DNA of 64,000 nt. Source: an uncultured Pseudomonadota bacterium (GTDB lineage: Bacteria; Pseudomonadota; Alphaproteobacteria; RF32; CAG-239). Both the position numbers and the translations under genes were made by a program. The notes beneath the pieces are model-generated. The model saw only the letters and a list, made by a program, of their open reading frames with translations, did no database searches and had not been told where the DNA came from. Of the stretch, positions 1 through 64,000 are shown in pieces; positions within the stretch are counted from its first letter, which is position 1, and the number at the start of each line of letters is the position of its first letter. The stretch spans positions 62,001-126,000 of the forward strand of contig CASFNK010000033.1 in the NCBI GenBank assembly GCA_949295995.1, given 5' to 3'.

Positions 1-906
1 TTGATAAGTAACATTTTTCTTTTCCAACAAAGCCAATTGTTTTGACTGATTATTCAAAACGTCTGTTTTAAAAGGCAATGTATAAAAATAGTAACTTCCC
101 AGTTCTTTAGGCATTTGATTAAGAGCCGTTGTTTTTCCCATCACGGCCATATTGGCATTTTGAGTTTTTGCCGACAACATCACTGCTCGAGGTTGAATAC
201 CGCTGTTGTTATTAACTTGATTAACCTCACCTGCCACAAATTGCAAAGTAGCATTTTTATAATCTGCACCGGATTCGTTATTCAAAGTAATCCATCCCCA
301 AAGATTAAGTTTATCATCACTCAGCATTTCGGCAGTATAATCAACTTTCCAAGAAATTCCTTTGGTCAAATAAGAGAGTGTTAGCGGTTGCACTCCGTCT
401 TTTTGCGTCATAATCTGAGCGGATAAGGTCGGAACCGAAACTAATCCTTCGGGGAGCTTGTCAAAAATCAAGCGCCCCGGAAAATCAATTTCTATTCCGT
501 AATTAAACTGCAAAATTGACCGTCCATAACGGCTATCAATAATTTTCGCCTCATCAAAAATAGTTTTGCCCGTTGCCTCGTCAACAAGCGCAGTTTTCAC
601 AGTTTTACCGATAGAAGCATCAACAATATTAATTGGCGTTTGCAAATTATAGTTATAATTTTGTTCTATAACTTGAATATCCGAACCATGCAAAATAGCC
701 GTTTCGGGCAACATTTTTTCGGCTACATTTTCAAATACCAAAGAATTTTTACCGACAACAAGATTAAATTCCCTCACATCCCTGACTAAACCAAGGTTTC
801 CGTTATAAACACTCAAAGTTACATTGTGAACACCATCTTCCGCCCAAACGGACAAAGGAAGCATACACAAACTCAAAATACCCAATAATGCAAAATATCT
901 CTTCAT
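1..906 (-). CDS. DUF4139-type secreted protein, 3' end cut by window edge
   Basis: The reading frame is open from an ATG at 906 to the first base of the window, giving 302 codons with no stop. The ATG follows AGGAGAGTGCTG, a good ribosome site. Residues 1-22 form a signal peptide ending in VWA, so the protein is exported. The mature part begins with a short beta-rich segment containing VYNGNLGLVRD. It later carries WKVDYTAEM and DYKNATLQFVAGEVNQV, which resemble the beta-sheet domain of the DUF4139 family. Family function is unknown. The gene is divergent from gcrA across a 146-bp gap, and the C-terminal part lies outside the window. Confidence 0.75.
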   Translation of the reverse strand, partial: MKRYFALLGILSLCMLPLSVWAEDGVHNVTLSVYNGNLGLVRDVREFNLVVGKNSLVFENVAEKMLPETAILHGSDIQVIEQNYNYNLQTPINIVDASIGKTVKTALVDEATGKTIFDEAKIIDSRYGRSILQFNYGIEIDFPGRLIFDKLPEGLVSVPTLSAQIMTQKDGVQPLTLSYLTKGISWKVDYTAEMLSDDKLNLWGWITLNNESGADYKNATLQFVAGEVNQVNNNSGIQPRAVMLSAKTQNANMAVMGKTTALNQMPKELGSYYFYTLPFKTDVLNNQSKQLALLEKKNVTYQ

Positions 907-1052
907 CAGCACTCTCCTAATTAATTATCCAATAATATAATCGATAAAAAAACAAAAAAAAAGTGATAAAATGTGAATATTGCTAGACTCGTGGATATTA
1001 ATGACGTATTATCAAAACTAAATTAGTATTTCTCAAGAGAGGAGATAAGGAT

Positions 1053-1640
1053 ATGGCATGGACAGAGCAAATGATTGAAGACCTGAAAAGAATGTGGGAT
1101 GAAGGTCTGTCAACAGGAGAAATAGGCAAACGCCTAGGCGTTACCAAAAACTCGATTATCGGTAAAGTTCACCGTTTACAATTAACCGCCCGCCCCTCTC
1201 CGATAAAGAAGAAAGAAGACGGTGCCTCTTCGACCCCAAAAGCCAAAGAAGCGAAAAGTGCAAAACCTGCCACTTCTGGCAAACAGGCTTCCACTCCTAA
1301 GGTTTCCACCCCAACTGCTCCTAAAGTAACGCCTCAAGAGGTCAAAAAAACTCCGAAAGAAGAATTGGAAATTTCTCAAATTCCCGCAAAAGAAGAAATT
1401 GAAGAAATTACCCCCAAACGGGACCGCATAGAAACAATACGTAATTCTGTTCACGTTGACCATCCCAAAGGCAAGCACAAAACCATGTTAACAGATTTGG
1501 ACAATCACACTTGTCGCTGGCCGATAGGCGATCCCAAAGACGAAAATTTTCATTTTTGCGGCCGTAAAGTAAAGATAGGCCAAACCTATTGCGAAGAACA
1601 TGCCGCCATAGCTTACGTTAAGGCCAACTCAAAAAAATAA
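1053..1640 (+). CDS. gcrA: Cell-cycle regulator GcrA
   Basis: GcrA is an alphaproteobacterial transcription factor that works with sigma-70 RNA polymerase at methylated promoters of cell-cycle and division genes. Residues 1-45 match its helix-turn-helix domain (MAWTEQMIEDLKRMWDEG, then IGKRLGVTKNSIIGKVHRL). Residues 50-125 are a Lys/Pro/Thr-rich linker, longer than in Caulobacter. The C-terminal 45 residues hold a cysteine/histidine cluster with CRWPIGDP, FCGR and YCEEH, typical of the family and probably metal-binding. The start follows GAGAGGAGATAAGGAT. It precedes motAB on the same strand but a separate promoter is visible in between. Confidence 0.93.
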   Translation: MAWTEQMIEDLKRMWDEGLSTGEIGKRLGVTKNSIIGKVHRLQLTARPSPIKKKEDGASSTPKAKEAKSAKPATSGKQASTPKVSTPTAPKVTPQEVKKTPKEELEISQIPAKEEIEEITPKRDRIETIRNSVHVDHPKGKHKTMLTDLDNHTCRWPIGDPKDENFHFCGRKVKIGQTYCEEHAAIAYVKANSKK

Positions 1641-1653
1641 ACTTTGCAAATTA

Positions 1654-1681
1654 TTAACAAATTTATGTTAATTTATATAAA
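1654..1681 (+). promoter_or_regulatory. Candidate sigma-70-like promoter of motAB
   Basis: TTAACA at 1654-1659 and TATAAA at 1676-1681 are separated by 16 bp and lie about 30 bp upstream of the motA start. It matches the general bacterial consensus only. No experimental support can be given, and the region is AT-rich, so chance matches are possible. Confidence 0.4.
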
Positions 1682-1712
1682 GTATTATGAAAATTTATAA
1701 GGAAGTAACAAA

Positions 1713-2525
1713 ATGTCTCTAGGAAGCCTTTTAGCCTTTTTGGCTGGTTTTGCGGTTGTAATCGGCTCAATAATATCTGCAACAGACCACCCAATGGCTT
1801 TTATTGATATTCCGAGTATTATCATTGTTGTCGGCGGAACGTTTGTGGCATCTTTTATTTCTTATGAAGCAAAGACAGCTCTTGGGGGGCTTAAACTCGG
1901 CTTAAGCACATTTAAAAAGCACAAAGATTCGGAAACCTCTCTCAAAGATGAAGTCGGTCGTATTGTTCGTTGGGCCTATATTATCCAAAAAAATGGTCTT
2001 CAAGGTTTAGAAAACGAAATAACCGATGAGTTGCGCGAAAACAATGCCTTTTTAGCTTACGGAGCAGATTTGGTTGTTACAGGCTATACCGGAGCGGAAA
2101 TCAAACAAATTTTGGAACACATGTTAGAATCTCAAGCCGAAAGGACCAAACGCATCAGTGATGTTTTAATGAAATTAGGCGGTGATGCTCCTGCATTCGG
2201 TATGTTAGGAACTTTGATTGGCTTAATCATTATGTTGGGCAGCATGGCCGGCGACCCGTCAGCCATTGGTCCGAGTATGGCAGTTGCTTTGGTAACCACG
2301 TTTTATGGTATTATTCTTGCCCGTATCATTTTCATTCCATTAGCCACCAAAGCTAATTCACGCAACGATGTTACTTTATTAAAAAACACCTTACAAATGG
2401 AAGGATTGGTATTATTGGCAGAACGCAAGAGCCCGCGTTACATTCAAGATAAAATCAACTCCTTTGTTGATAGCAAAGAGCAATTTCTGATTGATAGAGA
2501 TATGAACAACTCCTCCGCTCAATAA
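1713..2525 (+). CDS. motA: Flagellar motor stator protein MotA (PomA-like)
   Basis: This is the stator channel subunit in the inner membrane that converts ion flow into flagellar rotation with MotB. The 270 residues hold four hydrophobic segments: near 5-22, 33-52, 152-172 (FGMLGTLIGLIIMLGSMAG) and 186-205. The cytoplasmic loop between helices 2 and 3 has the conserved LRENNAFLAYGADLVVTGYT region. Length and short loop resemble the PomA/short MotA branch. TATAAGGAAG precedes the ATG. motB follows 15 bp after the stop, so the two form an operon. Whether the ion is H+ or Na+ cannot be decided from sequence alone. Confidence 0.93.
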   Translation: MSLGSLLAFLAGFAVVIGSIISATDHPMAFIDIPSIIIVVGGTFVASFISYEAKTALGGLKLGLSTFKKHKDSETSLKDEVGRIVRWAYIIQKNGLQGLENEITDELRENNAFLAYGADLVVTGYTGAEIKQILEHMLESQAERTKRISDVLMKLGGDAPAFGMLGTLIGLIIMLGSMAGDPSAIGPSMAVALVTTFYGIILARIIFIPLATKANSRNDVTLLKNTLQMEGLVLLAERKSPRYIQDKINSFVDSKEQFLIDRDMNNSSAQ

Positions 2526-2540
2526 TCCAAGGAAAAGGAT

Positions 2541-3200
2541 ATGAAAAAGAAACAAGCCGAAAAAATTGATGAAGATTGGATGTCCACTTACGGGGACATG
2601 GTAACATTATTGCTTTGTTTCTTTGTTATGATGCTGGCAGCCTCCACACCGGACGCCGCCAAATTTGAACAAATCCAAGCAGGATTAAACGAAGGCGTCG
2701 GCAAACAAGAGACCCAACCCCGCCCAATAGAAATGATGATGGTTGAGTTAAGTGATGACCTCCAGTCAATGGACGTTGAAGACAAAGTAGCATTAGGAAC
2801 CGACACTCAAGGCATTGTTCTTGAATTTGAGGGAGACACATTATTTGATTATGGTTCAGCAGTCATTAAAAATGAAATGATACCCGCCCTCAAGCGTATA
2901 GCAGCAACCCTTCAATCCGAAAGATACAATAAATTCATCTTCAGCATTGAAGGACACACCAGCGATGAAAAATTCTCCAACGCACAATATCCGTCTAATT
3001 GGGAATTATCATCAGCACGCGCCGGAGCTGTTGCCAGATTTTTTGAAGAAAGAGGCATTAACCGCGTCAGATTGCGTACCGCGGGTTTATATGATGTATC
3101 CCCGAAATATCCTAACAAAGATCCTTTCGGCGAACCGATACCGCAAAACCGCATCAAAAACCGCCGCGTTGTTATCCACGTTGAACCATCATATAACTAA
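2541..3200 (+). CDS. motB: Flagellar motor stator protein MotB (OmpA domain)
   Basis: MotB pairs with MotA and anchors the stator to peptidoglycan. Residues 11-34 contain the single membrane helix with the conserved ion-binding aspartate in YGDMVTLLLCFFVMMLAA. A linker follows. Residues about 100-215 form the OmpA-like peptidoglycan-binding domain, with FSIEGHTSDE, NWELSSARAGAVARFF and NRRVVIHV in the usual order. The start is preceded by CAAGGAAAAGGAT. The stop lies 3 bp from the end of the convergent histidine phosphatase gene. Confidence 0.94.
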   Translation: MKKKQAEKIDEDWMSTYGDMVTLLLCFFVMMLAASTPDAAKFEQIQAGLNEGVGKQETQPRPIEMMMVELSDDLQSMDVEDKVALGTDTQGIVLEFEGDTLFDYGSAVIKNEMIPALKRIAATLQSERYNKFIFSIEGHTSDEKFSNAQYPSNWELSSARAGAVARFFEERGINRVRLRTAGLYDVSPKYPNKDPFGEPIPQNRIKNRRVVIHVEPSYN

Positions 3201-3203
3201 GTC

Positions 3204-3782
3204 TCAAAAAAGATTTCCTTCCATCTGCCAAGAGGAACCGTCCCACACCAGAAGAAACGCGGCACAATTAGGAATTTTTTCAAAAGAAAAATTAAGTCGA
3301 TTTAACATAGCGGCCATTGTTCCGCCATGAATTGCGATGCCCATACGCTGATAGGGCAAATCTTTCAATTCATCTAACACCGCCCATACACGGTTTAACG
3401 CCACATCTTTTCTTTCCCCATTGGCAAAAGCAATATTCATATATTGGGGCTTATTCCAGTTATTAACGATTTCGGGACAAGATTTTTGCAAATCAGCAAT
3501 CAACTGTCCTTCGGCATCACCATAAAAACACTCTCTTAAATCATCTTTAATCACAACCGGCAAATGAAGCGCATCGCCTAACACTTGCGCCGTGTGCTTG
3601 GCACGAACCAAAGGTGAGGAAAAAATCATTTCCAAATTTTTATCCTTCAGCTTTTCAATCAGCCCTTGCGCTTGTCGAATACCGTTTTCATTTAAATCAT
3701 AATCCATACCGGAACCTTGCCAACGCTTTTGCAAATTCAAATCAGTTTCACCATGTCTAAAAACATAAAACTCTTTTCTCAT
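3204..3782 (-). CDS. Histidine phosphatase family protein (phosphoglycerate mutase-like)
   Basis: The N-terminal motif FRHGETDLN carries the catalytic RHG histidine. The downstream SSPLVRAKHTAQVL arginine motif and AIHGGTMAAML, with the second histidine, complete the active site of the histidine phosphatase superfamily. The substrate cannot be told; relatives include alpha-ribazole phosphatases and cofactor-dependent mutases. I chose the ATG at 3782 because GGGAAATAGAGTG precedes it and the protein then begins MRKEFYVF, as in relatives. An in-frame ATG at 3797 has no ribosome site. A second family member lies at 58060-58644. Confidence 0.85.
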   Translation of the reverse strand: MRKEFYVFRHGETDLNLQKRWQGSGMDYDLNENGIRQAQGLIEKLKDKNLEMIFSSPLVRAKHTAQVLGDALHLPVVIKDDLRECFYGDAEGQLIADLQKSCPEIVNNWNKPQYMNIAFANGERKDVALNRVWAVLDELKDLPYQRMGIAIHGGTMAAMLNRLNFSFEKIPNCAAFLLVWDGSSWQMEGNLF

Positions 3783-3915
3783 CACTCTATTTCCCATTAT
3801 TTAGACTTAAAATTGTTTAGACTTAAATAAGCCACCAAACACAAAAACTCAAGAAAAATTTAGGCCTCATATTCTCAAAAACACTCACACAAACAAGCTT
3901 TGATTCTTCAAAGTA

Positions 3916-4800
3916 TTAAATAACGACCAAACAGATACCCCAAATAATTAGAGTAAAAAAGCTCAACTTTTTAGCAACATTCTTTACTTGAAAATCTTCC
4001 CGAAACTGACTTCCCCCAAATTTATAAAAACACCCACCCAGAAACAAAGCAAAAATACTTTGCGATGAACTTATTGCTTCAACAGTTAACACAGGCAAAT
4101 GAGCCAAAGATAATATCATAATCCAAAATCCCCCCTGACTTAACATTTCATTAAATAGAAATAATTTTACTTTTTTTCTATATCTCGGAAACGTATCTAC
4201 AATATCATCTCTGGTATTTTTAAATAACAAGAAAGAACAACTAATTAAAGAAGCAAATAATGACATCCAAAATAAGACAGTCACAAAATCAATATGTTGT
4301 AAAGAATATTTAGATAAGACCGTAACCAAAGATAACAGAACAGAAACCAACAACATCAAAAAGAAAGCAATATTTAGTTTACACTTCCGTACATCAAAAT
4401 TTAAAATAAAAGTAGATGCGACAATTATGCCAAATCCCACATACTGAGAAAGAGCCAATTTTTCATCAACAATCAAATAAGCCAAAATAGGTAACACAAT
4501 TTTACCCAAAGAAAACAAAGCCACCACAATAGATGTATCAATACGGCGAAGCGATAAATAATAAGGAATTTGATAAAAAACTTCAATAAAGGCAATAACA
4601 AATAAAATTGCCAACACCTCAAATGGTGGTACAACAGGAATTCCGAAAAAGAATAAAAATGGAATAATCAGCATATTGCTGATTGTTGCATAAAAAACCA
4701 ATGAAGAAGTTTTTTTAAATACCGCATTTGAAAAATGAGCATCCACGATACAAGATAATGCATATAAAAGAGGAGTAAAAAAAGCTATCAAAACATACAT
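3916..4800 (-). CDS. EamA/DMT-family membrane transporter
   Basis: The protein is about 70% hydrophobic, with nine to ten predicted membrane helices over 294 residues. The two-fold layout fits drug/metabolite transporters of the EamA type. The segment SLRRIDTSIVVALFSLGKIVLP resembles the conserved fourth-helix region of the first repeat. The second repeat includes LPVLTVEAISSSQSIFALFLG. Substrate is unknown. It stands alone between two other minus-strand genes, with gaps of roughly 80-130 bp, so it is probably transcribed on its own. Confidence 0.8.
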   Translation of the reverse strand: MYVLIAFFTPLLYALSCIVDAHFSNAVFKKTSSLVFYATISNMLIIPFLFFFGIPVVPPFEVLAILFVIAFIEVFYQIPYYLSLRRIDTSIVVALFSLGKIVLPILAYLIVDEKLALSQYVGFGIIVASTFILNFDVRKCKLNIAFFLMLLVSVLLSLVTVLSKYSLQHIDFVTVLFWMSLFASLISCSFLLFKNTRDDIVDTFPRYRKKVKLFLFNEMLSQGGFWIMILSLAHLPVLTVEAISSSQSIFALFLGGCFYKFGGSQFREDFQVKNVAKKLSFFTLIIWGICLVVI

Positions 4801-4882
4801 AAAAGTCTCACAGAAGTCATATTACATTCACCGTATATTTTTCTTAAACATTTATAGTTAAATATTAGTTTATTCCTTACAA

Positions 4883-5422
4883 TTATAATACCACCCCCAA
4901 CGCCTCAAAAAGCATTTTAAATTCATCCCCATGCATCAAGAGCGTTTTATCGCCGGAATGTATCATATTGCGAAATTCATCCAAAGGAACATATTTAACC
5001 GCAGACACTTCCTCCTCTTGGATATGAAGTTGATTAAGAGTAAGCGACCAACGTAACAAATAAACGTCACTAAATTCATTATTAACAAAAGTTTGCGTAT
5101 ATTTGCTGGCTTTTTTTCTGGTACCGATAAGAGACAATTGCTCAGGCAAAACCTCAACCCCAAGCTCTTCCTTAATTTCTCGAAGAGCTCCGGAAACTGA
5201 ATCATCTCCGGCAACTAAATGTCCGGCACTTGAAATATCCCACATATTGGGATGACTATCCTTATTAGGACTTCTTTTTTGCAACAACACTTCACCTTTG
5301 TCATTCACAATCCATATATGTACGGACTTATGCCAATCACCATCACGATGAACCTCTTCTCTGGACTTAATCTTCCCCGTCTTATTTCCCTCTTCATCAA
5401 GCACATCAAAAAACTCAACCAT
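4883..5422 (-). CDS. NUDIX hydrolase
   Basis: Residues 54-76 hold a NUDIX box ending in REIKEELGV. The first glutamate of the classical pattern is replaced by aspartate (GHLVAGD), a conservative change. The N-terminal FFDVLDEEGNKTGK and the WHKSVHIWIVNDKGEVLLQKRS stretch place it near the YfcD/isopentenyl-diphosphate-isomerase-like branch, whose substrates are nucleoside or other diphosphates. The ATG at 5422 follows AGGGGTGAGA at a good distance. A GTG at 5428 would overlap the ribosome site, so it was not chosen. Confidence 0.88.
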   Translation of the reverse strand: MVEFFDVLDEEGNKTGKIKSREEVHRDGDWHKSVHIWIVNDKGEVLLQKRSPNKDSHPNMWDISSAGHLVAGDDSVSGALREIKEELGVEVLPEQLSLIGTRKKASKYTQTFVNNEFSDVYLLRWSLTLNQLHIQEEEVSAVKYVPLDEFRNMIHSGDKTLLMHGDEFKMLFEALGVVL

Positions 5423-5491
5423 TCTCACCCCTATTTTTTATTGAAGTTAATAAACTTTATCAAAAATTTGTAAATCAATCTTTATAAAATT

Positions 5492-5521
5492 AAAAAAAGC
5501 ACCTTCAAGGTGCTTTTTTTC
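5492..5521 (-). terminator. Rho-independent terminator after tRNA-Gly
   Basis: An inverted repeat AGCACCTT/AAGGTGCT is flanked by A and T runs on both sides. It begins five bases beyond the 3' end of the tRNA, so it most likely ends that transcript. It could also work on the opposite strand. Confidence 0.85.
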
Positions 5522-5525
5522 AAAA

Positions 5526-5599
5526 TGGAGCGGGCAACGGGAATCGAACCCGCATTATAAGCTTGGGAAGCTCACGTTCTACCATTGAACTATGCCCGC
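5526..5599 (-). tRNA. tRNA-Gly (anticodon CCC)
   Basis: Read on the minus strand, the 74 nt fold into a full cloverleaf. The acceptor stem GCGGGCA pairs with TGCCCGC, the D stem is GTTC/GAAC, and the anticodon arm TGAGC-TTCCCAA-GCTTA gives CCC. The T arm contains GGTTCGATTCC, and CCA is encoded. It reads glycine codon GGG. A terminator follows directly. Confidence 0.95.
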
Positions 5600-5675
5600 A
5601 ACAGCTCCTTATAAATAAAACATTCTTTGCAACTTCGCAAGTCCTACTTACACAAAAGCCACAAAAAATTTCAAG

Positions 5676-5975
5676 CTACTTCAAACTTGTGCCCACATTC
5701 TGCGTCAACAAAGCGGTTGCATTACGATATGCGGTATTTTGTAAAAAATCATCTCTGATTTTAAGTTTTTCTAAACAAGTTTCTGCCACCTTGCGAACCG
5801 CAGTCTCGTTACCATACATCGCAACGGTTCCGTCTTGCAGAGCCGAATTCACCTCATCACGCAAACAAACATTGAGTTGTCCCAACGGCGTTAACGGAGT
5901 TTTATTTCCCTGCCCCCAAAGAGCACAACCACTCATGAGCACACAAACCACTACGAGAATTTTATTTTTAGACAT
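5676..5975 (-). CDS. Small predicted lipoprotein of unknown function
   Basis: The 99-residue protein starts with a short signal peptide whose lipobox is LMSGC, with the acylated cysteine at residue 17. The mature part is mostly helical, about 80 residues, with two further cysteines (in NVCLRDE and ETCLEK) that could form a disulfide in the periplasm. The sequence shows no named domain. The start is supported by AGTGAGGGC upstream. It is transcribed away from nifJ, across a 340-bp gap. Confidence 0.7.
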   Translation of the reverse strand: MSKNKILVVVCVLMSGCALWGQGNKTPLTPLGQLNVCLRDEVNSALQDGTVAMYGNETAVRKVAETCLEKLKIRDDFLQNTAYRNATALLTQNVGTSLK

Positions 5976-6098
5976 TTTGCCCTCACTTATCTATCTTCCG
6001 TCAAGATAACCTAAAATTTATTAAAAAGCCCTAAATTCGCGGCATAATAAGCACAAAATGATAAATTTTGCAACAAATTTCAACAACGCCACAAATTA

Positions 6099-6116
6099 GG
6101 AGCAAACCATTGCTCC
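6099..6116. other. Perfect hairpin in the lipoprotein-nifJ gap
   Basis: GGAGCAA and TTGCTCC form a 7-bp perfect inverted repeat around the loop ACCA. No T run follows on either strand, so it does not look like a terminator. It could be a protein site or an RNA hairpin in the leader of the minus-strand lipoprotein gene. The rest of 5976-6163 shows nothing recognisable. Confidence 0.35.
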
Positions 6117-6163
6117 GATTCGCATTGAGTCATATTTTATTGGCTTGAAGATGCATTTTTTAA

Positions 6164-6315
6164 TAGATTTTTGAGAAATAACGTGCTATAAAACCGGCCA
6201 TATAGATGGAAAGATTCTATATTCCAGTTAACCAAGCCGGAGGATTAGGCATAAAACTGTCTATTTTGAAGGCTCTTTTTGTGTTTTTTAACACCAACCA
6301 TATAAGGAAATATAT
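6164..6315 (+). promoter_or_regulatory. Candidate nifJ promoter and structured leader
   Basis: TAGATT at 6164-6169 and TATAAA at 6187-6192 are spaced by 17 bp. If transcription begins near 6199, the leader is about 115 nt. CCGGC at 6194-6198 can pair with GCCGG at 6236-6240, enclosing a second hairpin TATAGA/TCTATA (6201-6206 with 6216-6221). A GGAGG lies just after the outer stem but is far from the start codon. The functional ribosome site is AAGGA near 6303. The nested stem suggests leader-based control, but no known riboswitch is recognised. Confidence 0.35.
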
Positions 6316-9300
6316 ATGTCAGATGTAAAGATGAAAATGATGGATGGTAACGAAGCCGCTGCTTCTGTTGCCCACCGCATGAATGAAGTCTGCGTGATTT
6401 ACCCGATTACCCCGTCTTCACCGATGGGCGAATGGGCAGATGCGTGGTCTGCCGCCAAACAGAAAAACCTGTGGGGCGTTGTTCCTGAAGTTCAAGAAAT
6501 GCAATCCGAAGCTGGTGCTGCCGGTGCTTGCCACGGCTCTCTCCAAGCAGGTGCTTTAACCACCACCTTTACGGCTTCACAAGGTTTGCTCTTGATGATT
6601 CCGAACATGTACAAAATTGCCGGTGAACTTTCTCCGTTTGTAATGCACGTTGCCGCACGTTCTTTGGCATATCATGCTTTATCAATTTTCGGTGATCACA
6701 CTGACGTAATGGGTTGCCGTCAAACCGGTTTTGCAATGCTTTGCTCAAACTCCGTACAAGAAGCTCACGATATGGCTGCCATTGCCCAAACTTCTACTTT
6801 ACGCAGCCGCGTACCGTTTATGCACTTCTTTGATGGTTTCCGTACTTCTCACGAAATCAAAAAAATCAAATTGCTCTCTGATGACGATTTACGCGCTATG
6901 TTAGAAGGCGTTGATTATGCATTCAATGCCAAACATGCTCTTCGTCCGGAATCTCCGGTTATCCGCGGTACAGCTCAAAACCCGGATGTATTCTTCCAAG
7001 GACGTGAGGCTTCTAATCCTTACTACAATAAGGTTGAAGGCATTGTTCAAGAAGAAATGGATAAATTTGCCAAAATCAGCGGCCGCCAATACCATGTTGT
7101 TGACTATGTTGGTGCTCCTGATGCCGAACAAGTTATCGTAATTATGGGTTCTGGTGCTGAAACCGTTGAAGAAACCATCAATTACCTCAACGCTCAAGGC
7201 GCAAAATTAGGTGTTATGAAAGTACACCTCTATCGTCCTTTCCCAGAAAAATCTTTCCTCAAAGCTTTGCCGAAATCTGTTAAAGTTGTATCTGTTTTGG
7301 ATAGAACCAAAGAATCAGGCTCAACCGGTGAACCTTTGTACTTAGACGTTGTTGCCACCTTGACCCAAGCATTTGCCAATGGCGAAATTGCTTCTATGCC
7401 GAAAATCTACGGCGGTCGTTATGGCTTGTCTTCAAAAGAATTCACTCCGGGCATGGTTAAAGCTGTTTATGACAATGGCTTTGCTGCTCACCCGATTAAC
7501 GGCTTCTCTGTTGGTATTAATGATGATGTCAACAAGACCTCTTTGCCGTTTGATGATTCTATTGACACCGAACCTAAAGACGTTGTTCGTGCTGTATTCT
7601 ATGGCTTGGGCGCAGACGGTACGGTTGGTGCCAACAAGAACTCCATTAAAATTATTGCTGAAGATGCCGGTAAATACGGACAAGGTTACTTCGTATATGA
7701 CTCTCGTAAATCCGGTTCTATGACCACTTCACACTTACGTTTCTCGGACAACCCGATTAAATCGGCTTACTTGGTAAACAAAGCAGACTTCGTTGCTTGC
7801 CACCAATTCCCGTTCATGCGTAAGGTTGACATTTTGAAGATTGCCAAACCGGGTGCAACCTTCTTGCTAAACGCACCTTACAGTGCTGAAGAAGTATGGG
7901 ATCACCTCCCGATTGAAGTTCAAGAAGAAATCATCAATAAGAAATTGAAATTCTACACCATCAACGCTGTAGAAGTTGCTCGTGCAACCGGAATGGGCCA
8001 ACGCATTAACACCGTAATGCAGACCTGCTTCTTTGCAATTTCTAACATTTTGCCGAAAGATGAAGCAATTGCACAAATCAAAAATGCAATTAAGAAAACT
8101 TACAGCAAAAAAGGTGATGCAATCGTTCAAAAGAACTTCCAAGCTGTTGATGCTTCTTTGGAACACTTGCATGAAGTCAACTATCCTGACCATGTAACTT
8201 CCAACTTCCACCGTTCATTACCTGTTCCGGCTGATGCTCCTGAGTTTGTTAAAAAGCTCACAGGTGAAATCATTGCTGACCGTGGTAATGAGTTGCCTGT
8301 TTCTGCCTTTGGCGAAGTTGTTGACGGTACCTGGCCGACCGGAACCACCAAATTTGAAAAACGTTGCATTGCAACCGAAATTCCGGTTTGGGATCCGGAT
8401 ACTTGTATTCAATGCGGTAAATGCTCACTCGTTTGCCCGCACGGCGTAATTCGTATGAAAGTTGCCTCTGAAGAAGAGCTCAAGAATGCTCCGAAAGGCT
8501 TCAAGTCAGCTGCTTACAAAGGCAAAGAATTCGCCGGAAAACAATTCATTTGGCAAATGTCTCCGGAAGACTGCACCGGCTGCGGTATCTGCGTCAGTGC
8601 TTGCCCGGCTAAGAACAAAGCTGATCCTTCTAAGAAAGCCATCAATATGGATCATATTGAAAACCACTTGGAAGAGCAAGTTGCTTGCTGGAAGTTCTTT
8701 GAAACTCTGCCTTATGTAAAACGTACCGAAGTTACCAAAAACTTGCCGAAGACCACACAGTTAATTCAACCTTTGTTTGAATTCTCTGGTGCTTGCGCCG
8801 GCTGCGGTGAAACCCCGTATGTTAAATTGTTGACCCAATTGTTTGGTGACAGAATGGTTGTTGCCAATGCAACCGGATGTTCTTCAATTTACTCAGGTAA
8901 CTTACCGACCACCCCTTATGCCAAAGACGAAAAAGGACATGGTCCGGCTTGGGCAAACTCTTTGTTTGAAGACAACGCCGAATTTGGTTTGGGTATGAGA
9001 TTTTCTATCGACCAGCAAACTCACTTTGCACAAACCTTGCTTGACGGTTTGAAAGACAAAGTCGGTGCTGAATTGGTTGAAAAAATCACTTCTAACCCAC
9101 AAAAAACTGATGCTGAAATTGATACTCAACGCGACCTAGTCAAAGCCTTGAGAGAAAAATTAGCTTCTATCAACACTGAAGAAGCAAAACACCTCGACAA
9201 ATTGGCTGACTACCTGATTAAGAAATCTGTATGGATTTTAGGTGGCGATGGCTGGGCTTATGATATTGGCTTCGGTGGTCTTGACCATGCAATTGCCTCA

Positions 9301-9885
9301 GGCAAAAACATCAACATCTTGGTAATGGATACAGGTGTATATTCTAACACCGGAGGTCAACAATCCAAGGCAACCCCGATGGGTGCAAGTGCTAAATTTG
9401 CAACCGCCGGCAAGTCCTTACCGAAGAAAGATTTAGGCATGATTGCCATGTCTTATGGCAATGTTTACGTTGCTCAAGTTGCCTTTGGTGCGAACGATAC
9501 CCAAGTAATCAAAGCCTTGAACGAAGCAGAAGCTTATGACGGACCGTCTTTGGTTATCTGCTACTCACACTGTATTGCTCAAGGTTTCAACTTGGCTGAT
9601 GGTTTACAACACCAAAAAGACGCGGTTGAAACCGGTTCTTGGCCTTTGTATCGTTACAATCCGGACAACATTGCTCAAGGCAAAGCGCCACTGACTTTGG
9701 ACTCCAAAGCTCCGAGCAAACCTTTGTCTGACTATATGTCCAACGAGACCCGTTTCCAAATCGTTAACAAGATGAATCCTGAGCGTTATGAAACCTTGTT
9801 GAATAAGGCTCAAGAGAATGTTAAAGAAAAACGGTCTTTGTATGAACACATGGCTGAATTTGCAATCAAAGAAGGTGCTGAATAG
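6316..9885 (+). CDS. nifJ: Pyruvate:ferredoxin (flavodoxin) oxidoreductase
   Basis: The enzyme oxidises pyruvate with CoA to acetyl-CoA and CO2 and reduces ferredoxin or flavodoxin, in the cytoplasm of anaerobes. The single chain of 1189 residues has the full domain order. The N-terminal part includes VIYPITPSSPMGEW. The CoA-binding middle part is followed by two [4Fe-4S] motifs, with C697-C700-C703-C707 (CIQCGKCSLVCP) and C753-C756-C759-C763 (CTGCGICVSACP). The thiamine-binding part has CAGCGETPY and GGDGWAYDIGFGG. All cluster ligands are intact. Its codon use looks biased and uniform, suggesting strong expression. It stands alone between a leader and a strong terminator. Confidence 0.97.
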   Translation: MSDVKMKMMDGNEAAASVAHRMNEVCVIYPITPSSPMGEWADAWSAAKQKNLWGVVPEVQEMQSEAGAAGACHGSLQAGALTTTFTASQGLLLMIPNMYKIAGELSPFVMHVAARSLAYHALSIFGDHTDVMGCRQTGFAMLCSNSVQEAHDMAAIAQTSTLRSRVPFMHFFDGFRTSHEIKKIKLLSDDDLRAMLEGVDYAFNAKHALRPESPVIRGTAQNPDVFFQGREASNPYYNKVEGIVQEEMDKFAKISGRQYHVVDYVGAPDAEQVIVIMGSGAETVEETINYLNAQGAKLGVMKVHLYRPFPEKSFLKALPKSVKVVSVLDRTKESGSTGEPLYLDVVATLTQAFANGEIASMPKIYGGRYGLSSKEFTPGMVKAVYDNGFAAHPINGFSVGINDDVNKTSLPFDDSIDTEPKDVVRAVFYGLGADGTVGANKNSIKIIAEDAGKYGQGYFVYDSRKSGSMTTSHLRFSDNPIKSAYLVNKADFVACHQFPFMRKVDILKIAKPGATFLLNAPYSAEEVWDHLPIEVQEEIINKKLKFYTINAVEVARATGMGQRINTVMQTCFFAISNILPKDEAIAQIKNAIKKTYSKKGDAIVQKNFQAVDASLEHLHEVNYPDHVTSNFHRSLPVPADAPEFVKKLTGEIIADRGNELPVSAFGEVVDGTWPTGTTKFEKRCIATEIPVWDPDTCIQCGKCSLVCPHGVIRMKVASEEELKNAPKGFKSAAYKGKEFAGKQFIWQMSPEDCTGCGICVSACPAKNKADPSKKAINMDHIENHLEEQVACWKFFETLPYVKRTEVTKNLPKTTQLIQPLFEFSGACAGCGETPYVKLLTQLFGDRMVVANATGCSSIYSGNLPTTPYAKDEKGHGPAWANSLFEDNAEFGLGMRFSIDQQTHFAQTLLDGLKDKVGAELVEKITSNPQKTDAEIDTQRDLVKALREKLASINTEEAKHLDKLADYLIKKSVWILGGDGWAYDIGFGGLDHAIASGKNINILVMDTGVYSNTGGQQSKATPMGASAKFATAGKSLPKKDLGMIAMSYGNVYVAQVAFGANDTQVIKALNEAEAYDGPSLVICYSHCIAQGFNLADGLQHQKDAVETGSWPLYRYNPDNIAQGKAPLTLDSKAPSKPLSDYMSNETRFQIVNKMNPERYETLLNKAQENVKEKRSLYEHMAEFAIKEGAE

Positions 9886-9900
9886 TCCTTCCCGCAAATG

Positions 9901-9935
9901 AAAAATACCCCGAAGCAATTCGGGGTATTTTTTTT
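9901..9935 (+). terminator. Rho-independent terminator of nifJ
   Basis: CCCCGAA and TTCGGGG pair around GCAA, extended by AT pairs, and are followed by a run of eight T. The hairpin starts about 16 bp after the nifJ stop. Confidence 0.93.
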
Positions 9936-9983
9936 ACACAAAAAAACAGGTTGCACCTCAAATGGCAACCTGTTTCACTAGAA

Positions 9984-10529
9984 TTAATAATAAATACATC
10001 CCTTGCAAAGACAAAGTTTTCCAAGCCGAACACCGTGTTTGAGCTTTGTTTTCAAAGCCTTTCCGCCAACAATCGAAAAAGTATCCACCTTTTGCTTAGG
10101 ATTCAAATTGAGCCATTTGCGCACATTGCACCACAAACCGTTATGGTTAGGCGTCAACACATCGACCAACCCGTGAGGAGATGGTAGCAAAACACGATAA
10201 ATCACATCATCTATTGGAGCCAACTTTTGAATTTTATCAAAAGAATAATTCGTTTCAGCAAAATGAATATGTTCTAAGACATTATCCTCTTTGGTATAAA
10301 ACTGCACTGGCTGAAAATAAATTTTTCCAAGTATCTCATCAAATTTTACCAAAGGAACAAACACTTCACCGATATTCTTTTGTTCAATTATCTCCCGATA
10401 GAAAAATCTCCCCAAATCATCTTTATAAATATCCACCGCTAACATCCTGTTTCCAAAATGTTGCTGCCAAATATCCAAAGAAACATTCTTGAAAGGTTTT
10501 TGCTGGCTAGCTTTACAAATTTTTTTCAT
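9984..10529 (-). CDS. Hypothetical protein, start uncertain
   Basis: I do not recognise this protein. From the ATG at 10529 it has 181 residues beginning MKKICKASQQKPF. It ends in a basic, cysteine-containing tail (LGKLCLCKGCIYY). No membrane helix or signal peptide is visible. The frame stays open upstream to 10613, but that part runs through a terminator hairpin and into the end of the neighbouring gene, so I prefer the inner start. Neither start has a Shine-Dalgarno site; the leader is T- and A-rich. It may be independently expressed. Confidence 0.5.
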   Translation of the reverse strand: MKKICKASQQKPFKNVSLDIWQQHFGNRMLAVDIYKDDLGRFFYREIIEQKNIGEVFVPLVKFDEILGKIYFQPVQFYTKEDNVLEHIHFAETNYSFDKIQKLAPIDDVIYRVLLPSPHGLVDVLTPNHNGLWCNVRKWLNLNPKQKVDTFSIVGGKALKTKLKHGVRLGKLCLCKGCIYY

Positions 10530-10530
10530 A

Positions 10531-10580
10531 AAAATAAAAAAAGACCGAACTCCCCAACCTCTATCAGTCAGGGAGTCCGA
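10531..10580 (-). terminator. Rho-independent terminator of the 10594-11037 gene
   Basis: On the minus strand CGGACTCCC pairs with GGGAGTTCG, with one G-T pair, around a 16-nt loop, and is followed by TCTTTTTTTATTTTT. It begins 14 bases after the stop of the upstream minus-strand gene. Confidence 0.75.
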
Positions 10581-10593
10581 TAGTGAAACAATC

Positions 10594-11037
10594 TTATGAT
10601 TTTCTAGGCTCAAAGACTGTTAGAATATGCCCGATTGCGGCATATCTGGTCTTTTCGGAATGTGTCATTTGAGCTTTTCCGCCAAGAGTTTTCCACTCTT
10701 TGCGGAAAATTTCCAACTGTTCTTCGCTTTGGGGCGCCAAATCAGGAAATTCCCGTAAAATCATATCCGTTGGCGACGGTAGAGCCTGCTTTTGATAGAA
10801 GCATCGCGACTGCATCAAAGGCGGTTCTTCAACCTTGGCAACTTCTTCCGCAAACACTTCTTCCGTTTGCTCTTTGGAAGCATCATCCTCTGGTTCATCA
10901 CTGACAGGGAATTCTTCGTCTTTAAGCTTTGACTTATTGGCTCTTATTTGCCAAATTCCCCAAATAACCAACACGATGATACAGATGAGCAATCCTACAA
11001 ATGCCCACTCATGCAAAAATTGATAAATTGTTTCCAT
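10594..11037 (-). CDS. Hypothetical membrane-anchored protein with acidic linker
   Basis: The 147-residue protein has one membrane helix near residues 12-30 (FVGLLICIIVLVIWGIW). A short basic patch follows, consistent with the C-terminal part facing the cytoplasm. Residues 38-75 are a strongly acidic, low-complexity linker. The C-terminal 60 residues look like a small helical domain with no name that I recognise. There is no Shine-Dalgarno site upstream; the leader is A/T-rich. It lies 38 bp downstream of the DUF218-like gene and may be co-transcribed with it. Confidence 0.6.
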   Translation of the reverse strand: METIYQFLHEWAFVGLLICIIVLVIWGIWQIRANKSKLKDEEFPVSDEPEDDASKEQTEEVFAEEVAKVEEPPLMQSRCFYQKQALPSPTDMILREFPDLAPQSEEQLEIFRKEWKTLGGKAQMTHSEKTRYAAIGHILTVFEPRKS

Positions 11038-11075
11038 TTTTTTAGATTTTTTATAAAGTTAAACAATGAGATTTT

Positions 11076-12104
11076 TTAGACTGGCAACTTGCCTGTTTTC
11101 ATCCATTCATCAAGAATGTTTTCAACCATGGCCCCAAGTTGCTTTTGCAGCTCAGACACTGAGCTTGATTTCCATCCCTCACCGACTTTTTTACCATCGA
11201 TATCAAAGCCGATAATTTCGACTTTGCGTTGATTGACAAGCTCCCTTGCTTCATCTTCCGGAATACCCAACATTTCCCACATTTCCTTGTAAGGCATATA
11301 GAAAGTATAACCTTTAAGGAAATATTTTTTCACCGTCTTCAGTACCCTTTCAGAGTTTGCTTCTGATACCAATTTTGGAAACAGAGCAACTTTTTCATCC
11401 GGCAAAGGAAGTCGCTCCCTCCCCCAGTTCATCATGGTGCGTAACGCGCAACCCACAATGACATCCACGGCATAGCCATTGACAATTGATTCCACGTCAA
11501 ATGAACGATCGCACAATAACGTCAGCGGCGTTTCGTAGAAATAAAACTCCACCTCAGGCATAAACAGACCGAACTGCTGAGCCGCGGTCAATGAGTAACC
11601 GGCATGTGTTACCATTCCGATTCGTGGACAATCAAGCTGCGAAAGAACTAGCGAATTTTGAATAATCTGACGCAATTCCGCCACATTACCAATGGTATCG
11701 GTAGCAAATGTCTGAATCAGGTTCTTGCGTACTCTCTTGGAATCAAAACCGAGTTGTTCCAGTAAAGATGCATAAATCTGCGCTTCAGATCCCGGAGTAT
11801 CTTGCCCTTTGTTGGGTTTATAACCGAGCATGGCAATCTCCACTTCGGTGTCTGAATAGAGATGATCATGCTTCATCCATACCTCACCTAAGTGTTTGAC
11901 CAATCTTGGATATCCTCCAAACACAACGAGCAAATCCAACTCAGGCACATTATTCAACGAGAATGAATGTACCGTCATCGGAGCTCCGGTAATTGACGAT
12001 GAATAACACAACGGGTACTCCTGGCTATAAGTTCCCCACTTCTGAATTGCAAGAATTTCTTGCACCTCTGTATTTGTCAGAGGTTTTACATTTTGATTTT
12101 TCAT
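11076..12104 (-). CDS. YdcF/DUF218-like protein
   Basis: The 342-residue protein contains a Rossmann-like core resembling the DUF218 (YdcF/ElyC) family. LDLLVVFGG forms the first strand and loop. An acidic helix follows, then ATDTIGNVAELRQII, which parallels the family's S-x-N-T-x-E-N motif. PRIGMVTHAGYSLTAA matches the strand and histidine that end the core. The C-terminal 130 residues are an extra helical part. Function in this branch is unknown. I chose the ATG at 12104; an upstream TTG frame adds a doubtful hydrophobic stretch. No Shine-Dalgarno site is present, and base composition looks less AT-rich than its neighbours. Confidence 0.6.
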   Translation of the reverse strand: MKNQNVKPLTNTEVQEILAIQKWGTYSQEYPLCYSSSITGAPMTVHSFSLNNVPELDLLVVFGGYPRLVKHLGEVWMKHDHLYSDTEVEIAMLGYKPNKGQDTPGSEAQIYASLLEQLGFDSKRVRKNLIQTFATDTIGNVAELRQIIQNSLVLSQLDCPRIGMVTHAGYSLTAAQQFGLFMPEVEFYFYETPLTLLCDRSFDVESIVNGYAVDVIVGCALRTMMNWGRERLPLPDEKVALFPKLVSEANSERVLKTVKKYFLKGYTFYMPYKEMWEMLGIPEDEARELVNQRKVEIIGFDIDGKKVGEGWKSSSVSELQKQLGAMVENILDEWMKTGKLPV

Positions 12105-12513
12105 AAAAAAATGAATTAAAAAAAGTAAAACAATAAACGGGTACAAGAAAACATCTCAAAGTTAAACTTTGAAAAAATTTTAATAATACCCATCATAATT
12201 AATCACTAAGCAAGAGTCCTACCACAAAAAAAACAACTAATCAAGACAAAATTTAGACAAACAATATTTACAAGATATGATTTTTCTGATATACTTGATT
12301 TATTAAAAACAACATCAAACAAAAAACTATCATTGTGTAAAATTAAAGTGGTTAATGTCGAATCTTGTTAACGATTTTAAAGAAAAAAGGTAAAAATTTT
12401 TTCCAGATTCGCAATAAACATGTATTTCTTGTGGATTACTTTAAAATTTATGTGAAAAATTTTCTTTAAAGATGAAAATAGACACATTAAATATACAAAA
12501 TTAGGAAAAAAAG
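12105..12513. other. AT-rich 409-bp gap between divergent genes
   Basis: The gap separates the minus-strand DUF218-like gene from the plus-strand gene at 12514. It is very AT-rich and holds no open frame of convincing length, no strong inverted repeat and no tRNA. Promoters for both flanking genes should lie here, but I cannot single one out. Confidence 0.6.
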
Positions 12514-13011
12514 ATGACAGAATACAAATCTCAATCAAATATTCCGGCTGAAGATATTAATAATCTGGAATATTTCAAAAATTTACCCAATCAAAAATAC
12601 TTAAGAACAGCTGAACAAAGCAGCAAAAAATTTCAGTCTTATGATGGTGCAGCCAAACGTGCCATTATGGAAAAAGCCATGCTTCACACCGAAGCCTACA
12701 AATTTTCCCAACGAGGACAATCCGAAACCAAAGATATGTCTGCCGAAGAAAAAGAAGAACGCATGGCTTACATTTTTCAAAAATTTTGCACTTTTTATGC
12801 TTACAGTGATGAATCATTAAAATATCGTCGTGGTATTCGTGATATTATGAATGAACACAAAGCATTTTACAGCACATATACCACAGAGGAATCCAGAGCG
12901 ATTGCCCGTCAAATTAAGGTTCGCAATCTTGCAAACCAAATTGATAAAGGCGATTATCGTGGATATGCCATCACCAGATTTTATAAACAGCATGAAGGTC
13001 AAAGTTTATAA
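12514..13011 (+). CDS. Hypothetical helical cytoplasmic protein
   Basis: The 165-residue product is highly charged and predicted mostly helical, with no signal peptide or membrane helix. I recognise no domain. It contains an acidic stretch (DMSAEEKEERMAYIF) and a basic C-terminal third. An AGGAAAAAAAG leader gives a plausible ribosome site. It is followed by the hairpin-rich element at 13034-13160 and a terminator at 13173, so the transcript may carry that element in its 3' untranslated part. Confidence 0.55.
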   Translation: MTEYKSQSNIPAEDINNLEYFKNLPNQKYLRTAEQSSKKFQSYDGAAKRAIMEKAMLHTEAYKFSQRGQSETKDMSAEEKEERMAYIFQKFCTFYAYSDESLKYRRGIRDIMNEHKAFYSTYTTEESRAIARQIKVRNLANQIDKGDYRGYAITRFYKQHEGQSL

Positions 13012-13033
13012 TTTTCTGATTTGAAATAGATAT

Positions 13034-13160
13034 CCCCCAGTAAACTGGGGGTTCTATAACAGCTACAAACCTAACGGTTTGACCACGCTCGTTGGCGTGG
13101 AGCGGTGTCTATCGACACCTTAGCATTCAGCCCCGAGTAAACTCAAGGTTTTCTGTAAGG
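13034..13160 (+). ncRNA. Five-hairpin structured RNA element, possibly an orphan omega-RNA/HEARO-like RNA
   Basis: Five hairpins follow one another. CCCCCAG/CTGGGGG (13034-13051) and GGTGTC/GACACC (13104-13119) are the most striking. Between them lie CAAACC/GGTTTG (13066-13081) and CCACGC/GCGTGG (13083-13100). A weaker GAG/CTC hairpin sits at 13135-13144. The first and last share the loop context GTAAACT. CCTTA at 13118-13122 can also pair with TAAGG at 13156-13160, closing the last part. The region is far more GC-rich than its surroundings and has no open frame. Such compact arrays occur in guide-RNA scaffolds of IscB/TnpB elements, but no nuclease gene is near. Family assignment is a guess; structure is seen directly. 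Strand is inferred from the following terminator. Confidence 0.5.
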
Positions 13161-13172
13161 CTTGTAATAACA

Positions 13173-13198
13173 AAAAGGGAGTGCTTACTCTCTTTTTT
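13173..13198 (+). terminator. Rho-independent terminator after the structured RNA
   Basis: AAAGGGAGT and ACTCTCTTT pair with one G-T wobble around GCTT, followed by a T run. It follows the structured element by 12 bp, so it would end a transcript covering it. Confidence 0.75.
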
Positions 13199-13281
13199 TA
13201 TTGCACATTAAAAAAAGTATCTTTATTCTACCAGAAGAGCAAATATTAATTTAGTAATTATTCACTTCAAACATACGCCTT

Positions 13282-13980
13282 ATGAAAAAGATGAGCTTTT
13301 TAGAGACAACCATTCCGGTAGGTGCGGAATGCTTGTACCCGACGAGACAAGACGCTCAAAACTTTTTTGATGAGCAACTTCTCTCTGGAGAACTGTTTTT
13401 TGGAGTAGGGTTTACCGACCACATGGAAAAAGACTTAGTCTGGGTATTACAAACTCCTGCCGGAACAATAATACCTCTCTGGGCATTTGAAAGAAAACAA
13501 CCCATAAAAGGAGAGTTAATATTCTTTCATCAGGAATTTGTAGGTAATTACGTACATCGCTACCGACATAATTATTTATTATGCCAAGATGACGTTTTAG
13601 GACTAAGCATCCGAGAGTTAACCGTTTTTTCAGATGAAACGGATATCAAAGCCATTCTCAACATTATGAACGAACCGTTTGAAGAAATCACTTTGGTAAA
13701 TGTTTATACCTCAAATTTTGAGTTAACTCCGTCTTTTACCAGTTGGTTTATTACCAAACCGAACAACATTGCCAGTCTGAACCCGACATTTCTGGAAGAC
13801 GTGCTTATCCACAGAGGATTTGATCCCCAACAAGCCACCTGGGATTTTTTAGAGATTGGAGATACTTTTTATCATTTTAACGACAAATACCGTGTTGATT
13901 TTGACCCCAAAACCGGCTGGTATTTTTCAAAAGTATTTCACAATCCTTACATGAAGCTTTGCTCCCCAAAGGCAATTTAA
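13282..13980 (+). CDS. Hypothetical protein
   Basis: The 232-residue product has no signal peptide or membrane helix and no domain that I recognise. It is rich in aromatic residues and alternates beta-type segments, for example LVWVLQTPAGTIIPLWAFE and DTFYHFNDKYRVDF, suggesting a compact beta-rich fold. The ATG follows ACATACGCCTT with no Shine-Dalgarno site, a feature shared with several genes between 10 and 13 kb. A strong terminator starts right after the stop. Its own promoter should lie between 13199 and 13281. Confidence 0.55.
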   Translation: MKKMSFLETTIPVGAECLYPTRQDAQNFFDEQLLSGELFFGVGFTDHMEKDLVWVLQTPAGTIIPLWAFERKQPIKGELIFFHQEFVGNYVHRYRHNYLLCQDDVLGLSIRELTVFSDETDIKAILNIMNEPFEEITLVNVYTSNFELTPSFTSWFITKPNNIASLNPTFLEDVLIHRGFDPQQATWDFLEIGDTFYHFNDKYRVDFDPKTGWYFSKVFHNPYMKLCSPKAI

Positions 13981-14008
13981 AAAGGAGAGAAGTTTCTCTC
14001 CTTTTTTA
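13981..14008. terminator. Bidirectional terminator between convergent genes
   Basis: AAAGGAGAGAA and TTCTCTCCTTT form an 11-bp stem with a tiny loop, with A and T runs on the two sides. It starts at the base after one stop codon and overlaps the other, so it can serve both convergent genes. Confidence 0.88.
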
Positions 14009-15130
14009 TTTTAAATTTTTGGGATTTAAGGCTTTCAGCGCATCAACTACAAATTCACCGTCTTTTCTGATAAGCACATCATCAAAATAAATTTCACCGC
14101 CGCCATGAGCCTTATCCTGCATTTGAATCAAATCCCAATGTACGGCTGAAGTATTTCCGTTTGGAGCCACATCGTATGAATTTCCGATTGCCAGATGGAA
14201 AGAGCCGCCGATTTTTTCATCAAACAAAATGTCCAAAATCGGATGCGTAATCCCCGGATTAAGCCCTAGAGCGAATTCGCCCATATATTTAGCCCCATCA
14301 TCAGTATTTAAAATTTCTTGCAACTTATCATTATTGGTCAAAGACGTCGCTTTGATGATTTTTCCGTCCTTAAATTCTAAGCGAATGTTGGAGCAAAAAA
14401 CACCGTTAAATACCGTGTCGGTATTAAATTGGACCACCCCGTTAATTGAATCTTTCACCGGAGCTGTATAAACTTCACCATCTGGAATATTGCACTCTCC
14501 GCAACTTTTAACCACCGGAATCCCTTTAATGGAAAATTCCAAATGCGTATCGGGAGCAATAATTTTTACTCTGTCCGTTTTCGCCATCAATTTCTGTAAA
14601 GGATCCATTGCTTTTGACATTTTGGCATAATCTACCAAGCAAGCATCAAAATAAAAATCTTCAAAAGATTGTAGCGACATTTTTGCCAAAGCGGCCATAG
14701 ACGGGTTTGGATAACGCATCACACACCAACGGGTATGAGGAATACGGGTTGTCCGATGAACCGGATTAAAATAATACTTCATATAAAGAGCCATCTGTTT
14801 TTCGGGAACATCTGCCAAAGCAAAAATATCATCAAAACCTCTAATAGCAATATAAACATCACTTTCAGCCATCTGCCGACGATACACATCGCCAAAACTT
14901 TCCATCTGCTTAGGCGATGCATTGGCAATCACCGATTTCAACAAATGTTCGTCATTATAAAAATAAAACGGCACTGCCCCCATTTGGGTTGCGGTCTGAA
15001 TAAAAATTTCAAACAAATCCAACACCGAGTTGCCAAAGGCTTCAATATAAATTTTTTCGCCTTTTTTCAGTTTGACCGAATGCTTGAGTACATTTTCTGC
15101 TAATTTATATAATCTCTCATCTTTTCGCAT
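14006..15130 (-). CDS. M29-family metallo-aminopeptidase
   Basis: The 374-residue protein matches the M29 aminopeptidases (AmpS/PepS/aminopeptidase T), cytoplasmic two-metal enzymes that remove N-terminal residues from short peptides. Seen motifs are CGECNIPDGEVYTAP, with the two metal-binding glutamates, then GGSFHLAIGNSY and SAVHWDLI, with the histidines and aspartate. The order and spacing fit the family. The ATG abuts the stop of pepA (TAA then ATG without a gap), so both genes form an operon for peptide breakdown. Confidence 0.88.
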   Translation of the reverse strand: MRKDERLYKLAENVLKHSVKLKKGEKIYIEAFGNSVLDLFEIFIQTATQMGAVPFYFYNDEHLLKSVIANASPKQMESFGDVYRRQMAESDVYIAIRGFDDIFALADVPEKQMALYMKYYFNPVHRTTRIPHTRWCVMRYPNPSMAALAKMSLQSFEDFYFDACLVDYAKMSKAMDPLQKLMAKTDRVKIIAPDTHLEFSIKGIPVVKSCGECNIPDGEVYTAPVKDSINGVVQFNTDTVFNGVFCSNIRLEFKDGKIIKATSLTNNDKLQEILNTDDGAKYMGEFALGLNPGITHPILDILFDEKIGGSFHLAIGNSYDVAPNGNTSAVHWDLIQMQDKAHGGGEIYFDDVLIRKDGEFVVDALKALNPKNLK

Positions 15131-16555
15131 TTACTTTTTCTCCATCAGTAAATTAATAACCTCTGTTAATAAAGCGACCCCAAAACCGGTTGCATTTTCT
15201 TTTTCATCAGTATGACAGCCGGCAATATCCAAATGTGCCCAAGCCGTCCCTTCTTTAATAAAGTTCTGCAAAAAACAAGCCGCTTGCGTAGAATCTGCCT
15301 CTTTTTTAGCCAACTGCTTCAAATCAGCCACTTCGGACTTGAGACGTTTAGAAATTTCTTCTTCCAAAGGCAATTCCCAAACTTTCTCACCGGTTATTTC
15401 GGCAGCTTTTTTAACTATTGCCATTAAATTGGCATTATTACCAAGCAATGCGGCATAAAATCCGGCAAAAATATAAGCGGTTGAACCGGTCAGCGTTGCT
15501 ACATCTATAACTTTTTTCGCACCGAATTTTTCTTGCAAAAACCACAAAGCGTCTGCCAAGATTAATCTTCCCTCTCCATCTGTATCAACAATTTCCACTG
15601 TTTTTGAAGACATTGAGGTCAAAACATCATCCGGTTTATAAGCATTTCCGGCCGGCATATTTTCAATTAACGGCAAGACGGCAATTAAATTGATGGGCAA
15701 TTTTTGCAAAGCCGCCACTTTCATAGCGGCAATCACGGCTGCCGCCCCGCACATATCTTTCTTTTCCCCAACTTGCTGATTATCCAATTTTAAGGATATG
15801 CCGCCGCTGTCATAAGTAACGCCTTTTCCGACCAGCCCCAAATTCCACGTTTTTTGTTTAGGATTACCGACATATTGCATCACCACCAAATAAGATTTGT
15901 TAGATGAACCTTTGGCAACTGCCTCAATTAACCCCATTTTATTTTTTTTAATAAAGTCCTCATCAAACAAATCGACACGAATATCCAAATATTCCAAACG
16001 TTTAATATCAAGTGCCAAGACTTCAGGCGTCAATACATTGGACGGTTCATTACCCAAATCACGGGCATAGCGTATCCCGTTAGCTAAAGCCACTACTTTT
16101 TTCCAATCTTGCGGTTGTTCAAATTGAGGAAATGACACGCTTTCCAAACAGCCAAATTCTTCACTTTTTTTAGTGGTTTTATATTTATCAAAACTATAAG
16201 CCGCATATTCCAAAGCCAGAGCCAACCGCTCAAATTCCAACTTACATTGCGGAGCAATAATCAGACTCACTTTTTGAAAATCAGCGATTTTACCATAAAT
16301 TTTCTGCCCGATTTTTTTATAATTTTTATCTTTTATAATCAAAAACACAAAGACTTCCCCGTTGCAAACTGTTTGGGCAACCTGTTTTCGGCTCAAAAGA
16401 AGCACTAAAAATTCCTCATTTTTCAGCCAAATATCTTGAATTTTTTTATTTTCTTTTCCGAGTCGCTCAATATCTTGTTGCCAATTTTCGCTAAGCACCA
16501 CAACTTTTGGACAATTTTCTTCTTTTTTTTCATCTCTAAAGACAAACTCTAACAT
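15131..16555 (-). CDS. pepA: Leucyl aminopeptidase (M17)
   Basis: M17 enzymes are hexameric cytosolic aminopeptidases with two metal ions. The signature octapeptide appears as DTDGEGRL near residue 330 (usual form NTDAEGRL). The metal-binding lysine/aspartate region is LVGKGVTYDSGGISLK, and GEKKDMCGAAAVIAAM follows. The N-terminal third is diverged, as usual. I start at the ATG at 16555, preceded by AGGAGGAGATTTT; an in-frame start 21 bp upstream lies before this ribosome site. The 474-residue length is normal. The downstream M29 gene follows without a gap. Confidence 0.93.
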   Translation of the reverse strand: MLEFVFRDEKKEENCPKVVVLSENWQQDIERLGKENKKIQDIWLKNEEFLVLLLSRKQVAQTVCNGEVFVFLIIKDKNYKKIGQKIYGKIADFQKVSLIIAPQCKLEFERLALALEYAAYSFDKYKTTKKSEEFGCLESVSFPQFEQPQDWKKVVALANGIRYARDLGNEPSNVLTPEVLALDIKRLEYLDIRVDLFDEDFIKKNKMGLIEAVAKGSSNKSYLVVMQYVGNPKQKTWNLGLVGKGVTYDSGGISLKLDNQQVGEKKDMCGAAAVIAAMKVAALQKLPINLIAVLPLIENMPAGNAYKPDDVLTSMSSKTVEIVDTDGEGRLILADALWFLQEKFGAKKVIDVATLTGSTAYIFAGFYAALLGNNANLMAIVKKAAEITGEKVWELPLEEEISKRLKSEVADLKQLAKKEADSTQAACFLQNFIKEGTAWAHLDIAGCHTDEKENATGFGVALLTEVINLLMEKK

Positions 16556-16683
16556 AAAATCTCCTCCTAAAAGCAATGAATAAGCATAATATAATCATCA
16601 AATAATAATAAACCCCTAATTAGAGCTGGATTTTTTATAAAAATAGTTTATATTTTAGACAAAATACAGTAAAAGGGCAATGG

Positions 16684-19600
16684 ATGAGTTCAAACAAAAA
16701 ACGCTATAATCCATTAAAAGTAACTTCCTCCTACCTATCGGAAGAAGCACAAACTCCCGCGGAAAAAATAATGGACGAAATACTTCCCTCCACCCCTATT
16801 ATTACCGACGACAACCTCAAAGATACCACTCAAATTATCCAACACCTTGAACAAACCCACGATAAGGAAGACGCTCAAAGTGCCGAAAAAGAACTCTTGG
16901 ACTTACTGGATAAATACTATAATGGTGATAGAGACGTTTCAAAAGAACTCCGCTATAAAAATAAAGAACAATATAAACAGCTCCTCATTCAAAAATTCAA
17001 ACAATGGGGCTTAATTTACATTGAAAAGAAACACTATGCCTTAAGCCGCCCCGAAAAACACTTAATCAGAATAGATTTTTACGGTACGGTCAACAAACCG
17101 CGCCCCGATCAAAAAAGTGAGGCTTATACTCAAAATTCAACTGTTTTTGGTGAAGAACTAAGCCGTAAAGAAAAAAAGAAAGCCAAAAACTCTTTAAACA
17201 ACGACCTTGTTCAAGCCCCCTCTTCTTCATTACAAGAAAAACCTAAATACTCACCGCAAGATTATGATTTAAGCACCTCGCCCACTTGGCGATTAATGCG
17301 CACTTTTCCGCGTTTTCACACCATTGAAAACAAAGTTCGCATTCAAATGGCTAAACAAGGACTTGCCCCCCAAATTTTACCCTACTTAAACGTCTATGAC
17401 TATTCTGATATTTTATACAATTATTACCAAAAACCCGAAACCCAAGAAGGCGAAAGTGTTAGGATTTTTTTAGGCGCTCGTCAGGCTTTTATCAAAGACT
17501 TGTTTAGAAAACACGCTGATTGGTTCAGAGATTACTTCAAACGCCATAATTATGACGAACGCTACGCCGAAGCCCTCATTAAATCAGCACAAAGAAAAGG
17601 TGTTACAGCCAATATAGAATTAAAGGATACTATGCAAGATTATATTTTTGAATATTTGCATAACCACAAACAAAACTTTATCTTATTTACACAACAAGAA
17701 ATACATAAAGGTAAACACACCACCGAAATTTTAGAAAGACTTAACAATCCTAACACTACTCTGACCGATGAAATGAAAAATTTTCTTTCAGAGAATAAGT
17801 CCCAATTTCAAAGTTATCTCAAAAGAAAATATATTACCAGCCACCTACTCAACGCCACATTTGAAGTATTAGACGATAGAGGAATTCCTTTTTACCTCAA
17901 AGAGAATCTTCGAAGTTTTATCGTATCTTCCCCTAATGAGTTTAAAAACTTCATCTTACAAAAGGGGTTCTCGGAAAGAGAGTATGAGGTTATGAAGGAA
18001 CGAATAAAAAACAAACCACCCAAAGGTAAATTGGAAAATTTAATTAACTCTTACGCAAAACAAAACTTAGAAAAATTTCAGAACTTTTTAGTATCCGAAA
18101 ATCGTGATGAAAATTACATCAAATTTGCCATCAACAGTCTCAAACGACCACTTATTCCCGAATACGTCAGAGAAAGCCTGTATAATTTTATTTTAAGTAA
18201 AGGCCACTCACCATTAAGCCAACAACTTCAACAAGAAGGCATTACGCGCGAAAACTTTGCATCAGTAAAAGAATACATTTTACAGCACCGCAAAGAATAC
18301 AGTGAATTTTTCAAACAAAACAATATCTTAACCTATCAGGAGCTCAACGAGCAATACACAGATATTACAAACTTTATTATAAAAACACAAAATATACCGT
18401 CTTACATCAAAAATTTTGCCCAACAGTTTATTCGTCGCAATCAAACCGTTTTCCGCTATTGGTATTCTAATTTCAGAGTCCGCCAACACCAAAAAGATGC
18501 GGAAAAGAAGCATAAAAACATTATGGAAAAAGGTCTTTCTGAAAACGATTTCAAAGAAGTATCAACTTTTATCAAAGAGCGCCTGGATATTTTTAGTGAA
18601 TACTGCCAAGGGAAAGGGCTCAGTTTAACGCCTCAAGAGCTTCAATTAATATTTAATCAGGGAAATTTCCTCAATTCTCAAGAACTAAACAAATTTCCAA
18701 ACAAAGAAACCATTGGGACAATGCGTAATCTGCTGGAACAATTTATTCGACGCAACGGCTACATTTATCGGAATTCACTCATACAACAGCACATTCACGC
18801 CAAAGAAAATGAAGCAGATATCATCTTAAAAAAAATCGCTCAACAAGGCATCACCTCAACCACGCTCGCAATAGCTCACAAATTTATATTAAACAACAAA
18901 CCCCTGTTTAATAATGATTTCTACAACAGTTCCGATGCCCAAAATTATAGTCAGGATATTATCGCCAACTTACTGGAAAATACCGCCAATAAAGATATTT
19001 TACAAATTTCAAAAAATTTCATTTTACAACGTCCCAAGGAGTTTGAAACTTTTATCCAAGCCCCTAAAAACATTGAAAATTATCTCTCAAATATAACCCA
19101 AAAGCTGGAGGCATCACAAAATAAAGGCGATGTAGCATTTTGGGGAATGCAATATATTACCCAAAACCAAGATGATTTTCTGCAATACTTAAGTAATGAA
19201 AAAATCGGTTCTGAAAACATTGAGAACATAAAAAATCAATTATCAATACAATCATTATCACAAAACATTAAAATGATTTTTGAAAAAGACAATTTAACAC
19301 TACAATTTAATGATGGAAATATGATAAAAACAATCATTTCCGTACACCACATTAAAGCCGTACAAGACAGCATTGAAGAAGATATCCCTATTTTTCCCAA
19401 AGGAACGAACCAAGAACCCATAAAACCAGATTTTCTATATATGCCTAACTTAGCCGCAGCCAACTATTTTAAGAATTTAAGCGCGGTCATTGACGATCCT
19501 TACCATATTCGCTTTTTCCACGGTATGGATAAAACCGAAAAATTTGATAACACAGAACGTTACATTGGTCGCATTTATCCCCAAAATCAGCATATTGTCT

Positions 19601-19782
19601 TTTTTGGCGGTCTGGATCCTCAAGATCAGCTCTTTTATGATTATACGCATGATGAACGTACCAAACGTTACCAAAGACACACAGAAAAGATGATACAATT
19701 AAACGAAGAACAAGCCAAACAAGATAGTTTAAGTCCGGAAATGAGATTTTACATTATCACCGGCAGCCGCCAAGGACGATAA
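16684..19782 (+). CDS. Large repeat protein with C-terminal HNH-like domain; probable polymorphic toxin
   Basis: The 1032-residue protein has no signal peptide. Residues 1-250 are charged and mostly helical. From about 255 to 860 at least eleven degenerate helical repeats share a core like FIxxNxxxFxxF (for example FIVSSPNEFKNFI, FIRRNQTVFRYWY, FILQRPKEFETFI, YITQNQDDFLQYL). The C-terminal part has H888-H889 (SVHHIKAV), N931 (FKNLSAV) and H941/H946 (DPYHIRFFHG), the order of an HNH nuclease with a longer insert before the asparagine. A SUKH-type immunity gene follows one base after the stop. Repeat stalk, toxin tip and adjacent immunity gene fit a polymorphic toxin. Nuclease activity and export route are inferred. 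Confidence 0.65.
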   Translation: MSSNKKRYNPLKVTSSYLSEEAQTPAEKIMDEILPSTPIITDDNLKDTTQIIQHLEQTHDKEDAQSAEKELLDLLDKYYNGDRDVSKELRYKNKEQYKQLLIQKFKQWGLIYIEKKHYALSRPEKHLIRIDFYGTVNKPRPDQKSEAYTQNSTVFGEELSRKEKKKAKNSLNNDLVQAPSSSLQEKPKYSPQDYDLSTSPTWRLMRTFPRFHTIENKVRIQMAKQGLAPQILPYLNVYDYSDILYNYYQKPETQEGESVRIFLGARQAFIKDLFRKHADWFRDYFKRHNYDERYAEALIKSAQRKGVTANIELKDTMQDYIFEYLHNHKQNFILFTQQEIHKGKHTTEILERLNNPNTTLTDEMKNFLSENKSQFQSYLKRKYITSHLLNATFEVLDDRGIPFYLKENLRSFIVSSPNEFKNFILQKGFSEREYEVMKERIKNKPPKGKLENLINSYAKQNLEKFQNFLVSENRDENYIKFAINSLKRPLIPEYVRESLYNFILSKGHSPLSQQLQQEGITRENFASVKEYILQHRKEYSEFFKQNNILTYQELNEQYTDITNFIIKTQNIPSYIKNFAQQFIRRNQTVFRYWYSNFRVRQHQKDAEKKHKNIMEKGLSENDFKEVSTFIKERLDIFSEYCQGKGLSLTPQELQLIFNQGNFLNSQELNKFPNKETIGTMRNLLEQFIRRNGYIYRNSLIQQHIHAKENEADIILKKIAQQGITSTTLAIAHKFILNNKPLFNNDFYNSSDAQNYSQDIIANLLENTANKDILQISKNFILQRPKEFETFIQAPKNIENYLSNITQKLEASQNKGDVAFWGMQYITQNQDDFLQYLSNEKIGSENIENIKNQLSIQSLSQNIKMIFEKDNLTLQFNDGNMIKTIISVHHIKAVQDSIEEDIPIFPKGTNQEPIKPDFLYMPNLAAANYFKNLSAVIDDPYHIRFFHGMDKTEKFDNTERYIGRIYPQNQHIVFFGGLDPQDQLFYDYTHDERTKRYQRHTEKMIQLNEEQAKQDSLSPEMRFYIITGSRQGR

Positions 19783-19783
19783 A

Positions 19784-20200
19784 ATGCTCACTCTTTTACA
19801 ACGCATTAAAAATAAAATTCACCCCTCAAAAGAAGAGCCGCTGACTCAGGGATTAATCTCTCAAGCCTCGCAAATTTTAGCTCACCACCATATTGCCTCT
19901 ATTCCGAGAGATTACCTCCATTTTCTACATTTTTGTAATGGTATTCAATATCAAGATGCTTGGCTATTAGGAATTTTTGAAGACCATTCCCGAAACAATG
20001 ATATTTGTCGTTTTAACCTCCAAATTTCACACCCTTTGTCAAAAGACATCATTTTTTTAGGCTTTGATGAATTTGACTTACTTGGATATAATCAGCAATG
20101 GAACACTTATCAAATCATTGACAAAGACGATTTTGAGGTGCTAGAAGAATATCAGGACTTAGAAACGGCATTAAATTATATATTGAAGATAGAAGCATGA
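19784..20200 (+). CDS. SUKH (SMI1/KNR4)-family immunity-like protein
   Basis: The 138-residue product has the SUKH pattern: IPRDYLHFLHFCNGIQ, then a strand-rich middle ending in DIIFLGFDEFDLLGYN, and a helix DLETALNYILKI. SUKH proteins are a major immunity superfamily in polymorphic toxin systems and often pair with nucleases. It lies one base after the HNH-like gene. Its stop overlaps the start of tsaC in ATGA. The likely role is neutralising the toxin in the producing cell, which I infer from position and family. Confidence 0.75.
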   Translation: MLTLLQRIKNKIHPSKEEPLTQGLISQASQILAHHHIASIPRDYLHFLHFCNGIQYQDAWLLGIFEDHSRNNDICRFNLQISHPLSKDIIFLGFDEFDLLGYNQQWNTYQIIDKDDFEVLEEYQDLETALNYILKIEA

Positions 20201-21144
20201 GTAATATTTATGACATATCAGCAGAAAACATCACAAAGGCCGCCGACGTAATCAAAAATGGTGGTCTTGTTGCATTTCCGACTGAAACAGTTTATGGGCT
20301 GGGAGCAAATGTATATCTCTCAAACGCTGTTGCCCGCATTTTTTCAGCTAAGCAACGCCCGCAATTTGACCCTTTGATTTCCCACATTGCCGACATTAAT
20401 TTCTTACCTGAATATGCCCAAACAGATGATAGAGCGATGAATCTCGCACGTCATTTTTGGCCGGGTCCGCTAACTTTAATTTTAAAACGAAAAGACGACA
20501 ATCCGGCAATCGACTTGGCCTGCTCGGGTTTGCCCAATATAGCGGTCAGGATGCCGTCTCACCCAGTTGCTTTAGAACTTATCAAAGAAAGCGGCGTACC
20601 CATTGTTGCCCCATCAGCTAATAAATTTAAATCCATCAGTCCGACGACGGCCTATCATGTTCAAGAAAGTCTAGGCGACAAAGTTGATATGATATTAGAC
20701 GGTGGGCAATGTGCAGTAGGTGTAGAATCCACCATTATTGATGTAACCGGTAAACAAGTTGTTCTGCTTCGCGCCGGAGGAACAACACTGGAAACCTTGG
20801 AAGACTTTTTAAATGAGCAAATTCTCATCTCGCACGGCAATCCAGATCAACCAAGTGCTCCGGGACAACTCCTCAAACACTATGCCCCTAGCAAACCTTT
20901 AAGAATTAATGCCTTATCACGACAAGAAGGTGAATTTTACATTGGATTTGGCGATGTTTCCGCCTCGGATATTAACTTATCACCGACCGCAAACTTGGAA
21001 GAAGCCGCCAGTCGCTTATTTGCTTTTTTGCGTTTTGCCGACCGCAAACCGGGTTACAGTGGTATTTGTATATCGCCTATTCCCATGAAAGGCTTAGGCT
21101 TAGCCATCAACGACCGTATTAAACGCGCAGCTTACAAAGAATAA
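20197..21144 (+). CDS. tsaC: L-threonylcarbamoyladenylate synthase (Sua5/TsaC)
   Basis: This enzyme makes threonylcarbamoyl-AMP from threonine, bicarbonate and ATP for the t6A modification of tRNAs that read ANN codons. The YrdC domain spans about residues 10-200, with FPTETVYGLGAN, SAKQRPQFDPLI and PSANKFKSISPT. The C-terminal Sua5-type domain follows after AGTTLETLEDF, making this the long, two-domain form (315 residues). Its ATG overlaps the immunity gene stop, so translation is probably coupled. The trmN6-like gene follows 2 bp later. Confidence 0.94.
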   Translation: MSNIYDISAENITKAADVIKNGGLVAFPTETVYGLGANVYLSNAVARIFSAKQRPQFDPLISHIADINFLPEYAQTDDRAMNLARHFWPGPLTLILKRKDDNPAIDLACSGLPNIAVRMPSHPVALELIKESGVPIVAPSANKFKSISPTTAYHVQESLGDKVDMILDGGQCAVGVESTIIDVTGKQVVLLRAGGTTLETLEDFLNEQILISHGNPDQPSAPGQLLKHYAPSKPLRINALSRQEGEFYIGFGDVSASDINLSPTANLEEAASRLFAFLRFADRKPGYSGICISPIPMKGLGLAINDRIKRAAYKE

Positions 21145-21146
21145 AT

Positions 21147-21914
21147 ATGACAACGGATATTGCCACGCTTCCACATACCAACGATTACCTGTTGGATAAG
21201 AAAGTAAAAATATTTCAACCCGTTAACGGATACCGAGCCTCCACGGACGCCGTATTGGTTTCGTCTCTAATTTCCAAAGTAAAAAGCACCGATAAAATAT
21301 TAGATGTCGGTTCGGGAACGGGAGCAATTTCTTTGTGCCTAGCCTCACGTTTTCAAGCAATACGCCCGCAAATTTTGGGTTTAGAATTACAATCCGAGTT
21401 ATGTATGCTTTCCAACAAAAGTTCTCAAGCCAACGGTTTTTCAGAATATTTAAGCTATCAGAATGCAGACATTCGGCAAAAATTAACAGACTTGCAACCT
21501 TGTAGCTTTCAGCATGTCATTAGCAATCCGCCTTATAGCGAGCGCGATATGCCCTCCCCCAATCCCAGCAAAGCAGTAGCACACAATCACCAAGGAATAA
21601 CCCTTGTAGAGTGGTTGCACTTCTGCCTCAAAATGACGGCGCCACAAGGACATTTATACCTCATAAACCGAGCAGGAGCGATTAGCGAAATATTATCATT
21701 TTTGCAAGGAAAAGCCGGAGCTATAAAAATAATTCCGCTTTTTTCCAAACAAGGCCAAGTAGCGAAACGTGTTATGATAACGGCTCAAAAAGATTCCAAA
21801 GCACCGACACAAATTTTTCCGGGACTCATCACGCATAACCACGATGGTACTTACACACCTCAAACCCGACAAATTTTGCGTACCGGCAAAGGCTTTTTTG
21901 ATACTTTAAGCTAG
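21147..21914 (+). CDS. TrmN6-like tRNA (adenine-N6) methyltransferase
   Basis: The protein is a class I S-adenosylmethionine-dependent methyltransferase. GYRASTDAVLV at the N-terminus is typical of the tRNA1(Val) A37 N6-methyltransferase group. ILDVGSGTGAISLCLA is the cofactor-binding motif, and SNPPYSE is the N6-adenine catalytic motif. Length (255 residues) fits TrmN6/YfiC. It is two bases downstream of tsaC, another tRNA-modification gene. Its stop overlaps the stop of the convergent GGDEF gene in the palindrome CTAG. Confidence 0.87.
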   Translation: MTTDIATLPHTNDYLLDKKVKIFQPVNGYRASTDAVLVSSLISKVKSTDKILDVGSGTGAISLCLASRFQAIRPQILGLELQSELCMLSNKSSQANGFSEYLSYQNADIRQKLTDLQPCSFQHVISNPPYSERDMPSPNPSKAVAHNHQGITLVEWLHFCLKMTAPQGHLYLINRAGAISEILSFLQGKAGAIKIIPLFSKQGQVAKRVMITAQKDSKAPTQIFPGLITHNHDGTYTPQTRQILRTGKGFFDTLS

Positions 21915-23014
21915 AGCCCGAAAATTTGCATCCGATTTCCGCCTTCTTTTTGTGCTTTTTGCAAAGATAAAATTGCCTGTTCAATTAATTTTTTGGCAGA
22001 TGTTGCTGGTTCAGGAAAGACGCTCACACCGATAGAAACCGAAATCTTATGATTTGTAAAATTATCCGCCACAGGTTCCCTAAACAGGGCCTGAATTTTA
22101 CTCAGTTCCAATTTTAAGGTTTCTTCATCCATAACATCGGGTAAAAGAATCCAAAAATGATATTTCAAACCACTTCCGACAGTATAAGTTTTTCGCAAAG
22201 TAAGCATCAACTTTTCAGCTAATTTCCGTAAAATAAGTTCATGCATACCGATAGACTTAAAAGCCTTAAAATTATCAATAGCCACACCGACGACCGCCAC
22301 CATATTACGTTTTTGCCGCACATCTTTATAATTTTCGTAATTAACAATAACTTGTACTCTATCTTCAAACAAGTAGAAATTAGGGAGTCCTGTTATCTGG
22401 TCATACATATTGAGAGCAGTAGATGTTTTACTCCCAATACGTTCGCCAATCAAAATAAAAGTAAAATGCTGATTATCAAAAAGATACATCGCTTCAAATT
22501 TAGCTTTAACTTGCTTATGCGCGCCATACACGAGATTAATTTCCATAGCGCCGTTGTTAGTAAGCATTTCTCCAATATTTTTAGCCAAAAAATCCCAATC
22601 TTCTTTAGCGACAAATCTTAAAAATTTCTGATGTAAAATATCCTCAATATTAGGACACTCCAACAATTTTAAAAAAGTATTATTAGCATACTCTATTTTA
22701 TCATCACGGATAATTACGAAAGGTCTGTCTGAACGACGAAACACTTTTTCGACCACATCACGCAACCGCACGTCCGTTTCATCTAAAAAAGAGGGGAGTA
22801 AAGAAATTTCACCTGTTTTTTTATATTCTGTTTTATTAGGAAAAAATTGAGTTTGTTGAATCTGATTATCGGGTTGAATTGAATTTAAGTTTTCTAAGTC
22901 TTCCAAACCAAAGACATACTCTTCCGAGAGATTTCCCTCGAAATGAGAGGCATCAGAATTTTCATCATTTAAATTTTCTAAAAAATCAATACTTGTATTA
23001 TCCAAAGCTCTCAT
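21911..23014 (-). CDS. PAS protein with degenerate GGDEF domain
   Basis: Residues about 95-200 resemble a PAS sensor domain (DRPFVIIRDDKIEYANNTFLKL region). The C-terminal 170 residues resemble a GGDEF domain, with NMYDQITGLPNFYLFEDRV at its start and HKISVSIGVSVFPE near its end. The catalytic GGDEF loop is absent; the matching place reads GLKYHFWILLPD. Diguanylate cyclase activity is therefore unlikely, and a binding or signalling role is more probable. I chose the ATG at 23014 over an upstream TTG. It is divergent from the pseudokinase gene. Confidence 0.75.
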   Translation of the reverse strand: MRALDNTSIDFLENLNDENSDASHFEGNLSEEYVFGLEDLENLNSIQPDNQIQQTQFFPNKTEYKKTGEISLLPSFLDETDVRLRDVVEKVFRRSDRPFVIIRDDKIEYANNTFLKLLECPNIEDILHQKFLRFVAKEDWDFLAKNIGEMLTNNGAMEINLVYGAHKQVKAKFEAMYLFDNQHFTFILIGERIGSKTSTALNMYDQITGLPNFYLFEDRVQVIVNYENYKDVRQKRNMVAVVGVAIDNFKAFKSIGMHELILRKLAEKLMLTLRKTYTVGSGLKYHFWILLPDVMDEETLKLELSKIQALFREPVADNFTNHKISVSIGVSVFPEPATSAKKLIEQAILSLQKAQKEGGNRMQIFGL

Positions 23015-23137
23015 ATCAATAAAACATAGCAAACATTAAACAATATAATTTATATTAGCGGTATTTTTACAAAAAACAAAAAATATTTGTGTTTTATTAA
23101 CCCTTATTATTATATAAAATAAGGAGATAAAAATAAA

Positions 23138-23155
23138 ATGAAAGCAAAAACCTGA
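23138..23155 (+). CDS. Five-codon leader reading frame overlapping the pseudokinase start
   Basis: ATG at 23138 follows AAGGAGATAAAAATAAA and reads M-K-A-K-T before TGA at 23153-23155. That stop shares its last base with the ATG of the pseudokinase gene. The only good ribosome site is in front of this small frame, so it may bring ribosomes to the larger gene. The peptide itself is unlikely to have a function. Confidence 0.35.
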   Translation: MKAKT

Positions 23156-25197
23156 TGACTGAAGAAGATACAGAACAGGCACAAGATACGATTCAAGAAC
23201 CTGAGGTAATAGAAAATTTTCCAGGTGGAGGAAAAGACAATGTGTACGTCCTAAAAGAAAGATATACCATTGATTTTTCTTCACCTTTGGCGTGGCTTGA
23301 CAGCAACGGCGGCAAAGCATACAAAGTTGAAGATAAAATCAATGACAAGAAAGAACTATTTGCCCTAATTTGTAATAATTTCACCTCTCCACGCAGTTCT
23401 TTACTTCCTTATTTAAAATCCATTGACCATCCGTCCATAATGAAATTGGTCGAATACGGAGTAGTCAGTTATACAAAAGAAAAATCCCGGAACATGGCTC
23501 TAATATACGAGGTTCCGCAAGGCGGACGTGTAATTGATGAGCAAGGAGCATATACGCTAAAGAATCAGCCGGACAAATTTAAAACTTTATTATTATCGAT
23601 GTTATCGGCAGTAGAGACCCTCAAAGGATATGGCGTAACACATCGGGCGATACGCTCTGACAACATTTTTTATAAAGATGAAGCAAGGGAACATTTGGTT
23701 ATAGGTGATTGTCTGGCCACTTTTCCGGCATACAATCAACCTGCAGCATTTGAAACCATAGAAAGCCTAATGGCTCAAAAAGAAGGTCGCGGTAACGGTT
23801 CTGAGAAAGATGACATTTATGCGGCAGGTGTTGTAGGATTACAGTTATATCTAGGACACACGTTTTTTGATGAGATACCGGAAAAAGAAGTATTGCGCCT
23901 AAAATTAAAAAAAGGCAGCTATTCTGCACTTTTAGGAAACGATAAAATCTCCGCCCACTACGCTACAATCTTCAGAGGTCTTCTGAACGACAATGAAGAA
24001 GAAAGATGGACCTACGCACAAACTTATAATATGTTGGAAGGAAAGCAAGGAAACTCTCAACCCAACACCATAGAGCGCCCGAAAAAATCCCTAACCATAA
24101 ATAATGAAAAAGTTTACAATATAACGGAAGTTGCTTACGCCTTACTACAAAATCCAGAGGAAGGATACGACCTATTAAAATCTGGAAAAATCAGCGACTG
24201 GATAAAGAACGGCTTAGAAAATGAAAAACTGAACACCCAAATAGAAAAACTAATCCATACCAATTCAGAAAATACCACAAGTCGGGAATTGCTGATATCC
24301 AGACTTTGTATAATGCTTGCGCCGCATTTGCCAATAAAGTACAAAACGTTATGGTTATTCCCCGGAGGTATTCCCAAAGCCATATTTTTAGCCATAAGGA
24401 ACAAAGAAAATCTAAGTATTTATTATGATTTGTTCAATTCTGACTTAATTAAGCTGTGGTATCAAGAACAAAGCAATATCAGAGCTCCAGCAAACAGCGG
24501 AGAATTTAAAAGTTATATCAGCCGCCGCGATATGGGATATGGAATTGACCGCATCATGTATGACTTTGATGAAGACTTACCTTGCATAAGCCCTCTTCTC
24601 GGGGAAGAATTTGTCAATAGTGCTCCTCGTATTCTACGAGCATTAGACCATACTTATGAACACACTAAAGTTACTTCCATGCCTTATGATAGAAACATTA
24701 TGGCTTTTTTGCGTTGCAAAATGGGTAAAAAAATTGATGGTATCTTAACGGATTTAAACACCGGAAGAGAAGCTCTGCAAGCCAGTGCTATCTTACGTTT
24801 ATATACGGATATGCAAAACAAGTATGGTCCCACGCAACTTCCGAACTTAGCCAAATGGCTGGTAAGTGCTTGTATGCTCACCATAAAGAGTTATCACAAT
24901 ATCAAATATCAAAAATACCTCGAAAGAGAGGTTCTAAAAATTCATAAAAATGGAAAACTCTACGAGATTACTGAAATCATAGAAAATGAGGAAGCAAGAC
25001 AAAAAGACAGCATAGATTATGCTAATGCCTTAAAGAACGCCAACTTATTAATAAGCGAAAAAAATAATCTTCAAAACAATACAGCCAAATGGGATGACGA
25101 AGCCCGTGAAGTGGCAATGCGTTTTGCCAATATTTTAGCCGTATTAACAATGATTTCTTCTTTTGTACTAAACCTTTTCTTTTGGATATTAAAATGA
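23155..25197 (+). CDS. Membrane-anchored protein-kinase-like pseudokinase
   Basis: Residues about 40-300 follow the layout of a serine/threonine kinase. IMKLVEYGVVSY, ALIYEVPQGGRV, THRAIRSDNIFY and EKDDIYAAGVVGLQLYLG match successive kinase segments. Three key residues are replaced: the strand-3 lysine position is C73, the catalytic loop reads HRA at 163-165, and DFG reads GDC at 184-186. N170 is kept. ATP-dependent transfer is thus unlikely. Residues 320-640 are a helical region of unknown type. One hydrophobic helix ends the protein (ILAVLTMISSFVLNLFF). It overlaps the next gene in ATGA. Confidence 0.65.
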   Translation: MTEEDTEQAQDTIQEPEVIENFPGGGKDNVYVLKERYTIDFSSPLAWLDSNGGKAYKVEDKINDKKELFALICNNFTSPRSSLLPYLKSIDHPSIMKLVEYGVVSYTKEKSRNMALIYEVPQGGRVIDEQGAYTLKNQPDKFKTLLLSMLSAVETLKGYGVTHRAIRSDNIFYKDEAREHLVIGDCLATFPAYNQPAAFETIESLMAQKEGRGNGSEKDDIYAAGVVGLQLYLGHTFFDEIPEKEVLRLKLKKGSYSALLGNDKISAHYATIFRGLLNDNEEERWTYAQTYNMLEGKQGNSQPNTIERPKKSLTINNEKVYNITEVAYALLQNPEEGYDLLKSGKISDWIKNGLENEKLNTQIEKLIHTNSENTTSRELLISRLCIMLAPHLPIKYKTLWLFPGGIPKAIFLAIRNKENLSIYYDLFNSDLIKLWYQEQSNIRAPANSGEFKSYISRRDMGYGIDRIMYDFDEDLPCISPLLGEEFVNSAPRILRALDHTYEHTKVTSMPYDRNIMAFLRCKMGKKIDGILTDLNTGREALQASAILRLYTDMQNKYGPTQLPNLAKWLVSACMLTIKSYHNIKYQKYLEREVLKIHKNGKLYEITEIIENEEARQKDSIDYANALKNANLLISEKNNLQNNTAKWDDEAREVAMRFANILAVLTMISSFVLNLFFWILK

Positions 25198-25706
25198 GTA
25201 AACTAAACCAAATCAAGCCTCCGCGCAGACTCCCCAATCAAAGAGGAGCAAATTTTCGTCTGAATTTACTTCAAAAAATACTATTAATTATAGCTCTCTT
25301 GATTGCAGTTATAACCACACTTCCGGTAATGGTGGTTTTATTAATCGGACTTCTTCCGACATTCACAATCATGATAACCGATAAAAACAACACCAACAAA
25401 CTCATCATCGTCGGATGTTTCAATTTAGCAGGTGTCTTTATTTACCTTTTCCATGTTATAAGTAACTTTACAATAAGAGATGCCTTTTTTATCTTCAGCG
25501 ACATTTTTAATTTAATAATAATGCTGGGATCTGCGGGATTAGGATTAATAGTTTATTTGGAAGTTCCCAATTTATTCATATATATATATAAAGTAATGGT
25601 GCAAAAACGTCTCAAAACCATAGACAGCCAACTGGATAAATTAGCGGAAGACTGGGGCGAAGGAATAAAAGGAACCGGAACATCTTTACCAAGCGAAACC
25701 CAATAA
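25194..25706 (+). CDS. Hypothetical membrane protein, partner of the pseudokinase
   Basis: The 170-residue protein has three to four hydrophobic helices between about residues 20 and 130 and a charged C-terminal tail. I recognise no family. The ATG at 25194 overlaps the pseudokinase stop (ATGA), so translation is probably coupled and the two products may act together in the inner membrane. The stop lies 12 bp from the end of the convergent rpoH gene. Confidence 0.6.
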   Translation: MSKLNQIKPPRRLPNQRGANFRLNLLQKILLIIALLIAVITTLPVMVVLLIGLLPTFTIMITDKNNTNKLIIVGCFNLAGVFIYLFHVISNFTIRDAFFIFSDIFNLIIMLGSAGLGLIVYLEVPNLFIYIYKVMVQKRLKTIDSQLDKLAEDWGEGIKGTGTSLPSETQ

Positions 25707-25718
25707 GACATCTGAAAA

Positions 25719-26591
25719 TTATAATTCGTGAATAGCTTTTCTGATTTTTTTAATAGAGTTAAGTTCAATCTGCCGAACTCTCTCTTTGGAAATAGCATAG
25801 ATTTTACTCAAATCGTCTAAAGTAACGGCTTTCTCAGCCAAACGACGTTTAAAGAGAATATCCTTTTCACGTTGATTGAGGCAACTAAGAGCTTGCTGAA
25901 ATAAACGCTTCCGATAAAGCAAAGTTTCGGAATAAGCCAATTTTTCTTCCTGATTAGGTTTTTTATCGGAAATAAAATCAATCCACTCACTACCACTATC
26001 TGAAGACGCATCAATCAAAGTATTAAGCGAACCATCATGAGCTTTCAAGCGCATATTCATATCGGTTACTTCTTGAACGCTCACATCAAGACTTTGAGCA
26101 ATATCACCTAAAATCTCATGAGAAAGTTCGCGATCATCCATAAGATTGAGCTGATTTTTTATTTTTCGCAAATTAAAGAAAAGTTTTTTTTGAGCGGCAG
26201 TTGTACCGATTTTCACCAAAGACCAAGAACTTAAAATATATTTTTGAATTGACGCTTTAATCCACCAAAGAGCGTATGTCGAAAAGCGAAATCCTTTATT
26301 TGGTTCAAATTTATTCAAGGCATAAAGTAAACCGATATTTCCTTCCGCAATCATTTCGTTAATAGGCAGACCATAACCTTTATACCTTGCAACGACTTTA
26401 ACCACCAACCTTAAATGAGAATCAACCAGTTGTTGAGCAATTTTGGGATTATGGCTTTTTTTGTATTCAACCGCCAAAGCATATTCACTTTCTGGGGAAA
26501 GAATAGGAAATTTTCGAATACTCTGTAAATATCTTGCCAGATTTACTTCCGGCGAAAAGTCAAGTCCGTTCAGAGTGAAGTCTTTATTCAT
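25719..26591 (-). CDS. rpoH: Heat-shock sigma factor RpoH (sigma-32)
   Basis: RpoH directs RNA polymerase to heat-shock promoters. The 290-residue protein has region 1.2 (ARYLQSIRKFPILSPESEY), region 2 (EGNIGLLYALNKFEPNKGF, then STYALWWIKASIQKYIL), the RpoH-box-like stretch AAQKKLFFNLRKIKNQL, and region 4 with a helix-turn-helix (LDDLSKIYAISKERVRQIE). The order and length match the family. GAGGGAGGC precedes the ATG. It lies downstream of rluD on the same strand, an arrangement I recall from other alphaproteobacteria. Confidence 0.94.
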   Translation of the reverse strand: MNKDFTLNGLDFSPEVNLARYLQSIRKFPILSPESEYALAVEYKKSHNPKIAQQLVDSHLRLVVKVVARYKGYGLPINEMIAEGNIGLLYALNKFEPNKGFRFSTYALWWIKASIQKYILSSWSLVKIGTTAAQKKLFFNLRKIKNQLNLMDDRELSHEILGDIAQSLDVSVQEVTDMNMRLKAHDGSLNTLIDASSDSGSEWIDFISDKKPNQEEKLAYSETLLYRKRLFQQALSCLNQREKDILFKRRLAEKAVTLDDLSKIYAISKERVRQIELNSIKKIRKAIHEL

Positions 26592-26695
26592 AATAGCCTC
26601 CCTCGCAAATAATTGACAGAGGCAACAATATTAGGATTTCAAGATATATACAATCTGACTTTTAGTTTTAATATAAATAAACGCAAAAATAGTAA

Positions 26696-27673
26696 TCAAA
26701 ACATATTCAAACAAGTAAGCAATTCAACAAAATCCTCGGGATAAGAAGAATCAAATTGCATAAAATCCTTCAAGTGAGGATGCACAAAACCAAGACTTTT
26801 GGCATGTAATGCTTGTCTCGGAAAGTGATTAATAAAGGATTTAACTTCTTGCGATACACCGCTAATTGAGGTTTTAGAACTTTTCTCATAGAGCTGATCG
26901 CCGATTAAATTGCATCCGATACTTGATAAATGCACTCTGATTTGGTGTGTTCGTCCGGTTTCAAGATTGCATTGTATGAGAGAGGCGGTATTTCCACAAA
27001 GTTTTAGGGTTTTATAATTGGTAACGGCATGCTTTCCTCCTGTTTGCACAATCGCCATTTTTTTTCGATTATAACGACTTCGTCCGATATTTTCCTCAAT
27101 TTTTCCTTGTAAAGGATTTGGCACGCCATACACAACTGCATGGTATGTTCGTTCAATAGAATGTTCGGCAAATTGCTCAGCCAAACCACGATGTGTCAAA
27201 TCATTTTTAGCCACAACCAACAAGCCGCTAGTATCTTTATCAATACGGTGCACAATACCCGGTCGCTTAACCCCTCCGATTCCCGAAAGATTATCTTTGC
27301 AATGAAAGAGCAGCGCATTCACCAAAGTCCCATGATATGAGCCGGGAGCCGGATGGACGGTCATGCCGGCAGGCTTATTCACCACAATCAAGTCATCATC
27401 TTCATAAACAATGTTCAAGGGAATATCTTCTGGCGTAGGATTAGCTTCTTCTAAAGGCGGAATTTCGACCTGAAACTCCTCTCCTTTACGAACTTTGTAA
27501 GCACAATCAGAAATCAGCCTGTCTTCACAACTCACCATTCCTTGTTCAATTAGTCTTTGCACTTGTGAACGAGATAATTCAGAAATATTTTGCGCCAAAA
27601 ATTTATCCACCCTTGTACCGGCAGAACACTCATCAACTTCTGACGAGGTAAAAATGTTAGAATCAAATTCCAT
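26696..27673 (-). CDS. rluD: 23S rRNA pseudouridine synthase RluD
   Basis: RluD makes the pseudouridines of helix 69 in 23S rRNA. Residues about 14-75 are an S4 RNA-binding domain (RVDKFLAQNISELSRSQVQRL). The catalytic domain has GIVHRIDKDTSGLLVVAKND with the essential aspartate, and the C-terminal ETGRTHQIRVHLSSIGCNLIGD. The 325-residue length is normal. The start is the ATG at 27673; upstream ribosome binding is weak. It is divergent from the small membrane-protein gene at 27756 and precedes rpoH by about 100 bp. Confidence 0.93.
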   Translation of the reverse strand: MEFDSNIFTSSEVDECSAGTRVDKFLAQNISELSRSQVQRLIEQGMVSCEDRLISDCAYKVRKGEEFQVEIPPLEEANPTPEDIPLNIVYEDDDLIVVNKPAGMTVHPAPGSYHGTLVNALLFHCKDNLSGIGGVKRPGIVHRIDKDTSGLLVVAKNDLTHRGLAEQFAEHSIERTYHAVVYGVPNPLQGKIEENIGRSRYNRKKMAIVQTGGKHAVTNYKTLKLCGNTASLIQCNLETGRTHQIRVHLSSIGCNLIGDQLYEKSSKTSISGVSQEVKSFINHFPRQALHAKSLGFVHPHLKDFMQFDSSYPEDFVELLTCLNMF

Positions 27674-27755
27674 GGACTTAGCAATAAAAAATTTACACTT
27701 TTGAGAATATAATATTTGTTAAGATACAAGTAATCTGCTAAAATGCAAGGATAAG

Positions 27756-28040
27756 ATGATGGATAAATTAAAATTAATCAAAACAATAGTTTTTTTCATA
27801 ACCTTTTTACTGGTATTAGGCAGCATAAGCCTTTTAGGGATTATTTATAAAAAAGCAACCCATAAACCGGAACTTGCCTCAAGCACGATTAACCTTCGGC
27901 AAGAAAAAGGAAGTGAAATATCCTCATTTAAAGTCGAAAATGGAACAATATATCTTTTGGTAAAAGGCTCCAGCCAACCGGATCGAATTATTATCATTCG
28001 TGAAGATAGCACTGAGCCGCAACAAATTCATCTAAATTAG
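27756..28040 (+). CDS. Small single-helix membrane protein (DUF6476-like)
   Basis: The 94-residue protein has one membrane helix near residues 8-30 and a short, probably periplasmic, beta-rich tail. The hydrophobic stretch and its position divergent from rluD resemble a small alphaproteobacterial family of unknown function (DUF6476); I am only moderately sure. CAAGGATAAG precedes two adjacent ATG codons at 27756 and 27759. The next gene starts 12 bp later, so they are probably co-transcribed. Confidence 0.55.
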   Translation: MMDKLKLIKTIVFFITFLLVLGSISLLGIIYKKATHKPELASSTINLRQEKGSEISSFKVENGTIYLLVKGSSQPDRIIIIREDSTEPQQIHLN

Positions 28041-28052
28041 AGGGGTATTTTT

Positions 28053-29090
28053 ATGAGTGAGAATCAACAACCCAAAAAGGTATTCAAAAAAATAAAACAC
28101 AAAAGACCAATGTCTCAAGGTTCAAGAATTACTCCCGCAATGTCTGTTCCCGCATCAACCGAAGCAGACATTAAAGCCCTATTGGCAGAAGACACTCCGC
28201 CGCAAGAGCAAAAAGCGTCTCCTGCTCCCAAAAACAATGATGAAGAAGACGAATTTGAGCGTTTACTAAATGAATTCATTAGTGCCGAATTAGATGATTC
28301 ATTAGAAAATGCCCAAGAAAATTTGGAAAACATAAAGAATGGAGATGTTCAAGAACAAAAACAACCTCTCCCCTTTAGTAACACCGATGAAGAAAATTCC
28401 AACCTTCTGGAAGACCCTGAAAAATCTCTGTACCGCGCCTATCAAAATTACTTTTTTGCGATTCGCGCAATGACTGAGAACCAAAACGTAACCTCTATAT
28501 CTCCCTCTCTCTCTGCCAAAAATTTTTATCCCCACTACAAGCCGCGCCTTGGAATTCGCATTTCCAAAGAAATTATGCAAGGTTGGGACATAATGCTTAA
28601 AATATTTCCGCAAGATTTAGCGTCATTAAATCCAGGAGGAACTGATGATGAGCTCTTAGATTTTGCGGAACAAGCCAATGATGAAAATTTACAATTAGCA
28701 GTAATTTCTTATGTTGAAATTTTAATCGAAATGGAAGGCTGCGATATTCAATATGAAATGCGTAAAATAAAAGCCGAGCGCCGCAAAATTGAAAAAGAGA
28801 TTTACGAAGCCCATCAAGCACGTGTTGAACGCAGCCAAAAATATATAGAAGCCATCAAAAACAAAGAATTCCCGATAGACGCCGAAAGATTGGTCAAAAA
28901 CTTTTTCAAAACCTCCAACAAGGATGCCGAAGGAGCTTATCAAATGCTCACCACCAATCCGGCAACTTTTTCGCCGATTGAAATCAGCAAAATCAAACCT
29001 AGACTCTTTGGACTCATTAAAGTTACACCGCAAGACGGCATCAGAGTTAATCGCGAAATTGGAGAATTTATAAAAAAGCTAAAGGCCTAA
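28053..29090 (+). CDS. Hypothetical cytoplasmic protein upstream of the coupling-protein locus
   Basis: The 345-residue product has no signal peptide or membrane helix. Residues 1-25 are basic (KKVFKKIKHKRP) and 35-130 are acidic and disordered. Residues 130-345 are helical, with a probable coiled coil at 230-270 (MRKIKAERRKIEKEIYEAHQA). I recognise no domain. AGAGGGG lies before the ATG. It may belong to the locus ending with the VirD4-like gene, but a separate promoter precedes the next gene. Confidence 0.6.
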   Translation: MSENQQPKKVFKKIKHKRPMSQGSRITPAMSVPASTEADIKALLAEDTPPQEQKASPAPKNNDEEDEFERLLNEFISAELDDSLENAQENLENIKNGDVQEQKQPLPFSNTDEENSNLLEDPEKSLYRAYQNYFFAIRAMTENQNVTSISPSLSAKNFYPHYKPRLGIRISKEIMQGWDIMLKIFPQDLASLNPGGTDDELLDFAEQANDENLQLAVISYVEILIEMEGCDIQYEMRKIKAERRKIEKEIYEAHQARVERSQKYIEAIKNKEFPIDAERLVKNFFKTSNKDAEGAYQMLTTNPATFSPIEISKIKPRLFGLIKVTPQDGIRVNREIGEFIKKLKA

Positions 29091-29109
29091 AGAATATTTT
29101 ACAAAAATA

Positions 29110-29138
29110 TAGACAAAAAACATTTTTAATGCTACACT
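29110..29138 (+). promoter_or_regulatory. Candidate promoter of the coupling-protein operon
   Basis: TAGACA at 29110-29115 and TACACT at 29133-29138 are spaced by exactly 17 bp, and the predicted start site lies about 25 bp before the ATG at 29172. No terminator separates the genes from 29172 to 35784, so one transcript could cover all six. Confidence 0.45.
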
Positions 29139-29171
29139 TAAGTTAATAAACAAGATTTTAAGGTGAAGAAT

Positions 29172-30629
29172 ATGGCAGATACCCCCAAAACAGTGAGCGT
29201 AAACGAAGCATCAGCTCCTCAAGCCCCACAACCGGTGCAACAACCGGCACCTCAACCTACGTCTCAAAACAATTCTGAGCCGCAAAAAACCATTGCCTTA
29301 TCACAAAACCCCAAAAAGGAAGCCCAAACCTTCCAAGGAATGACCGTTGCCCAAAAATTAAACTATCTTAATATTAAAGAAAAGCGCGGTATTTTAACTC
29401 CTGAGGAACGTAAACAACAAGAAGAATGCCGTGAGCAGTTAGCGAAAGAACAAGAAGGCGATGAAGGCGAAATCACCCCTGAAGATGGAACCAAAGTTGG
29501 CGAAAAAGATGATGAACCCAAAGACCTCTTCAAAGAACAAGACATCATTCAATATATGTATAATGAATGGCTGTTAGGCGGTGCTAACTGGCTCTACAAA
29601 AAGACTTACAAACAAGTTGACAAGATGTATGAAGCATTCAAAAATCGTTGTGCTCAAGCTAAAATGGATGCCCAAAAACGCAAAAATGCAACTTATGACA
29701 CCATTACCACCCGTGATAACATTGATGACAAAGCCGTCAAACTTTATGATGGGCAAAAGGCCTCTATCGACAAAGGCAAGGAAGGACTTAAAGCTGTTTT
29801 AGAAGACATTAAAAACGGCAATATTGATGCCTCCAAAGCCACAGGCTTAACCAAACGCCTTATGCAAGAATTGCCGGAAGGCAAACGTCAACAATTTTGC
29901 ACCGAAGCACAAGCCATGATTGAAAACTTGGCTGAGAATATGAAAACCATTCATTTCGTAGCAGGTCAACTTGCTCGTGCCCAAATGGCTGAAAGCATAT
30001 GCATCAACCAAGACGCTTTCAAAAATTCAGTTCCGGCTAATGTTTTTGAGGCCATGGAAAAACGTAACGCCTTAGCTATTGCCGCCCAAATGGATGAATG
30101 GCAAAAACAAGGCAAGAATCCGGCTAAGCTCATTCAAAAATTAAAAGATGACGTTGAAAAAGCCAACAAATTTGCCGATAAACAATATAAAAAAGAAAAA
30201 TTTGATGAAGCCGGCAAAAAAGGTAAAGAAAACAAAACGCTTCGTAAAATTAACGAATCACTAGGTATTCCGCCGGAAGAAATCACCAAACCGCAACACT
30301 ATGAACCACAAACCATGTTGCAGCATTTGATTGTTTCTAACAACTTGGAAATGGGAATAACTGAAAAATTAAACAAATTAAACAGCAGAGAAGGAGTTCA
30401 AGCCGCACGTCTTGATGAAAATTACACTCCTAGAAGAGCTCATCTTCATGACCGTGTTGCCAACTGTGCCCGATATAGTGAAATGATACGTTCTCGTGTT
30501 AACCCACAAGGCTATCTGGCAGGAGACCGCCAAGGACAGCTTCGCACGCAACAACTCAGAAACGTACGCCCGCAATTTAATATGGACGCCTACCGCATGG
30601 CTCAACAGCAACAAGGAGCCACTAAGTAA
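29172..30629 (+). CDS. Hypothetical protein with Pro/Gln-rich N-terminus, first gene of the coupling-protein operon
   Basis: The 485-residue product starts with a low-complexity segment rich in Pro, Gln and Ala (residues 10-50) and an acidic patch near 90-120. Residues 125-390 are helical and lysine-rich. The C-terminal 70 residues are rich in Arg and Gln. No signal peptide or membrane helix is seen, and no domain is recognised. AAGGTGAAGAAT favours the ATG at 29172 over an in-frame GTG 9 bp upstream. Two bases separate its stop from the next start. A cytosolic adaptor or substrate of the secretion apparatus is possible but unproven. Confidence 0.6.
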   Translation: MADTPKTVSVNEASAPQAPQPVQQPAPQPTSQNNSEPQKTIALSQNPKKEAQTFQGMTVAQKLNYLNIKEKRGILTPEERKQQEECREQLAKEQEGDEGEITPEDGTKVGEKDDEPKDLFKEQDIIQYMYNEWLLGGANWLYKKTYKQVDKMYEAFKNRCAQAKMDAQKRKNATYDTITTRDNIDDKAVKLYDGQKASIDKGKEGLKAVLEDIKNGNIDASKATGLTKRLMQELPEGKRQQFCTEAQAMIENLAENMKTIHFVAGQLARAQMAESICINQDAFKNSVPANVFEAMEKRNALAIAAQMDEWQKQGKNPAKLIQKLKDDVEKANKFADKQYKKEKFDEAGKKGKENKTLRKINESLGIPPEEITKPQHYEPQTMLQHLIVSNNLEMGITEKLNKLNSREGVQAARLDENYTPRRAHLHDRVANCARYSEMIRSRVNPQGYLAGDRQGQLRTQQLRNVRPQFNMDAYRMAQQQQGATK

Positions 30630-30631
30630 CC

Positions 30632-31129
30632 ATGCTAAAAAAGCTTCTGAAATTTTGCAAATGGCTTATGGTCGGAATAATCTGGACGTATGTATTTTTA
30701 TACGCCAGCTTATTTTTCACCAGTACAATCTGGAATTTCAACTACCTATCACTCATTGATTGGGAAATTATTTCAGCTTATTGGAATCAAGGTGGTAGCA
30801 TTAAAGAAGCCACAGATTACGGTCTGTTTCTAACCTTAATTTTGCTCATTCCGCTCTGGATCTTGGGCTGGAGATATTTTTATCATCGAGATTTCATATC
30901 TATATTATTAGCCCCCATCAACTGGTATAATCAAAAACAAATCAAAAAATACGGTCAAAATGCATCACGTATTGTAATTAAAAACATGGGAAGTACCGGT
31001 AAAAAAATCAATCCCGAAGAAATGATTGAAGCAAAATTAAAAGATTTTAAAACCAATATAGAACAACAAGAAAAGAACTCAGATATCTTAAGAGAAAAAC
31101 TTAAAGAAAAATTTGATAAAAAAAATTAA
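30632..31129 (+). CDS. Two-helix membrane protein, paralogue of the next gene product
   Basis: The 165-residue protein has membrane helices near residues 10-32 and 65-83, with a short loop between (WEIISAYWNQGGSIKEATDYG). A cytoplasmic basic tail follows with a coiled-coil end. It aligns over about 130 residues with the N-terminal part of the product at 31189-32499: an opening helix with GIIW/GIFW, a loop with a W-Q-G core, and IPLWILGW/IPLWLTGW in helix 2. Family unknown. It lies two bases after the previous stop and is probably part of one membrane complex. Confidence 0.6.
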   Translation: MLKKLLKFCKWLMVGIIWTYVFLYASLFFTSTIWNFNYLSLIDWEIISAYWNQGGSIKEATDYGLFLTLILLIPLWILGWRYFYHRDFISILLAPINWYNQKQIKKYGQNASRIVIKNMGSTGKKINPEEMIEAKLKDFKTNIEQQEKNSDILREKLKEKFDKKN

Positions 31130-31188
31130 ATAAAGAATTAACCAATAAGAGATAAACTTAACACAAAACATTTGGGAGAAAATAACCT

Positions 31189-32499
31189 TTGAAACCCTTT
31201 TTAATAACAGTCCGCATTATATTTGTAGGCATCTTCTGGAGCATATTTTTTCTGGAAGGGATAAGGGTTATTATGCTCACCAACTGGCACTTTGATATCT
31301 TTCGCTCTCGCCATTGGGAACATTTGTATAATTTATGGTATCAAGGTTGGACCATACAAGCTCCCAAAGAATGGGCGTTTATTTTAATCATTTTAACATT
31401 TATTCCCTTGTGGTTAACAGGTTGGGCGGCATTAAGCCTAATTGCTTGGGATAAATTATTGGTAAAACTGGTTGTTTACCCGATAAAGCTGTTTCGTAAA
31501 CTATTCTACAAGCAAGTAACCGTCATAGCGACTAAAAAGCATGGTCAACCGGTAAAAAAGAAAAAATCTTACAAAGAAATAAGACCCCGCAGTATCCGCG
31601 CCCCGATTGATGACCGCATTGAAGACGCCTTGCCTCGTCCGACGACTTTAAGCAATCAAGTAACCAAGACGCAAAGTACTCCTAAAATAGCAACACCTGC
31701 CTTAACCGCATTAAGTTCACCCCCTCCGAGTGAGCCCAAAAGTTTTGACCATTCACTGTTTCAATTTGATGATGGCGAAAGTGATGACTTCGACTTTAAT
31801 TTTGATGCATTTGATACTCCGGCCGCCCCAAAAAAAGATGAAACACTCAAAGCTGACGACAAGAAAACACCTCGCGACAAAGAAAGGAACAAAGAAAATC
31901 GCGAGTTTAGAGACACAAGAGACAAGAAAGATTTTAACAAAAACGCCAAAGACGGACGTAAACCCCAATCTAATAATCGTAGCGAAAATCAAGTTCAGCG
32001 CGGCGGTTCACTTATGGATATTCTCAAACAAAAAGGCTATGAAATCATTACCGGTGCAACCCTTGCCAATAATTTAATAGATTTTATCGGTGTTGCGGGC
32101 AAGAAAATTTGTGTTTGCCTGCTTGATAAAGAACCCGGAGATTGGTTGGCAGATGAGGAAAGATTTAACGACGAAGAACCGCTCTGGTTCTCAGAAAGCA
32201 GTCATAGGATTTCTCCGGTCAGAAAAATTACATTATCTTGCCAAGCCTTAGAAGAAAAATTAAAAGAAGCAGATTTAAATTTCAGCATTACGCCGTATGT
32301 TATTATTCAGCTTGGCAACATTATCAATGCTGAAGATATGTTTGAAATCTGGGAGGAAATGAAAGTCAATGTAACAAGAATTGACAGAGGAACCCCTAAA
32401 GAAATTAAGCTTTTTGCCAAAACTTTGGAGGAAGCTGAAAATCACATAGACAATGACAAATTTGAAAAGCTCAAAAAATTAATTCGTAATATAAAATAA
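31189..32499 (+). CDS. Two-helix membrane protein with long acidic linker and C-terminal domain
   Basis: I read a TTG start at 31189, preceded by GGGAGAAAATAACC; the resulting N-terminus aligns with the paralogue at 30632. Helices lie near residues 8-28 and 61-82. Residues 100-265 are a Lys/Arg-, Pro- and Asp-rich linker. Residues 270-436 form an alpha/beta domain containing LMDILKQKGYEIITGATLAN and DFIGVAGKKICVCLLDKE. The latter faintly recalls restriction-endonuclease-like folds without the catalytic set. Function unknown. The VirD4-like gene starts 16 bp after the stop. Confidence 0.6.
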   Translation: MKPFLITVRIIFVGIFWSIFFLEGIRVIMLTNWHFDIFRSRHWEHLYNLWYQGWTIQAPKEWAFILIILTFIPLWLTGWAALSLIAWDKLLVKLVVYPIKLFRKLFYKQVTVIATKKHGQPVKKKKSYKEIRPRSIRAPIDDRIEDALPRPTTLSNQVTKTQSTPKIATPALTALSSPPPSEPKSFDHSLFQFDDGESDDFDFNFDAFDTPAAPKKDETLKADDKKTPRDKERNKENREFRDTRDKKDFNKNAKDGRKPQSNNRSENQVQRGGSLMDILKQKGYEIITGATLANNLIDFIGVAGKKICVCLLDKEPGDWLADEERFNDEEPLWFSESSHRISPVRKITLSCQALEEKLKEADLNFSITPYVIIQLGNIINAEDMFEIWEEMKVNVTRIDRGTPKEIKLFAKTLEEAENHIDNDKFEKLKKLIRNIK

Positions 32500-32515
32500 C
32501 AAAAGAGTAGCACGA

Positions 32516-34753
32516 ATGGAAAAACAAGGCGAAGAATGGGAAGAATATAATAACGCGGTTCGCTGGATGTTAATGACTTTCATTATAACATTTCTGGTAA
32601 CTGCGGTTCTGGCAATAATATCAATGCCGCTAGGTTATTTGATAGGAAGCGGCGTGTCCAAAGACACCCTAAGTGAAGTAGGTAAATTCATACAAACCAT
32701 ATTAAATTCACCGGACTACTTATTTTCCAGATATTGGAATTGGCTCAAACAAATAACAAATTACCATGGTCCCTTTTCAGTTGGTTTATGGTTGCCGATA
32801 CTTCCCTTTATTTCCCTTCCGTTTGGAATTATCATAGGAACATTAAACAACCCCTACCGTTTTCAATCCAACATTCACGGTTCTGCCCGCATAGCAGAAT
32901 TAAAAGATATCAAAAAAATGGGATTGTTGGACGGTTTCTGCATGGTTGTCGGTAAATACAAAGGGCATTTACTGATGTTAAAAGAGACCCTGTCAACTTT
33001 ATGTTGCGCACCTCCGGGTACCGGTAAAACCGCCGGGGTGGTTATTCCGACAATTTTCCACTCGCATGGTATGAGCATTGTGGTAAACGATCCAAAACCG
33101 GAATTGTGCTTTACCACCACCGGCGCCAGAGCCAAAGACGGACCGGTATTTGTGATTAACTGGGGTGCAGAGGATAATCCGGCTGAAGGCATTTATTATC
33201 CGAGTTGGAATCCGCTATCTCCAAACGCACTTCCGGCACCGGGACCTGACCGCGACATGTACGTGGACTCAATGTGTAACATTTTGGTTGAAGACCCGAA
33301 AGGCGGAGCAGACCCACACTGGTCAAAAACCGGTCGTGCAGCACTAACCGGATTTATTCACTTTATTGCTTCCAAGTGCGAACGTGCTCGTGCCAACGAC
33401 TATTTTATCGGTCGCGTTTATGAGGGAAAACTCGACGAAGAAGATAAAAGAGTTTTGGAAGGCTATTATCTGGAAATGCGCGATCCTATGGCTGCTAAAG
33501 CCATTCAAAATCTCCATAGCGGAACCTTAACGATTGATAACTACCTACCAATCGGAACATGGGCTCTGTTACCTGAAAAATGGATTGGTCATGAATCTTG
33601 CTTGGCAATGATATTGGAATGGGTAACCGAGTCGCAAATTAAGCAATCCCAAGAAATCAAACGTCGTCTGGATGAAGGAGACCAAATGGCCGCCATGGCT
33701 GATCCAATGCGCGATATGTTGGAAGAAGCCATTGAAGAAGCCAGAAAATACGGCTATTCACCACGCTGTATTGTTGAACTTAGCCAATTAAGCTCTATGC
33801 CGGATAAGGAGCGTGGTTCAGTACTATCAACCGGTTTCTCAGGTATTGGTATTTTCAAAAACTCGGCGGTTGTATCTCGTACCAGCTTTTCGGACTTACA
33901 CTTTAAGGATTTGCGCGGTATGAAAGACCCGATAACCGGCGAGTGGAAACCAATTTCGGTTTATCTGTCAGTTAACCAGGTTGATGCGAGAGCTTTGGGT
34001 GTAATTTCGGGAACATTTATTGAGTTAATGTCCTCTTACCTCATTGCGAACCCGCCGAAATTCCAAAACAAAACCGATGGTCAAATGGGACCGTTCCCAA
34101 CCTTGTTTGTATTGGACGAGTTTCCGCAAATGCCTAAATTAAAAGCCATTATTGATGGTCCGGCAGTCGGACGTGGTCAAAAAGTATCATACTTGCTGAT
34201 TGGACAAGACTTAGGACAAATTTCAGGTAAGTATGGTAAAGACGACTTGGAAACGGTTATTTCTACCACAGCCTGCAAAGTTATTTTATCACAAAACAAC
34301 GAGCAAACCGCCCAACGCTTCTCCAAAATGATTGGTAACAAGACCGTCCAAACCACTTCATTCTCCAAGAATGAAGGTATCAGCTTCCAAAAGGGTTCAA
34401 ACCCATTCAGTAAAAACGTTAGTTACCAATTACAAGGAACATCAGTAATTAGTACCACGCAATTACTGAGCTTACCGATGCTCAAACAAGTCGTACTGAT
34501 GCAAGGTTTCATTGATCGCCCGATTATGGCTGACGCGCCTCGTTTTTATCTGGACAAGCAAATGTTGGCATTATCAAAACTTCCGCCATCACCTTATGTT
34601 CCGGATTGGATTGTGGCTCAACGAGAAGATATCAATGAAGATATGCTTTCCAAATTGGGAATAGAATATGATCCGAACGAGGATTATGATGATGAAGACT
34701 TTGATGATGACGACTATAATGAAGAAGACATCAATACAACCCCTAATCAGTGA
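32516..34753 (+). CDS. VirD4/TraG-type coupling ATPase
   Basis: Coupling proteins are hexameric inner-membrane ATPases that hand substrates to type IV secretion or conjugation channels. Two N-terminal helices lie near residues 18-42 and 88-112. IHGSARIAELKD follows, as in VirD4/TraG. Walker A is APPGTGKT with K171, and Walker B is LFVLDEFPQM with D534-E535. The NPLSP and SRTSFSDL regions also fit the family. The C-terminus is a very acidic tail of about 25 residues. No other core type IV gene is visible here. A small HNH-like gene and a SUKH gene follow within 22 bp. Confidence 0.88.
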   Translation: MEKQGEEWEEYNNAVRWMLMTFIITFLVTAVLAIISMPLGYLIGSGVSKDTLSEVGKFIQTILNSPDYLFSRYWNWLKQITNYHGPFSVGLWLPILPFISLPFGIIIGTLNNPYRFQSNIHGSARIAELKDIKKMGLLDGFCMVVGKYKGHLLMLKETLSTLCCAPPGTGKTAGVVIPTIFHSHGMSIVVNDPKPELCFTTTGARAKDGPVFVINWGAEDNPAEGIYYPSWNPLSPNALPAPGPDRDMYVDSMCNILVEDPKGGADPHWSKTGRAALTGFIHFIASKCERARANDYFIGRVYEGKLDEEDKRVLEGYYLEMRDPMAAKAIQNLHSGTLTIDNYLPIGTWALLPEKWIGHESCLAMILEWVTESQIKQSQEIKRRLDEGDQMAAMADPMRDMLEEAIEEARKYGYSPRCIVELSQLSSMPDKERGSVLSTGFSGIGIFKNSAVVSRTSFSDLHFKDLRGMKDPITGEWKPISVYLSVNQVDARALGVISGTFIELMSSYLIANPPKFQNKTDGQMGPFPTLFVLDEFPQMPKLKAIIDGPAVGRGQKVSYLLIGQDLGQISGKYGKDDLETVISTTACKVILSQNNEQTAQRFSKMIGNKTVQTTSFSKNEGISFQKGSNPFSKNVSYQLQGTSVISTTQLLSLPMLKQVVLMQGFIDRPIMADAPRFYLDKQMLALSKLPPSPYVPDWIVAQREDINEDMLSKLGIEYDPNEDYDDEDFDDDDYNEEDINTTPNQ

Positions 34754-34775
34754 GATCAAAGAGATGAGGTAAGAG

Positions 34776-35375
34776 ATGTGGGAGTGGTCAAATCAAAAAC
34801 ATCAAAATAACATAATGCTTCCTTATAATGATGATGACTCCTCCCTGCTCTCAGCCTATGATGATTTACTCACCAAAGGTATTCCGCCCTCTGGTCAACC
34901 ATTTAAAAATGCGCTTAGCAAACAGCATCTGCAAGATATTGCCGATATGGAGCATAAACTTGAAAGAAAGTTGAAAGAACTACACTTAACCACCTTTCAC
35001 CTTGAAAAGCATTCCTACATACCTCTCACTTGGGAAAAACAAACAGTTCTTTACCAAAAAGTATGGAAAATAAGAACCATATTTTTAAAAAGACTTGCTT
35101 ACACGGAAGAATATGCTCTCAAAATAATTGGCTTCAACTTTCAAGACATAAATTTGCTAAAACAAGGCATTACACCCGAAAACTTTAATGTTCATATTAA
35201 AATTCCATTTGACTTTGGAGGAAAAGCAGAATTAAACAATTTATGTTTAATGCGAGCTCACCCCACACATGAGAATCTGCACAAAATCATAGACATTCAG
35301 CTAAATTCTAATTTTCTGCGCCAACAAAAAATGTTATTTCTGCCAATTTCTGAGGGGAAAATCTGCCATGACTGA
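34776..35375 (+). CDS. Small HNH-like nuclease toxin candidate
   Basis: The 199-residue product has no signal peptide. Residues 1-130 are helical and unrecognised. The C-terminal part has GITPENFNVHIKIPFDFGG, then LNNLCLM and HPTHENLH. The residues H140, N155, H165 and H169 have the spacing of a compact HNH finger; the usual second histidine of the first pair is isoleucine. A SUKH-type gene overlaps its end by 8 bp. It begins 22 bp after the coupling-ATPase stop, with GAGGTAAGAG upstream. It is most likely an effector of that secretion locus. Activity is inferred. Confidence 0.62.
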   Translation: MWEWSNQKHQNNIMLPYNDDDSSLLSAYDDLLTKGIPPSGQPFKNALSKQHLQDIADMEHKLERKLKELHLTTFHLEKHSYIPLTWEKQTVLYQKVWKIRTIFLKRLAYTEEYALKIIGFNFQDINLLKQGITPENFNVHIKIPFDFGGKAELNNLCLMRAHPTHENLHKIIDIQLNSNFLRQQKMLFLPISEGKICHD

Positions 35376-35784
35376 AAATTTACCGATAATTTATTTTCCC
35401 CCGACACTCATGAAAGAAATTGAAGAAACCAACAACTGGCTCCTAATGCAAAAATTTTGCGCTCTGCCGGAAGAGTATCAAAACTTTCTTCTTAACTCCA
35501 ACGGATTAAGTTGCAACGGATTAGATTTGTACGGCAGTTGCTCTCATTATCGCGAGACAAAGAATTACAAATTTCCTTCCATTCAAGACATCAATCAAAA
35601 TTTTATCAACTATCGCTTTTTCAAAGACAAAGTCATCATCGGCAGTTGGAATGAGAGTTTGATTTATTATGATAAAAGAGGCAATTACTACGCGCTGGCC
35701 GACCGTATCAATCTGCGTTCAAGATATGAATTTGACGGCTTTGAAAAAATCTTAAACTACCTCCTAGAAATTATAAAATCTTAA
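35368..35784 (+). CDS. SUKH-family immunity-like protein
   Basis: The 138-residue protein has the SUKH order. LPEEYQNFLLNSNGLSCNG forms the first helix and loop. The strand region VIIGSWNESLIYYDKRGNYY follows, and YEFDGFEKILNYLLEII ends it. Its start overlaps the HNH-like gene by 8 bp (ATGACTGA), so both are probably translated together. It is distant in sequence from the SUKH protein at 19784, which fits a separate, toxin-specific immunity gene. Confidence 0.72.
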   Translation: MTENLPIIYFPPTLMKEIEETNNWLLMQKFCALPEEYQNFLLNSNGLSCNGLDLYGSCSHYRETKNYKFPSIQDINQNFINYRFFKDKVIIGSWNESLIYYDKRGNYYALADRINLRSRYEFDGFEKILNYLLEIIKS

Positions 35785-35832
35785 ACAAGTCAGACGAACC
35801 CTTGGGTTCGAGCCCGATGTAATTATAAAATC
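35769..35832. repeat. 12-bp direct repeats flanking a tRNA T-arm-like fragment
   Basis: AATTATAAAATC occurs at 35769-35780 and again at 35821-35832. The 40 bp between hold CGAACCCTTGGGTTCG and, overlapping it, GGGTTCGAGCCC, which looks like a tRNA T arm. Copy one includes the end of the SUKH gene. The arrangement recalls a remnant left by an integration event next to a tRNA gene, but it is short and could be chance. Confidence 0.35.
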
Positions 35833-35848
35833 ATTAAAATTTAAAAAC

Positions 35849-35876
35849 AAAAAATCCCCTCTTGAGGAGATTTTTA
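35849..35876 (-). terminator. Rho-independent terminator of tRNA-His
   Basis: ATCTCCTC and GAGGGGAT (minus strand) pair with one wobble and are followed by T runs. It starts 3 bp after the tRNA 3' end, and may also act on the opposite strand for the SUKH operon. Confidence 0.8.
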
Positions 35877-35878
35877 AA

Positions 35879-35955
35879 TGGGGCGAACGATGAGGCTCGA
35901 ACTCACGACAACCGGTACCACAAACCGGGGCTCTACCAACTGAGCTACGTTCGCC
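35879..35955 (-). tRNA. tRNA-His (anticodon GTG)
   Basis: The 77 nt on the minus strand give the acceptor stem GCGAACG/CGTTCGC, D arm GCTC/GAGC, anticodon loop TTGTGGT and T arm GTGAG-TTCGAGC-CTCAT, with CCA encoded. An extra 5' G (position -1) lies opposite C73, the standard bacterial histidine identity pair. Confidence 0.95.
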
Positions 35956-36117
35956 ATCGCCATTGAGTTTTACAAATAATTAAAAATAAAGTCAAGTCAA
36001 AAATAACATCAAAAGATGATTTGTAAAAAAAATTATCTCACCGCTGAAATTAATAATTTATTTGCTTTTTTGCGCTAATACTACACTCAAGAAGTTTTCA
36101 GTAAAAAAGTAAAAATA

Positions 36118-37377
36118 ATGAAAAAATTACGCAAATTCACATTTGTACGCACCTTTATATATGTCCTCTTTGGATTAGGGCTAAGTTTTTGCAAATTTGC
36201 CCCAGCTTTTGCTTCTACATCATCAATTATTATTGATGCCGAAAGCGGAGATATTTTATCATCATCCAATGCCGACGAACTACGTTATCCAGCTTCTCTC
36301 ACCAAAGTGATGACCTTATACATCACCTTTGACGCATTAAACAAAGGCATTATCAAATTAGACGATGATTTAAAAGTCAGTCGTCATGCCGCCAACATGG
36401 CACCATCAAGATTAGGTCTTCGTGCTGGAAGCACTGTAAAAGTAAAGACTTGCATTGAAGCCTTAATTGTCAAATCGGCCAACGATTGCGCCACTGTTTT
36501 GGCTGAAAACTTAGGTTATAGTGAAAAGAATTTTGCTCAAACCATGACCAAAGTAGCCAAAGAATTAGGGATGAAAAACACCACTTTCCGCAATGCCAAC
36601 GGTTTACCCAATAAAGCACAAAAGACCACGGCACGCGATATGGCTTTGCTGGGTGCCGCAATGTATCATCATTTTCCACAATACTATAAATTATTTTCTT
36701 TAAAAAAATTCACTTATAAAGGTAAAACCATTTACACTCACAACAATATCTTAAAAACCTTTGAAGGTGCAGATGGTATGAAAACCGGCTTTACCAATGC
36801 GGCAGGGTTCAACATTATCACCTCAGCCCAACGTGATGGACACCGTGTTATTGCCGTTACCATGGGGCACAACACGGCCAAAGCCCGCGACCGCTATGTA
36901 GCTCAAATGATGGATAAAGGTTTAAAAAGATTAGCCTTAAACGACCATATCAAAGATTCCAATATGTATGCGAGCTTAGAAAGCAAGAAAGTTATTAAAG
37001 AAGAAAGCACGACACAAACAGCATCCATCACTCAAACAGATTCTAAGACCGATTGGGAAAATTCGAGTACGCAAGACAAAGAAGCAACGGAGAAAAAGAA
37101 TCAATGGGGCATACAAGTCGGTGCCTTTTCAAACTATTCCAAAGCCAGAAGTTACGCACTCAAAATAAAATCCGAAGCAAAAAAATTAGCTTCCAATCCG
37201 ATAGACATTGAACCTGTTGCCAACGGTTCAGCCATAATATACCGCTCCAAAATTGTAGGCATGGAAAAAACAACTGCGGATAAAGCCTGCCAGAACTTGA
37301 AACGCAAAAATAAATCCTGTATTGTAGTCGCTATAAAGAACGATAACTCACTTTTGCTTGCGAATAGTCAATACTAA
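36118..37377 (+). CDS. dacA: D-alanyl-D-alanine carboxypeptidase (S11) with SPOR domain
   Basis: The enzyme trims the terminal D-Ala of peptidoglycan stem peptides in the periplasm. A signal peptide ends near residue 33 (APAFA). The three penicillin-binding motifs are present: PASLTK (SxxK), KSANDC (SxN) and MKTG (KTG). After a Ser/Thr/Lys-rich linker, the last 80 residues form a SPOR domain (WGIQVGAFSNYSKARSYA), which binds denuded septal peptidoglycan and would place the enzyme at the division site. The stop overlaps the mipZ start by one base, linking wall trimming with division placement. Confidence 0.93.
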   Translation: MKKLRKFTFVRTFIYVLFGLGLSFCKFAPAFASTSSIIIDAESGDILSSSNADELRYPASLTKVMTLYITFDALNKGIIKLDDDLKVSRHAANMAPSRLGLRAGSTVKVKTCIEALIVKSANDCATVLAENLGYSEKNFAQTMTKVAKELGMKNTTFRNANGLPNKAQKTTARDMALLGAAMYHHFPQYYKLFSLKKFTYKGKTIYTHNNILKTFEGADGMKTGFTNAAGFNIITSAQRDGHRVIAVTMGHNTAKARDRYVAQMMDKGLKRLALNDHIKDSNMYASLESKKVIKEESTTQTASITQTDSKTDWENSSTQDKEATEKKNQWGIQVGAFSNYSKARSYALKIKSEAKKLASNPIDIEPVANGSAIIYRSKIVGMEKTTADKACQNLKRKNKSCIVVAIKNDNSLLLANSQY

Positions 37378-38177
37378 TGGAACCACAAAAGAAAGCACAT
37401 ATCATCGTCGTCAGTAACGAAAAAGGCGGCACTGGCAAATCAACCATATCCATGCACTTAGCCATCAAGTTGTTGCAAGAAGGTTTTTCGGTTGCCACGA
37501 TTGACATGGACGGACGACAAGGCACACTTTCACGTTATCTGGAAAACCGCAAAAATTTTTGCGAAAAACACAAATTAGATTTGCCGATTCCGGCATTTTA
37601 CAAATTTGAACCTCAAGAGAATTATACACTTGTTCCGGCTGATAGAGGTCGTGTTAACCACGAGATAACCAAATTAACATCCAACTACGATGCTATTATC
37701 ATTGATACCCCTGGAAATAAGAATTACCTATTTGAGGAAGCGCATAAATTTGCCGATACGCTCATCACCCCGATATCAGACAGTTTAATTGACCTCAATG
37801 TTCTATCAGAAATTGATTTTGAATCAGGACATATAGGAAAACCGGGACACTATGCGAGTTATATCTGGGAAGTAAAAAAATATCTGGCCTCACAAGGCAA
37901 AACTTACCTCAACTGGATAGTTGTCGGCAATAAAATCTCAGCCTTAAATTCGCACAACAAGACCTTGTTTTTTGAATATCTGGAAAAGCTCTCCAAACTT
38001 TATGGCTTTAGAGTAACTCCTGGATTTAAGGATAGAGTTATCTATAAAGAACTCTTTTTAGAAGGTCTGACGGTTTTGGATATGCAAACTCCTGAATTAA
38101 AACGTAAAATGAGCGTTTCCCACATTGCCGCCAAACGAGAGATTAGAGCCTTAGCTGAATTTATTTGTCCGGAATAA
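37377..38177 (+). CDS. mipZ: Division-plane positioning ATPase MipZ
   Basis: MipZ is a ParA-like ATPase of alphaproteobacteria that forms a gradient from the poles and blocks FtsZ assembly away from mid-cell. The deviant Walker A is NEKGGTGKST, followed by TIDMDGRQGTLSRYLENR, a family hallmark. AIIIDTPGNKNYLFEEAH is the Walker B region. The 266-residue length is normal. The start codon shares one base with the dacA stop (TAATG), so the two are coupled. A small membrane-protein gene follows 2 bp later. Confidence 0.94.
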   Translation: MEPQKKAHIIVVSNEKGGTGKSTISMHLAIKLLQEGFSVATIDMDGRQGTLSRYLENRKNFCEKHKLDLPIPAFYKFEPQENYTLVPADRGRVNHEITKLTSNYDAIIIDTPGNKNYLFEEAHKFADTLITPISDSLIDLNVLSEIDFESGHIGKPGHYASYIWEVKKYLASQGKTYLNWIVVGNKISALNSHNKTLFFEYLEKLSKLYGFRVTPGFKDRVIYKELFLEGLTVLDMQTPELKRKMSVSHIAAKREIRALAEFICPE

Positions 38178-38179
38178 AT

Positions 38180-38704
38180 ATGAAAGAATTAGCATATCTG
38201 ATGTTTTTTATCGGTTGCGGCTACGCCCTAAACCTACTGGTCATCACACTCACGGATAAAACATCTCGCAAAATCTATATCCGTTATCCCTCTTCATCCC
38301 AATTTAATCTCCTATGGGGATTTTTGTTTTACGCCGGATTTGCTTGTTTAATCACGACATCACCTTATCTAAAAATTGCCTCAGCTATATTTATTCTTAG
38401 CTTAAGTTTAACTTTGGCGCACAACTATTTAATTCTTCATAGTCTAAAAAAAGCCGGTCGCGGCATCTACACCAAAATTTTGCAAAACAAATTCTCACAC
38501 CAACAACTTGAGGACAAGAACCATAATCTTGCTTATAGCCAAGCAGAAATTTTAACTATTTTGGGTTTAGATAAAAACAGTATAAATAACTCTAAACTTC
38601 TTTCCTCACGCCTGCAAATTTATGAACAAATCGCCAAAAACCCAAAATTTACATACGCTGCCGAGTTTTATCAAAAAATTCGCACCACACTCGAGGCAAA
38701 ATAA
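38180..38704 (+). CDS. Membrane protein with degenerate J-domain-like tail
   Basis: The 174-residue protein has three membrane helices near residues 4-22, 45-64 and 67-88. The cytoplasmic tail contains YSQAEILTILGLDKNSI and a helical end, which recalls the first part of a J domain. The HPD motif needed to stimulate Hsp70 is absent. I chose the ATG at 38180, two bases after mipZ; an upstream TTG would overlap mipZ. The function is unknown, though J-domain membrane proteins next to mipZ occur in relatives as far as I recall. Confidence 0.6.
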   Translation: MKELAYLMFFIGCGYALNLLVITLTDKTSRKIYIRYPSSSQFNLLWGFLFYAGFACLITTSPYLKIASAIFILSLSLTLAHNYLILHSLKKAGRGIYTKILQNKFSHQQLEDKNHNLAYSQAEILTILGLDKNSINNSKLLSSRLQIYEQIAKNPKFTYAAEFYQKIRTTLEAK

Positions 38705-38796
38705 TCAGTTATTAATAACTATGTTCCCTCTTGAGTTTAAGAGCAGAAGTGTTAAACTCAACATCATTCAAAATAGAACAATGTAAAGGATAAGCA

Positions 38797-40416
38797 ATGA
38801 TTACCACGATTCAGACGACCCCTTACACCGACCAAAAAATGGGCACGGCAGGCTTGAGAAAAAAGTCCAAAATCGCTATGCAACCCAACTATGTTGAAAA
38901 TTTCATGCAAAGCATATTCAATGCGATTGGTCGCTTAGATGACAAAACCTTTTTAGTTGGAGGGGACGGACGTTTTTATAACGACATTGCCATTCAAAAA
39001 ATCATCAAGATGGCGGCTGCCAACGGCGTCAAAAAGCTGGTTATCGGTCAAAACGGCTTTGTTTCGACACCGGCTGGCTCCAACATTATCTTAAAAAACA
39101 AACTCGATGGCGGTTTTGTGTTATCGGCCTCTCACAATCCGGGCGGAGAAAACGGCGATTTCGGAATTAAATATTCCAACCAAACCGGCGGACAAGTTCC
39201 GGCCTCCGTTACCGATAAAATTTACGCCAATACTTTAGCGATTCGTGAATATAAAATCTATGATGCACCCGACATTGATTTATCACGCCTTGGAACTCAG
39301 CACTTAGGTTCAATGGAAATTGAAGTTATTGACCCTGTGGTTGACTATGTTGAAATGGTTGAACACATTTTTGACTTCAACGCCATCAAAGCCTTGTTTT
39401 CCAAAGGCTTCACCATGCGTTTTGATGCGATGAATGCCGTTACCGGTCCTTATGCCATCCGCATTTTTGAAGAGATTTTAGGTGCTCCCAAAGGCAGTGT
39501 TGTTCATGCTCAACCATTGCCTGATTTTGGCGGTCTGCATCCGGACCCGAACTTGGTTTACGCCAAAGAATTGGTTGATTTAATGTTCTCCGATTCTGCG
39601 CCTGATTTCGGCGGAGCCAACGACGGCGACGGCGACCGCAATATGATTTTGGGTAAAAAGTTTTTCGTTACCCCATCAGACAGCTTAGCCATTTTAACCG
39701 ACAATTATCAATACATTCCGGCCTATAAAAACGGCATTTTCGGCGTTGCCAAATCAGCGGCCACCTCGACGGCTGTCGGTCGTGTTGCCAAAGCCCACAA
39801 TATTGGCTACTATGAAGTTCCGACCGGATGGAAATATTTTGTAAATCTGATGGATTCGCAACGCATCACCTTCTGCGGCGAAGAAAGTTTCGGTACCGGC
39901 TCGGCACATATTCGCGAAAAAGACGGAATCTGGGCCATTTTATTCTGGCTCAACATCATTGCCGCCACCGGTAAATCGGTTGAAGAAATCACTCGTGAAC
40001 ATTGGCAAAAATATGGCCGCAGCTATTATATGCGTTTTGACTTTGAGGGCTTGGACACAGCCGTTGCCGATAAATTAATGAGCGATTTGGAAGCAAAACT
40101 TCCATCTCTCAATAATCAAGAATTCAACGGCTACAAAGTCTCCGAAGCAGCCCCCTTTGTTTACCATGATCCGGTTGACAATTCGAGTACCAAGAATGGC
40201 TTAATTGTTAAATTTACCGACGGTTCACGCATTGTTTACCGTTTATCTGGAACGGGCTCAAGCGGTGCTACTTTACGCGTTTATTTAGAGAAATACGAGC
40301 AAAACAAATTAGCTGAAGAGCCAATAGATATGCTCAAACCGATTTTAGCAATCGCAATGGAAATTGCAGAAATCACTCCACGTACAGGAAAACAACACGC
40401 AGATGTCATTACCTAG
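38797..40416 (+). CDS. pgm: Phosphoglucomutase (alpha-D-glucose-specific type)
   Basis: The enzyme interconverts glucose-1-phosphate and glucose-6-phosphate for glycogen and surface-polysaccharide synthesis. The 539-residue protein has the four-domain layout: GTAGLRKKSK at the N-terminus, the phosphoserine loop SASHNPGG, the metal loop DGDGDRN, the sugar-binding CGEESFGTGS and the phosphate-binding RLSGTGSSGATLR. All key residues are intact. AAAGGATAAGCA precedes the start. The next gene begins 14 bp before its stop. Confidence 0.95.
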   Translation: MITTIQTTPYTDQKMGTAGLRKKSKIAMQPNYVENFMQSIFNAIGRLDDKTFLVGGDGRFYNDIAIQKIIKMAAANGVKKLVIGQNGFVSTPAGSNIILKNKLDGGFVLSASHNPGGENGDFGIKYSNQTGGQVPASVTDKIYANTLAIREYKIYDAPDIDLSRLGTQHLGSMEIEVIDPVVDYVEMVEHIFDFNAIKALFSKGFTMRFDAMNAVTGPYAIRIFEEILGAPKGSVVHAQPLPDFGGLHPDPNLVYAKELVDLMFSDSAPDFGGANDGDGDRNMILGKKFFVTPSDSLAILTDNYQYIPAYKNGIFGVAKSAATSTAVGRVAKAHNIGYYEVPTGWKYFVNLMDSQRITFCGEESFGTGSAHIREKDGIWAILFWLNIIAATGKSVEEITREHWQKYGRSYYMRFDFEGLDTAVADKLMSDLEAKLPSLNNQEFNGYKVSEAAPFVYHDPVDNSSTKNGLIVKFTDGSRIVYRLSGTGSSGATLRVYLEKYEQNKLAEEPIDMLKPILAIAMEIAEITPRTGKQHADVIT

Positions 40417-41515
40417 CACTTTAAAAGCGATAGTTTTCAGCAGCGCGCTGATGGTCTCATCCAGCGCGTATGCTGGGTTATACGGTTTTGACAATATCCA
40501 CCCCTACACCAAAGAAGAGCAACTCTTAAATATGGTGGTCGCACCCAAAAACATCATCAACTATCGCAATTTGTTAAGAGAAAACATCACCGGTCTGGCT
40601 CATTACGCCAAAGCCAATAATCCTGATTTTCAGATCATGGTACACGAAGGGCAAGATTTGCTCACCAAGAGCCTTTGGGAATATCATCTGGAAGGCTACC
40701 TTAAAGCTCGTAATGAAGGACAAGATGTAGAAGACTCATCTTTTTTGCTCAACCTCAAACAAACTTCTCCTGAGTTTGAACCGATTGTGGGCTCTGCCTC
40801 CGCCGAATATTTAAGAAGTATTGATGCCATTGTCGTCAACAACTACTTTTGCTCCAATCGAGCCGTTTCTCCAATAATCCGTCAAGAGCACCTCAAGCTC
40901 TTTTCAATCGATGAATGCACTGATGAAAAATCGTTTGATAAAGCCATTTCTTCATCACTCAAAGAAGGCACTCCGCTTTATGCCTTCATTAATTCCGACA
41001 CGGCATTTAAGAAGATTGTAGCTCAACCGATAATCAAAGAAAACGCCAAAAATATTTTTGACCTAAAATCAGCACAAAACATTACCTTTTTACTAAAAGA
41101 TGATTTATATGCCGACAAACAAGATTTTATTGACGCTGTCCGCGCCTCAAACTATGATGTTGTGGTGATTGAGCCCTATTTCCGAAACAAAACACCTTTC
41201 ACACCTGATGAAATCAACGCCATGAAATATAAAAAGAACGGCACCAGACGCCAACTTCTGGCACGCTTTAGCGTTACTGAGGCCAAAGACAATGCCTTTT
41301 ATTGGCAACCGGGTTGGAAAATTGGCTCTCCCGAATGGTTGGTTCGCCCGTCTTTGTCAGATGAACACGGCATTATCACCCGTTATTGGATCCAAGATTG
41401 GAAAGAATATATGTCGCGATACTTTAGAGGGTTAATCCAATCGGGCTATGATGGAGCTTTTTTAACCGGACTTGAGAACCACCGTTATTTTGAAAAATTA
41501 ACACCATTGGAATAG
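40403..41515 (+). CDS. Secreted GH114-like protein (endo-alpha-1,4-polygalactosaminidase-like)
   Basis: A signal peptide spans residues 1-24 from the ATG at 40403 (ending SSAYA). The end of the mature part, ITRYWIQDWKEYMSR and LIQSGYDGAFLTGLEN, resembles the last beta/alpha units of TM1410/GH114-type barrels, where a W...GFDGvyLD pattern is typical. The usual aspartate after the final strand is replaced by glycine or glutamate here, so activity is uncertain. Such proteins are proposed to act on galactosamine-rich polysaccharides. It sits between pgm and the flagellar export genes, 10 bp before fliQ. Confidence 0.6.
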   Translation: MSLPSTLKAIVFSSALMVSSSAYAGLYGFDNIHPYTKEEQLLNMVVAPKNIINYRNLLRENITGLAHYAKANNPDFQIMVHEGQDLLTKSLWEYHLEGYLKARNEGQDVEDSSFLLNLKQTSPEFEPIVGSASAEYLRSIDAIVVNNYFCSNRAVSPIIRQEHLKLFSIDECTDEKSFDKAISSSLKEGTPLYAFINSDTAFKKIVAQPIIKENAKNIFDLKSAQNITFLLKDDLYADKQDFIDAVRASNYDVVVIEPYFRNKTPFTPDEINAMKYKKNGTRRQLLARFSVTEAKDNAFYWQPGWKIGSPEWLVRPSLSDEHGIITRYWIQDWKEYMSRYFRGLIQSGYDGAFLTGLENHRYFEKLTPLE

Positions 41516-41525
41516 GATAACTTTC

Positions 41526-41798
41526 ATGAATGAACTAGAAGTTTTAGAAATTGCTCGCACTGCGATTTTCACCTTACTGAAAATTGTAACGCCGGTATTA
41601 TTGGTTGCCCTATTTATTGGTTTGATTATAGGTATTTTTCAAGCTCTGACCCAAATTCAAGAAATGACATTAGCATTCGTACCCAAAATCTTAGGCGTGT
41701 TTGTCGCCATTATTTTATTGTTTCCGTTTATGTTGGGACAAATGCAAATGCTATCAGACGGTTTATTTGATAAAATCATCACCGGCGGCGGGTTATGA
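41526..41798 (+). CDS. fliQ: Flagellar export protein FliQ
   Basis: FliQ is a small core component of the flagellar type III export gate. The 90 residues form two membrane helices (residues about 15-40 and 50-75) joined by a short loop with FQALTQIQEMTLAFVPKI, the conserved family segment. ATAGGATAAC precedes the ATG. The stop overlaps the fliR start by 4 bp. Confidence 0.95.
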   Translation: MNELEVLEIARTAIFTLLKIVTPVLLVALFIGLIIGIFQALTQIQEMTLAFVPKILGVFVAIILLFPFMLGQMQMLSDGLFDKIITGGGL

Positions 41799-42550
41799 CA
41801 GAACTCTTAAACCAAGAAATATACAAATTTATTTTGGTCTTTTTGCGTATTGGTTCGGCATTAATGTTAATGCCGGGCTTTTCGGCATCTTATATCAATG
41901 TCCGCCAACGTCTTTCGATTGCCTTGGCAATTTCTTTGGTTTTGGTTCCGTTTTTAAGTGATAAATTACCGCCTCAGCCAAGTGATACTTTAGAATGTAT
42001 CCAAATGTACTTGTTTGAAATCATATATGGCATTTTCTTTGGGGTTATAATGCAAATTTTGTTTTCCGCACTAAACTTATGCGGTAACTTTATCGGACAA
42101 GCAATTGGTTTTTCCAACGCCCAAATTTTTGATCCGGCCTTTCAAACCCAAAGTATTGTAATTGAAACATTTCTCACAATTCTGGCATTGACGGTTGTGT
42201 TTGTAACCGACCTTCACCACCTTATGCTCAGTACGGTTATAGATAGTTATACGCTGTTTCCGGTAGGCTCTCCCTTACCGGTGGCCGATTTTTCAAACTT
42301 CGCCAGCCAAAGCCTCAACGAGAGCTTTATCATGGGCTTTAAGATAGGTTCTCCATTTATTGCTTTTTCAATTGTTTTTTATGTTGGAATGGGTTTGGTC
42401 TCACGCCTCATGCCGCAACTAAACATTTTTTTTCTCTCCCTACCCTTGCAAATATACCTAGGTGTAGGCTTGTTACTCATAACCACGCCGATGATGATTC
42501 TCTGGTTCATAAGATATTATGAAGAGGGTCTGAAACATTTTTTGGAATAG
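41795..42550 (+). CDS. fliR: Flagellar export protein FliR
   Basis: FliR forms the export gate with FliP and FliQ. The 251-residue product has six hydrophobic segments. The N-terminal LRIGSALMLMPGFSASYINVRQRL and the middle GQAIGFSNAQIFDPAFQTQS match the family. The ATG overlaps the fliQ stop (ATGA), and flhB begins 12 bp after its stop. fliP is not in this window. Confidence 0.94.
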   Translation: MTELLNQEIYKFILVFLRIGSALMLMPGFSASYINVRQRLSIALAISLVLVPFLSDKLPPQPSDTLECIQMYLFEIIYGIFFGVIMQILFSALNLCGNFIGQAIGFSNAQIFDPAFQTQSIVIETFLTILALTVVFVTDLHHLMLSTVIDSYTLFPVGSPLPVADFSNFASQSLNESFIMGFKIGSPFIAFSIVFYVGMGLVSRLMPQLNIFFLSLPLQIYLGVGLLLITTPMMILWFIRYYEEGLKHFLE

Positions 42551-42562
42551 AAAGGAAGAAGC

Positions 42563-43636
42563 ATGGTCCCCGAAGACGATGACGACGCCTCGAAAACCGA
42601 AGAACCGTCGGAACGAAAAATCTCCAAAGCCAAAGAAGAAGGTGATGTTGCGCTCTCGCAAGAAGCCAAAAGCTTCATCATGCTGTTGGGTATGCTTTTT
42701 GTGGTCTGGCTTTTGTTACCGCTGTTGATGAAATGGTTTTACATCATGTCGGTCAAATTCATCGAAAATCCGGAATCTATCCCAACCGACCCCAAACACT
42801 TACAACTGCTTTTATTTAATGTTGCTTTGGGAATTTTCAAAATTTTAGGAATTCCTTTTGCAATTTTTATGGTTTTAGGGCTTTTTGCCAGCATTGCTCA
42901 AACCGGTTTTGTCTTTGCGCCCAAGAAACTGGAACCTGATTGGAACAAATTAAATATCTTTGCCGCTCTTCCTAAATTTATCAACATGAAAAAAATTGTT
43001 GAGAGCTTAAAAGGCATTATCAAAATAACCGTGATAGCTTTTGTTTCGATTCTCGTCATCCGTCCTTATCTGGAAAATGTCAACCTCATGCCCACGATGG
43101 AAACGATGGCGATTTTAGCCTATATCCACAAGGTTGTTGTTTTGCTTATTTTCACGGTTGTTATCGCCACGCTAATCATTGCCGTTGCAGACTTTGCATA
43201 CCAAAAATACAGCCACTTAAAAAAATTGCGTATGACCAAACAAGAAGTAAAAGACGAATACAAACAAACCGAAGGAGACCCCTTGGTCAAATCCCGTATT
43301 CGCCAAGTTCGAATGGAAAGAGCGCGCCACCGCATGATGGATGCGGTTCCTCGAGCAGACGTAATAATTGTCAACCCGACGCATTATGCGGTTGCACTTG
43401 AATATAAAATGGATAAAATGGATGCGCCGATAGTTGTTGCCAAGGGTTTAGACAACATCGCGCTTAAGATTCGCGAGATAGCCGAAGAACACGATATTCC
43501 GATAGTGGAAAATCCGCCGCTTGCAAGAGCGTTGTTCGCCTCTGTTGAAATCGATCAAATGATACCCTCAGAACACTTTAAAGCCGTAGCCGAGGTAATA
43601 GGATATGTTATGCAGCTTAAAAACCCCCAGACCTGA
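42563..43636 (+). CDS. flhB: Flagellar export switch protein FlhB
   Basis: FlhB sets the substrate order of flagellar export. An N-terminal charged stretch EEPSERKISKAKEEGDV is followed by four membrane helices. The cytoplasmic domain has MTKQEVKDEYKQTEGDP and the self-cleavage site NPTH at residues 271-274 (NPTHYAVALEY). The 357-residue length is usual. Its last 32 bp overlap the cckA reading frame, implying a compact operon fliQ-fliR-flhB-cckA-hdaA. Confidence 0.95.
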   Translation: MVPEDDDDASKTEEPSERKISKAKEEGDVALSQEAKSFIMLLGMLFVVWLLLPLLMKWFYIMSVKFIENPESIPTDPKHLQLLLFNVALGIFKILGIPFAIFMVLGLFASIAQTGFVFAPKKLEPDWNKLNIFAALPKFINMKKIVESLKGIIKITVIAFVSILVIRPYLENVNLMPTMETMAILAYIHKVVVLLIFTVVIATLIIAVADFAYQKYSHLKKLRMTKQEVKDEYKQTEGDPLVKSRIRQVRMERARHRMMDAVPRADVIIVNPTHYAVALEYKMDKMDAPIVVAKGLDNIALKIREIAEEHDIPIVENPPLARALFASVEIDQMIPSEHFKAVAEVIGYVMQLKNPQT

Positions 43637-46253
43637 TAAATTACTGCAAAATCGCCTGATACTATTGGCCTATGCACTAATACTTCTGACCATTTCCTTA
43701 GTCTTATTTCTGATGTATCCGGAATACAGACTTTTATTGGTATTTGCCTTTATTCTCACGACGGTATGTTGTTTATCACTCACCATAAAGACCATAAATG
43801 CCGCGGAAGAAGCCATTACTTACGGCGGTTTTGCCAACGAAATCATCAAAAACAAATATGAGATTATCCGCATAGATAATTCTTACGGAGAACCGGTCAT
43901 TCAAAATGATTTAGCGCATGAAATGTTCCGGAATAATAATTTGCTCAGCTATATAGAACAACATTTATCTAACCAATCAGGCAATTCGGCGGCATTTTTC
44001 CGCCTCAAGACGGCATATAACAATTTGGTTTCAGAAAAAGTTACATTAGCTTTATATTCTCCTCAAGACGATTCGAAAATTTTCACGCCTGAGGAATGGT
44101 ACACCATCAGCATTAAACCGATATACTTGAAAAAGACCGATATTTTTGAAGGCAAATTTTCAGTAAAAGCCATTAAGAAATACACCTATATTTATTGGAA
44201 ATTAGAAAACATCACCGCCTCTAAAAATATGGAACAAGTCTTCCAAGAAGAGCGCAAATCCCTGCACGACTTTTTAGATTATCTTCCGGTTGGCGTTTAT
44301 ACTTGTAACGAAGATTATCGCATAGAATATTGCAATCACGCTCTGGCGCAAGCTCTGGGCTATAACCGCGAAGAAATCATTGGGGAAAATTTATGGCGTT
44401 TTTTAAGTCCGCATTGCGAATTGCCCGAAAAACATTCACTCTGGAAAGGCACGCTTTACCTCATAGATGCCGCTAACGACACCCAAGAATATTACGTTGC
44501 TCAAGAGAGTTTCCGTGAGGATAAAGAAATTAAGTTCCGCGGTGTAATGATTAATGATTTACCAAGCGATACAGAATTAAAAGAAAATTTAGAACACTCT
44601 TTAGATGAAATTAGCTGGTTGTTTAACGATGCCCCTGTCGGGATTGCATTTATTAACACCGACGGCACCATAGAAGATTGCAATGCCGCAGTTGAAAAAT
44701 TCTTAGACCGATCAAAAGAACAAATCATTAATAAAACGATTTTTGATTACATCCGCCAGGAAGATTGTGAAGTTTTGCAAAAAGAAATCCATGGTATGAA
44801 CGGCACCAGCCAACTCTCAAAGGCGATAGATATTCACATCACGCTGGATAAAAATGAAAAAATAGCATCACTTTACTTAAGCCCGATGCAAAAGCTCCAC
44901 ACATCTCACCCCGAACAAATTGACGGTTTAGTCGTTTATGTAATAGATGCGACCCAACAAAAGAGTTTGGAGATGCAATTTGCCCAAGCCCAAAAAATGC
45001 AAGCCATGGGGCAAATGGCAGGAGGTGTAGCGCACGACTTTAATAACTTACTCACCGCCATGATTGGTTTTTGTGATTTATTATTACAACGCCATGGCGT
45101 CGGCGACCCCTCCTTTACGGACTTAATACAAATCAAGCAAAACGCCAACCGTGCGGCCGGACTTGTAAGACAGTTACTTGCATTTTCAAGAAAACAACCC
45201 CTTAAACCGAAATTAATTGACGTAACGGAAAACTTTGTAGAATTAAGCCACATGCTCAAACGTATTTTAGGCGAGCAAATTGTTCTGCATTTTTACCATG
45301 GTAACGATTTAGGCTTTATCCGTGTTGATCCGGTTCAATTTTCACAAGTCATCATTAACTTAGCCGTTAATGCCAAAGACGCCATGAACGGCAACGGAAC
45401 GTTGAGTATCACCACACGCGTCGAAACCCTCACCACGCCATATCAATTTGGCGCAGACACGATTAAGCCGGGCGAATTTGTTGTAATTGATGTCTCAGAT
45501 ACCGGTTGCGGAATTCCCAAAGAAAACCTCAACCGCATATTCGAACCGTTTTTCTCCACCAAACAAAATGTTGTCGGTTCCGGTACGGGTTTAGGTCTGG
45601 CAACGGTATATGGTATTGTCCGCCAAACCGAAGGCTTTATCAAAGTGAGCAGTATTGTAGGCAAAGGCACAACTTTTTCAATTCATTTACCACGATTTGA
45701 AAACAACACCGATGAAGAAGAACAAAATCAAATAGAAGCCAAAGAACGCATCACTGCCAAAGACGGTACCCCGATTCTCACTGTTCAGGAAAAACGCACC
45801 TCACCTGTTAACATCAATCAAAAAATCATCTTTGGATTAAATGTTTCCGCGATTGACCGCAATAATGAGCCCAACCACGAAGCTAAAGACATCAAAATTT
45901 TGTTTGTGGAAGATGAAGATTCGGTCAGAACATTTGCCGTTCGCGCCCTAAAGAAAAAAGGTTACGAGGTAATCGGTTGCAATTCGGCCGAGAATGCGTT
46001 AGAACAATTAGAACAAGAAACCGATTTTGACCTTTTGGTTACCGATATGGTTATGCCTGGCATGAGCGGAGCGGAATTGTCCGGTATTGTAAAAAACAAG
46101 ATACCAAACATCAAAATTATTCTGGCTTCGGGGTATTCGGAAGAAATTGCCAGAAGGGAGCTGGCTGGCTCGCAAGAATTTGAGTTTATGGCAAAACCGT
46201 TTAGCTTAGGCGACCTAACCAAAAAGGTTTTTGACGTATTGAATCAAAAATAG
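43605..46253 (+). CDS. cckA: Hybrid histidine kinase CckA
   Basis: CckA controls the CtrA cell-cycle regulator through the ChpT phosphotransferase in alphaproteobacteria. Residues about 16-62 form two membrane helices. Two PAS domains follow at about 220-330 and 335-450. The kinase domain has the phospho-accepting H477 in GGVAHDFNNLLTAMIGFCDL, then NLAVNAKDAM (N box), SDTGCGIPKENL (G1) and GSGTGLGLATVYGIVRQTEG. The C-terminal receiver has FVEDEDSVRTFA and the acceptor D814 in VTDMVMPGMSGAE. The 882 residues are long for CckA. The start lies inside flhB. Confidence 0.9.
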   Translation: MLCSLKTPRPDKLLQNRLILLAYALILLTISLVLFLMYPEYRLLLVFAFILTTVCCLSLTIKTINAAEEAITYGGFANEIIKNKYEIIRIDNSYGEPVIQNDLAHEMFRNNNLLSYIEQHLSNQSGNSAAFFRLKTAYNNLVSEKVTLALYSPQDDSKIFTPEEWYTISIKPIYLKKTDIFEGKFSVKAIKKYTYIYWKLENITASKNMEQVFQEERKSLHDFLDYLPVGVYTCNEDYRIEYCNHALAQALGYNREEIIGENLWRFLSPHCELPEKHSLWKGTLYLIDAANDTQEYYVAQESFREDKEIKFRGVMINDLPSDTELKENLEHSLDEISWLFNDAPVGIAFINTDGTIEDCNAAVEKFLDRSKEQIINKTIFDYIRQEDCEVLQKEIHGMNGTSQLSKAIDIHITLDKNEKIASLYLSPMQKLHTSHPEQIDGLVVYVIDATQQKSLEMQFAQAQKMQAMGQMAGGVAHDFNNLLTAMIGFCDLLLQRHGVGDPSFTDLIQIKQNANRAAGLVRQLLAFSRKQPLKPKLIDVTENFVELSHMLKRILGEQIVLHFYHGNDLGFIRVDPVQFSQVIINLAVNAKDAMNGNGTLSITTRVETLTTPYQFGADTIKPGEFVVIDVSDTGCGIPKENLNRIFEPFFSTKQNVVGSGTGLGLATVYGIVRQTEGFIKVSSIVGKGTTFSIHLPRFENNTDEEEQNQIEAKERITAKDGTPILTVQEKRTSPVNINQKIIFGLNVSAIDRNNEPNHEAKDIKILFVEDEDSVRTFAVRALKKKGYEVIGCNSAENALEQLEQETDFDLLVTDMVMPGMSGAELSGIVKNKIPNIKIILASGYSEEIARRELAGSQEFEFMAKPFSLGDLTKKVFDVLNQK

Positions 46254-46261
46254 AGGATAAG

Positions 46262-46990
46262 ATGAGTTCTGCTGAATTTTCGGGACAACTGCCGCTTGAA
46301 TTTATACCTGAACCCTACATGGGCAAAGAGGACTTTATGGTTGCCGCCTGCAATTATGAAGCCTTTAAGCTGGTTGATAGTTGGCCGGATTGGCCTTTTT
46401 TTGCCATCTGTATTTATGGACCTGAAGGCTGTGGCAAAACCCACCTTGCCACTATTTTTGCCCACACGGTTTCGACATTAACGCATTGGCCATACAAGAT
46501 TCCTTGTATCAAAGCTAAAGATATCAATTTTGAGACTTTGGAGTACTTTAACCTCTGTCAGTGTTTAATTGTGGAAGACTTAAACGAAAACATTGATAAC
46601 GAGGCTCTGTTTCACTTATACAATCATTATCGTAATGAAGGCGGCTATATTTTGTTCACCTCCCAACAAGCTCCGGCACGACTAAAATTTCATTTGCCGG
46701 ATTTGCGCTCCCGAATGAATATTGTACCTTCTGCAGCCATAAATGAACCGGACGACGAAATGCTTTCAGCTTTGTTTTTGAAACTATTCACCGACCGCCA
46801 AATAACGGTAGCACCCGAAGTCATAAACTATATGCTTCACAATACGCAACGCTCTTTTGCCTATGCCTGCAAACTGGTAGCCGAAATTGACAACATCTCT
46901 CTAGCTAAAAAGCGTGCCGTATCAATTGCAATTGTTAAAGAGGCACTAAATGTTTTGAACGACAACCATCAAGGAGAACTTTTCTCCTAA
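46262..46990 (+). CDS. hdaA: DnaA-related replication regulator HdaA
   Basis: HdaA promotes hydrolysis of DnaA-bound ATP, preventing repeated initiation. The 242-residue product begins with SGQLPLEFI, resembling the clamp-binding peptide QL-x-LPL. ICIYGPEGCGKTHLATIFAH is Walker A and CLIVEDLNEN the Walker B region. LRSRMNIVPSAAI matches the sensor region of DnaA-type AAA+ proteins. No DNA-binding domain IV is present, as expected for HdaA. GAGGATAAG precedes the start 8 bp after cckA. Confidence 0.9.
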   Translation: MSSAEFSGQLPLEFIPEPYMGKEDFMVAACNYEAFKLVDSWPDWPFFAICIYGPEGCGKTHLATIFAHTVSTLTHWPYKIPCIKAKDINFETLEYFNLCQCLIVEDLNENIDNEALFHLYNHYRNEGGYILFTSQQAPARLKFHLPDLRSRMNIVPSAAINEPDDEMLSALFLKLFTDRQITVAPEVINYMLHNTQRSFAYACKLVAEIDNISLAKKRAVSIAIVKEALNVLNDNHQGELFS

Positions 46991-47011
46991 ATAAAATAAA
47001 GAGTAACCACT

Positions 47012-48604
47012 ATGCTAAGAAAACTTTTTCATCAACCCTTTATTTTTAAGATAGACAGCCTCAAATTTAACCTGTTATACGCGGGGCTGACTCTCATCTT
47101 CTATAATGGTGTTTTCTTCAAACACGCCACAGTATTTCGCTCTGATATTTTATTTTTAAGTGGTCTTTTTATAAGCCTATGGATGATATTGTTTGTGGCC
47201 TGCAGTATCTTATTTCACGGTCGCTTACGCAAACCCTTGGCGATTTTTTTGGTTATCTGCAATGCAATAGCCTTTTACTTTATGTTCTTATACAATGCCG
47301 CCTTAGATAAGATAATGTTTTTAAACGTCCTAAGGACGGATGCTGCCGAAGTTAAAGATTTACTCAACTTAAAATTCATTGTTATTTTTGCATTTTTAGG
47401 CATACTTCCGAGCTATTTGATTTCAAAAACCCAAATTATTGCCACACCTTTGCCCAAGCAATTAAAAGGCTTATTAGTTGCCATTTTGCTCTCAGCATTC
47501 ATTATGTTAGGCAATTTTCAAACCACGCAGCAATTTTTGGATTTTAATCGCAATTTGCGTTATTACTTAGCACCATCTGGTTATATTGGGTCCATTATTT
47601 CGGTAATCAAAATCAAAGCCAAGCCTCGTCCTGATTTAATAAAAATCGGAGAAGATGCGCACAAAGAAAAATATTGGCAAAACAATAAGAAAAATTTGTT
47701 TGTTTTTGTTGTTGGTGAAACCGCCCGCGCGGCAAATTTTTCTCTGCGTGGTTATCATCGCCCAACTAATGAACCGCTAAACCCTTACCTGAAAGATATT
47801 ATATATTATAGCGACACTACCTCTTGCGGAACTTCAACGGCTGTTACTGTCCCATGCATATTTTCCAAAGATAACCGCACTCAATTTAAAACCGGCTCTG
47901 AAGTATATACCGAAAACCTACTAGATGTAATGGAAAAGAGCGGCTATAAAGTTTTGTGGCGAGAAAACAACACCGGCTGTCAAAATGTTTGCGACCGAGT
48001 AGAAATTGAAGACCCTTGCAAAACCGGAAAATTCTGCCTTGATGAGGTAATGCTTCAAAATTTTGACGAACGGATGCAAGATTTCGGCAAAGACGCATTA
48101 ATCGTCTTACACCAAAGAGGAAGCCACGGTCCGGCTTATTCCGAACATTATCCCAAATCAGCCGAGCTTTATACGCCGATATGCGAGCAAAAAGACTTTC
48201 CCTACTGTAGCCAAGAATCTTTAGTCAATGTGTATGACAATTCGATTTACTATACCAGTATGTTTTTAGCCCAAACCATAGATGAGCTAAAAAAGCTCTC
48301 AGACAAATATAATACGGTGATGATATATATTTCCGACCACGGTGAATCTTTGGGAGAAAACGGAATGTTTTTGCATTCAGCCCCATATGACACCGCCCCT
48401 AAAGAGCAAAAAGATATTCCATTTTTGGTCTGGATGTCCGATTCCTTTGCTAAAGATTTCAAAATAAATAAATCCTGCTTACGAACCAATGCAGATAAAG
48501 CCCATTCACAAGATAACATTTTCCACTCTATTTTGGGATTAAGCGGTATAAAAACAAGCATCTACAACTCTGACTTAGATATTTTTGCACCTTGTCGCAA
48601 ATAG
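47012..48604 (+). CDS. eptA: Lipid A phosphoethanolamine transferase (EptA/PmrC family)
   Basis: EptA moves phosphoethanolamine onto lipid A in the periplasm and reduces binding of cationic peptides. Five membrane helices occupy residues 1-170. The sulfatase-fold domain has VVGETARAANFSLRGY, the nucleophile T274 in SCGTSTAVTVPC, HQRGSHGPAY and ISDHGESLGENGMFLH. Cysteine pairs such as GCQNVC fit the usual disulfides. The 530 residues are typical. The gene is followed by a TetR-controlled efflux operon, so both serve envelope resistance. Confidence 0.93.
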   Translation: MLRKLFHQPFIFKIDSLKFNLLYAGLTLIFYNGVFFKHATVFRSDILFLSGLFISLWMILFVACSILFHGRLRKPLAIFLVICNAIAFYFMFLYNAALDKIMFLNVLRTDAAEVKDLLNLKFIVIFAFLGILPSYLISKTQIIATPLPKQLKGLLVAILLSAFIMLGNFQTTQQFLDFNRNLRYYLAPSGYIGSIISVIKIKAKPRPDLIKIGEDAHKEKYWQNNKKNLFVFVVGETARAANFSLRGYHRPTNEPLNPYLKDIIYYSDTTSCGTSTAVTVPCIFSKDNRTQFKTGSEVYTENLLDVMEKSGYKVLWRENNTGCQNVCDRVEIEDPCKTGKFCLDEVMLQNFDERMQDFGKDALIVLHQRGSHGPAYSEHYPKSAELYTPICEQKDFPYCSQESLVNVYDNSIYYTSMFLAQTIDELKKLSDKYNTVMIYISDHGESLGENGMFLHSAPYDTAPKEQKDIPFLVWMSDSFAKDFKINKSCLRTNADKAHSQDNIFHSILGLSGIKTSIYNSDLDIFAPCRK

Positions 48605-48636
48605 CCCCCAAGATTCATAAATTATTAAAAAAATGC

Positions 48637-48684
48637 TTGTACAATGAGGGAAATTAAGATATATACCTCCATGAATGTATATAT
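48637..48684 (+). promoter_or_regulatory. Promoter and likely TetR operator of the efflux operon
   Basis: TTGTAC (48637-48642) and TATATA (48660-48665) are spaced by 17 bp. An inverted repeat ATATATAC-N10-GTATATAT covers 48659-48684 and so overlaps the -10 box. The layout is what a TetR-type autorepressor would need, and the tetR start is 20 bp downstream. Confidence 0.6.
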
Positions 48685-48703
48685 TTAAAAGGTAATAACA
48701 TCA

Positions 48704-49333
48704 ATGGCAAGAAGAACTAAAGAAGAAGCCCAGCAAACAAGGGAAGCAATACTTTTGGCTTCCTTAGATATGTTTTGTGAAAAAGGCTACACCCGCACAA
48801 CTTTTGATGAGATAGCCAAAAAAATCAATCTCACCAAAGGAGCGATTTATTGGCATTTTCGCAACAAACCGGACATAATCAAAGCTTTGATAATAGAGGC
48901 CTTTGAGCATAATCAAGTAGCTATAAATCGGGAGATTCCCGAAGTCAAAACCCTTAGCGACTTGCTGCGTTATTTCAAATATGAAGCACAAATGGTGCAA
49001 AATATTGCCATTTTTCGTAAATTTTTGTTTTTCGTAATGTACCAAATGGAATGGTCTGAAGGTTTATTTAATACACTAAATATTTCGGGTCCCATTAATC
49101 AAATCCGGAACTATCACCAAGAATTAATAACCAAAGTTCTGAAAAACAGCATTCAAAACAAGGAAATAAGTCCAGACACAGATGTTACGACCATTTCGCA
49201 AATAATAGCATCTCTATGGGATGGCATATTGCACCAAGCCATTGGAAAAAACTATCATGGAGACTTTCCGACCTTAACCGAACAAAGTTTTCAATTAATA
49301 TTCAAATCATTAAAGACAAAAGAGGATAACTAA
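48704..49333 (+). CDS. TetR-family repressor of the RND pump
   Basis: The 209-residue regulator resembles AcrR/TtgR. Residues 10-55 are the DNA-binding domain with TFDEIAKKINLTKGAIYWHF. The rest is a helical ligand-binding domain. It is the first gene of the operon; the pump membrane-fusion gene begins one base after its stop. An inverted repeat over its own promoter suggests self-repression, relieved by pump substrates. Confidence 0.88.
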   Translation: MARRTKEEAQQTREAILLASLDMFCEKGYTRTTFDEIAKKINLTKGAIYWHFRNKPDIIKALIIEAFEHNQVAINREIPEVKTLSDLLRYFKYEAQMVQNIAIFRKFLFFVMYQMEWSEGLFNTLNISGPINQIRNYHQELITKVLKNSIQNKEISPDTDVTTISQIIASLWDGILHQAIGKNYHGDFPTLTEQSFQLIFKSLKTKEDN

Positions 49334-49334
49334 C

Positions 49335-50507
49335 ATGCAGATTGTTACCATAAGCAAACGTACAATCATCCGTAAAACAATTATAATTTTGTTATGTATT
49401 GGCATCGGATGGTATCTCAAAGGAAAAATGACCCCGCAAACATCCACGCAGGGCATGAGTCGAGGAGACACGTATGTTTTAATTCAAGGAGTAGAGAAGC
49501 GAGACATTTCCCCAAAAAAGAACTATATTGGTCATGTAGAAGCCATCAACTCGGTTGATTTACGTCCGCAAGTAACAGGCTATGTAGAGAAAGTTTTGTT
49601 CCAAGAAGGTAGCCTTGTTCAACAAGGTGATGTTTTGTTTGTAATAGAGCAAAAGCGTTATTTGGCAAATTTAGAATTGAGAGAGGCAGAACTTGCCAGT
49701 GCGCAAGCTAATTTGGTAAAAACAGAAAGAGACTATAAACGCCAAAAATCCTTAAGCAGTCAAAACTATGCTTCCAAAGCAACGCTTGATACTTCAGAGA
49801 GCAACTATCTCCAAGCCAAAGCAGCCGTAAAACAAGCTGAAGCAAATTTAGAATTAGCCAAGATTGATATGGGCTATACTGAAATCAAAGCCCCATTCAC
49901 CGGTTATATTGGTAAAGCTCTGGTAACCGAAGGCAACTATGTTAACTCCTCAACGCAAACTCTGGCACGCATTGTACAAACCGATCCGATTCGCGTTGCC
50001 TTTTCAGTTACCGATAAAGATATTATTGATTTTAGAGAAAAGAGCAAAGCCATAAAAGAAGGCAAAAGTTCGCCTATCAGCAGTGAATTGATTTTGCCCA
50101 ACGGCAAACGTTTGGTAAACCACTTAAAATCTCGTTTTACCGATAATGAGATTGATACCACCACCGCCACCATTGCTGTTTATAACGAATATAGCAACGA
50201 GCAAAGTTTTCTGATACCCGGAGCCTATGTGCAAGTTCTTATAGGAGACACCCAAAGCGTAGAAGCCACGCTTATTCCGCAAGCCGCCGTAGCTCAAGAC
50301 GAGCATGGCAACTATGTCATGATTGTAACACCTGACAGCATTGCCGAACAACGCCGTGTTGAATTGGGTGAAGTTTTTGGCGATATGCAAGTAGTCAAAT
50401 CCGGTCTGAACGATGATGACAAAGTCATTATTCAAGGACTGCAAAAGGTTCAAAACGGTCAAAAAGTAAAAGCCGAACTCCTCACCAGCAATACGGAAGG
50501 TAAATAA
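49335..50507 (+). CDS. RND efflux periplasmic adaptor (AcrA/MexA-like)
   Basis: The adaptor links the inner-membrane pump to an outer-membrane channel. One N-terminal helix near residues 11-28 anchors it; no lipobox is visible. Residues 55-105 contain [20 protein letters not shown] and the lipoyl half [20 protein letters not shown] long coiled-coil hairpin follows (residues 105-175), then the second lipoyl half [20 protein letters not shown]. The barrel and membrane-proximal domains end the protein. No outer-membrane factor gene is present nearby, so a shared TolC-like channel must be encoded elsewhere. Confidence 0.93.
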
Positions 50508-50509
50508 GA

Positions 50510-53500
50510 ATGTTCTCAAGAGTATTCATTGAAAGACCTCGTTTTGCGATGGTAATTTCCATCGTTTTAACACTAGCAGGTCTTATCTCAGTATTTTCAT
50601 TGCCGATTGCCTTATATCCGGAAATCACCCCGCCGATGGTTGTGGTGAGTGCATCTTATCCTGGAGCGAGTGCGGAAGTTATTGCGAAAACGGTAGGTAT
50701 TCCGTTAGAGCAAGAGATTAACGGTGTTGAAAATATGTTATACATGGATTCTTCATCGGAAAACTCAGGTTCTTATTCATTAAGTGTTACTTTTGCCGTC
50801 GGCACTGATCCTGATATGGCACAAGTAAAAGTCCAAAACCGTATTCAACAAGCACTTTCTAAATTACCTGAATCAGTACAAAGACAAGGTCTAACGGTAA
50901 AACGTCGTTCATCAGATACATTAGGGTTCTTAACAGTTTATTCTCCCAATAAGACTCACGACAGAATGTTTTTGAGCGACTATGTTCAAAACAACATTAA
51001 GGATAACTTGAGCCGTGTTTATGGTGTGGGTGAAGTAAGTGTTCACGCCTCACCTTTGAGCATGCGCGTGTGGTTAGACACCAACAAATTAACCGCTCTG
51101 AAATTACCCGCCAGCTCAGTTATTTCAGCCATTGAGGGACAAAACTACCAACCTTCCCTTGGTTCAGTAGGCTCTATGCCTGGAGACGGCACCCAACAAA
51201 TGACTTATACCCTGCAAACTCAAGGACGTATCAATGAGGTGGAAGACTTCCAAAACATTATCGTCCGCACGGCAGAAGAAGGCGGTATTGTGTACTTAAA
51301 GGATGTTGCCCGCGTAGAAGTCGGTGTTGAAGACTATGGTGTAGAATCTACCATTGACGGCAGTCCTTCAGTTGCCGTAGCCATTAACTTGTTATCAGGT
51401 GCAAACGCCCTTGAGACCATGGCCGGTATTAAGGCAGAACTTCAAAGACTGTCTCAATATTTTCCTGAGGATTTTAAAGTTGACATCACCTACGATGCCA
51501 CCAAATACATCAGCGCATCTATTGATGAAGTCGTCTTCACGTTAATTTTAACATTTATTTTGGTTATCGGTGTGTGCTACCTGTTTTTACAAGACTGGAG
51601 AGCAACACTCGTTCCCTCACTCACTATTCCGGTCTCCTTGTTTGCGACTTTTGCCGTCATGTTGGCATTAGGTTACAGTATGAATATGCTGACCTTGTTT
51701 GGTTTGGTATTAGCAATCGGTTTGGTGGTAGATGATGCGATTGTGGTGGTAGAACGCGTTTTATACCTTATGGAAAACGAACACTTGACGCCAAAAGAAG
51801 CTACAATCAAAGCCATGGAGCAAGTATCCAGCGCGGTTATAGCCACCACATTGGTATTGTTGGCTATTTTCGTACCTGTTGGCTTTTTAGGAGGCATTAC
51901 GGGACGAATTTACCAACAATTTGCCGTTGCTATTTCTACGGCGGTATTTTTCTCGGCTATCAACGCCTTAACTTTATCTCCGGCATTATGCGCCACCATG
52001 CTTCGCCCGTTAAAGCCCTACACCAGCGGTCCATTATTCTGGTTTAACCAATTTTTGAATAAATCACGTGATAACTACGCTTTAATTGTCGGTATTATCG
52101 GACGCAAAGTCAGCGTTGTTGCCCTATTATTGGGAATGCTTATTTTGGCAAACGTATTTTTCTTAAAAATAAGTCAAACATCATTTATTCCGAGTGAAGA
52201 CCAAGGCGTTATTTTCACCAATATTCAATTACCTGAAGGGGCTTCAATGGAACGTACCCGTAAATTGGTCAACCAAATATATCCTGATTTAAAGAACGAA
52301 GAAGGGGTTGCCAATGTAATGACGATTGTTGGCCGTTCCATTTTAGGCGGCGGCGGCGAAAACGTAGCTTTCTCGGTTATTGTTTTGGAACCGTGGGATA
52401 AAAGAACAGACCCTAACCTTCACTCTTCTGCAATATTAAATCGTATAAGAGCGAAAGTCGCAAATATTCCTAACGCCGAAATCAACTTTTTTGAACCACC
52501 GGCGATACAAGGTTTAGGAGCCAGCGGCGGTATGGATTATCGTCTGCAATCCTTAAACAGTACCGATTCATCCGTTTTAGATGCCGCCTTACAAGGTATC
52601 TTGCAAAAGATGAACACTATGCCCGAAATGCAATATGCATTTACCACCTATACGGCTAAAACACCTCAACTGTTTATTACAATTGATAAGCAAAAAGCCG
52701 AAAGTATGGGCGTACCGATAGGCAACATTTATACTTTACTGCAAAACTATTTAGGGTCAAGTTACATCAACGACGTTAACTTTGGTACCCAAGTAAACAA
52801 GGTATATATTCAATCGGACTGGACATATCGTAAAGACATTAATTCAATTAATGATTTATACGTTGAAAACAAAGAAGGAAAAATGGTTCCACTGGGGAGT
52901 GTTCTTAATATCAAAAAAATATTAGGTCCACGTACGGTTGAGCGTTACAACCAGTATCCGGCAGCTTCCATTAACGCAATTCAGTCTCAAGCCGTTAGTA
53001 CCGGACAAGCCATGACCGCGGTTGAAAACTTGCAACTGCCCAAAGGCTTCAGTTATGAATGGTCTGGTATGAGCTTCCAAGAAAAACAAACCCAAGGACA
53101 AATTGGTTATATCATTGCTTTAGCGATTACCTTTGGTTATTTGTTCTTGGTTGCGCAATATGAGAGCTGGTCAACTCCGCTTCCGGTATTAACCTCCGTA
53201 ACGGTTGCGATGTTGGGAGCCATGACCGGATTGTTCATCACCAGCCTACCTTTGAGTATTTACGCGCAATTAGGTTTGATATTACTGGTTGGACTAGCCA
53301 GTAAGAACGCTATTTTGATTGTAGAATTTTCAAAAGAAGAGCGTGAACGAGGCTCTTCAATTGTCAAATCAGCGATTGTCGGTACCAAAGAACGTTTCCG
53401 TGCGGTCTTGATGACAGCCTTCACCTTCATTTTAGGTGTATGGCCGATGATTGTCGCCACGGGTGCCGGCGCCGCCAGCCGTATTGCCATCGGCGTTCCG

Positions 53501-53629
53501 GTATTTTACGGAATGTTGGTCGGAACGGCAGCCGGTTTGATAGTTATTCCGTTGCTTTATATTTTATTCCAAACCATGCGTGAAAAAACGTATGAATGGA
53601 GTAAAGGAAAAACCAAAGAGCAAGACTAA
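50510..53629 (+). CDS. RND efflux pump inner-membrane transporter (AcrB/MexF-like)
   Basis: The proton-driven trimeric pump exports drugs and other amphiphiles. The 1039-residue product has 12 membrane helices and two large periplasmic loops. It begins [19 protein letters not shown], the conserved first helix. [14 protein letters not shown] in helix 4 holds the paired proton-relay aspartates. Later [18 protein letters not shown] and [12 protein letters not shown] match helices of the second half. The gene starts 2 bp after the adaptor gene and ends before a strong terminator. Confidence 0.95.
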
Positions 53630-53633
53630 AACC

Positions 53634-53662
53634 AAAGCCCTTCTTCGGAAGGGCTTTTTTAT
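53634..53662 (+). terminator. Rho-independent terminator of the efflux operon
   Basis: AAAGCCCTTC and GAAGGGCTTT pair around the stable loop TTCG and end in a T run, starting 4 bp after the pump stop. Confidence 0.93.
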
Positions 53663-53785
53663 AATATTTAGAAACACATTTATTAAAATTGCAATTAAAC
53701 ACTTGCATTATTTTTTCATTTGTGCTTTTCTGTCCAAAGAAGTCTAAAAATTATCTATATTATTAACCATAAAAAACAAAAAATT

Positions 53786-53977
53786 ATGAAAGCAGGTGTT
53801 TTTATCTTAAGTATTTTACTGGCAATTGGCTTTATCATTGCCGGTATTGCTTTAATCCAAAGCGATTTTGAAATTTGGAAATGGGCATTCATTGTCATTT
53901 CCTTCTTAGCGGCTATTCTCTATAGTATCGGAGCTTGGAAAGTACGCCCGTGGCATAAAGAAACATCTCTGAATTAA
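53786..53977 (+). CDS. Small two-helix membrane protein
   Basis: The 63-residue product consists of two hydrophobic helices (residues about 4-22 and 32-50) and a short polar tail. I recognise no family. The ATG at 53786 has no Shine-Dalgarno site; the leader is A-rich. An upstream frame to 53720 exists but its extra residues look unlike protein. A terminator follows directly, supporting a real single-gene transcript. Confidence 0.5.
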   Translation: MKAGVFILSILLAIGFIIAGIALIQSDFEIWKWAFIVISFLAAILYSIGAWKVRPWHKETSLN

Positions 53978-54026
53978 AAAAAATCCCCTGAGAAAATCAT
54001 AAGATTTTTCATCAGGGGATTTTTGT
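53978..54026. terminator. Bidirectional terminator
   Basis: AAATCCCCTGA pairs with TCAGGGGATTT, with a further inner stem AAAATC/GATTTT, and has A and T runs on either side. It separates convergent genes. Confidence 0.88.
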
Positions 54027-54029
54027 TTA

Positions 54030-55010
54030 CTATAATTTCAGTAAAATTTCGCCGTCTTTAATATGAGCCGAACCACCCACCGGCAAAGTCAGCAAAGGAG
54101 TCGAGTGTCCGAAATCCACATTGGCAATAATCGGCAGATTTTGCAAAGCCTGTTTGGTTGAGATGATGTATTCCAATTGCTCGCGCGAAACTTTTGAACC
54201 TTTCTGGAAACGCCCAATCAGAATTCCCTTAACATTTTGAAAATCGGGCTGATAAATCAGGGCTTGGAAATTACGTTCAAAATCTAAAATATCAGCCCCT
54301 TCGGTATCTTCAATAAACAAGATTGTGTCTTTCTCAAACGCCGGACGATAAGCCGTACCCAGCAAGAGATTAAATGTGCCTAAATTTCCGCCGATAAGTG
54401 TGCCTTGCGCTTCACCTTGATGAATTGTCCAATAGCCTTCGTTTGGAATAAAATTGCGGTCTTGTTGATTAATAAACCACAAATCATCACTCCACTCTTT
54501 CGAGGGTTTAACAGCATTAACTCTATCACCCATCAGCATAATTTTTAAATTTTCTAACGTATAGTCCGCACCTTTCAGCATACCAAGCGAGCTAAAATGC
54601 GGTCCCGAAAAAGTTACCAAACCGGTTTTGGCATAAATCGCATTTAACAAAGCGGTAATATCGGAAAATCCGCAAAATACCTTAGGATTCTTCTTTATCA
54701 AATCATAATCCAAATAAGGCAGTAATTGATTAGAATTCGCCCCACCGATAATCGTAAAAATGGCTTTGACATTTTTATCTTGAAAGGCATCATTAATATC
54801 CTCTACTCTGTCTTGGACAGAAGAAGAACCAAGCATATCCCAGTTATCATCAGTCGTATGCCGTCCGAAACTCACCTTCAGCCCCCAAGATTCCAAACGC
54901 TCTTTTGCAATTTGGCGTGAATCCTGACCAATAATTTTAATGCCTCTGGCCGGTGCAATCACTCTGATTTCATCGCCTTCAACCAATTTATTTGGGATAA
55001 TTTTTTCCAT
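54030..55010 (-). CDS. S66-family LD-carboxypeptidase (MccF-like)
   Basis: S66 serine peptidases cleave L,D bonds of peptidoglycan fragments (LdcA) or inactivate microcin C-like compounds (MccF). The nucleophile region is FCGFSDITALLNAI, the acidic partner is LFIEDTEG, and the histidine is in VDFGHSTPLLTLPVGG. Residues 1-110 hold DEIRVIAPARG and IFTIIGGANSNQLL, both typical. The ATG at 55010 follows GAAGAGGAGAAAAATT; a TTG 18 bp upstream lies in that ribosome site. Which substrate it uses cannot be told. Confidence 0.9.
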   Translation of the reverse strand: MEKIIPNKLVEGDEIRVIAPARGIKIIGQDSRQIAKERLESWGLKVSFGRHTTDDNWDMLGSSSVQDRVEDINDAFQDKNVKAIFTIIGGANSNQLLPYLDYDLIKKNPKVFCGFSDITALLNAIYAKTGLVTFSGPHFSSLGMLKGADYTLENLKIMLMGDRVNAVKPSKEWSDDLWFINQQDRNFIPNEGYWTIHQGEAQGTLIGGNLGTFNLLLGTAYRPAFEKDTILFIEDTEGADILDFERNFQALIYQPDFQNVKGILIGRFQKGSKVSREQLEYIISTKQALQNLPIIANVDFGHSTPLLTLPVGGSAHIKDGEILLKL

Positions 55011-55107
55011 AATTTTTCTCCTCTTCAAAATTTTGTTTTAATATAAAACATATTTTGCAAATTGCGAATAATTTTTATTGAAATATTTTAGCAATGTTTT
55101 ATCATAA

Positions 55108-55122
55108 GAACAAAACAAGAAC
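55108..55122 (+). promoter_or_regulatory. LexA (SOS) box, GAAC-N7-GAAC
   Basis: GAAC at 55108-55111 and GAAC at 55119-55122 are separated by exactly seven bases. This direct repeat is the known LexA site of alphaproteobacteria. It lies 16 bp upstream of the umuD-like gene, placing the polymerase operon under SOS control. Confidence 0.82.
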
Positions 55123-55138
55123 ATTATAGGATATAAAA

Positions 55139-55492
55139 ATGCCTTTTTCAACAGCCACGACTTATTTTCATGAACACGACCTTGACCTCAATTCTTACCT
55201 GCAACCCCACCCTCTTTCCACCTATTTTTTTCGTATGGAAGGAAACACTCTTGAACATATCGGTATATTTAATGATGATATCCTCACCATTGACCGCTCG
55301 CTCACAGCCGCCAACGGCAATTTAATCATAGCGGAACTAAACGGTGAATTAATTGCCCGTCGTTTTTTGTTGCCAAACGGCAAGCCCACACTTTCAACCG
55401 ATAATCCCCAACTTCCGGCATATCATTTAAGCTCTGACGACACCTTTGCCGTTTGGGGAGTTGTTACTTCCGTCATTAGGAAACTTTTGTAA
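55139..55492 (+). CDS. umuD: UmuD'-like polymerase V accessory protein lacking the cleavage machinery
   Basis: The 117 residues align without gaps to Escherichia coli UmuD from residue 24 onward. LDLNSYLQPHPLSTYF matches IDLNQLLIQHPSATYF. The start codon therefore falls at the self-cleavage site, and the gene encodes the UmuD' form directly. The catalytic Ser60 is T37 here (EGNTLEH), and Lys97 is R74 (LIARRF), so autoproteolysis is not expected. The stop shares a base with the umuC start. A LexA box lies upstream. Viral HumD of phage P1 is a precedent for directly encoded UmuD'. Confidence 0.85.
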   Translation: MPFSTATTYFHEHDLDLNSYLQPHPLSTYFFRMEGNTLEHIGIFNDDILTIDRSLTAANGNLIIAELNGELIARRFLLPNGKPTLSTDNPQLPAYHLSSDDTFAVWGVVTSVIRKLL

Positions 55493-56739
55493 TGTATATG
55501 TTGGTTGATTGCGATAATTTCTTTGTTTCTTGTGAAAGAGTTTTCCGACCTGACTTAAAAAATCGGCCGGTAGTTGTTCTTTCCAGCAACGACGGCTGCG
55601 TCATTGCCCGCTCGTATGAGGCTAAAGATTTAAACATACCCATGGGAGTTCCTTTTTTTCAGGTAAAAACTTTCCTGCAAAAACACAACGGCTCTTGGCT
55701 TTCCTGCAATCACGAGCTATACAGCAGCATGTCCTCCCGCGTGATGAATTTAATCCGCAGCTACTTTCCCAAAATTGAAATTTACTCCATTGATGAAGCT
55801 TTTGCTCATATCGCCGACAGCGAAAACTATTTAGCCATAGCCCAATCTCTGCGCCAAGATATTTTGCACCAAATCGGCATTTCAGTATCAATTGGCATAG
55901 CCCCCAGCAAAACCTTGTGCAAATTAGCAGGCAGCATTGCCAAGAAACAAAGCTCCGGCAAAATTTTTGCCCTTCCTGATAAAAATGCAGCATCTCCTTA
56001 CCTCAAAAATTTAGATGTCGAAAAAATTTGGGGCATTGGGCGCAATCTAAATAAAAAACTAAATTTCATGGGTATTTTTACGGCTGAAGATTTGGTGAAA
56101 GCACCTCTTCCGATAATTCGTTCGAAATTTGGTATTTCTCTAGAGCGCACGATTCAAGAATTAAATGGTATTCCTTGCCTGCAAATGGATGAATTGGAAC
56201 ATTCAAAAACGATTTTATGCTCTCGGAGTTTTGAAAGAGAACTAACTTCTTATGAGCAAATCCGCACCATAATTGCCGAATTTGTGGATTCGGGTTGCCG
56301 TCGCCTGCGCGAACAAAAAGCCTTAGCCGGCGGAATCATCACTTTTATTGCCACCAATCGTTTTCGCAACGAACCGCAATATGACAACTCTCAGCTCATC
56401 AGCCTCAATGCACCATCCAATAATACCGCCAAATTTTTATCTGCTATGGATAAAGGCTTAAAACAAATCTTCAATCCCCGCTTTCGCTATAAACGAGCCG
56501 GAATTATTTTAACCGATATTTGCGCCGAAGACACCCCGCAAACCGACCTTTTTCAAACCTCAACCCAAAACCAAAAAGAAAAAGCCCTCATGCAGGCTTT
56601 TGATGAGCTTAATGAAAAATTAGGCAAACGCACGGTCTATTTTGGTTTGCAAACCCCAAAACAAACCCCTTTTATCAAGCATGAATTTCGATCTCCTTGC
56701 TATACCACACGTTGGGCAGAAATCGCTAAAGTCAAATAA
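55492..56739 (+). CDS. umuC: DNA polymerase V catalytic subunit UmuC
   Basis: UmuC is the Y-family polymerase that copies damaged DNA with UmuD'. The 415-residue product has YMLVDCDNFFVSCERVFRPD, with the first metal aspartate, and EIYSIDEAFAHIADSE, in which the usual SIDE pair is kept. SIGIAPSKTLCKLAG and WGIGRNLNKKL (helix-hairpin-helix) follow, then the little-finger domain and the UmuC-type tail with FGLQTPKQ. It overlaps the umuD stop by one base. Both depend on the SOS box at 55108. Confidence 0.94.
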   Translation: MYMLVDCDNFFVSCERVFRPDLKNRPVVVLSSNDGCVIARSYEAKDLNIPMGVPFFQVKTFLQKHNGSWLSCNHELYSSMSSRVMNLIRSYFPKIEIYSIDEAFAHIADSENYLAIAQSLRQDILHQIGISVSIGIAPSKTLCKLAGSIAKKQSSGKIFALPDKNAASPYLKNLDVEKIWGIGRNLNKKLNFMGIFTAEDLVKAPLPIIRSKFGISLERTIQELNGIPCLQMDELEHSKTILCSRSFERELTSYEQIRTIIAEFVDSGCRRLREQKALAGGIITFIATNRFRNEPQYDNSQLISLNAPSNNTAKFLSAMDKGLKQIFNPRFRYKRAGIILTDICAEDTPQTDLFQTSTQNQKEKALMQAFDELNEKLGKRTVYFGLQTPKQTPFIKHEFRSPCYTTRWAEIAKVK

Positions 56740-56812
56740 AAGCACTCATAAAAGTTATAAAATATTAACTTTATCACATTACAATATTTCCGATAATCAT
56801 TTGGAGAAATAG

Positions 56813-57985
56813 ATGAACTTAAATTTGATAATGGCCACAACGGGCATTTTGTTACTTATATGCGTATATGCCAATCGCATATCAATTCGCTATGGCATAC
56901 CGAGTTTATTGTTCTTTCTAGGTCTGGGAATGGTTGCCGGTAGTGATGGTCTGGGCATACAATTCAGCAATGCTCACTTAGCCAATTATGCCGGAACTTT
57001 TGCTCTTGCATTCATCTTGTTTTCGGGCGGACTTGATACCAAATGGGCAGAAATCAAACCGACGCTTAAAAGAGGAAGCGTCTTATCAACCCTCGGTGTT
57101 TTGTTAACCGCAATATTTTTATTTATCTGCACTCGTTACATTCTGAGATTATCTTACGAAATTTCGTTATTATTAAGTGTAATTGTTTCCTCAACCGATG
57201 CACCGGCTGTTTTTTCAATTTTGCGTAGCCAAAAACAAGAACTCAAATCTGGTCTCAAACCTCTTCTTGAATTTGAATCCGGCAGCAATGACCCGATGGC
57301 GGTTCTGCTCTCCTTAGGAGCCCTAAATTCCCTTTCTGACCCGGATTTCAGCATATCCGCCATGCTGCAAAATTTTGTTTGGGAAATGAGTTTGGGCTTA
57401 GCAGCCGGATATGTCTTTGGTCAATTATCTTGTTATGTTTTGCGCCGCTGGAATTTGGTTTACCCCGGACTTTATCCGGTTTTTGGCATTAGCATTGTAA
57501 TGCTCACATATAGCCTAACCCAACTTCTGGACGGCAACGGATTTTTGGCGGTTTATATTGCGGGAATCATCATGGGCAACACGGTTTTCCTCTACCGTCG
57601 CCACTTTATAAACTTTCAAGATTCTTTAGCCTGGATAATGCAAATCGGTATGTTCTTGCTGTTAGGATTATTAGTTAATCCGCATGAACTTCCGGCAGTT
57701 TTCCCGATTAGCCTCCTTTGTGCCATCTTTTTAATCTTTATTGCTCGTCCCTTAGCTGTTTTTGCTTGCCTTTACAAAAGCAATTATTCTACAGCCGATA
57801 AAATCTTCATCAGTTGGGCAGGATTTAAAGGAGCCGTACCGATTATTCTGGCCACCTACCCTTTAATGTATAATTATCCGGATTCGAGCTACTTATTTAA
57901 CATCATATTCTTCTTGGTTATTTTATCAGTTCTGGTTCAAGGAAAAACTTTAGCCACTTTAGCAAAAAAATTAAAATTATATTAA
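56813..57985 (+). CDS. CPA1-family monovalent cation/proton antiporter
   Basis: The 390-residue protein has 11-12 membrane helices. GLGMVAGSDGLGIQ, STDAPAVFSILRS and FESGSNDPMAVLLSLG match the K+/H+ antiporters of the NhaP2/CvrA type in the CPA1 family. It lacks the C-terminal TrkA-C and regulatory domains of full-length CvrA, so it is a core-only form. TTTGGAGAAATAG precedes the ATG. It probably helps with pH and potassium balance. Confidence 0.88.
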   Translation: MNLNLIMATTGILLLICVYANRISIRYGIPSLLFFLGLGMVAGSDGLGIQFSNAHLANYAGTFALAFILFSGGLDTKWAEIKPTLKRGSVLSTLGVLLTAIFLFICTRYILRLSYEISLLLSVIVSSTDAPAVFSILRSQKQELKSGLKPLLEFESGSNDPMAVLLSLGALNSLSDPDFSISAMLQNFVWEMSLGLAAGYVFGQLSCYVLRRWNLVYPGLYPVFGISIVMLTYSLTQLLDGNGFLAVYIAGIIMGNTVFLYRRHFINFQDSLAWIMQIGMFLLLGLLVNPHELPAVFPISLLCAIFLIFIARPLAVFACLYKSNYSTADKIFISWAGFKGAVPIILATYPLMYNYPDSSYLFNIIFFLVILSVLVQGKTLATLAKKLKLY

Positions 57986-58059
57986 TAAAATCTGCTTGTA
58001 AAAAATAAAAAAATCGAGTACTATAAGCTCATCTCCCACCCAGCGAAAGGAGGTTTTGC

Positions 58060-58644
58060 ATGGTAAAAAATTTTTATATTTTCCGACATGGTCAAAGCTC
58101 CTACAATCTTGAAGGCAAGATACAAGGACATTCCAACAATTCCGTACTTACCGACAAAGGCATAGATCAAGCCTACGCCACTGCAGATTATCTCAAAAAC
58201 AAAGACATTGATGTCATTATTTCCAGCCCGTTACGCCGTGCCAAGCAAACGGGCAATATTGTATCTCGCGTCGTCAAAGCCCCCATTCAATTTGACGAAC
58301 GCTTTACGGAAGTAAACGTCGGTGTTGCCGAAGGTCTGCATTACACACAAGCGCAAGAACGTTTTGGAGAAACCTACCAAAAATGGCGCAGCAAAGATTC
58401 CTCTGACCAAGATATCCGTTTTGAAAACGGCGAAACCAAACGCCAAGTTCGCCAACGTGTATTTTCCGCACTTGAGCAATATGCGCAAAGCAAATATAAC
58501 AACATCGCCATTTCCGGGCATGGGATTACCTTAACCGAAACCCTTCATGCCTTAGATATTGACAAAGACGAGGTTGACAACGGTGAAATAATTCACCTCC
58601 AATATGACAATGATAATTGGCACTACATTGGTTGTAGCAAATAA
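58060..58644 (+). CDS. Histidine phosphatase family protein
   Basis: FRHGQSSYNLEGKIQGHSN carries the RHG histidine; SSPLRRAKQTGNIV supplies the arginine; NNIAISGHGITLTETL holds the second histidine. The 194-residue length fits GpmB/CobC-like phosphatases. The substrate cannot be told. GCGAAAGGAGG is one of the best ribosome sites in the window. A related gene lies at 3204-3782. Confidence 0.9.
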   Translation: MVKNFYIFRHGQSSYNLEGKIQGHSNNSVLTDKGIDQAYATADYLKNKDIDVIISSPLRRAKQTGNIVSRVVKAPIQFDERFTEVNVGVAEGLHYTQAQERFGETYQKWRSKDSSDQDIRFENGETKRQVRQRVFSALEQYAQSKYNNIAISGHGITLTETLHALDIDKDEVDNGEIIHLQYDNDNWHYIGCSK

Positions 58645-58648
58645 TTAA

Positions 58649-58682
58649 AATAAGCCGATGTCATCATCGGCTTATTTTTTTC
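58649..58682. terminator. Terminator between convergent genes
   Basis: AATAAGCCGATG and CATCGGCTTATT form a 12-bp stem with TCAT as loop, followed by eight T on the plus strand. The stop codon of the minus-strand gene lies in the loop, so its last codons run through the stem. Confidence 0.9.
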
Positions 58683-59185
58683 CAAGGAGTAAGGCGAGGA
58701 ATCCACCGCGGAACATTAGCTTTATATTCCTCATAATCTTTACCGAAACGCTTGCTTAATCCCGGTTCTTCCGAATATGGAATATACAAGGCGTTCACCA
58801 AGCAAAAAAACAGCCACCAACAAGCCAAACCGTCATTTAAGAAAATAATCACCTCACCTAATAACATCCAACCGACACCGCTAATCATCGGATTTCTGAC
58901 ATATTGGTAAGGTCCTTGCAAAACCAGTTTTGCAGGGGGATTCCAAGGAGCTAAAGAACCTTTTCCCTGATTTTTAAATAACGTAATCGTAAAAGCAACT
59001 AAGACTAAACCAACACCAAAGGACAAAACGCCTAAAGCTGAAAGCAAATTAAACTTGAGTTCAACCTTTTGCTCAGAAAAAAACAGGATTAAAGCCGGTA
59101 TCACCACCACCACATTAACAGGCAGGATAAAAATCGCTTTAATCCAGTTTTTATCTTGAGTAATTTGTTTTTTAGACTTACGCAT
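58664..59185 (-). CDS. Isoprenylcysteine-carboxyl-methyltransferase-like membrane methyltransferase
   Basis: The 173-residue protein has about five membrane helices and the C-terminal motif pair of the ICMT/PEMT family: GPYQYVRNPMISGVGWML and EEPGLSKRFGKDYEEYK, which bind S-adenosylmethionine. Bacterial members methylate lipids or unknown small molecules; prenylated proteins are not expected. It starts 5 bp after the stop of the flavin reductase-rubredoxin gene and is probably co-transcribed. Confidence 0.85.
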   Translation of the reverse strand: MRKSKKQITQDKNWIKAIFILPVNVVVVIPALILFFSEQKVELKFNLLSALGVLSFGVGLVLVAFTITLFKNQGKGSLAPWNPPAKLVLQGPYQYVRNPMISGVGWMLLGEVIIFLNDGLACWWLFFCLVNALYIPYSEEPGLSKRFGKDYEEYKANVPRWIPRLTPWKKISR

Positions 59186-59190
59186 AAGAC

Positions 59191-59859
59191 CTATTCATAA
59201 ACAAAATGGCTCTTATCAACGCCGCACAACGGGCAAACCCAATCTTCAGGTAACTCTTCAAACGGCGTTTCCCCATCATAAACATATCCGCAAACGGCGC
59301 AAACCCAATGTTTACCTTCTTCTTTTTTGTTTTCATCAGTCATCGTATTTTTCTCCTTTTCGTTAGATTTAAGATGATTAAAACTTTCCACCACATCTTT
59401 CTTAAAATAGGCGCGATAGTCTTGATAAGTCAAGGGTTCATCGTCAACCCCATCTTCACAATCAACCACTTCAGCCAAAAACAACGTATTGCTCTCATAA
59501 GCAATACATTGCACAACTCTGCACTTCAATGAAGCTAAATTTCCTTCCAAATAAGGCAGATTGTCTTTTACCTTATATTTGGTAATTTCCCATTTATCGA
59601 CCATTTTACTGCTTTGAAAGCCAAAATTAGCAATAATCCAGGGTTCAACACTCTTACCCAAAACAGAAAGCGAAAACTCTTTTGAAACTTCAATACATCT
59701 TTTAGTATAACTGTTATTATTGCAAGAAAGCGCAATCATCCACGGCTTATTAGCCACTTGCATCACGGCATCAACCACACTGCCGACCATTCGCCCGTTA
59801 TCTTGAGCACCTAAAATATAGAGCCCGTGAGTTAATTTATATAAAGCATCAGGATTCAT
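59191..59859 (-). CDS. Flavin reductase-rubredoxin fusion
   Basis: Residues 1-160 form an FMN-binding flavin-reductase-like domain ([33 protein letters not shown]). After a charged linker, the last 40 residues are a complete rubredoxin with [13 protein letters not shown] and CPLCG. Similar high-molecular-weight rubredoxins pass electrons to flavodiiron oxygen or NO reductases in anaerobes. An internal ATG at 59343 follows AAAGGAGAAAAATACG and could give a separate 50-residue rubredoxin. The ICMT-like gene follows. Confidence 0.92.
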
Positions 59860-59925
59860 AAAATTTCTACCTCCATTGTCTTATATAATTTCAAACCTCG
59901 CCAAAACAACCCCCAATACTTTCGC

Positions 59926-60129
59926 TTAATAATGCGGCGGAGGAGTTTCTTCACTCAAAGGCTTAACAGTATCTTGATCCACTATGCTCATTAAATATTG
60001 ATTTTGCTTGAGGAGCCGGTCAATCATTTTTCCTTGTTCAATAACGACTGAATTCAGATCTTCGACGATTCGTTCTTGGTTAGCCAAAGCCGTTTCAATA
60101 TCAATAAGTCTTTCTTCCAAATTATCCAT
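59926..60129 (-). CDS. slyX: SlyX family protein
   Basis: The 67-residue product is a coiled coil (LEERLIDIETALANQERIVE, then a polar tail) ending in ETPPPHY, the family hallmark. Its function is unknown. The ATG at 60129 lies 4 bp after the GNAT gene stop. A longer frame extends upstream into that gene but has no support. Confidence 0.9.
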   Translation of the reverse strand: MDNLEERLIDIETALANQERIVEDLNSVVIEQGKMIDRLLKQNQYLMSIVDQDTVKPLSEETPPPHY

Positions 60130-60133
60130 AAAC

Positions 60134-60709
60134 TTACGCCTTATTAATTTTTGCAAACAGGAGTTCATCGCGATATTGCCCGTATGCAAAACGAGCTTCA
60201 CGAAGTTTCCCCTCCAGCTCAAAGCCACAACGTTTTGCCACTGCGGCAGAGGCATGGTTATTCACATCACAAGTAATCACCAAACGATGAATTCCTTTAT
60301 TAAAGAGCTCTTTTTCGAGCAAGCGAACCGCCTCGGTAATATACCCGTGTCCGACTTCATCTTTACTCAAATAATAACCATATTCAGCCCAATGATGTAA
60401 ATAAGAGATAGTGTGAATTCCCCCTGCCCCGACTAATTTTCTGGAATTTTTCTCTAAAAACACATATTCAAAAGAATTTTGTTTTTGCCAATTATCCATA
60501 AAGATTGAGGTTACATCTTTCACATCTTGTAAAGACTTCGTATCATCAACCCAAAACAAGTATTCTCTCAAAAATTCGCGTGAAGAATCAATCAACTTCC
60601 ACAAAGCCTCATCAAACTCATGAGTTCTGGGAACTAAAATCACCTTTTCTCCGACAATTTCTTCGGGCAAAGAAAAACGCTCTAACTTTTTATTTCCTAA
60701 ATCAATCAT
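60134..60709 (-). CDS. GNAT N-acetyltransferase (RimJ/RimL type)
   Basis: The 191-residue protein has the RimJ/RimL layout: VILVPRTHEFDEALWKLID near the start, the strand LVGAGGIHTISY, and the acetyl-CoA loop GYYLSKDEVGHGYITEAV. LVITCDVNNHASAAVAKRCG and FELEGKLREARF follow. Such enzymes acetylate N-termini of proteins or small amines. slyX follows 4 bp later in the same operon. Confidence 0.9.
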   Translation of the reverse strand: MIDLGNKKLERFSLPEEIVGEKVILVPRTHEFDEALWKLIDSSREFLREYLFWVDDTKSLQDVKDVTSIFMDNWQKQNSFEYVFLEKNSRKLVGAGGIHTISYLHHWAEYGYYLSKDEVGHGYITEAVRLLEKELFNKGIHRLVITCDVNNHASAAVAKRCGFELEGKLREARFAYGQYRDELLFAKINKA

Positions 60710-60804
60710 TGGACATTCCTTATTTATTTCAAACTTAAAAGTAGGATATGTCAGGCGGGCAGTATTGTCAATTTGAATTCAAATCATAGGCATAACTCTT
60801 ATCA

Positions 60805-60833
60805 TTGACAAAATTTCTCAACTAAATTAGGAT
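60805..60833 (+). promoter_or_regulatory. Promoter of the 60879-61524 gene pair
   Basis: TTGACA (60805-60810) and TAGGAT (60828-60833) are spaced by 17 bp, a near-consensus housekeeping promoter. It lies 45 bp before the first gene. Confidence 0.65.
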
Positions 60834-60878
60834 ACCCGCAATTTCAAATTATCATGTCAAACTTAAAACTTTATCATT

Positions 60879-61121
60879 ATGCTTATACTTTACTTTTTTT
60901 TGAGCCTTATGGCTCTTGCCATAATTATAAATTGTGCTGACTATCTTTTCAAAAAATATTGGGTAACACCAAAAAAAGAAAAGATAGCCCAAATGAGCGA
61001 CGACGACCTTATTCAACTCTACTACCAATTACTAAGTAGCACGGTCAATAAGTTCGCCCCCCTCAAAGAAAAAGAAATCTCTCTCATCCATTCAGAATTA
61101 CAAAAAAGAGAAATTGCCTAA
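60879..61121 (+). CDS. Small membrane-anchored protein
   Basis: The 80-residue product has one N-terminal membrane helix (residues 1-20) and a helical cytoplasmic tail with acidic and polar residues (MSDDDLIQLYYQLLSS). No family is recognised. No Shine-Dalgarno site precedes the ATG, but a good promoter does. The next gene starts 19 bp later. Confidence 0.5.
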   Translation: MLILYFFLSLMALAIIINCADYLFKKYWVTPKKEKIAQMSDDDLIQLYYQLLSSTVNKFAPLKEKEISLIHSELQKREIA

Positions 61122-61140
61122 CCCATAAATACATAAAATT

Positions 61141-61524
61141 ATGACAAGAGAATACTTAAGAAAAGCCATCAAAAAAATTTTTATTGGCCTATTATTGGAC
61201 CGCGATGAAATTGCCGATTGTGTTGAAACCAATGAAATCTTCAAAAAGCATGGAGATTTTATGCCCGCACTTTTAAAACAGCAAAACTCCAAATTAGACG
61301 AAGAAGAATATCTTGGCACAGTACACCAAGTTTTCTATGAAATTATTCAACACACCGCCATCAGAATTCTTCATCCATCTTCCAATCCGTTAAGCATGGA
61401 ACAAACCGCCGATACGTCATTGCTGATTATTTCCGTCTATAACGAATATGATGCAATCTGCTATCCGTCGTTGATGTACAAATTTCTCCAGCTTGTCTTA
61501 AAAGAAAAAATCTTACTGGTCTGA
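61141..61524 (+). CDS. Hypothetical helical protein
   Basis: The 127-residue product is soluble and mainly helical, with no signal or named domain. It contains LLDRDEIADCVETNEIF and a hydrophobic end. It probably shares the promoter at 60805 with the small membrane protein before it, and a terminator follows 14 bp after the stop. The leader is A-rich without a ribosome site. Confidence 0.5.
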   Translation: MTREYLRKAIKKIFIGLLLDRDEIADCVETNEIFKKHGDFMPALLKQQNSKLDEEEYLGTVHQVFYEIIQHTAIRILHPSSNPLSMEQTADTSLLIISVYNEYDAICYPSLMYKFLQLVLKEKILLV

Positions 61525-61538
61525 AATTATCTTACAAG

Positions 61539-61572
61539 AAAGTCGGCAGATTAACTCTGCCGGCTTTTGTTT
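61539..61572 (+). terminator. Rho-independent terminator
   Basis: GTCGGCAGA and TCTGCCGGC pair (one wobble) around TTAAC, and TTTTGTTTT follows. Confidence 0.88.
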
Positions 61573-61580
61573 TAGGCAAC

Positions 61581-61608
61581 AAAAAAGGACATCAATAATT
61601 GGATGCCC
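61581..61608 (-). terminator. Rho-independent terminator of tRNA-Pro
   Basis: On the minus strand GGGCATC pairs with GATGTCC with one wobble and is followed by six T. It lies about 30 bp beyond the tRNA 3' end. Confidence 0.7.
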
Positions 61609-61636
61609 CTAAAACTTAACGCACCTTTTGTGCGAT

Positions 61637-61713
61637 TGGTCGGAGTGACTGGACTCGAACCAGCGACCTCTACGTCCCGAACGTAGCGTTCTACCAGGCT
61701 GAACTACACTCCG
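61637..61713 (-). tRNA. tRNA-Pro (anticodon CGG)
   Basis: The 77 nt on the minus strand fold with acceptor CGGAGTG/CACTCCG, D arm GTTC/GAAC, anticodon arm CTACG-TTCGGGA-CGTAG and T arm CTGG-TTCGAGT-CCAG, with CCA encoded. It reads proline codon CCG. Confidence 0.95.
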
Positions 61714-61808
61714 GTAACCTGACTTGCCTATGTTTAACACAAAAAATAAATTTAACAAGCATTTTTTGCAAAAAAACAAAAAAAATTACATTTTTCATTA
61801 AACAAAAA

Positions 61809-61857
61809 TTGACAAATAGAAAAAAATTGATTATATTACCGTTAACAATTTGTTAAC
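61809..61857 (+). promoter_or_regulatory. Strong promoter with adjacent palindrome, lipoprotein gene
   Basis: TTGACA (61809-61814) and TATATT (61832-61837) are spaced by 17 bp. Just beyond, GTTAACAATTTGTTAAC (61841-61857) is an interrupted palindrome at the expected transcription start, a common place for a repressor site. The lipoprotein start follows 26 bp later. Confidence 0.65.
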
Positions 61858-61883
61858 AACTTTAACTTTTGAAGAGAAAAACC

Positions 61884-62465
61884 ATGAAGAAACAGATACT
61901 TGCATTAGCAACCATAATGTTTTTATCCGCTTGTTATTCCGGTCCGATATACCGTAGCAATACTCCGGCTGACTACAGCAGCTACAATTGCACCAGTCGT
62001 TGCCAAGCCAAACGCCGCCAAGCTCCACAACCGGCTCAAGTTTATGAAGAACCAAAACCGATTGTAAAACCATGCCAAGTAGCACAACCGCAACCGGTTA
62101 TTAAACCTTGCAACACTTGCGCACAAGCCGTTCAACCATGCCAAAATTGTGCCGCACCATGCAATAATTGCACTCCTAAAGTTGAAATCGTAAAAGAGCC
62201 GGTAGAAATTGTTTATAAGAAAACAACCAAAACAACGGTTTATGAGCCTAAAACCATAACCAATGTTGCTTATGAAAAAGAGCAAATCACTACCCAACCG
62301 GTTGAAACCAAGACGGTAGTTACCACCACGACCACTCAATCGAGTGCTCCGGTTGAAATTATTTCAGCTCCGGCACAAACCCAAACTGAGACAATTTCAT
62401 ACACCATCGATTCTACTCCGGCCACAACTACTATCCAAGTAATGCCGGAAGAAGAGATAAAATAA
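61884..62465 (+). CDS. Cysteine-rich predicted outer-membrane lipoprotein
   Basis: From the ATG at 61884 the 193-residue protein has a signal peptide with lipobox LSAC. The mature half is rich in Pro, Gln and Cys, with three CxxC units in PCNTC, PCQNC and PCNNC, plus further single cysteines. Residues 100-193 are Thr/Val-rich and low-complexity, probably extended. No family is recognised. The CxxC units could bind metal or form disulfides. It is driven by a near-perfect promoter, suggesting abundance. An in-frame TTG upstream was not chosen. Confidence 0.7.
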   Translation: MKKQILALATIMFLSACYSGPIYRSNTPADYSSYNCTSRCQAKRRQAPQPAQVYEEPKPIVKPCQVAQPQPVIKPCNTCAQAVQPCQNCAAPCNNCTPKVEIVKEPVEIVYKKTTKTTVYEPKTITNVAYEKEQITTQPVETKTVVTTTTTQSSAPVEIISAPAQTQTETISYTIDSTPATTTIQVMPEEEIK

Positions 62466-62487
62466 TAATAAAATTCTTTCTCCTTGT

Positions 62488-62517
62488 AAAAAACCGCACA
62501 GAAAGTGCGGTTTTTTT
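62488..62517 (+). terminator. Rho-independent terminator of the lipoprotein gene
   Basis: ACCGCAC and GTGCGGT pair around AGAAA, flanked by A and T runs. Confidence 0.92.
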
Positions 62518-62570
62518 GTCCCTTGAAAAATGCCGATTAAGACTTACATTTTAGTTTTAAGGAGTCGAAT

Positions 62571-63074
62571 ATGAGAAAAATCATCACAGTTAACGACAAG
62601 ATGCAACAAGACTACGTTTATGAACTGGTCTGCGAAGCCGGCAAAAACTTTGCAGACGATTTCAAACCGGAATTAACACCGTATGAAATGTTGCAGCTTG
62701 GTGTTTTTGAGGGAAAATACTTAAATGATTGCCAAGAAGAATTCCCATCATTTTGGTTTGAGAATGCCAAAACCTCCCCATTAAAGGCCGATGAGCAATT
62801 AAATTTTTTCCATCTCAAATCACGATTATCCTTACAAGAATGGAAAAAACGCGGCTGGATATATGGTCCTGACCCAAGAGGTTGGTTTCAGTGGTATTGT
62901 CGTTACTATCAAGGACGTAGGATAGCGGAACTTGACCAAATTCAAATAAAGCGTTGGAAAGCCTTCCGCCGCCATAAAGCTCAAATTTTAAAGAATTGTC
63001 ATCTATATGATACATCATGCCGCGCCCGTCAAAGACAAGCTTTACTTCAATGGGCATATAATCCATATTTTTAA
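62571..63074 (+). CDS. Conserved hypothetical protein, aromatic-rich
   Basis: The 167-residue product has no signal or membrane helix. A striking aromatic stretch occurs in the middle (GWIYGPDPRGWFQWYCRYY) and a basic cysteine-containing helical end (CRARQRQALLQWAYNPYF). I believe homologues occur in many bacteria without a known role, but cannot name the family. GTTTTAAGGAGTCG before the ATG is a good ribosome site. Two microprotein genes follow closely. Confidence 0.72.
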   Translation: MRKIITVNDKMQQDYVYELVCEAGKNFADDFKPELTPYEMLQLGVFEGKYLNDCQEEFPSFWFENAKTSPLKADEQLNFFHLKSRLSLQEWKKRGWIYGPDPRGWFQWYCRYYQGRRIAELDQIQIKRWKAFRRHKAQILKNCHLYDTSCRARQRQALLQWAYNPYF

Positions 63075-63084
63075 AGGAGAAGAG

Positions 63085-63165
63085 ATGAATTTCACCCCAC
63101 GAGATAAAATCATATTCAGTATCGTTTTAGTTTTGTTAATAATATCTCTCATACTTTTTAATTAA
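63085..63165 (+). CDS. 26-residue membrane microprotein
   Basis: AAAGGAGAAGAG lies directly before an ATG that opens a 26-codon frame. The peptide has a charged head (MNFTPRDK) and one hydrophobic helix. It starts 10 bp after the previous gene. Good ribosome site, operon position and a full-length helix favour a real microprotein, though nothing identifies its role. Confidence 0.55.
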   Translation: MNFTPRDKIIFSIVLVLLIISLILFN

Positions 63166-63180
63166 ACGAAAGGAACCCCA

Positions 63181-63249
63181 ATGAAACCCTGGCATATAAT
63201 CACCATTATCGTTTTTATATTTGCAATAATAATAAGTTTAGCCTTTTAA
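63181..63249 (+). CDS. 22-residue membrane microprotein
   Basis: GAAAGGAACCCCA precedes an ATG opening a 22-codon frame. MKPWH is followed by one hydrophobic stretch rich in isoleucine. It lies 15 bp after the 26-residue gene and has the same design, so the two may be diverged copies acting in the inner membrane. Confidence 0.5.
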   Translation: MKPWHIITIIVFIFAIIISLAF

Positions 63250-63260
63250 TAAAAAAGCTA

Positions 63261-63289
63261 TTGACAAGAGTTCGAAAAAGAGGTATTTA
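63261..63289 (+). promoter_or_regulatory. Promoter of tRNA-fMet
   Basis: TTGACA (63261-63266) and TATTTA (63284-63289) are separated by 17 bp and lie 24 bp before the tRNA. Confidence 0.75.
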
Positions 63290-63313
63290 TACGCACAGTT
63301 TTGAGATCTCCAT

Positions 63314-63391
<78 letters not shown>

Positions 63392-63395
63392 AAAG

Positions 63396-63424
63396 AAAAA
63401 GCCGTCCGAAAGGACGGTTTTTTG
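63396..63424 (+). terminator. Rho-independent terminator of tRNA-fMet
   Basis: GCCGTCC and GGACGGT pair around GAAA, followed by a T run. Confidence 0.93.
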
Positions 63425-63530
63425 TTTTTGCATGGCGCGGCTGATTTGAAGCTACGAAAAGTAGGTTCACGCCAAGTGAAAGGCGGGCGAAGAACGCCGG
63501 TGAGCGGAGTTCCTCCGCGAAGGCTTTAAT
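63425..63530. other. GC-rich non-coding stretch, possible dispersed repeat
   Basis: This stretch is far more GC-rich than its surroundings. It contains small inverted repeats such as GCGGAG/CTCCGC and GCGGGC with GCC-rich partners. A 68-codon frame runs through it on the minus strand, but it also crosses both terminators and the tRNA tail, so I do not accept it as a gene. A repeated extragenic element is possible. Confidence 0.35.
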
Positions 63531-63567
63531 AAAAAAACTCCGGAGCGTCAAACCTCCGGAGTTTTTT
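63531..63567 (-). terminator. Rho-independent terminator of the cold-shock gene
   Basis: AACTCCGGAG and CTCCGGAGTT pair around an 8-nt loop with A and T runs on both sides. It lies 20 bp beyond the cspA stop on the minus strand. Confidence 0.9.
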
Positions 63568-63586
63568 AGTCTCAAATTGAGAGAAC

Positions 63587-63790
63587 TTACAAAATAGAAA
63601 TATGATTAGCAGCCGGACGCCCTTTATCATCAAAAATATCAAAAGACACTTCCTGCCCGTCTGTCAATTTTCTGATACCCGATTGTTGCAAAGCCGTCAC
63701 ATGAACAAAAATATCCTTTGCCGCAGCATCAGATTGAATAAAACCATAACCTTTTTTAGTGTTAAACCACTTAACAATACCTTTATGCAT
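63587..63790 (-). CDS. cspA: Cold-shock protein (CspA family)
   Basis: The 67-residue protein is one OB-fold cold-shock domain that binds single-stranded RNA and melts structure. RNP1 is KGYGFIQ and RNP2 is DIFVHV; GIVKWFNTKKG opens the domain. Length and composition match CspA. GGAAACTAAAATT precedes the ATG. The sequence from 63791 to the window end is AT-rich and holds its promoter and probably a long untranslated leader, as known for cold-shock genes. Confidence 0.95.
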   Translation of the reverse strand: MHKGIVKWFNTKKGYGFIQSDAAAKDIFVHVTALQQSGIRKLTDGQEVSFDIFDDKGRPAANHISIL

Positions 63791-64000
63791 AATTTTAGTT
63801 TCCTTAAATCAGTTTTAGAAAATAAGCCTTGTAATAGCAACCAAAAATTTTAATTAATTGCACATTACATATTAACAATATATGATAAATAGCAAAAATA
63901 AAATATCCTAAATTTATAATTGTGATAACTAAAATTTAGTACACTAAAAGTTTATAAAAAATATAAATTCAAACAAATATTTTACAAAATATTAAAAAAT

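Follow-up and report, generated by a model that had tools for sequence, protein, structure and literature searches.

Introduction

Target choice by IS200/IS605 transposons is usually described in terms of a 4–5-nt target and of single-stranded DNA (ssDNA) exposed during replication. In IS608 and ISDra2, a Y1 HUH transposase (TnpA) acts on hairpin ends, and 4-nt guides located 5′ of the hairpin foot pair with the target and the cleavage sites (PMC5934647, PMC6006769). PATEs, ends-only elements of the IS605 type, are already known from Haloquadratum (PMC3119063) and Halanaerobium (PMC7290912); they have sub-terminal palindromes, lack terminal inverted repeats, cause no target duplication, are too short to encode a transposase, and are related to IS200/IS605. 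REPINs, which depend on RAYTs, are likewise non-autonomous palindromic repeats tied to Y1 enzymes (PMC3116915), and the omega RNAs of IscB/TnpB elements (HEARO) form a compact, hairpin-rich region beside the right end. The targeting of intrinsic terminators is known from group IIC introns (PMC7923331).

Here, we describe an element found in a 64,000-nt stretch of DNA from an uncultured alphaproteobacterium (the whole stretch analysed is called the window). The element shares all the above traits of PATEs and differs from them in its conserved three-hairpin middle, in the occurrence of identical copies across genera, and in the concentration of its insertions at intrinsic terminators. The enzyme type, hairpin ends, and guide arrangement are those of IS608 and ISDra2, whereas the target is TTAT (or GTNT or CTAT) rather than TTAC, TnpB is absent, and there is a terminator preference. 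Unlike REPINs, the element is associated with the transposase of a mobile IS, and its guides are not GTAG; unlike the omega RNAs, whose hairpin-rich region it resembles, it has no nuclease and no covariance-model match; and unlike group IIC introns, it is not a retroelement that uses RNA and an unrelated enzyme. Its membership in the non-autonomous elements of IS200/IS605 (PATE, or MITE-like) is secure. We further consider it highly probable that the locus is a single-strand transposon of this kind, which is moved by the Y1 HUH transposase of a relative and inserts behind terminators.

Structure of the hairpin-rich stretch

The stretch at 13034–13198 had originally been predicted to be an orphan multi-hairpin RNA, possibly an omega RNA or HEARO-like, or alternatively a non-autonomous element, and the second of these readings proved correct. 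The hairpins are real: the folding energy of the RNA was −62.4 kcal/mol, compared with −40.3 ± 4.1 kcal/mol for shuffled sequences (z = −5.4; 0 of 200 as good), and the opposite strand gave z = −5.2. The four perfect stems of the prediction are present (a 7-bp stem with the loop TAAA at 13034–13051, and 6-bp stems at 13066–13081, 13083–13100, and 13104–13119), as are the weaker fifth stem at 13131–13148, which is a decayed copy of CCCCGAGTAAACTCGGGG, the motif AGTAAACT common to the first and last hairpins, and the sequences CCTTA and TAAGG. The elevated GC content (48% in the element vs 36% in the surrounding 1 kb and 39% in the window) and the lack of a transposase or nuclease gene nearby were also borne out. 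The terminator that was said to follow the hairpins does exist as a terminator-like hairpin at 13172–13198, with T-runs on both strands, but it lies outside the element and constitutes its insertion target. The features of the locus are listed below; the top strand of the element corresponds to the minus strand of the window.

13026..13166, minus strand: non-autonomous IS200-type element (PATE), 141 bp, running from TACAAGCC at the left end to ATATCTAT at the right end; its limits follow from 83 copies whose flanks are unrelated and from relatives in which the site is empty
13131..13148, minus strand: left-end hairpin CCTTGAGTTTACTCGGGG, a decayed form of CCCCGAGTTTACTCGGGG; most copies, and the autonomous copy L227, have it intact, with compensatory changes elsewhere
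13151..13154, minus strand: guide AGAA of the left end, located 2 nt 5′ of the hairpin foot; 3 of its 4 positions pair with the target TTAT, and its final base changes together with the first base of the target from one element type to another
13104..13119, minus strand: internal hairpin 1, GGTGTCGATAGACACC; compensatory changes across 56 distinct copies
13083..13100, minus strand: internal hairpin 2, CCACGCCAACGAGCGTGG; compensatory changes, e.g., CCGCAC/GTGCGG
13066..13081, minus strand: internal hairpin 3, CAAACCGTTAGGTTTG; conserved
13034..13051, minus strand: right-end hairpin CCCCCAGTTTACTGGGGG; common to the autonomous Y1 IS copies, with compensatory changes
13054..13057, minus strand: guide ATAG of the right end; its sequence is the complement of CTAT, the right cleavage site, and the arrangement is that of IS608 (PMC5934647)
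13026..13029, minus strand: right cleavage site CTAT, the 4 nt with which the element ends; nearly all copies keep it at their right boundary
13167..13170, minus strand: target and left cleavage site TTAT in the flank, with the insertion directly 3′ of it; from empty sites, and present in nearly all copies
13172..13198, no strand assigned: bidirectional intrinsic terminator of the host beside the insertion; also in G004 and G006, which lack the element, and, like the sites of most copies, of the terminator type
12514..13011, plus strand: host gene of 165 aa with no Pfam match; from the ORF list and Pfam scan

The window copy is a minority case, in that the bidirectional terminator was entered from its other side, so that the element separates the stop codon of the gene at 12514–13011 from the terminator of that gene. 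Compensatory changes maintain four of the hairpins, namely those at the two ends and internal hairpins 1 and 2, and 14 of the 23 pairs in the RNAalifold structure show changes on both sides; internal hairpin 3 is nearly invariant and for that reason offers no covariation test. In one copy (L101:158–307; G164:C11), 8 bp at internal hairpin 1 are duplicated in tandem (AGGTGTTG).

Copies, spread, and empty sites

A second copy in the window's own genome is 90% identical and lies in unrelated surroundings, and relatives of the element were detected in 51 of the 152 genomes of the host's gut alphaproteobacterial family. Each of these genomes has several to many copies, frequently at contig ends, as expected because repeats break assemblies. 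The element is therefore multicopy. The single-copy status that the original prediction had named as evidence against itself does not apply, and the copies with differing flanks for which it had proposed a search exist. In the alignment of the 83 extracted copies, the element reads TA...CTAT and stands behind TTAT. Eighteen of these copies have exactly the same 142-bp sequence; they come from 8 genomes that represent 7 genera, which suggests recent spread.

Empty sites confirmed the boundaries. In G004 and G006, which are empty at the window locus, the T-run of the terminator continues straight into the right flank. At the hisS locus, G073 and G075 are empty (TTTTTTTAT followed directly by TGTTTATTG), and G013 carries the element at that point; in G073 and G075, the two sides lie approximately 2 kb apart, each with its own terminator, which makes this a weaker case than the window locus. 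At both loci, the insertion follows TTAT with no bases apparently gained or lost, and insertion 3′ of a short target without target duplication is a defining trait of PATEs. A search with the recA flank for a further empty site yielded no clean pair. The plasmid search gave no match to the element, and in a phage collection, three short unannotated contigs from human faeces matched, which are likely to be bacterial fragments; neither a TnpA relative nor the end pattern was found in viral contigs.

In G128, in which a pattern search detected 17 right ends, the miniature element also occurs as two copies in tandem (L086; G128:C1:19560–19844). Solitary, nearly perfect 36-bp palindromes, AATAGATATCCCCCAGTAAACTGGGGGATATCTATT, were observed at L045:1191–1226 (G022:C113) and L046:928–960 (G011:C28), and also in G016 and G022:C94. 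They consist of the right end with the cleavage site mirrored on both sides, and resemble REP singlets or a by-product of transposition.

The autonomous relative and its guides

Matches to the end hairpins led to a full-length relative, in which a single gene, encoding a 142-aa Y1 transposase (TnpA), is located between the same ends. Its right end, CTATAGAACCCCCAGTTTACTGGGGGATATCTAT, is nearly identical to that of the window element on the minus strand, and its left end has the same layout, with copy L227 equal to the miniature copies from TGCCTTACAG through GAATGC. Sub-terminal hairpins common to the miniature and autonomous elements at both ends are another defining trait of PATEs. The TnpA protein matched PF01797 (Y1_Tnp) with 109 bits and, in the PDB, ISHp608 TnpA and other Y1 transposases; its catalytic residues H61, H63, Y126, and Q130 (HUH, Tyr, and Gln) are invariant. 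The records of TnpA-bearing relatives are mostly from uncultured gut Alphaproteobacteria. In the draft genome to which the window belongs, the cognate TnpA was not found, which leaves the element only putatively mobile there at present.

Other candidate partners were rejected. Partial matches to the query approximately 2 kb from full copies had been taken as parent elements, several of which were merely contig ends. A Y1 transposase in the window's own genome (L042:271–726; G000:C20) is 35% identical to the matching TnpA and has no matching end hairpin in the 2.5 kb around it; it is a second, unrelated IS200-type Y1 transposase, and contigs C2 and C10 carry more Y1 fragments at their ends.

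The guides visible in these elements are of DNA rather than RNA: they are 4 nt long and lie next to the end hairpins. In the miniature copies, AGAA occurs with TTAT in 64 of the 79 copies scored, whereas in the autonomous copies, as read from their sequences, AGAC occurs with GTNT (13 of 14) and AGAG with CTAT (4 of 4), and the final base of each guide thereby pairs with the first base of its target. The pairing of AGAA with TTAT is imperfect, with an internal G facing A, and would need non-canonical contacts, as in IS608. The complementarity of the guides to the target and to the right cleavage site (ATAG/CTAT; AGAA/AGAC/AGAG) is again a trait by which PATEs are recognized. A relative of the transposase in the MAG contig JAIRLR010000178 (L225), labelled Streptococcaceae, lies behind a strong terminator and breaks the guide/target rule; its presence in this contig could reflect horizontal transfer or a binning error.

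Insertion at intrinsic terminators

Sites were scored as terminators when a GC-rich hairpin ended ≤16 nt before the cut. By this rule, 66 of the 83 distinct sites (approximately 80%) had the cut 6–14 nt 3′ of such a hairpin, most at 8–11 nt, and the usual form was the hairpin followed by TTTTTTTAT, with the cut directly after it. Several of the 17 failing sites, including that in the window, can be seen to be terminators whose stems are short or rich in AT. The same rule was passed by 74 of 1268 intergenic TTAT sites (5.8%; Fisher p = 4e-56), 37 of 204 intergenic TTAT sites with a T5 run (18%; p = 1e-22), 67 of 1500 coding TTAT sites, and, on the 3′ side of the insertions themselves, 3 of 82 flanks. 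Even among sites without a T5 run, the hairpin was present in 16 of 23, compared with 37 of 1064 controls (3.5%). Because the proportion among the insertions is so high and those in the controls so low, the element appears to target intrinsic terminators. Among the autonomous copies, 15 of 29 satisfied this rule; the distant CTAT-type relatives (planctomycete, Cysteiniphilum, and Piscirickettsia) all failed it.

The upstream gene is co-directional toward the terminator at 36 of 45 sites and typically ends approximately 50 nt before the cut. The insertions are mostly on the RNA-like strand of this gene, and most copies are located downstream of the terminator, outside the main transcript. In this lineage, TTTTTTTAT is a frequent ending of native terminators, and part of the preference may come from this sequence itself; the spacing between the hairpin and the cut agrees with ordinary T-run length and is not in itself proof of hairpin recognition. 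Terminator targeting by IS200/IS605 elements was not found in the open-access papers searched, and its novelty is provisional.

Alternative explanations

The guide-RNA reading, in which the locus is a stand-alone omega RNA or HEARO-like RNA, or a derivative of a TnpB/IscB transposon with its flank as the guide, is largely refuted, and we now give it almost no credence. The compact multi-hairpin structure does end in the right-end hairpin, as in TnpB elements, which belong to the same transposon family. However, no Rfam family, HEARO (RF02033) included, matched at gathering or permissive thresholds (E<5), among 136 genomes from the family, neither the TnpB zinc-ribbon (PF07282) nor the IscB RRXRR domain (PF14239) exceeded the curated Pfam cut-off, the parent element carries TnpA alone, and the wobble pairs show no strand bias. 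In the internal stems, G.T pairs on the top strand and their mirror, A.C, are about equally frequent (27 vs 21), a balance that DNA palindromes explain no less well than RNA does. Since no RNA strand stands out, the same counts speak against a functional small RNA or 3′-UTR stabilizer formed by the internal three-hairpin cassette and carried by the element. Such a role is improbable, even though compensatory changes preserve the pairing of internal hairpins 1 and 2 and the position of the window element between a stop codon and a terminator means that it is probably transcribed: most copies lie beyond the main transcript, and a separate copy of the cassette was not seen in the searches made.

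A REP/REPIN-type repeat mobilized by a domesticated RAYT (TnpA-REP) would also be short, palindromic, intergenic, multicopy, and dependent on a Y1 enzyme, and solitary right-end palindromes do occur. We nevertheless hold this origin to be very improbable, as the related enzyme is encoded by a mobile IS that is itself multicopy and has the same ends, the guide GT[AG]G is absent, the guides being AGAA and ATAG, and the asymmetric ends carry IS608-type guides. More weight attaches to the possibility that the association with terminators reflects survival alone, harmful insertions having been lost, or that a long T-rich target, TTTTTTAT, suffices without a hairpin. A coding density of approximately 90% and the frequent TTTTTTTAT endings of native terminators are in keeping with these explanations, which still seem unlikely to us: the hairpin is one-sided (66/83 vs 3/82 on the 3′ side), it accompanies only 18% of the T5-containing intergenic TTAT sites, and insertion sites that lack a T5 run retain it (16/23 vs 3.5%).

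Proposed mechanism and implications

The ends, the target, the lack of duplication, the matching autonomous element, the guide/target covariation, the multicopy spread, and the terminator enrichment, all read from sequences, point to the following route for a non-autonomous single-strand transposon. The element consists of two end hairpins, the cleavage sites, and the DNA guides, and where the autonomous relative has its transposase gene, it has the three-hairpin cassette. We infer that it is mobilized in trans in the living cell: the Y1 HUH transposase of the full-length relative would cut the minus (top) strand after TTAT and after CTAT, the element would be excised as an ssDNA circle, as in IS608, and the circle would be pasted 3′ of a new TTAT without target duplication. 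The cassette may serve to keep this circle compact.

How and why terminators are recognized can be inferred from a likeness between the two structures. The element's own right end consists of a hairpin, ATAT, and CTAT, with the cut after these 8 nt, and a terminator in ssDNA consists of a hairpin, 8–11 nt, and TTAT, with the cut after it. The folded terminator would thus resemble the right end and could be captured by the transposase as a pseudo right end, which is the most likely cause of the preference. The capture would perhaps take place on the lagging-strand template, which is the RNA-like strand for co-directional genes; exposure of the non-template strand at a paused polymerase is an alternative, which would fit poorly with antisense-side copies such as that in the window. 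We tentatively propose, as a possibility somewhat short of probable, that this IS200-type system reads folded terminators as pseudo right ends, so that insertion is directed by structure to a harmless site, in convergence with group IIC introns. The insertion site is also a safe haven, because both the terminator and the gene stay intact.

As a caution, an intergenic stretch that is dense in hairpins and has been flagged as a novel ncRNA can turn out to be a single-strand transposon. If the hairpin is indeed recognized, DNA structure would become part of what the simplest transposases read in a target, and the combination of a DNA guide with a hairpin would suggest a way to insertion that is both safe and programmable. 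For the bacteria themselves, insertion at terminators explains how a non-coding element can spread through tiny genomes without damage to genes.
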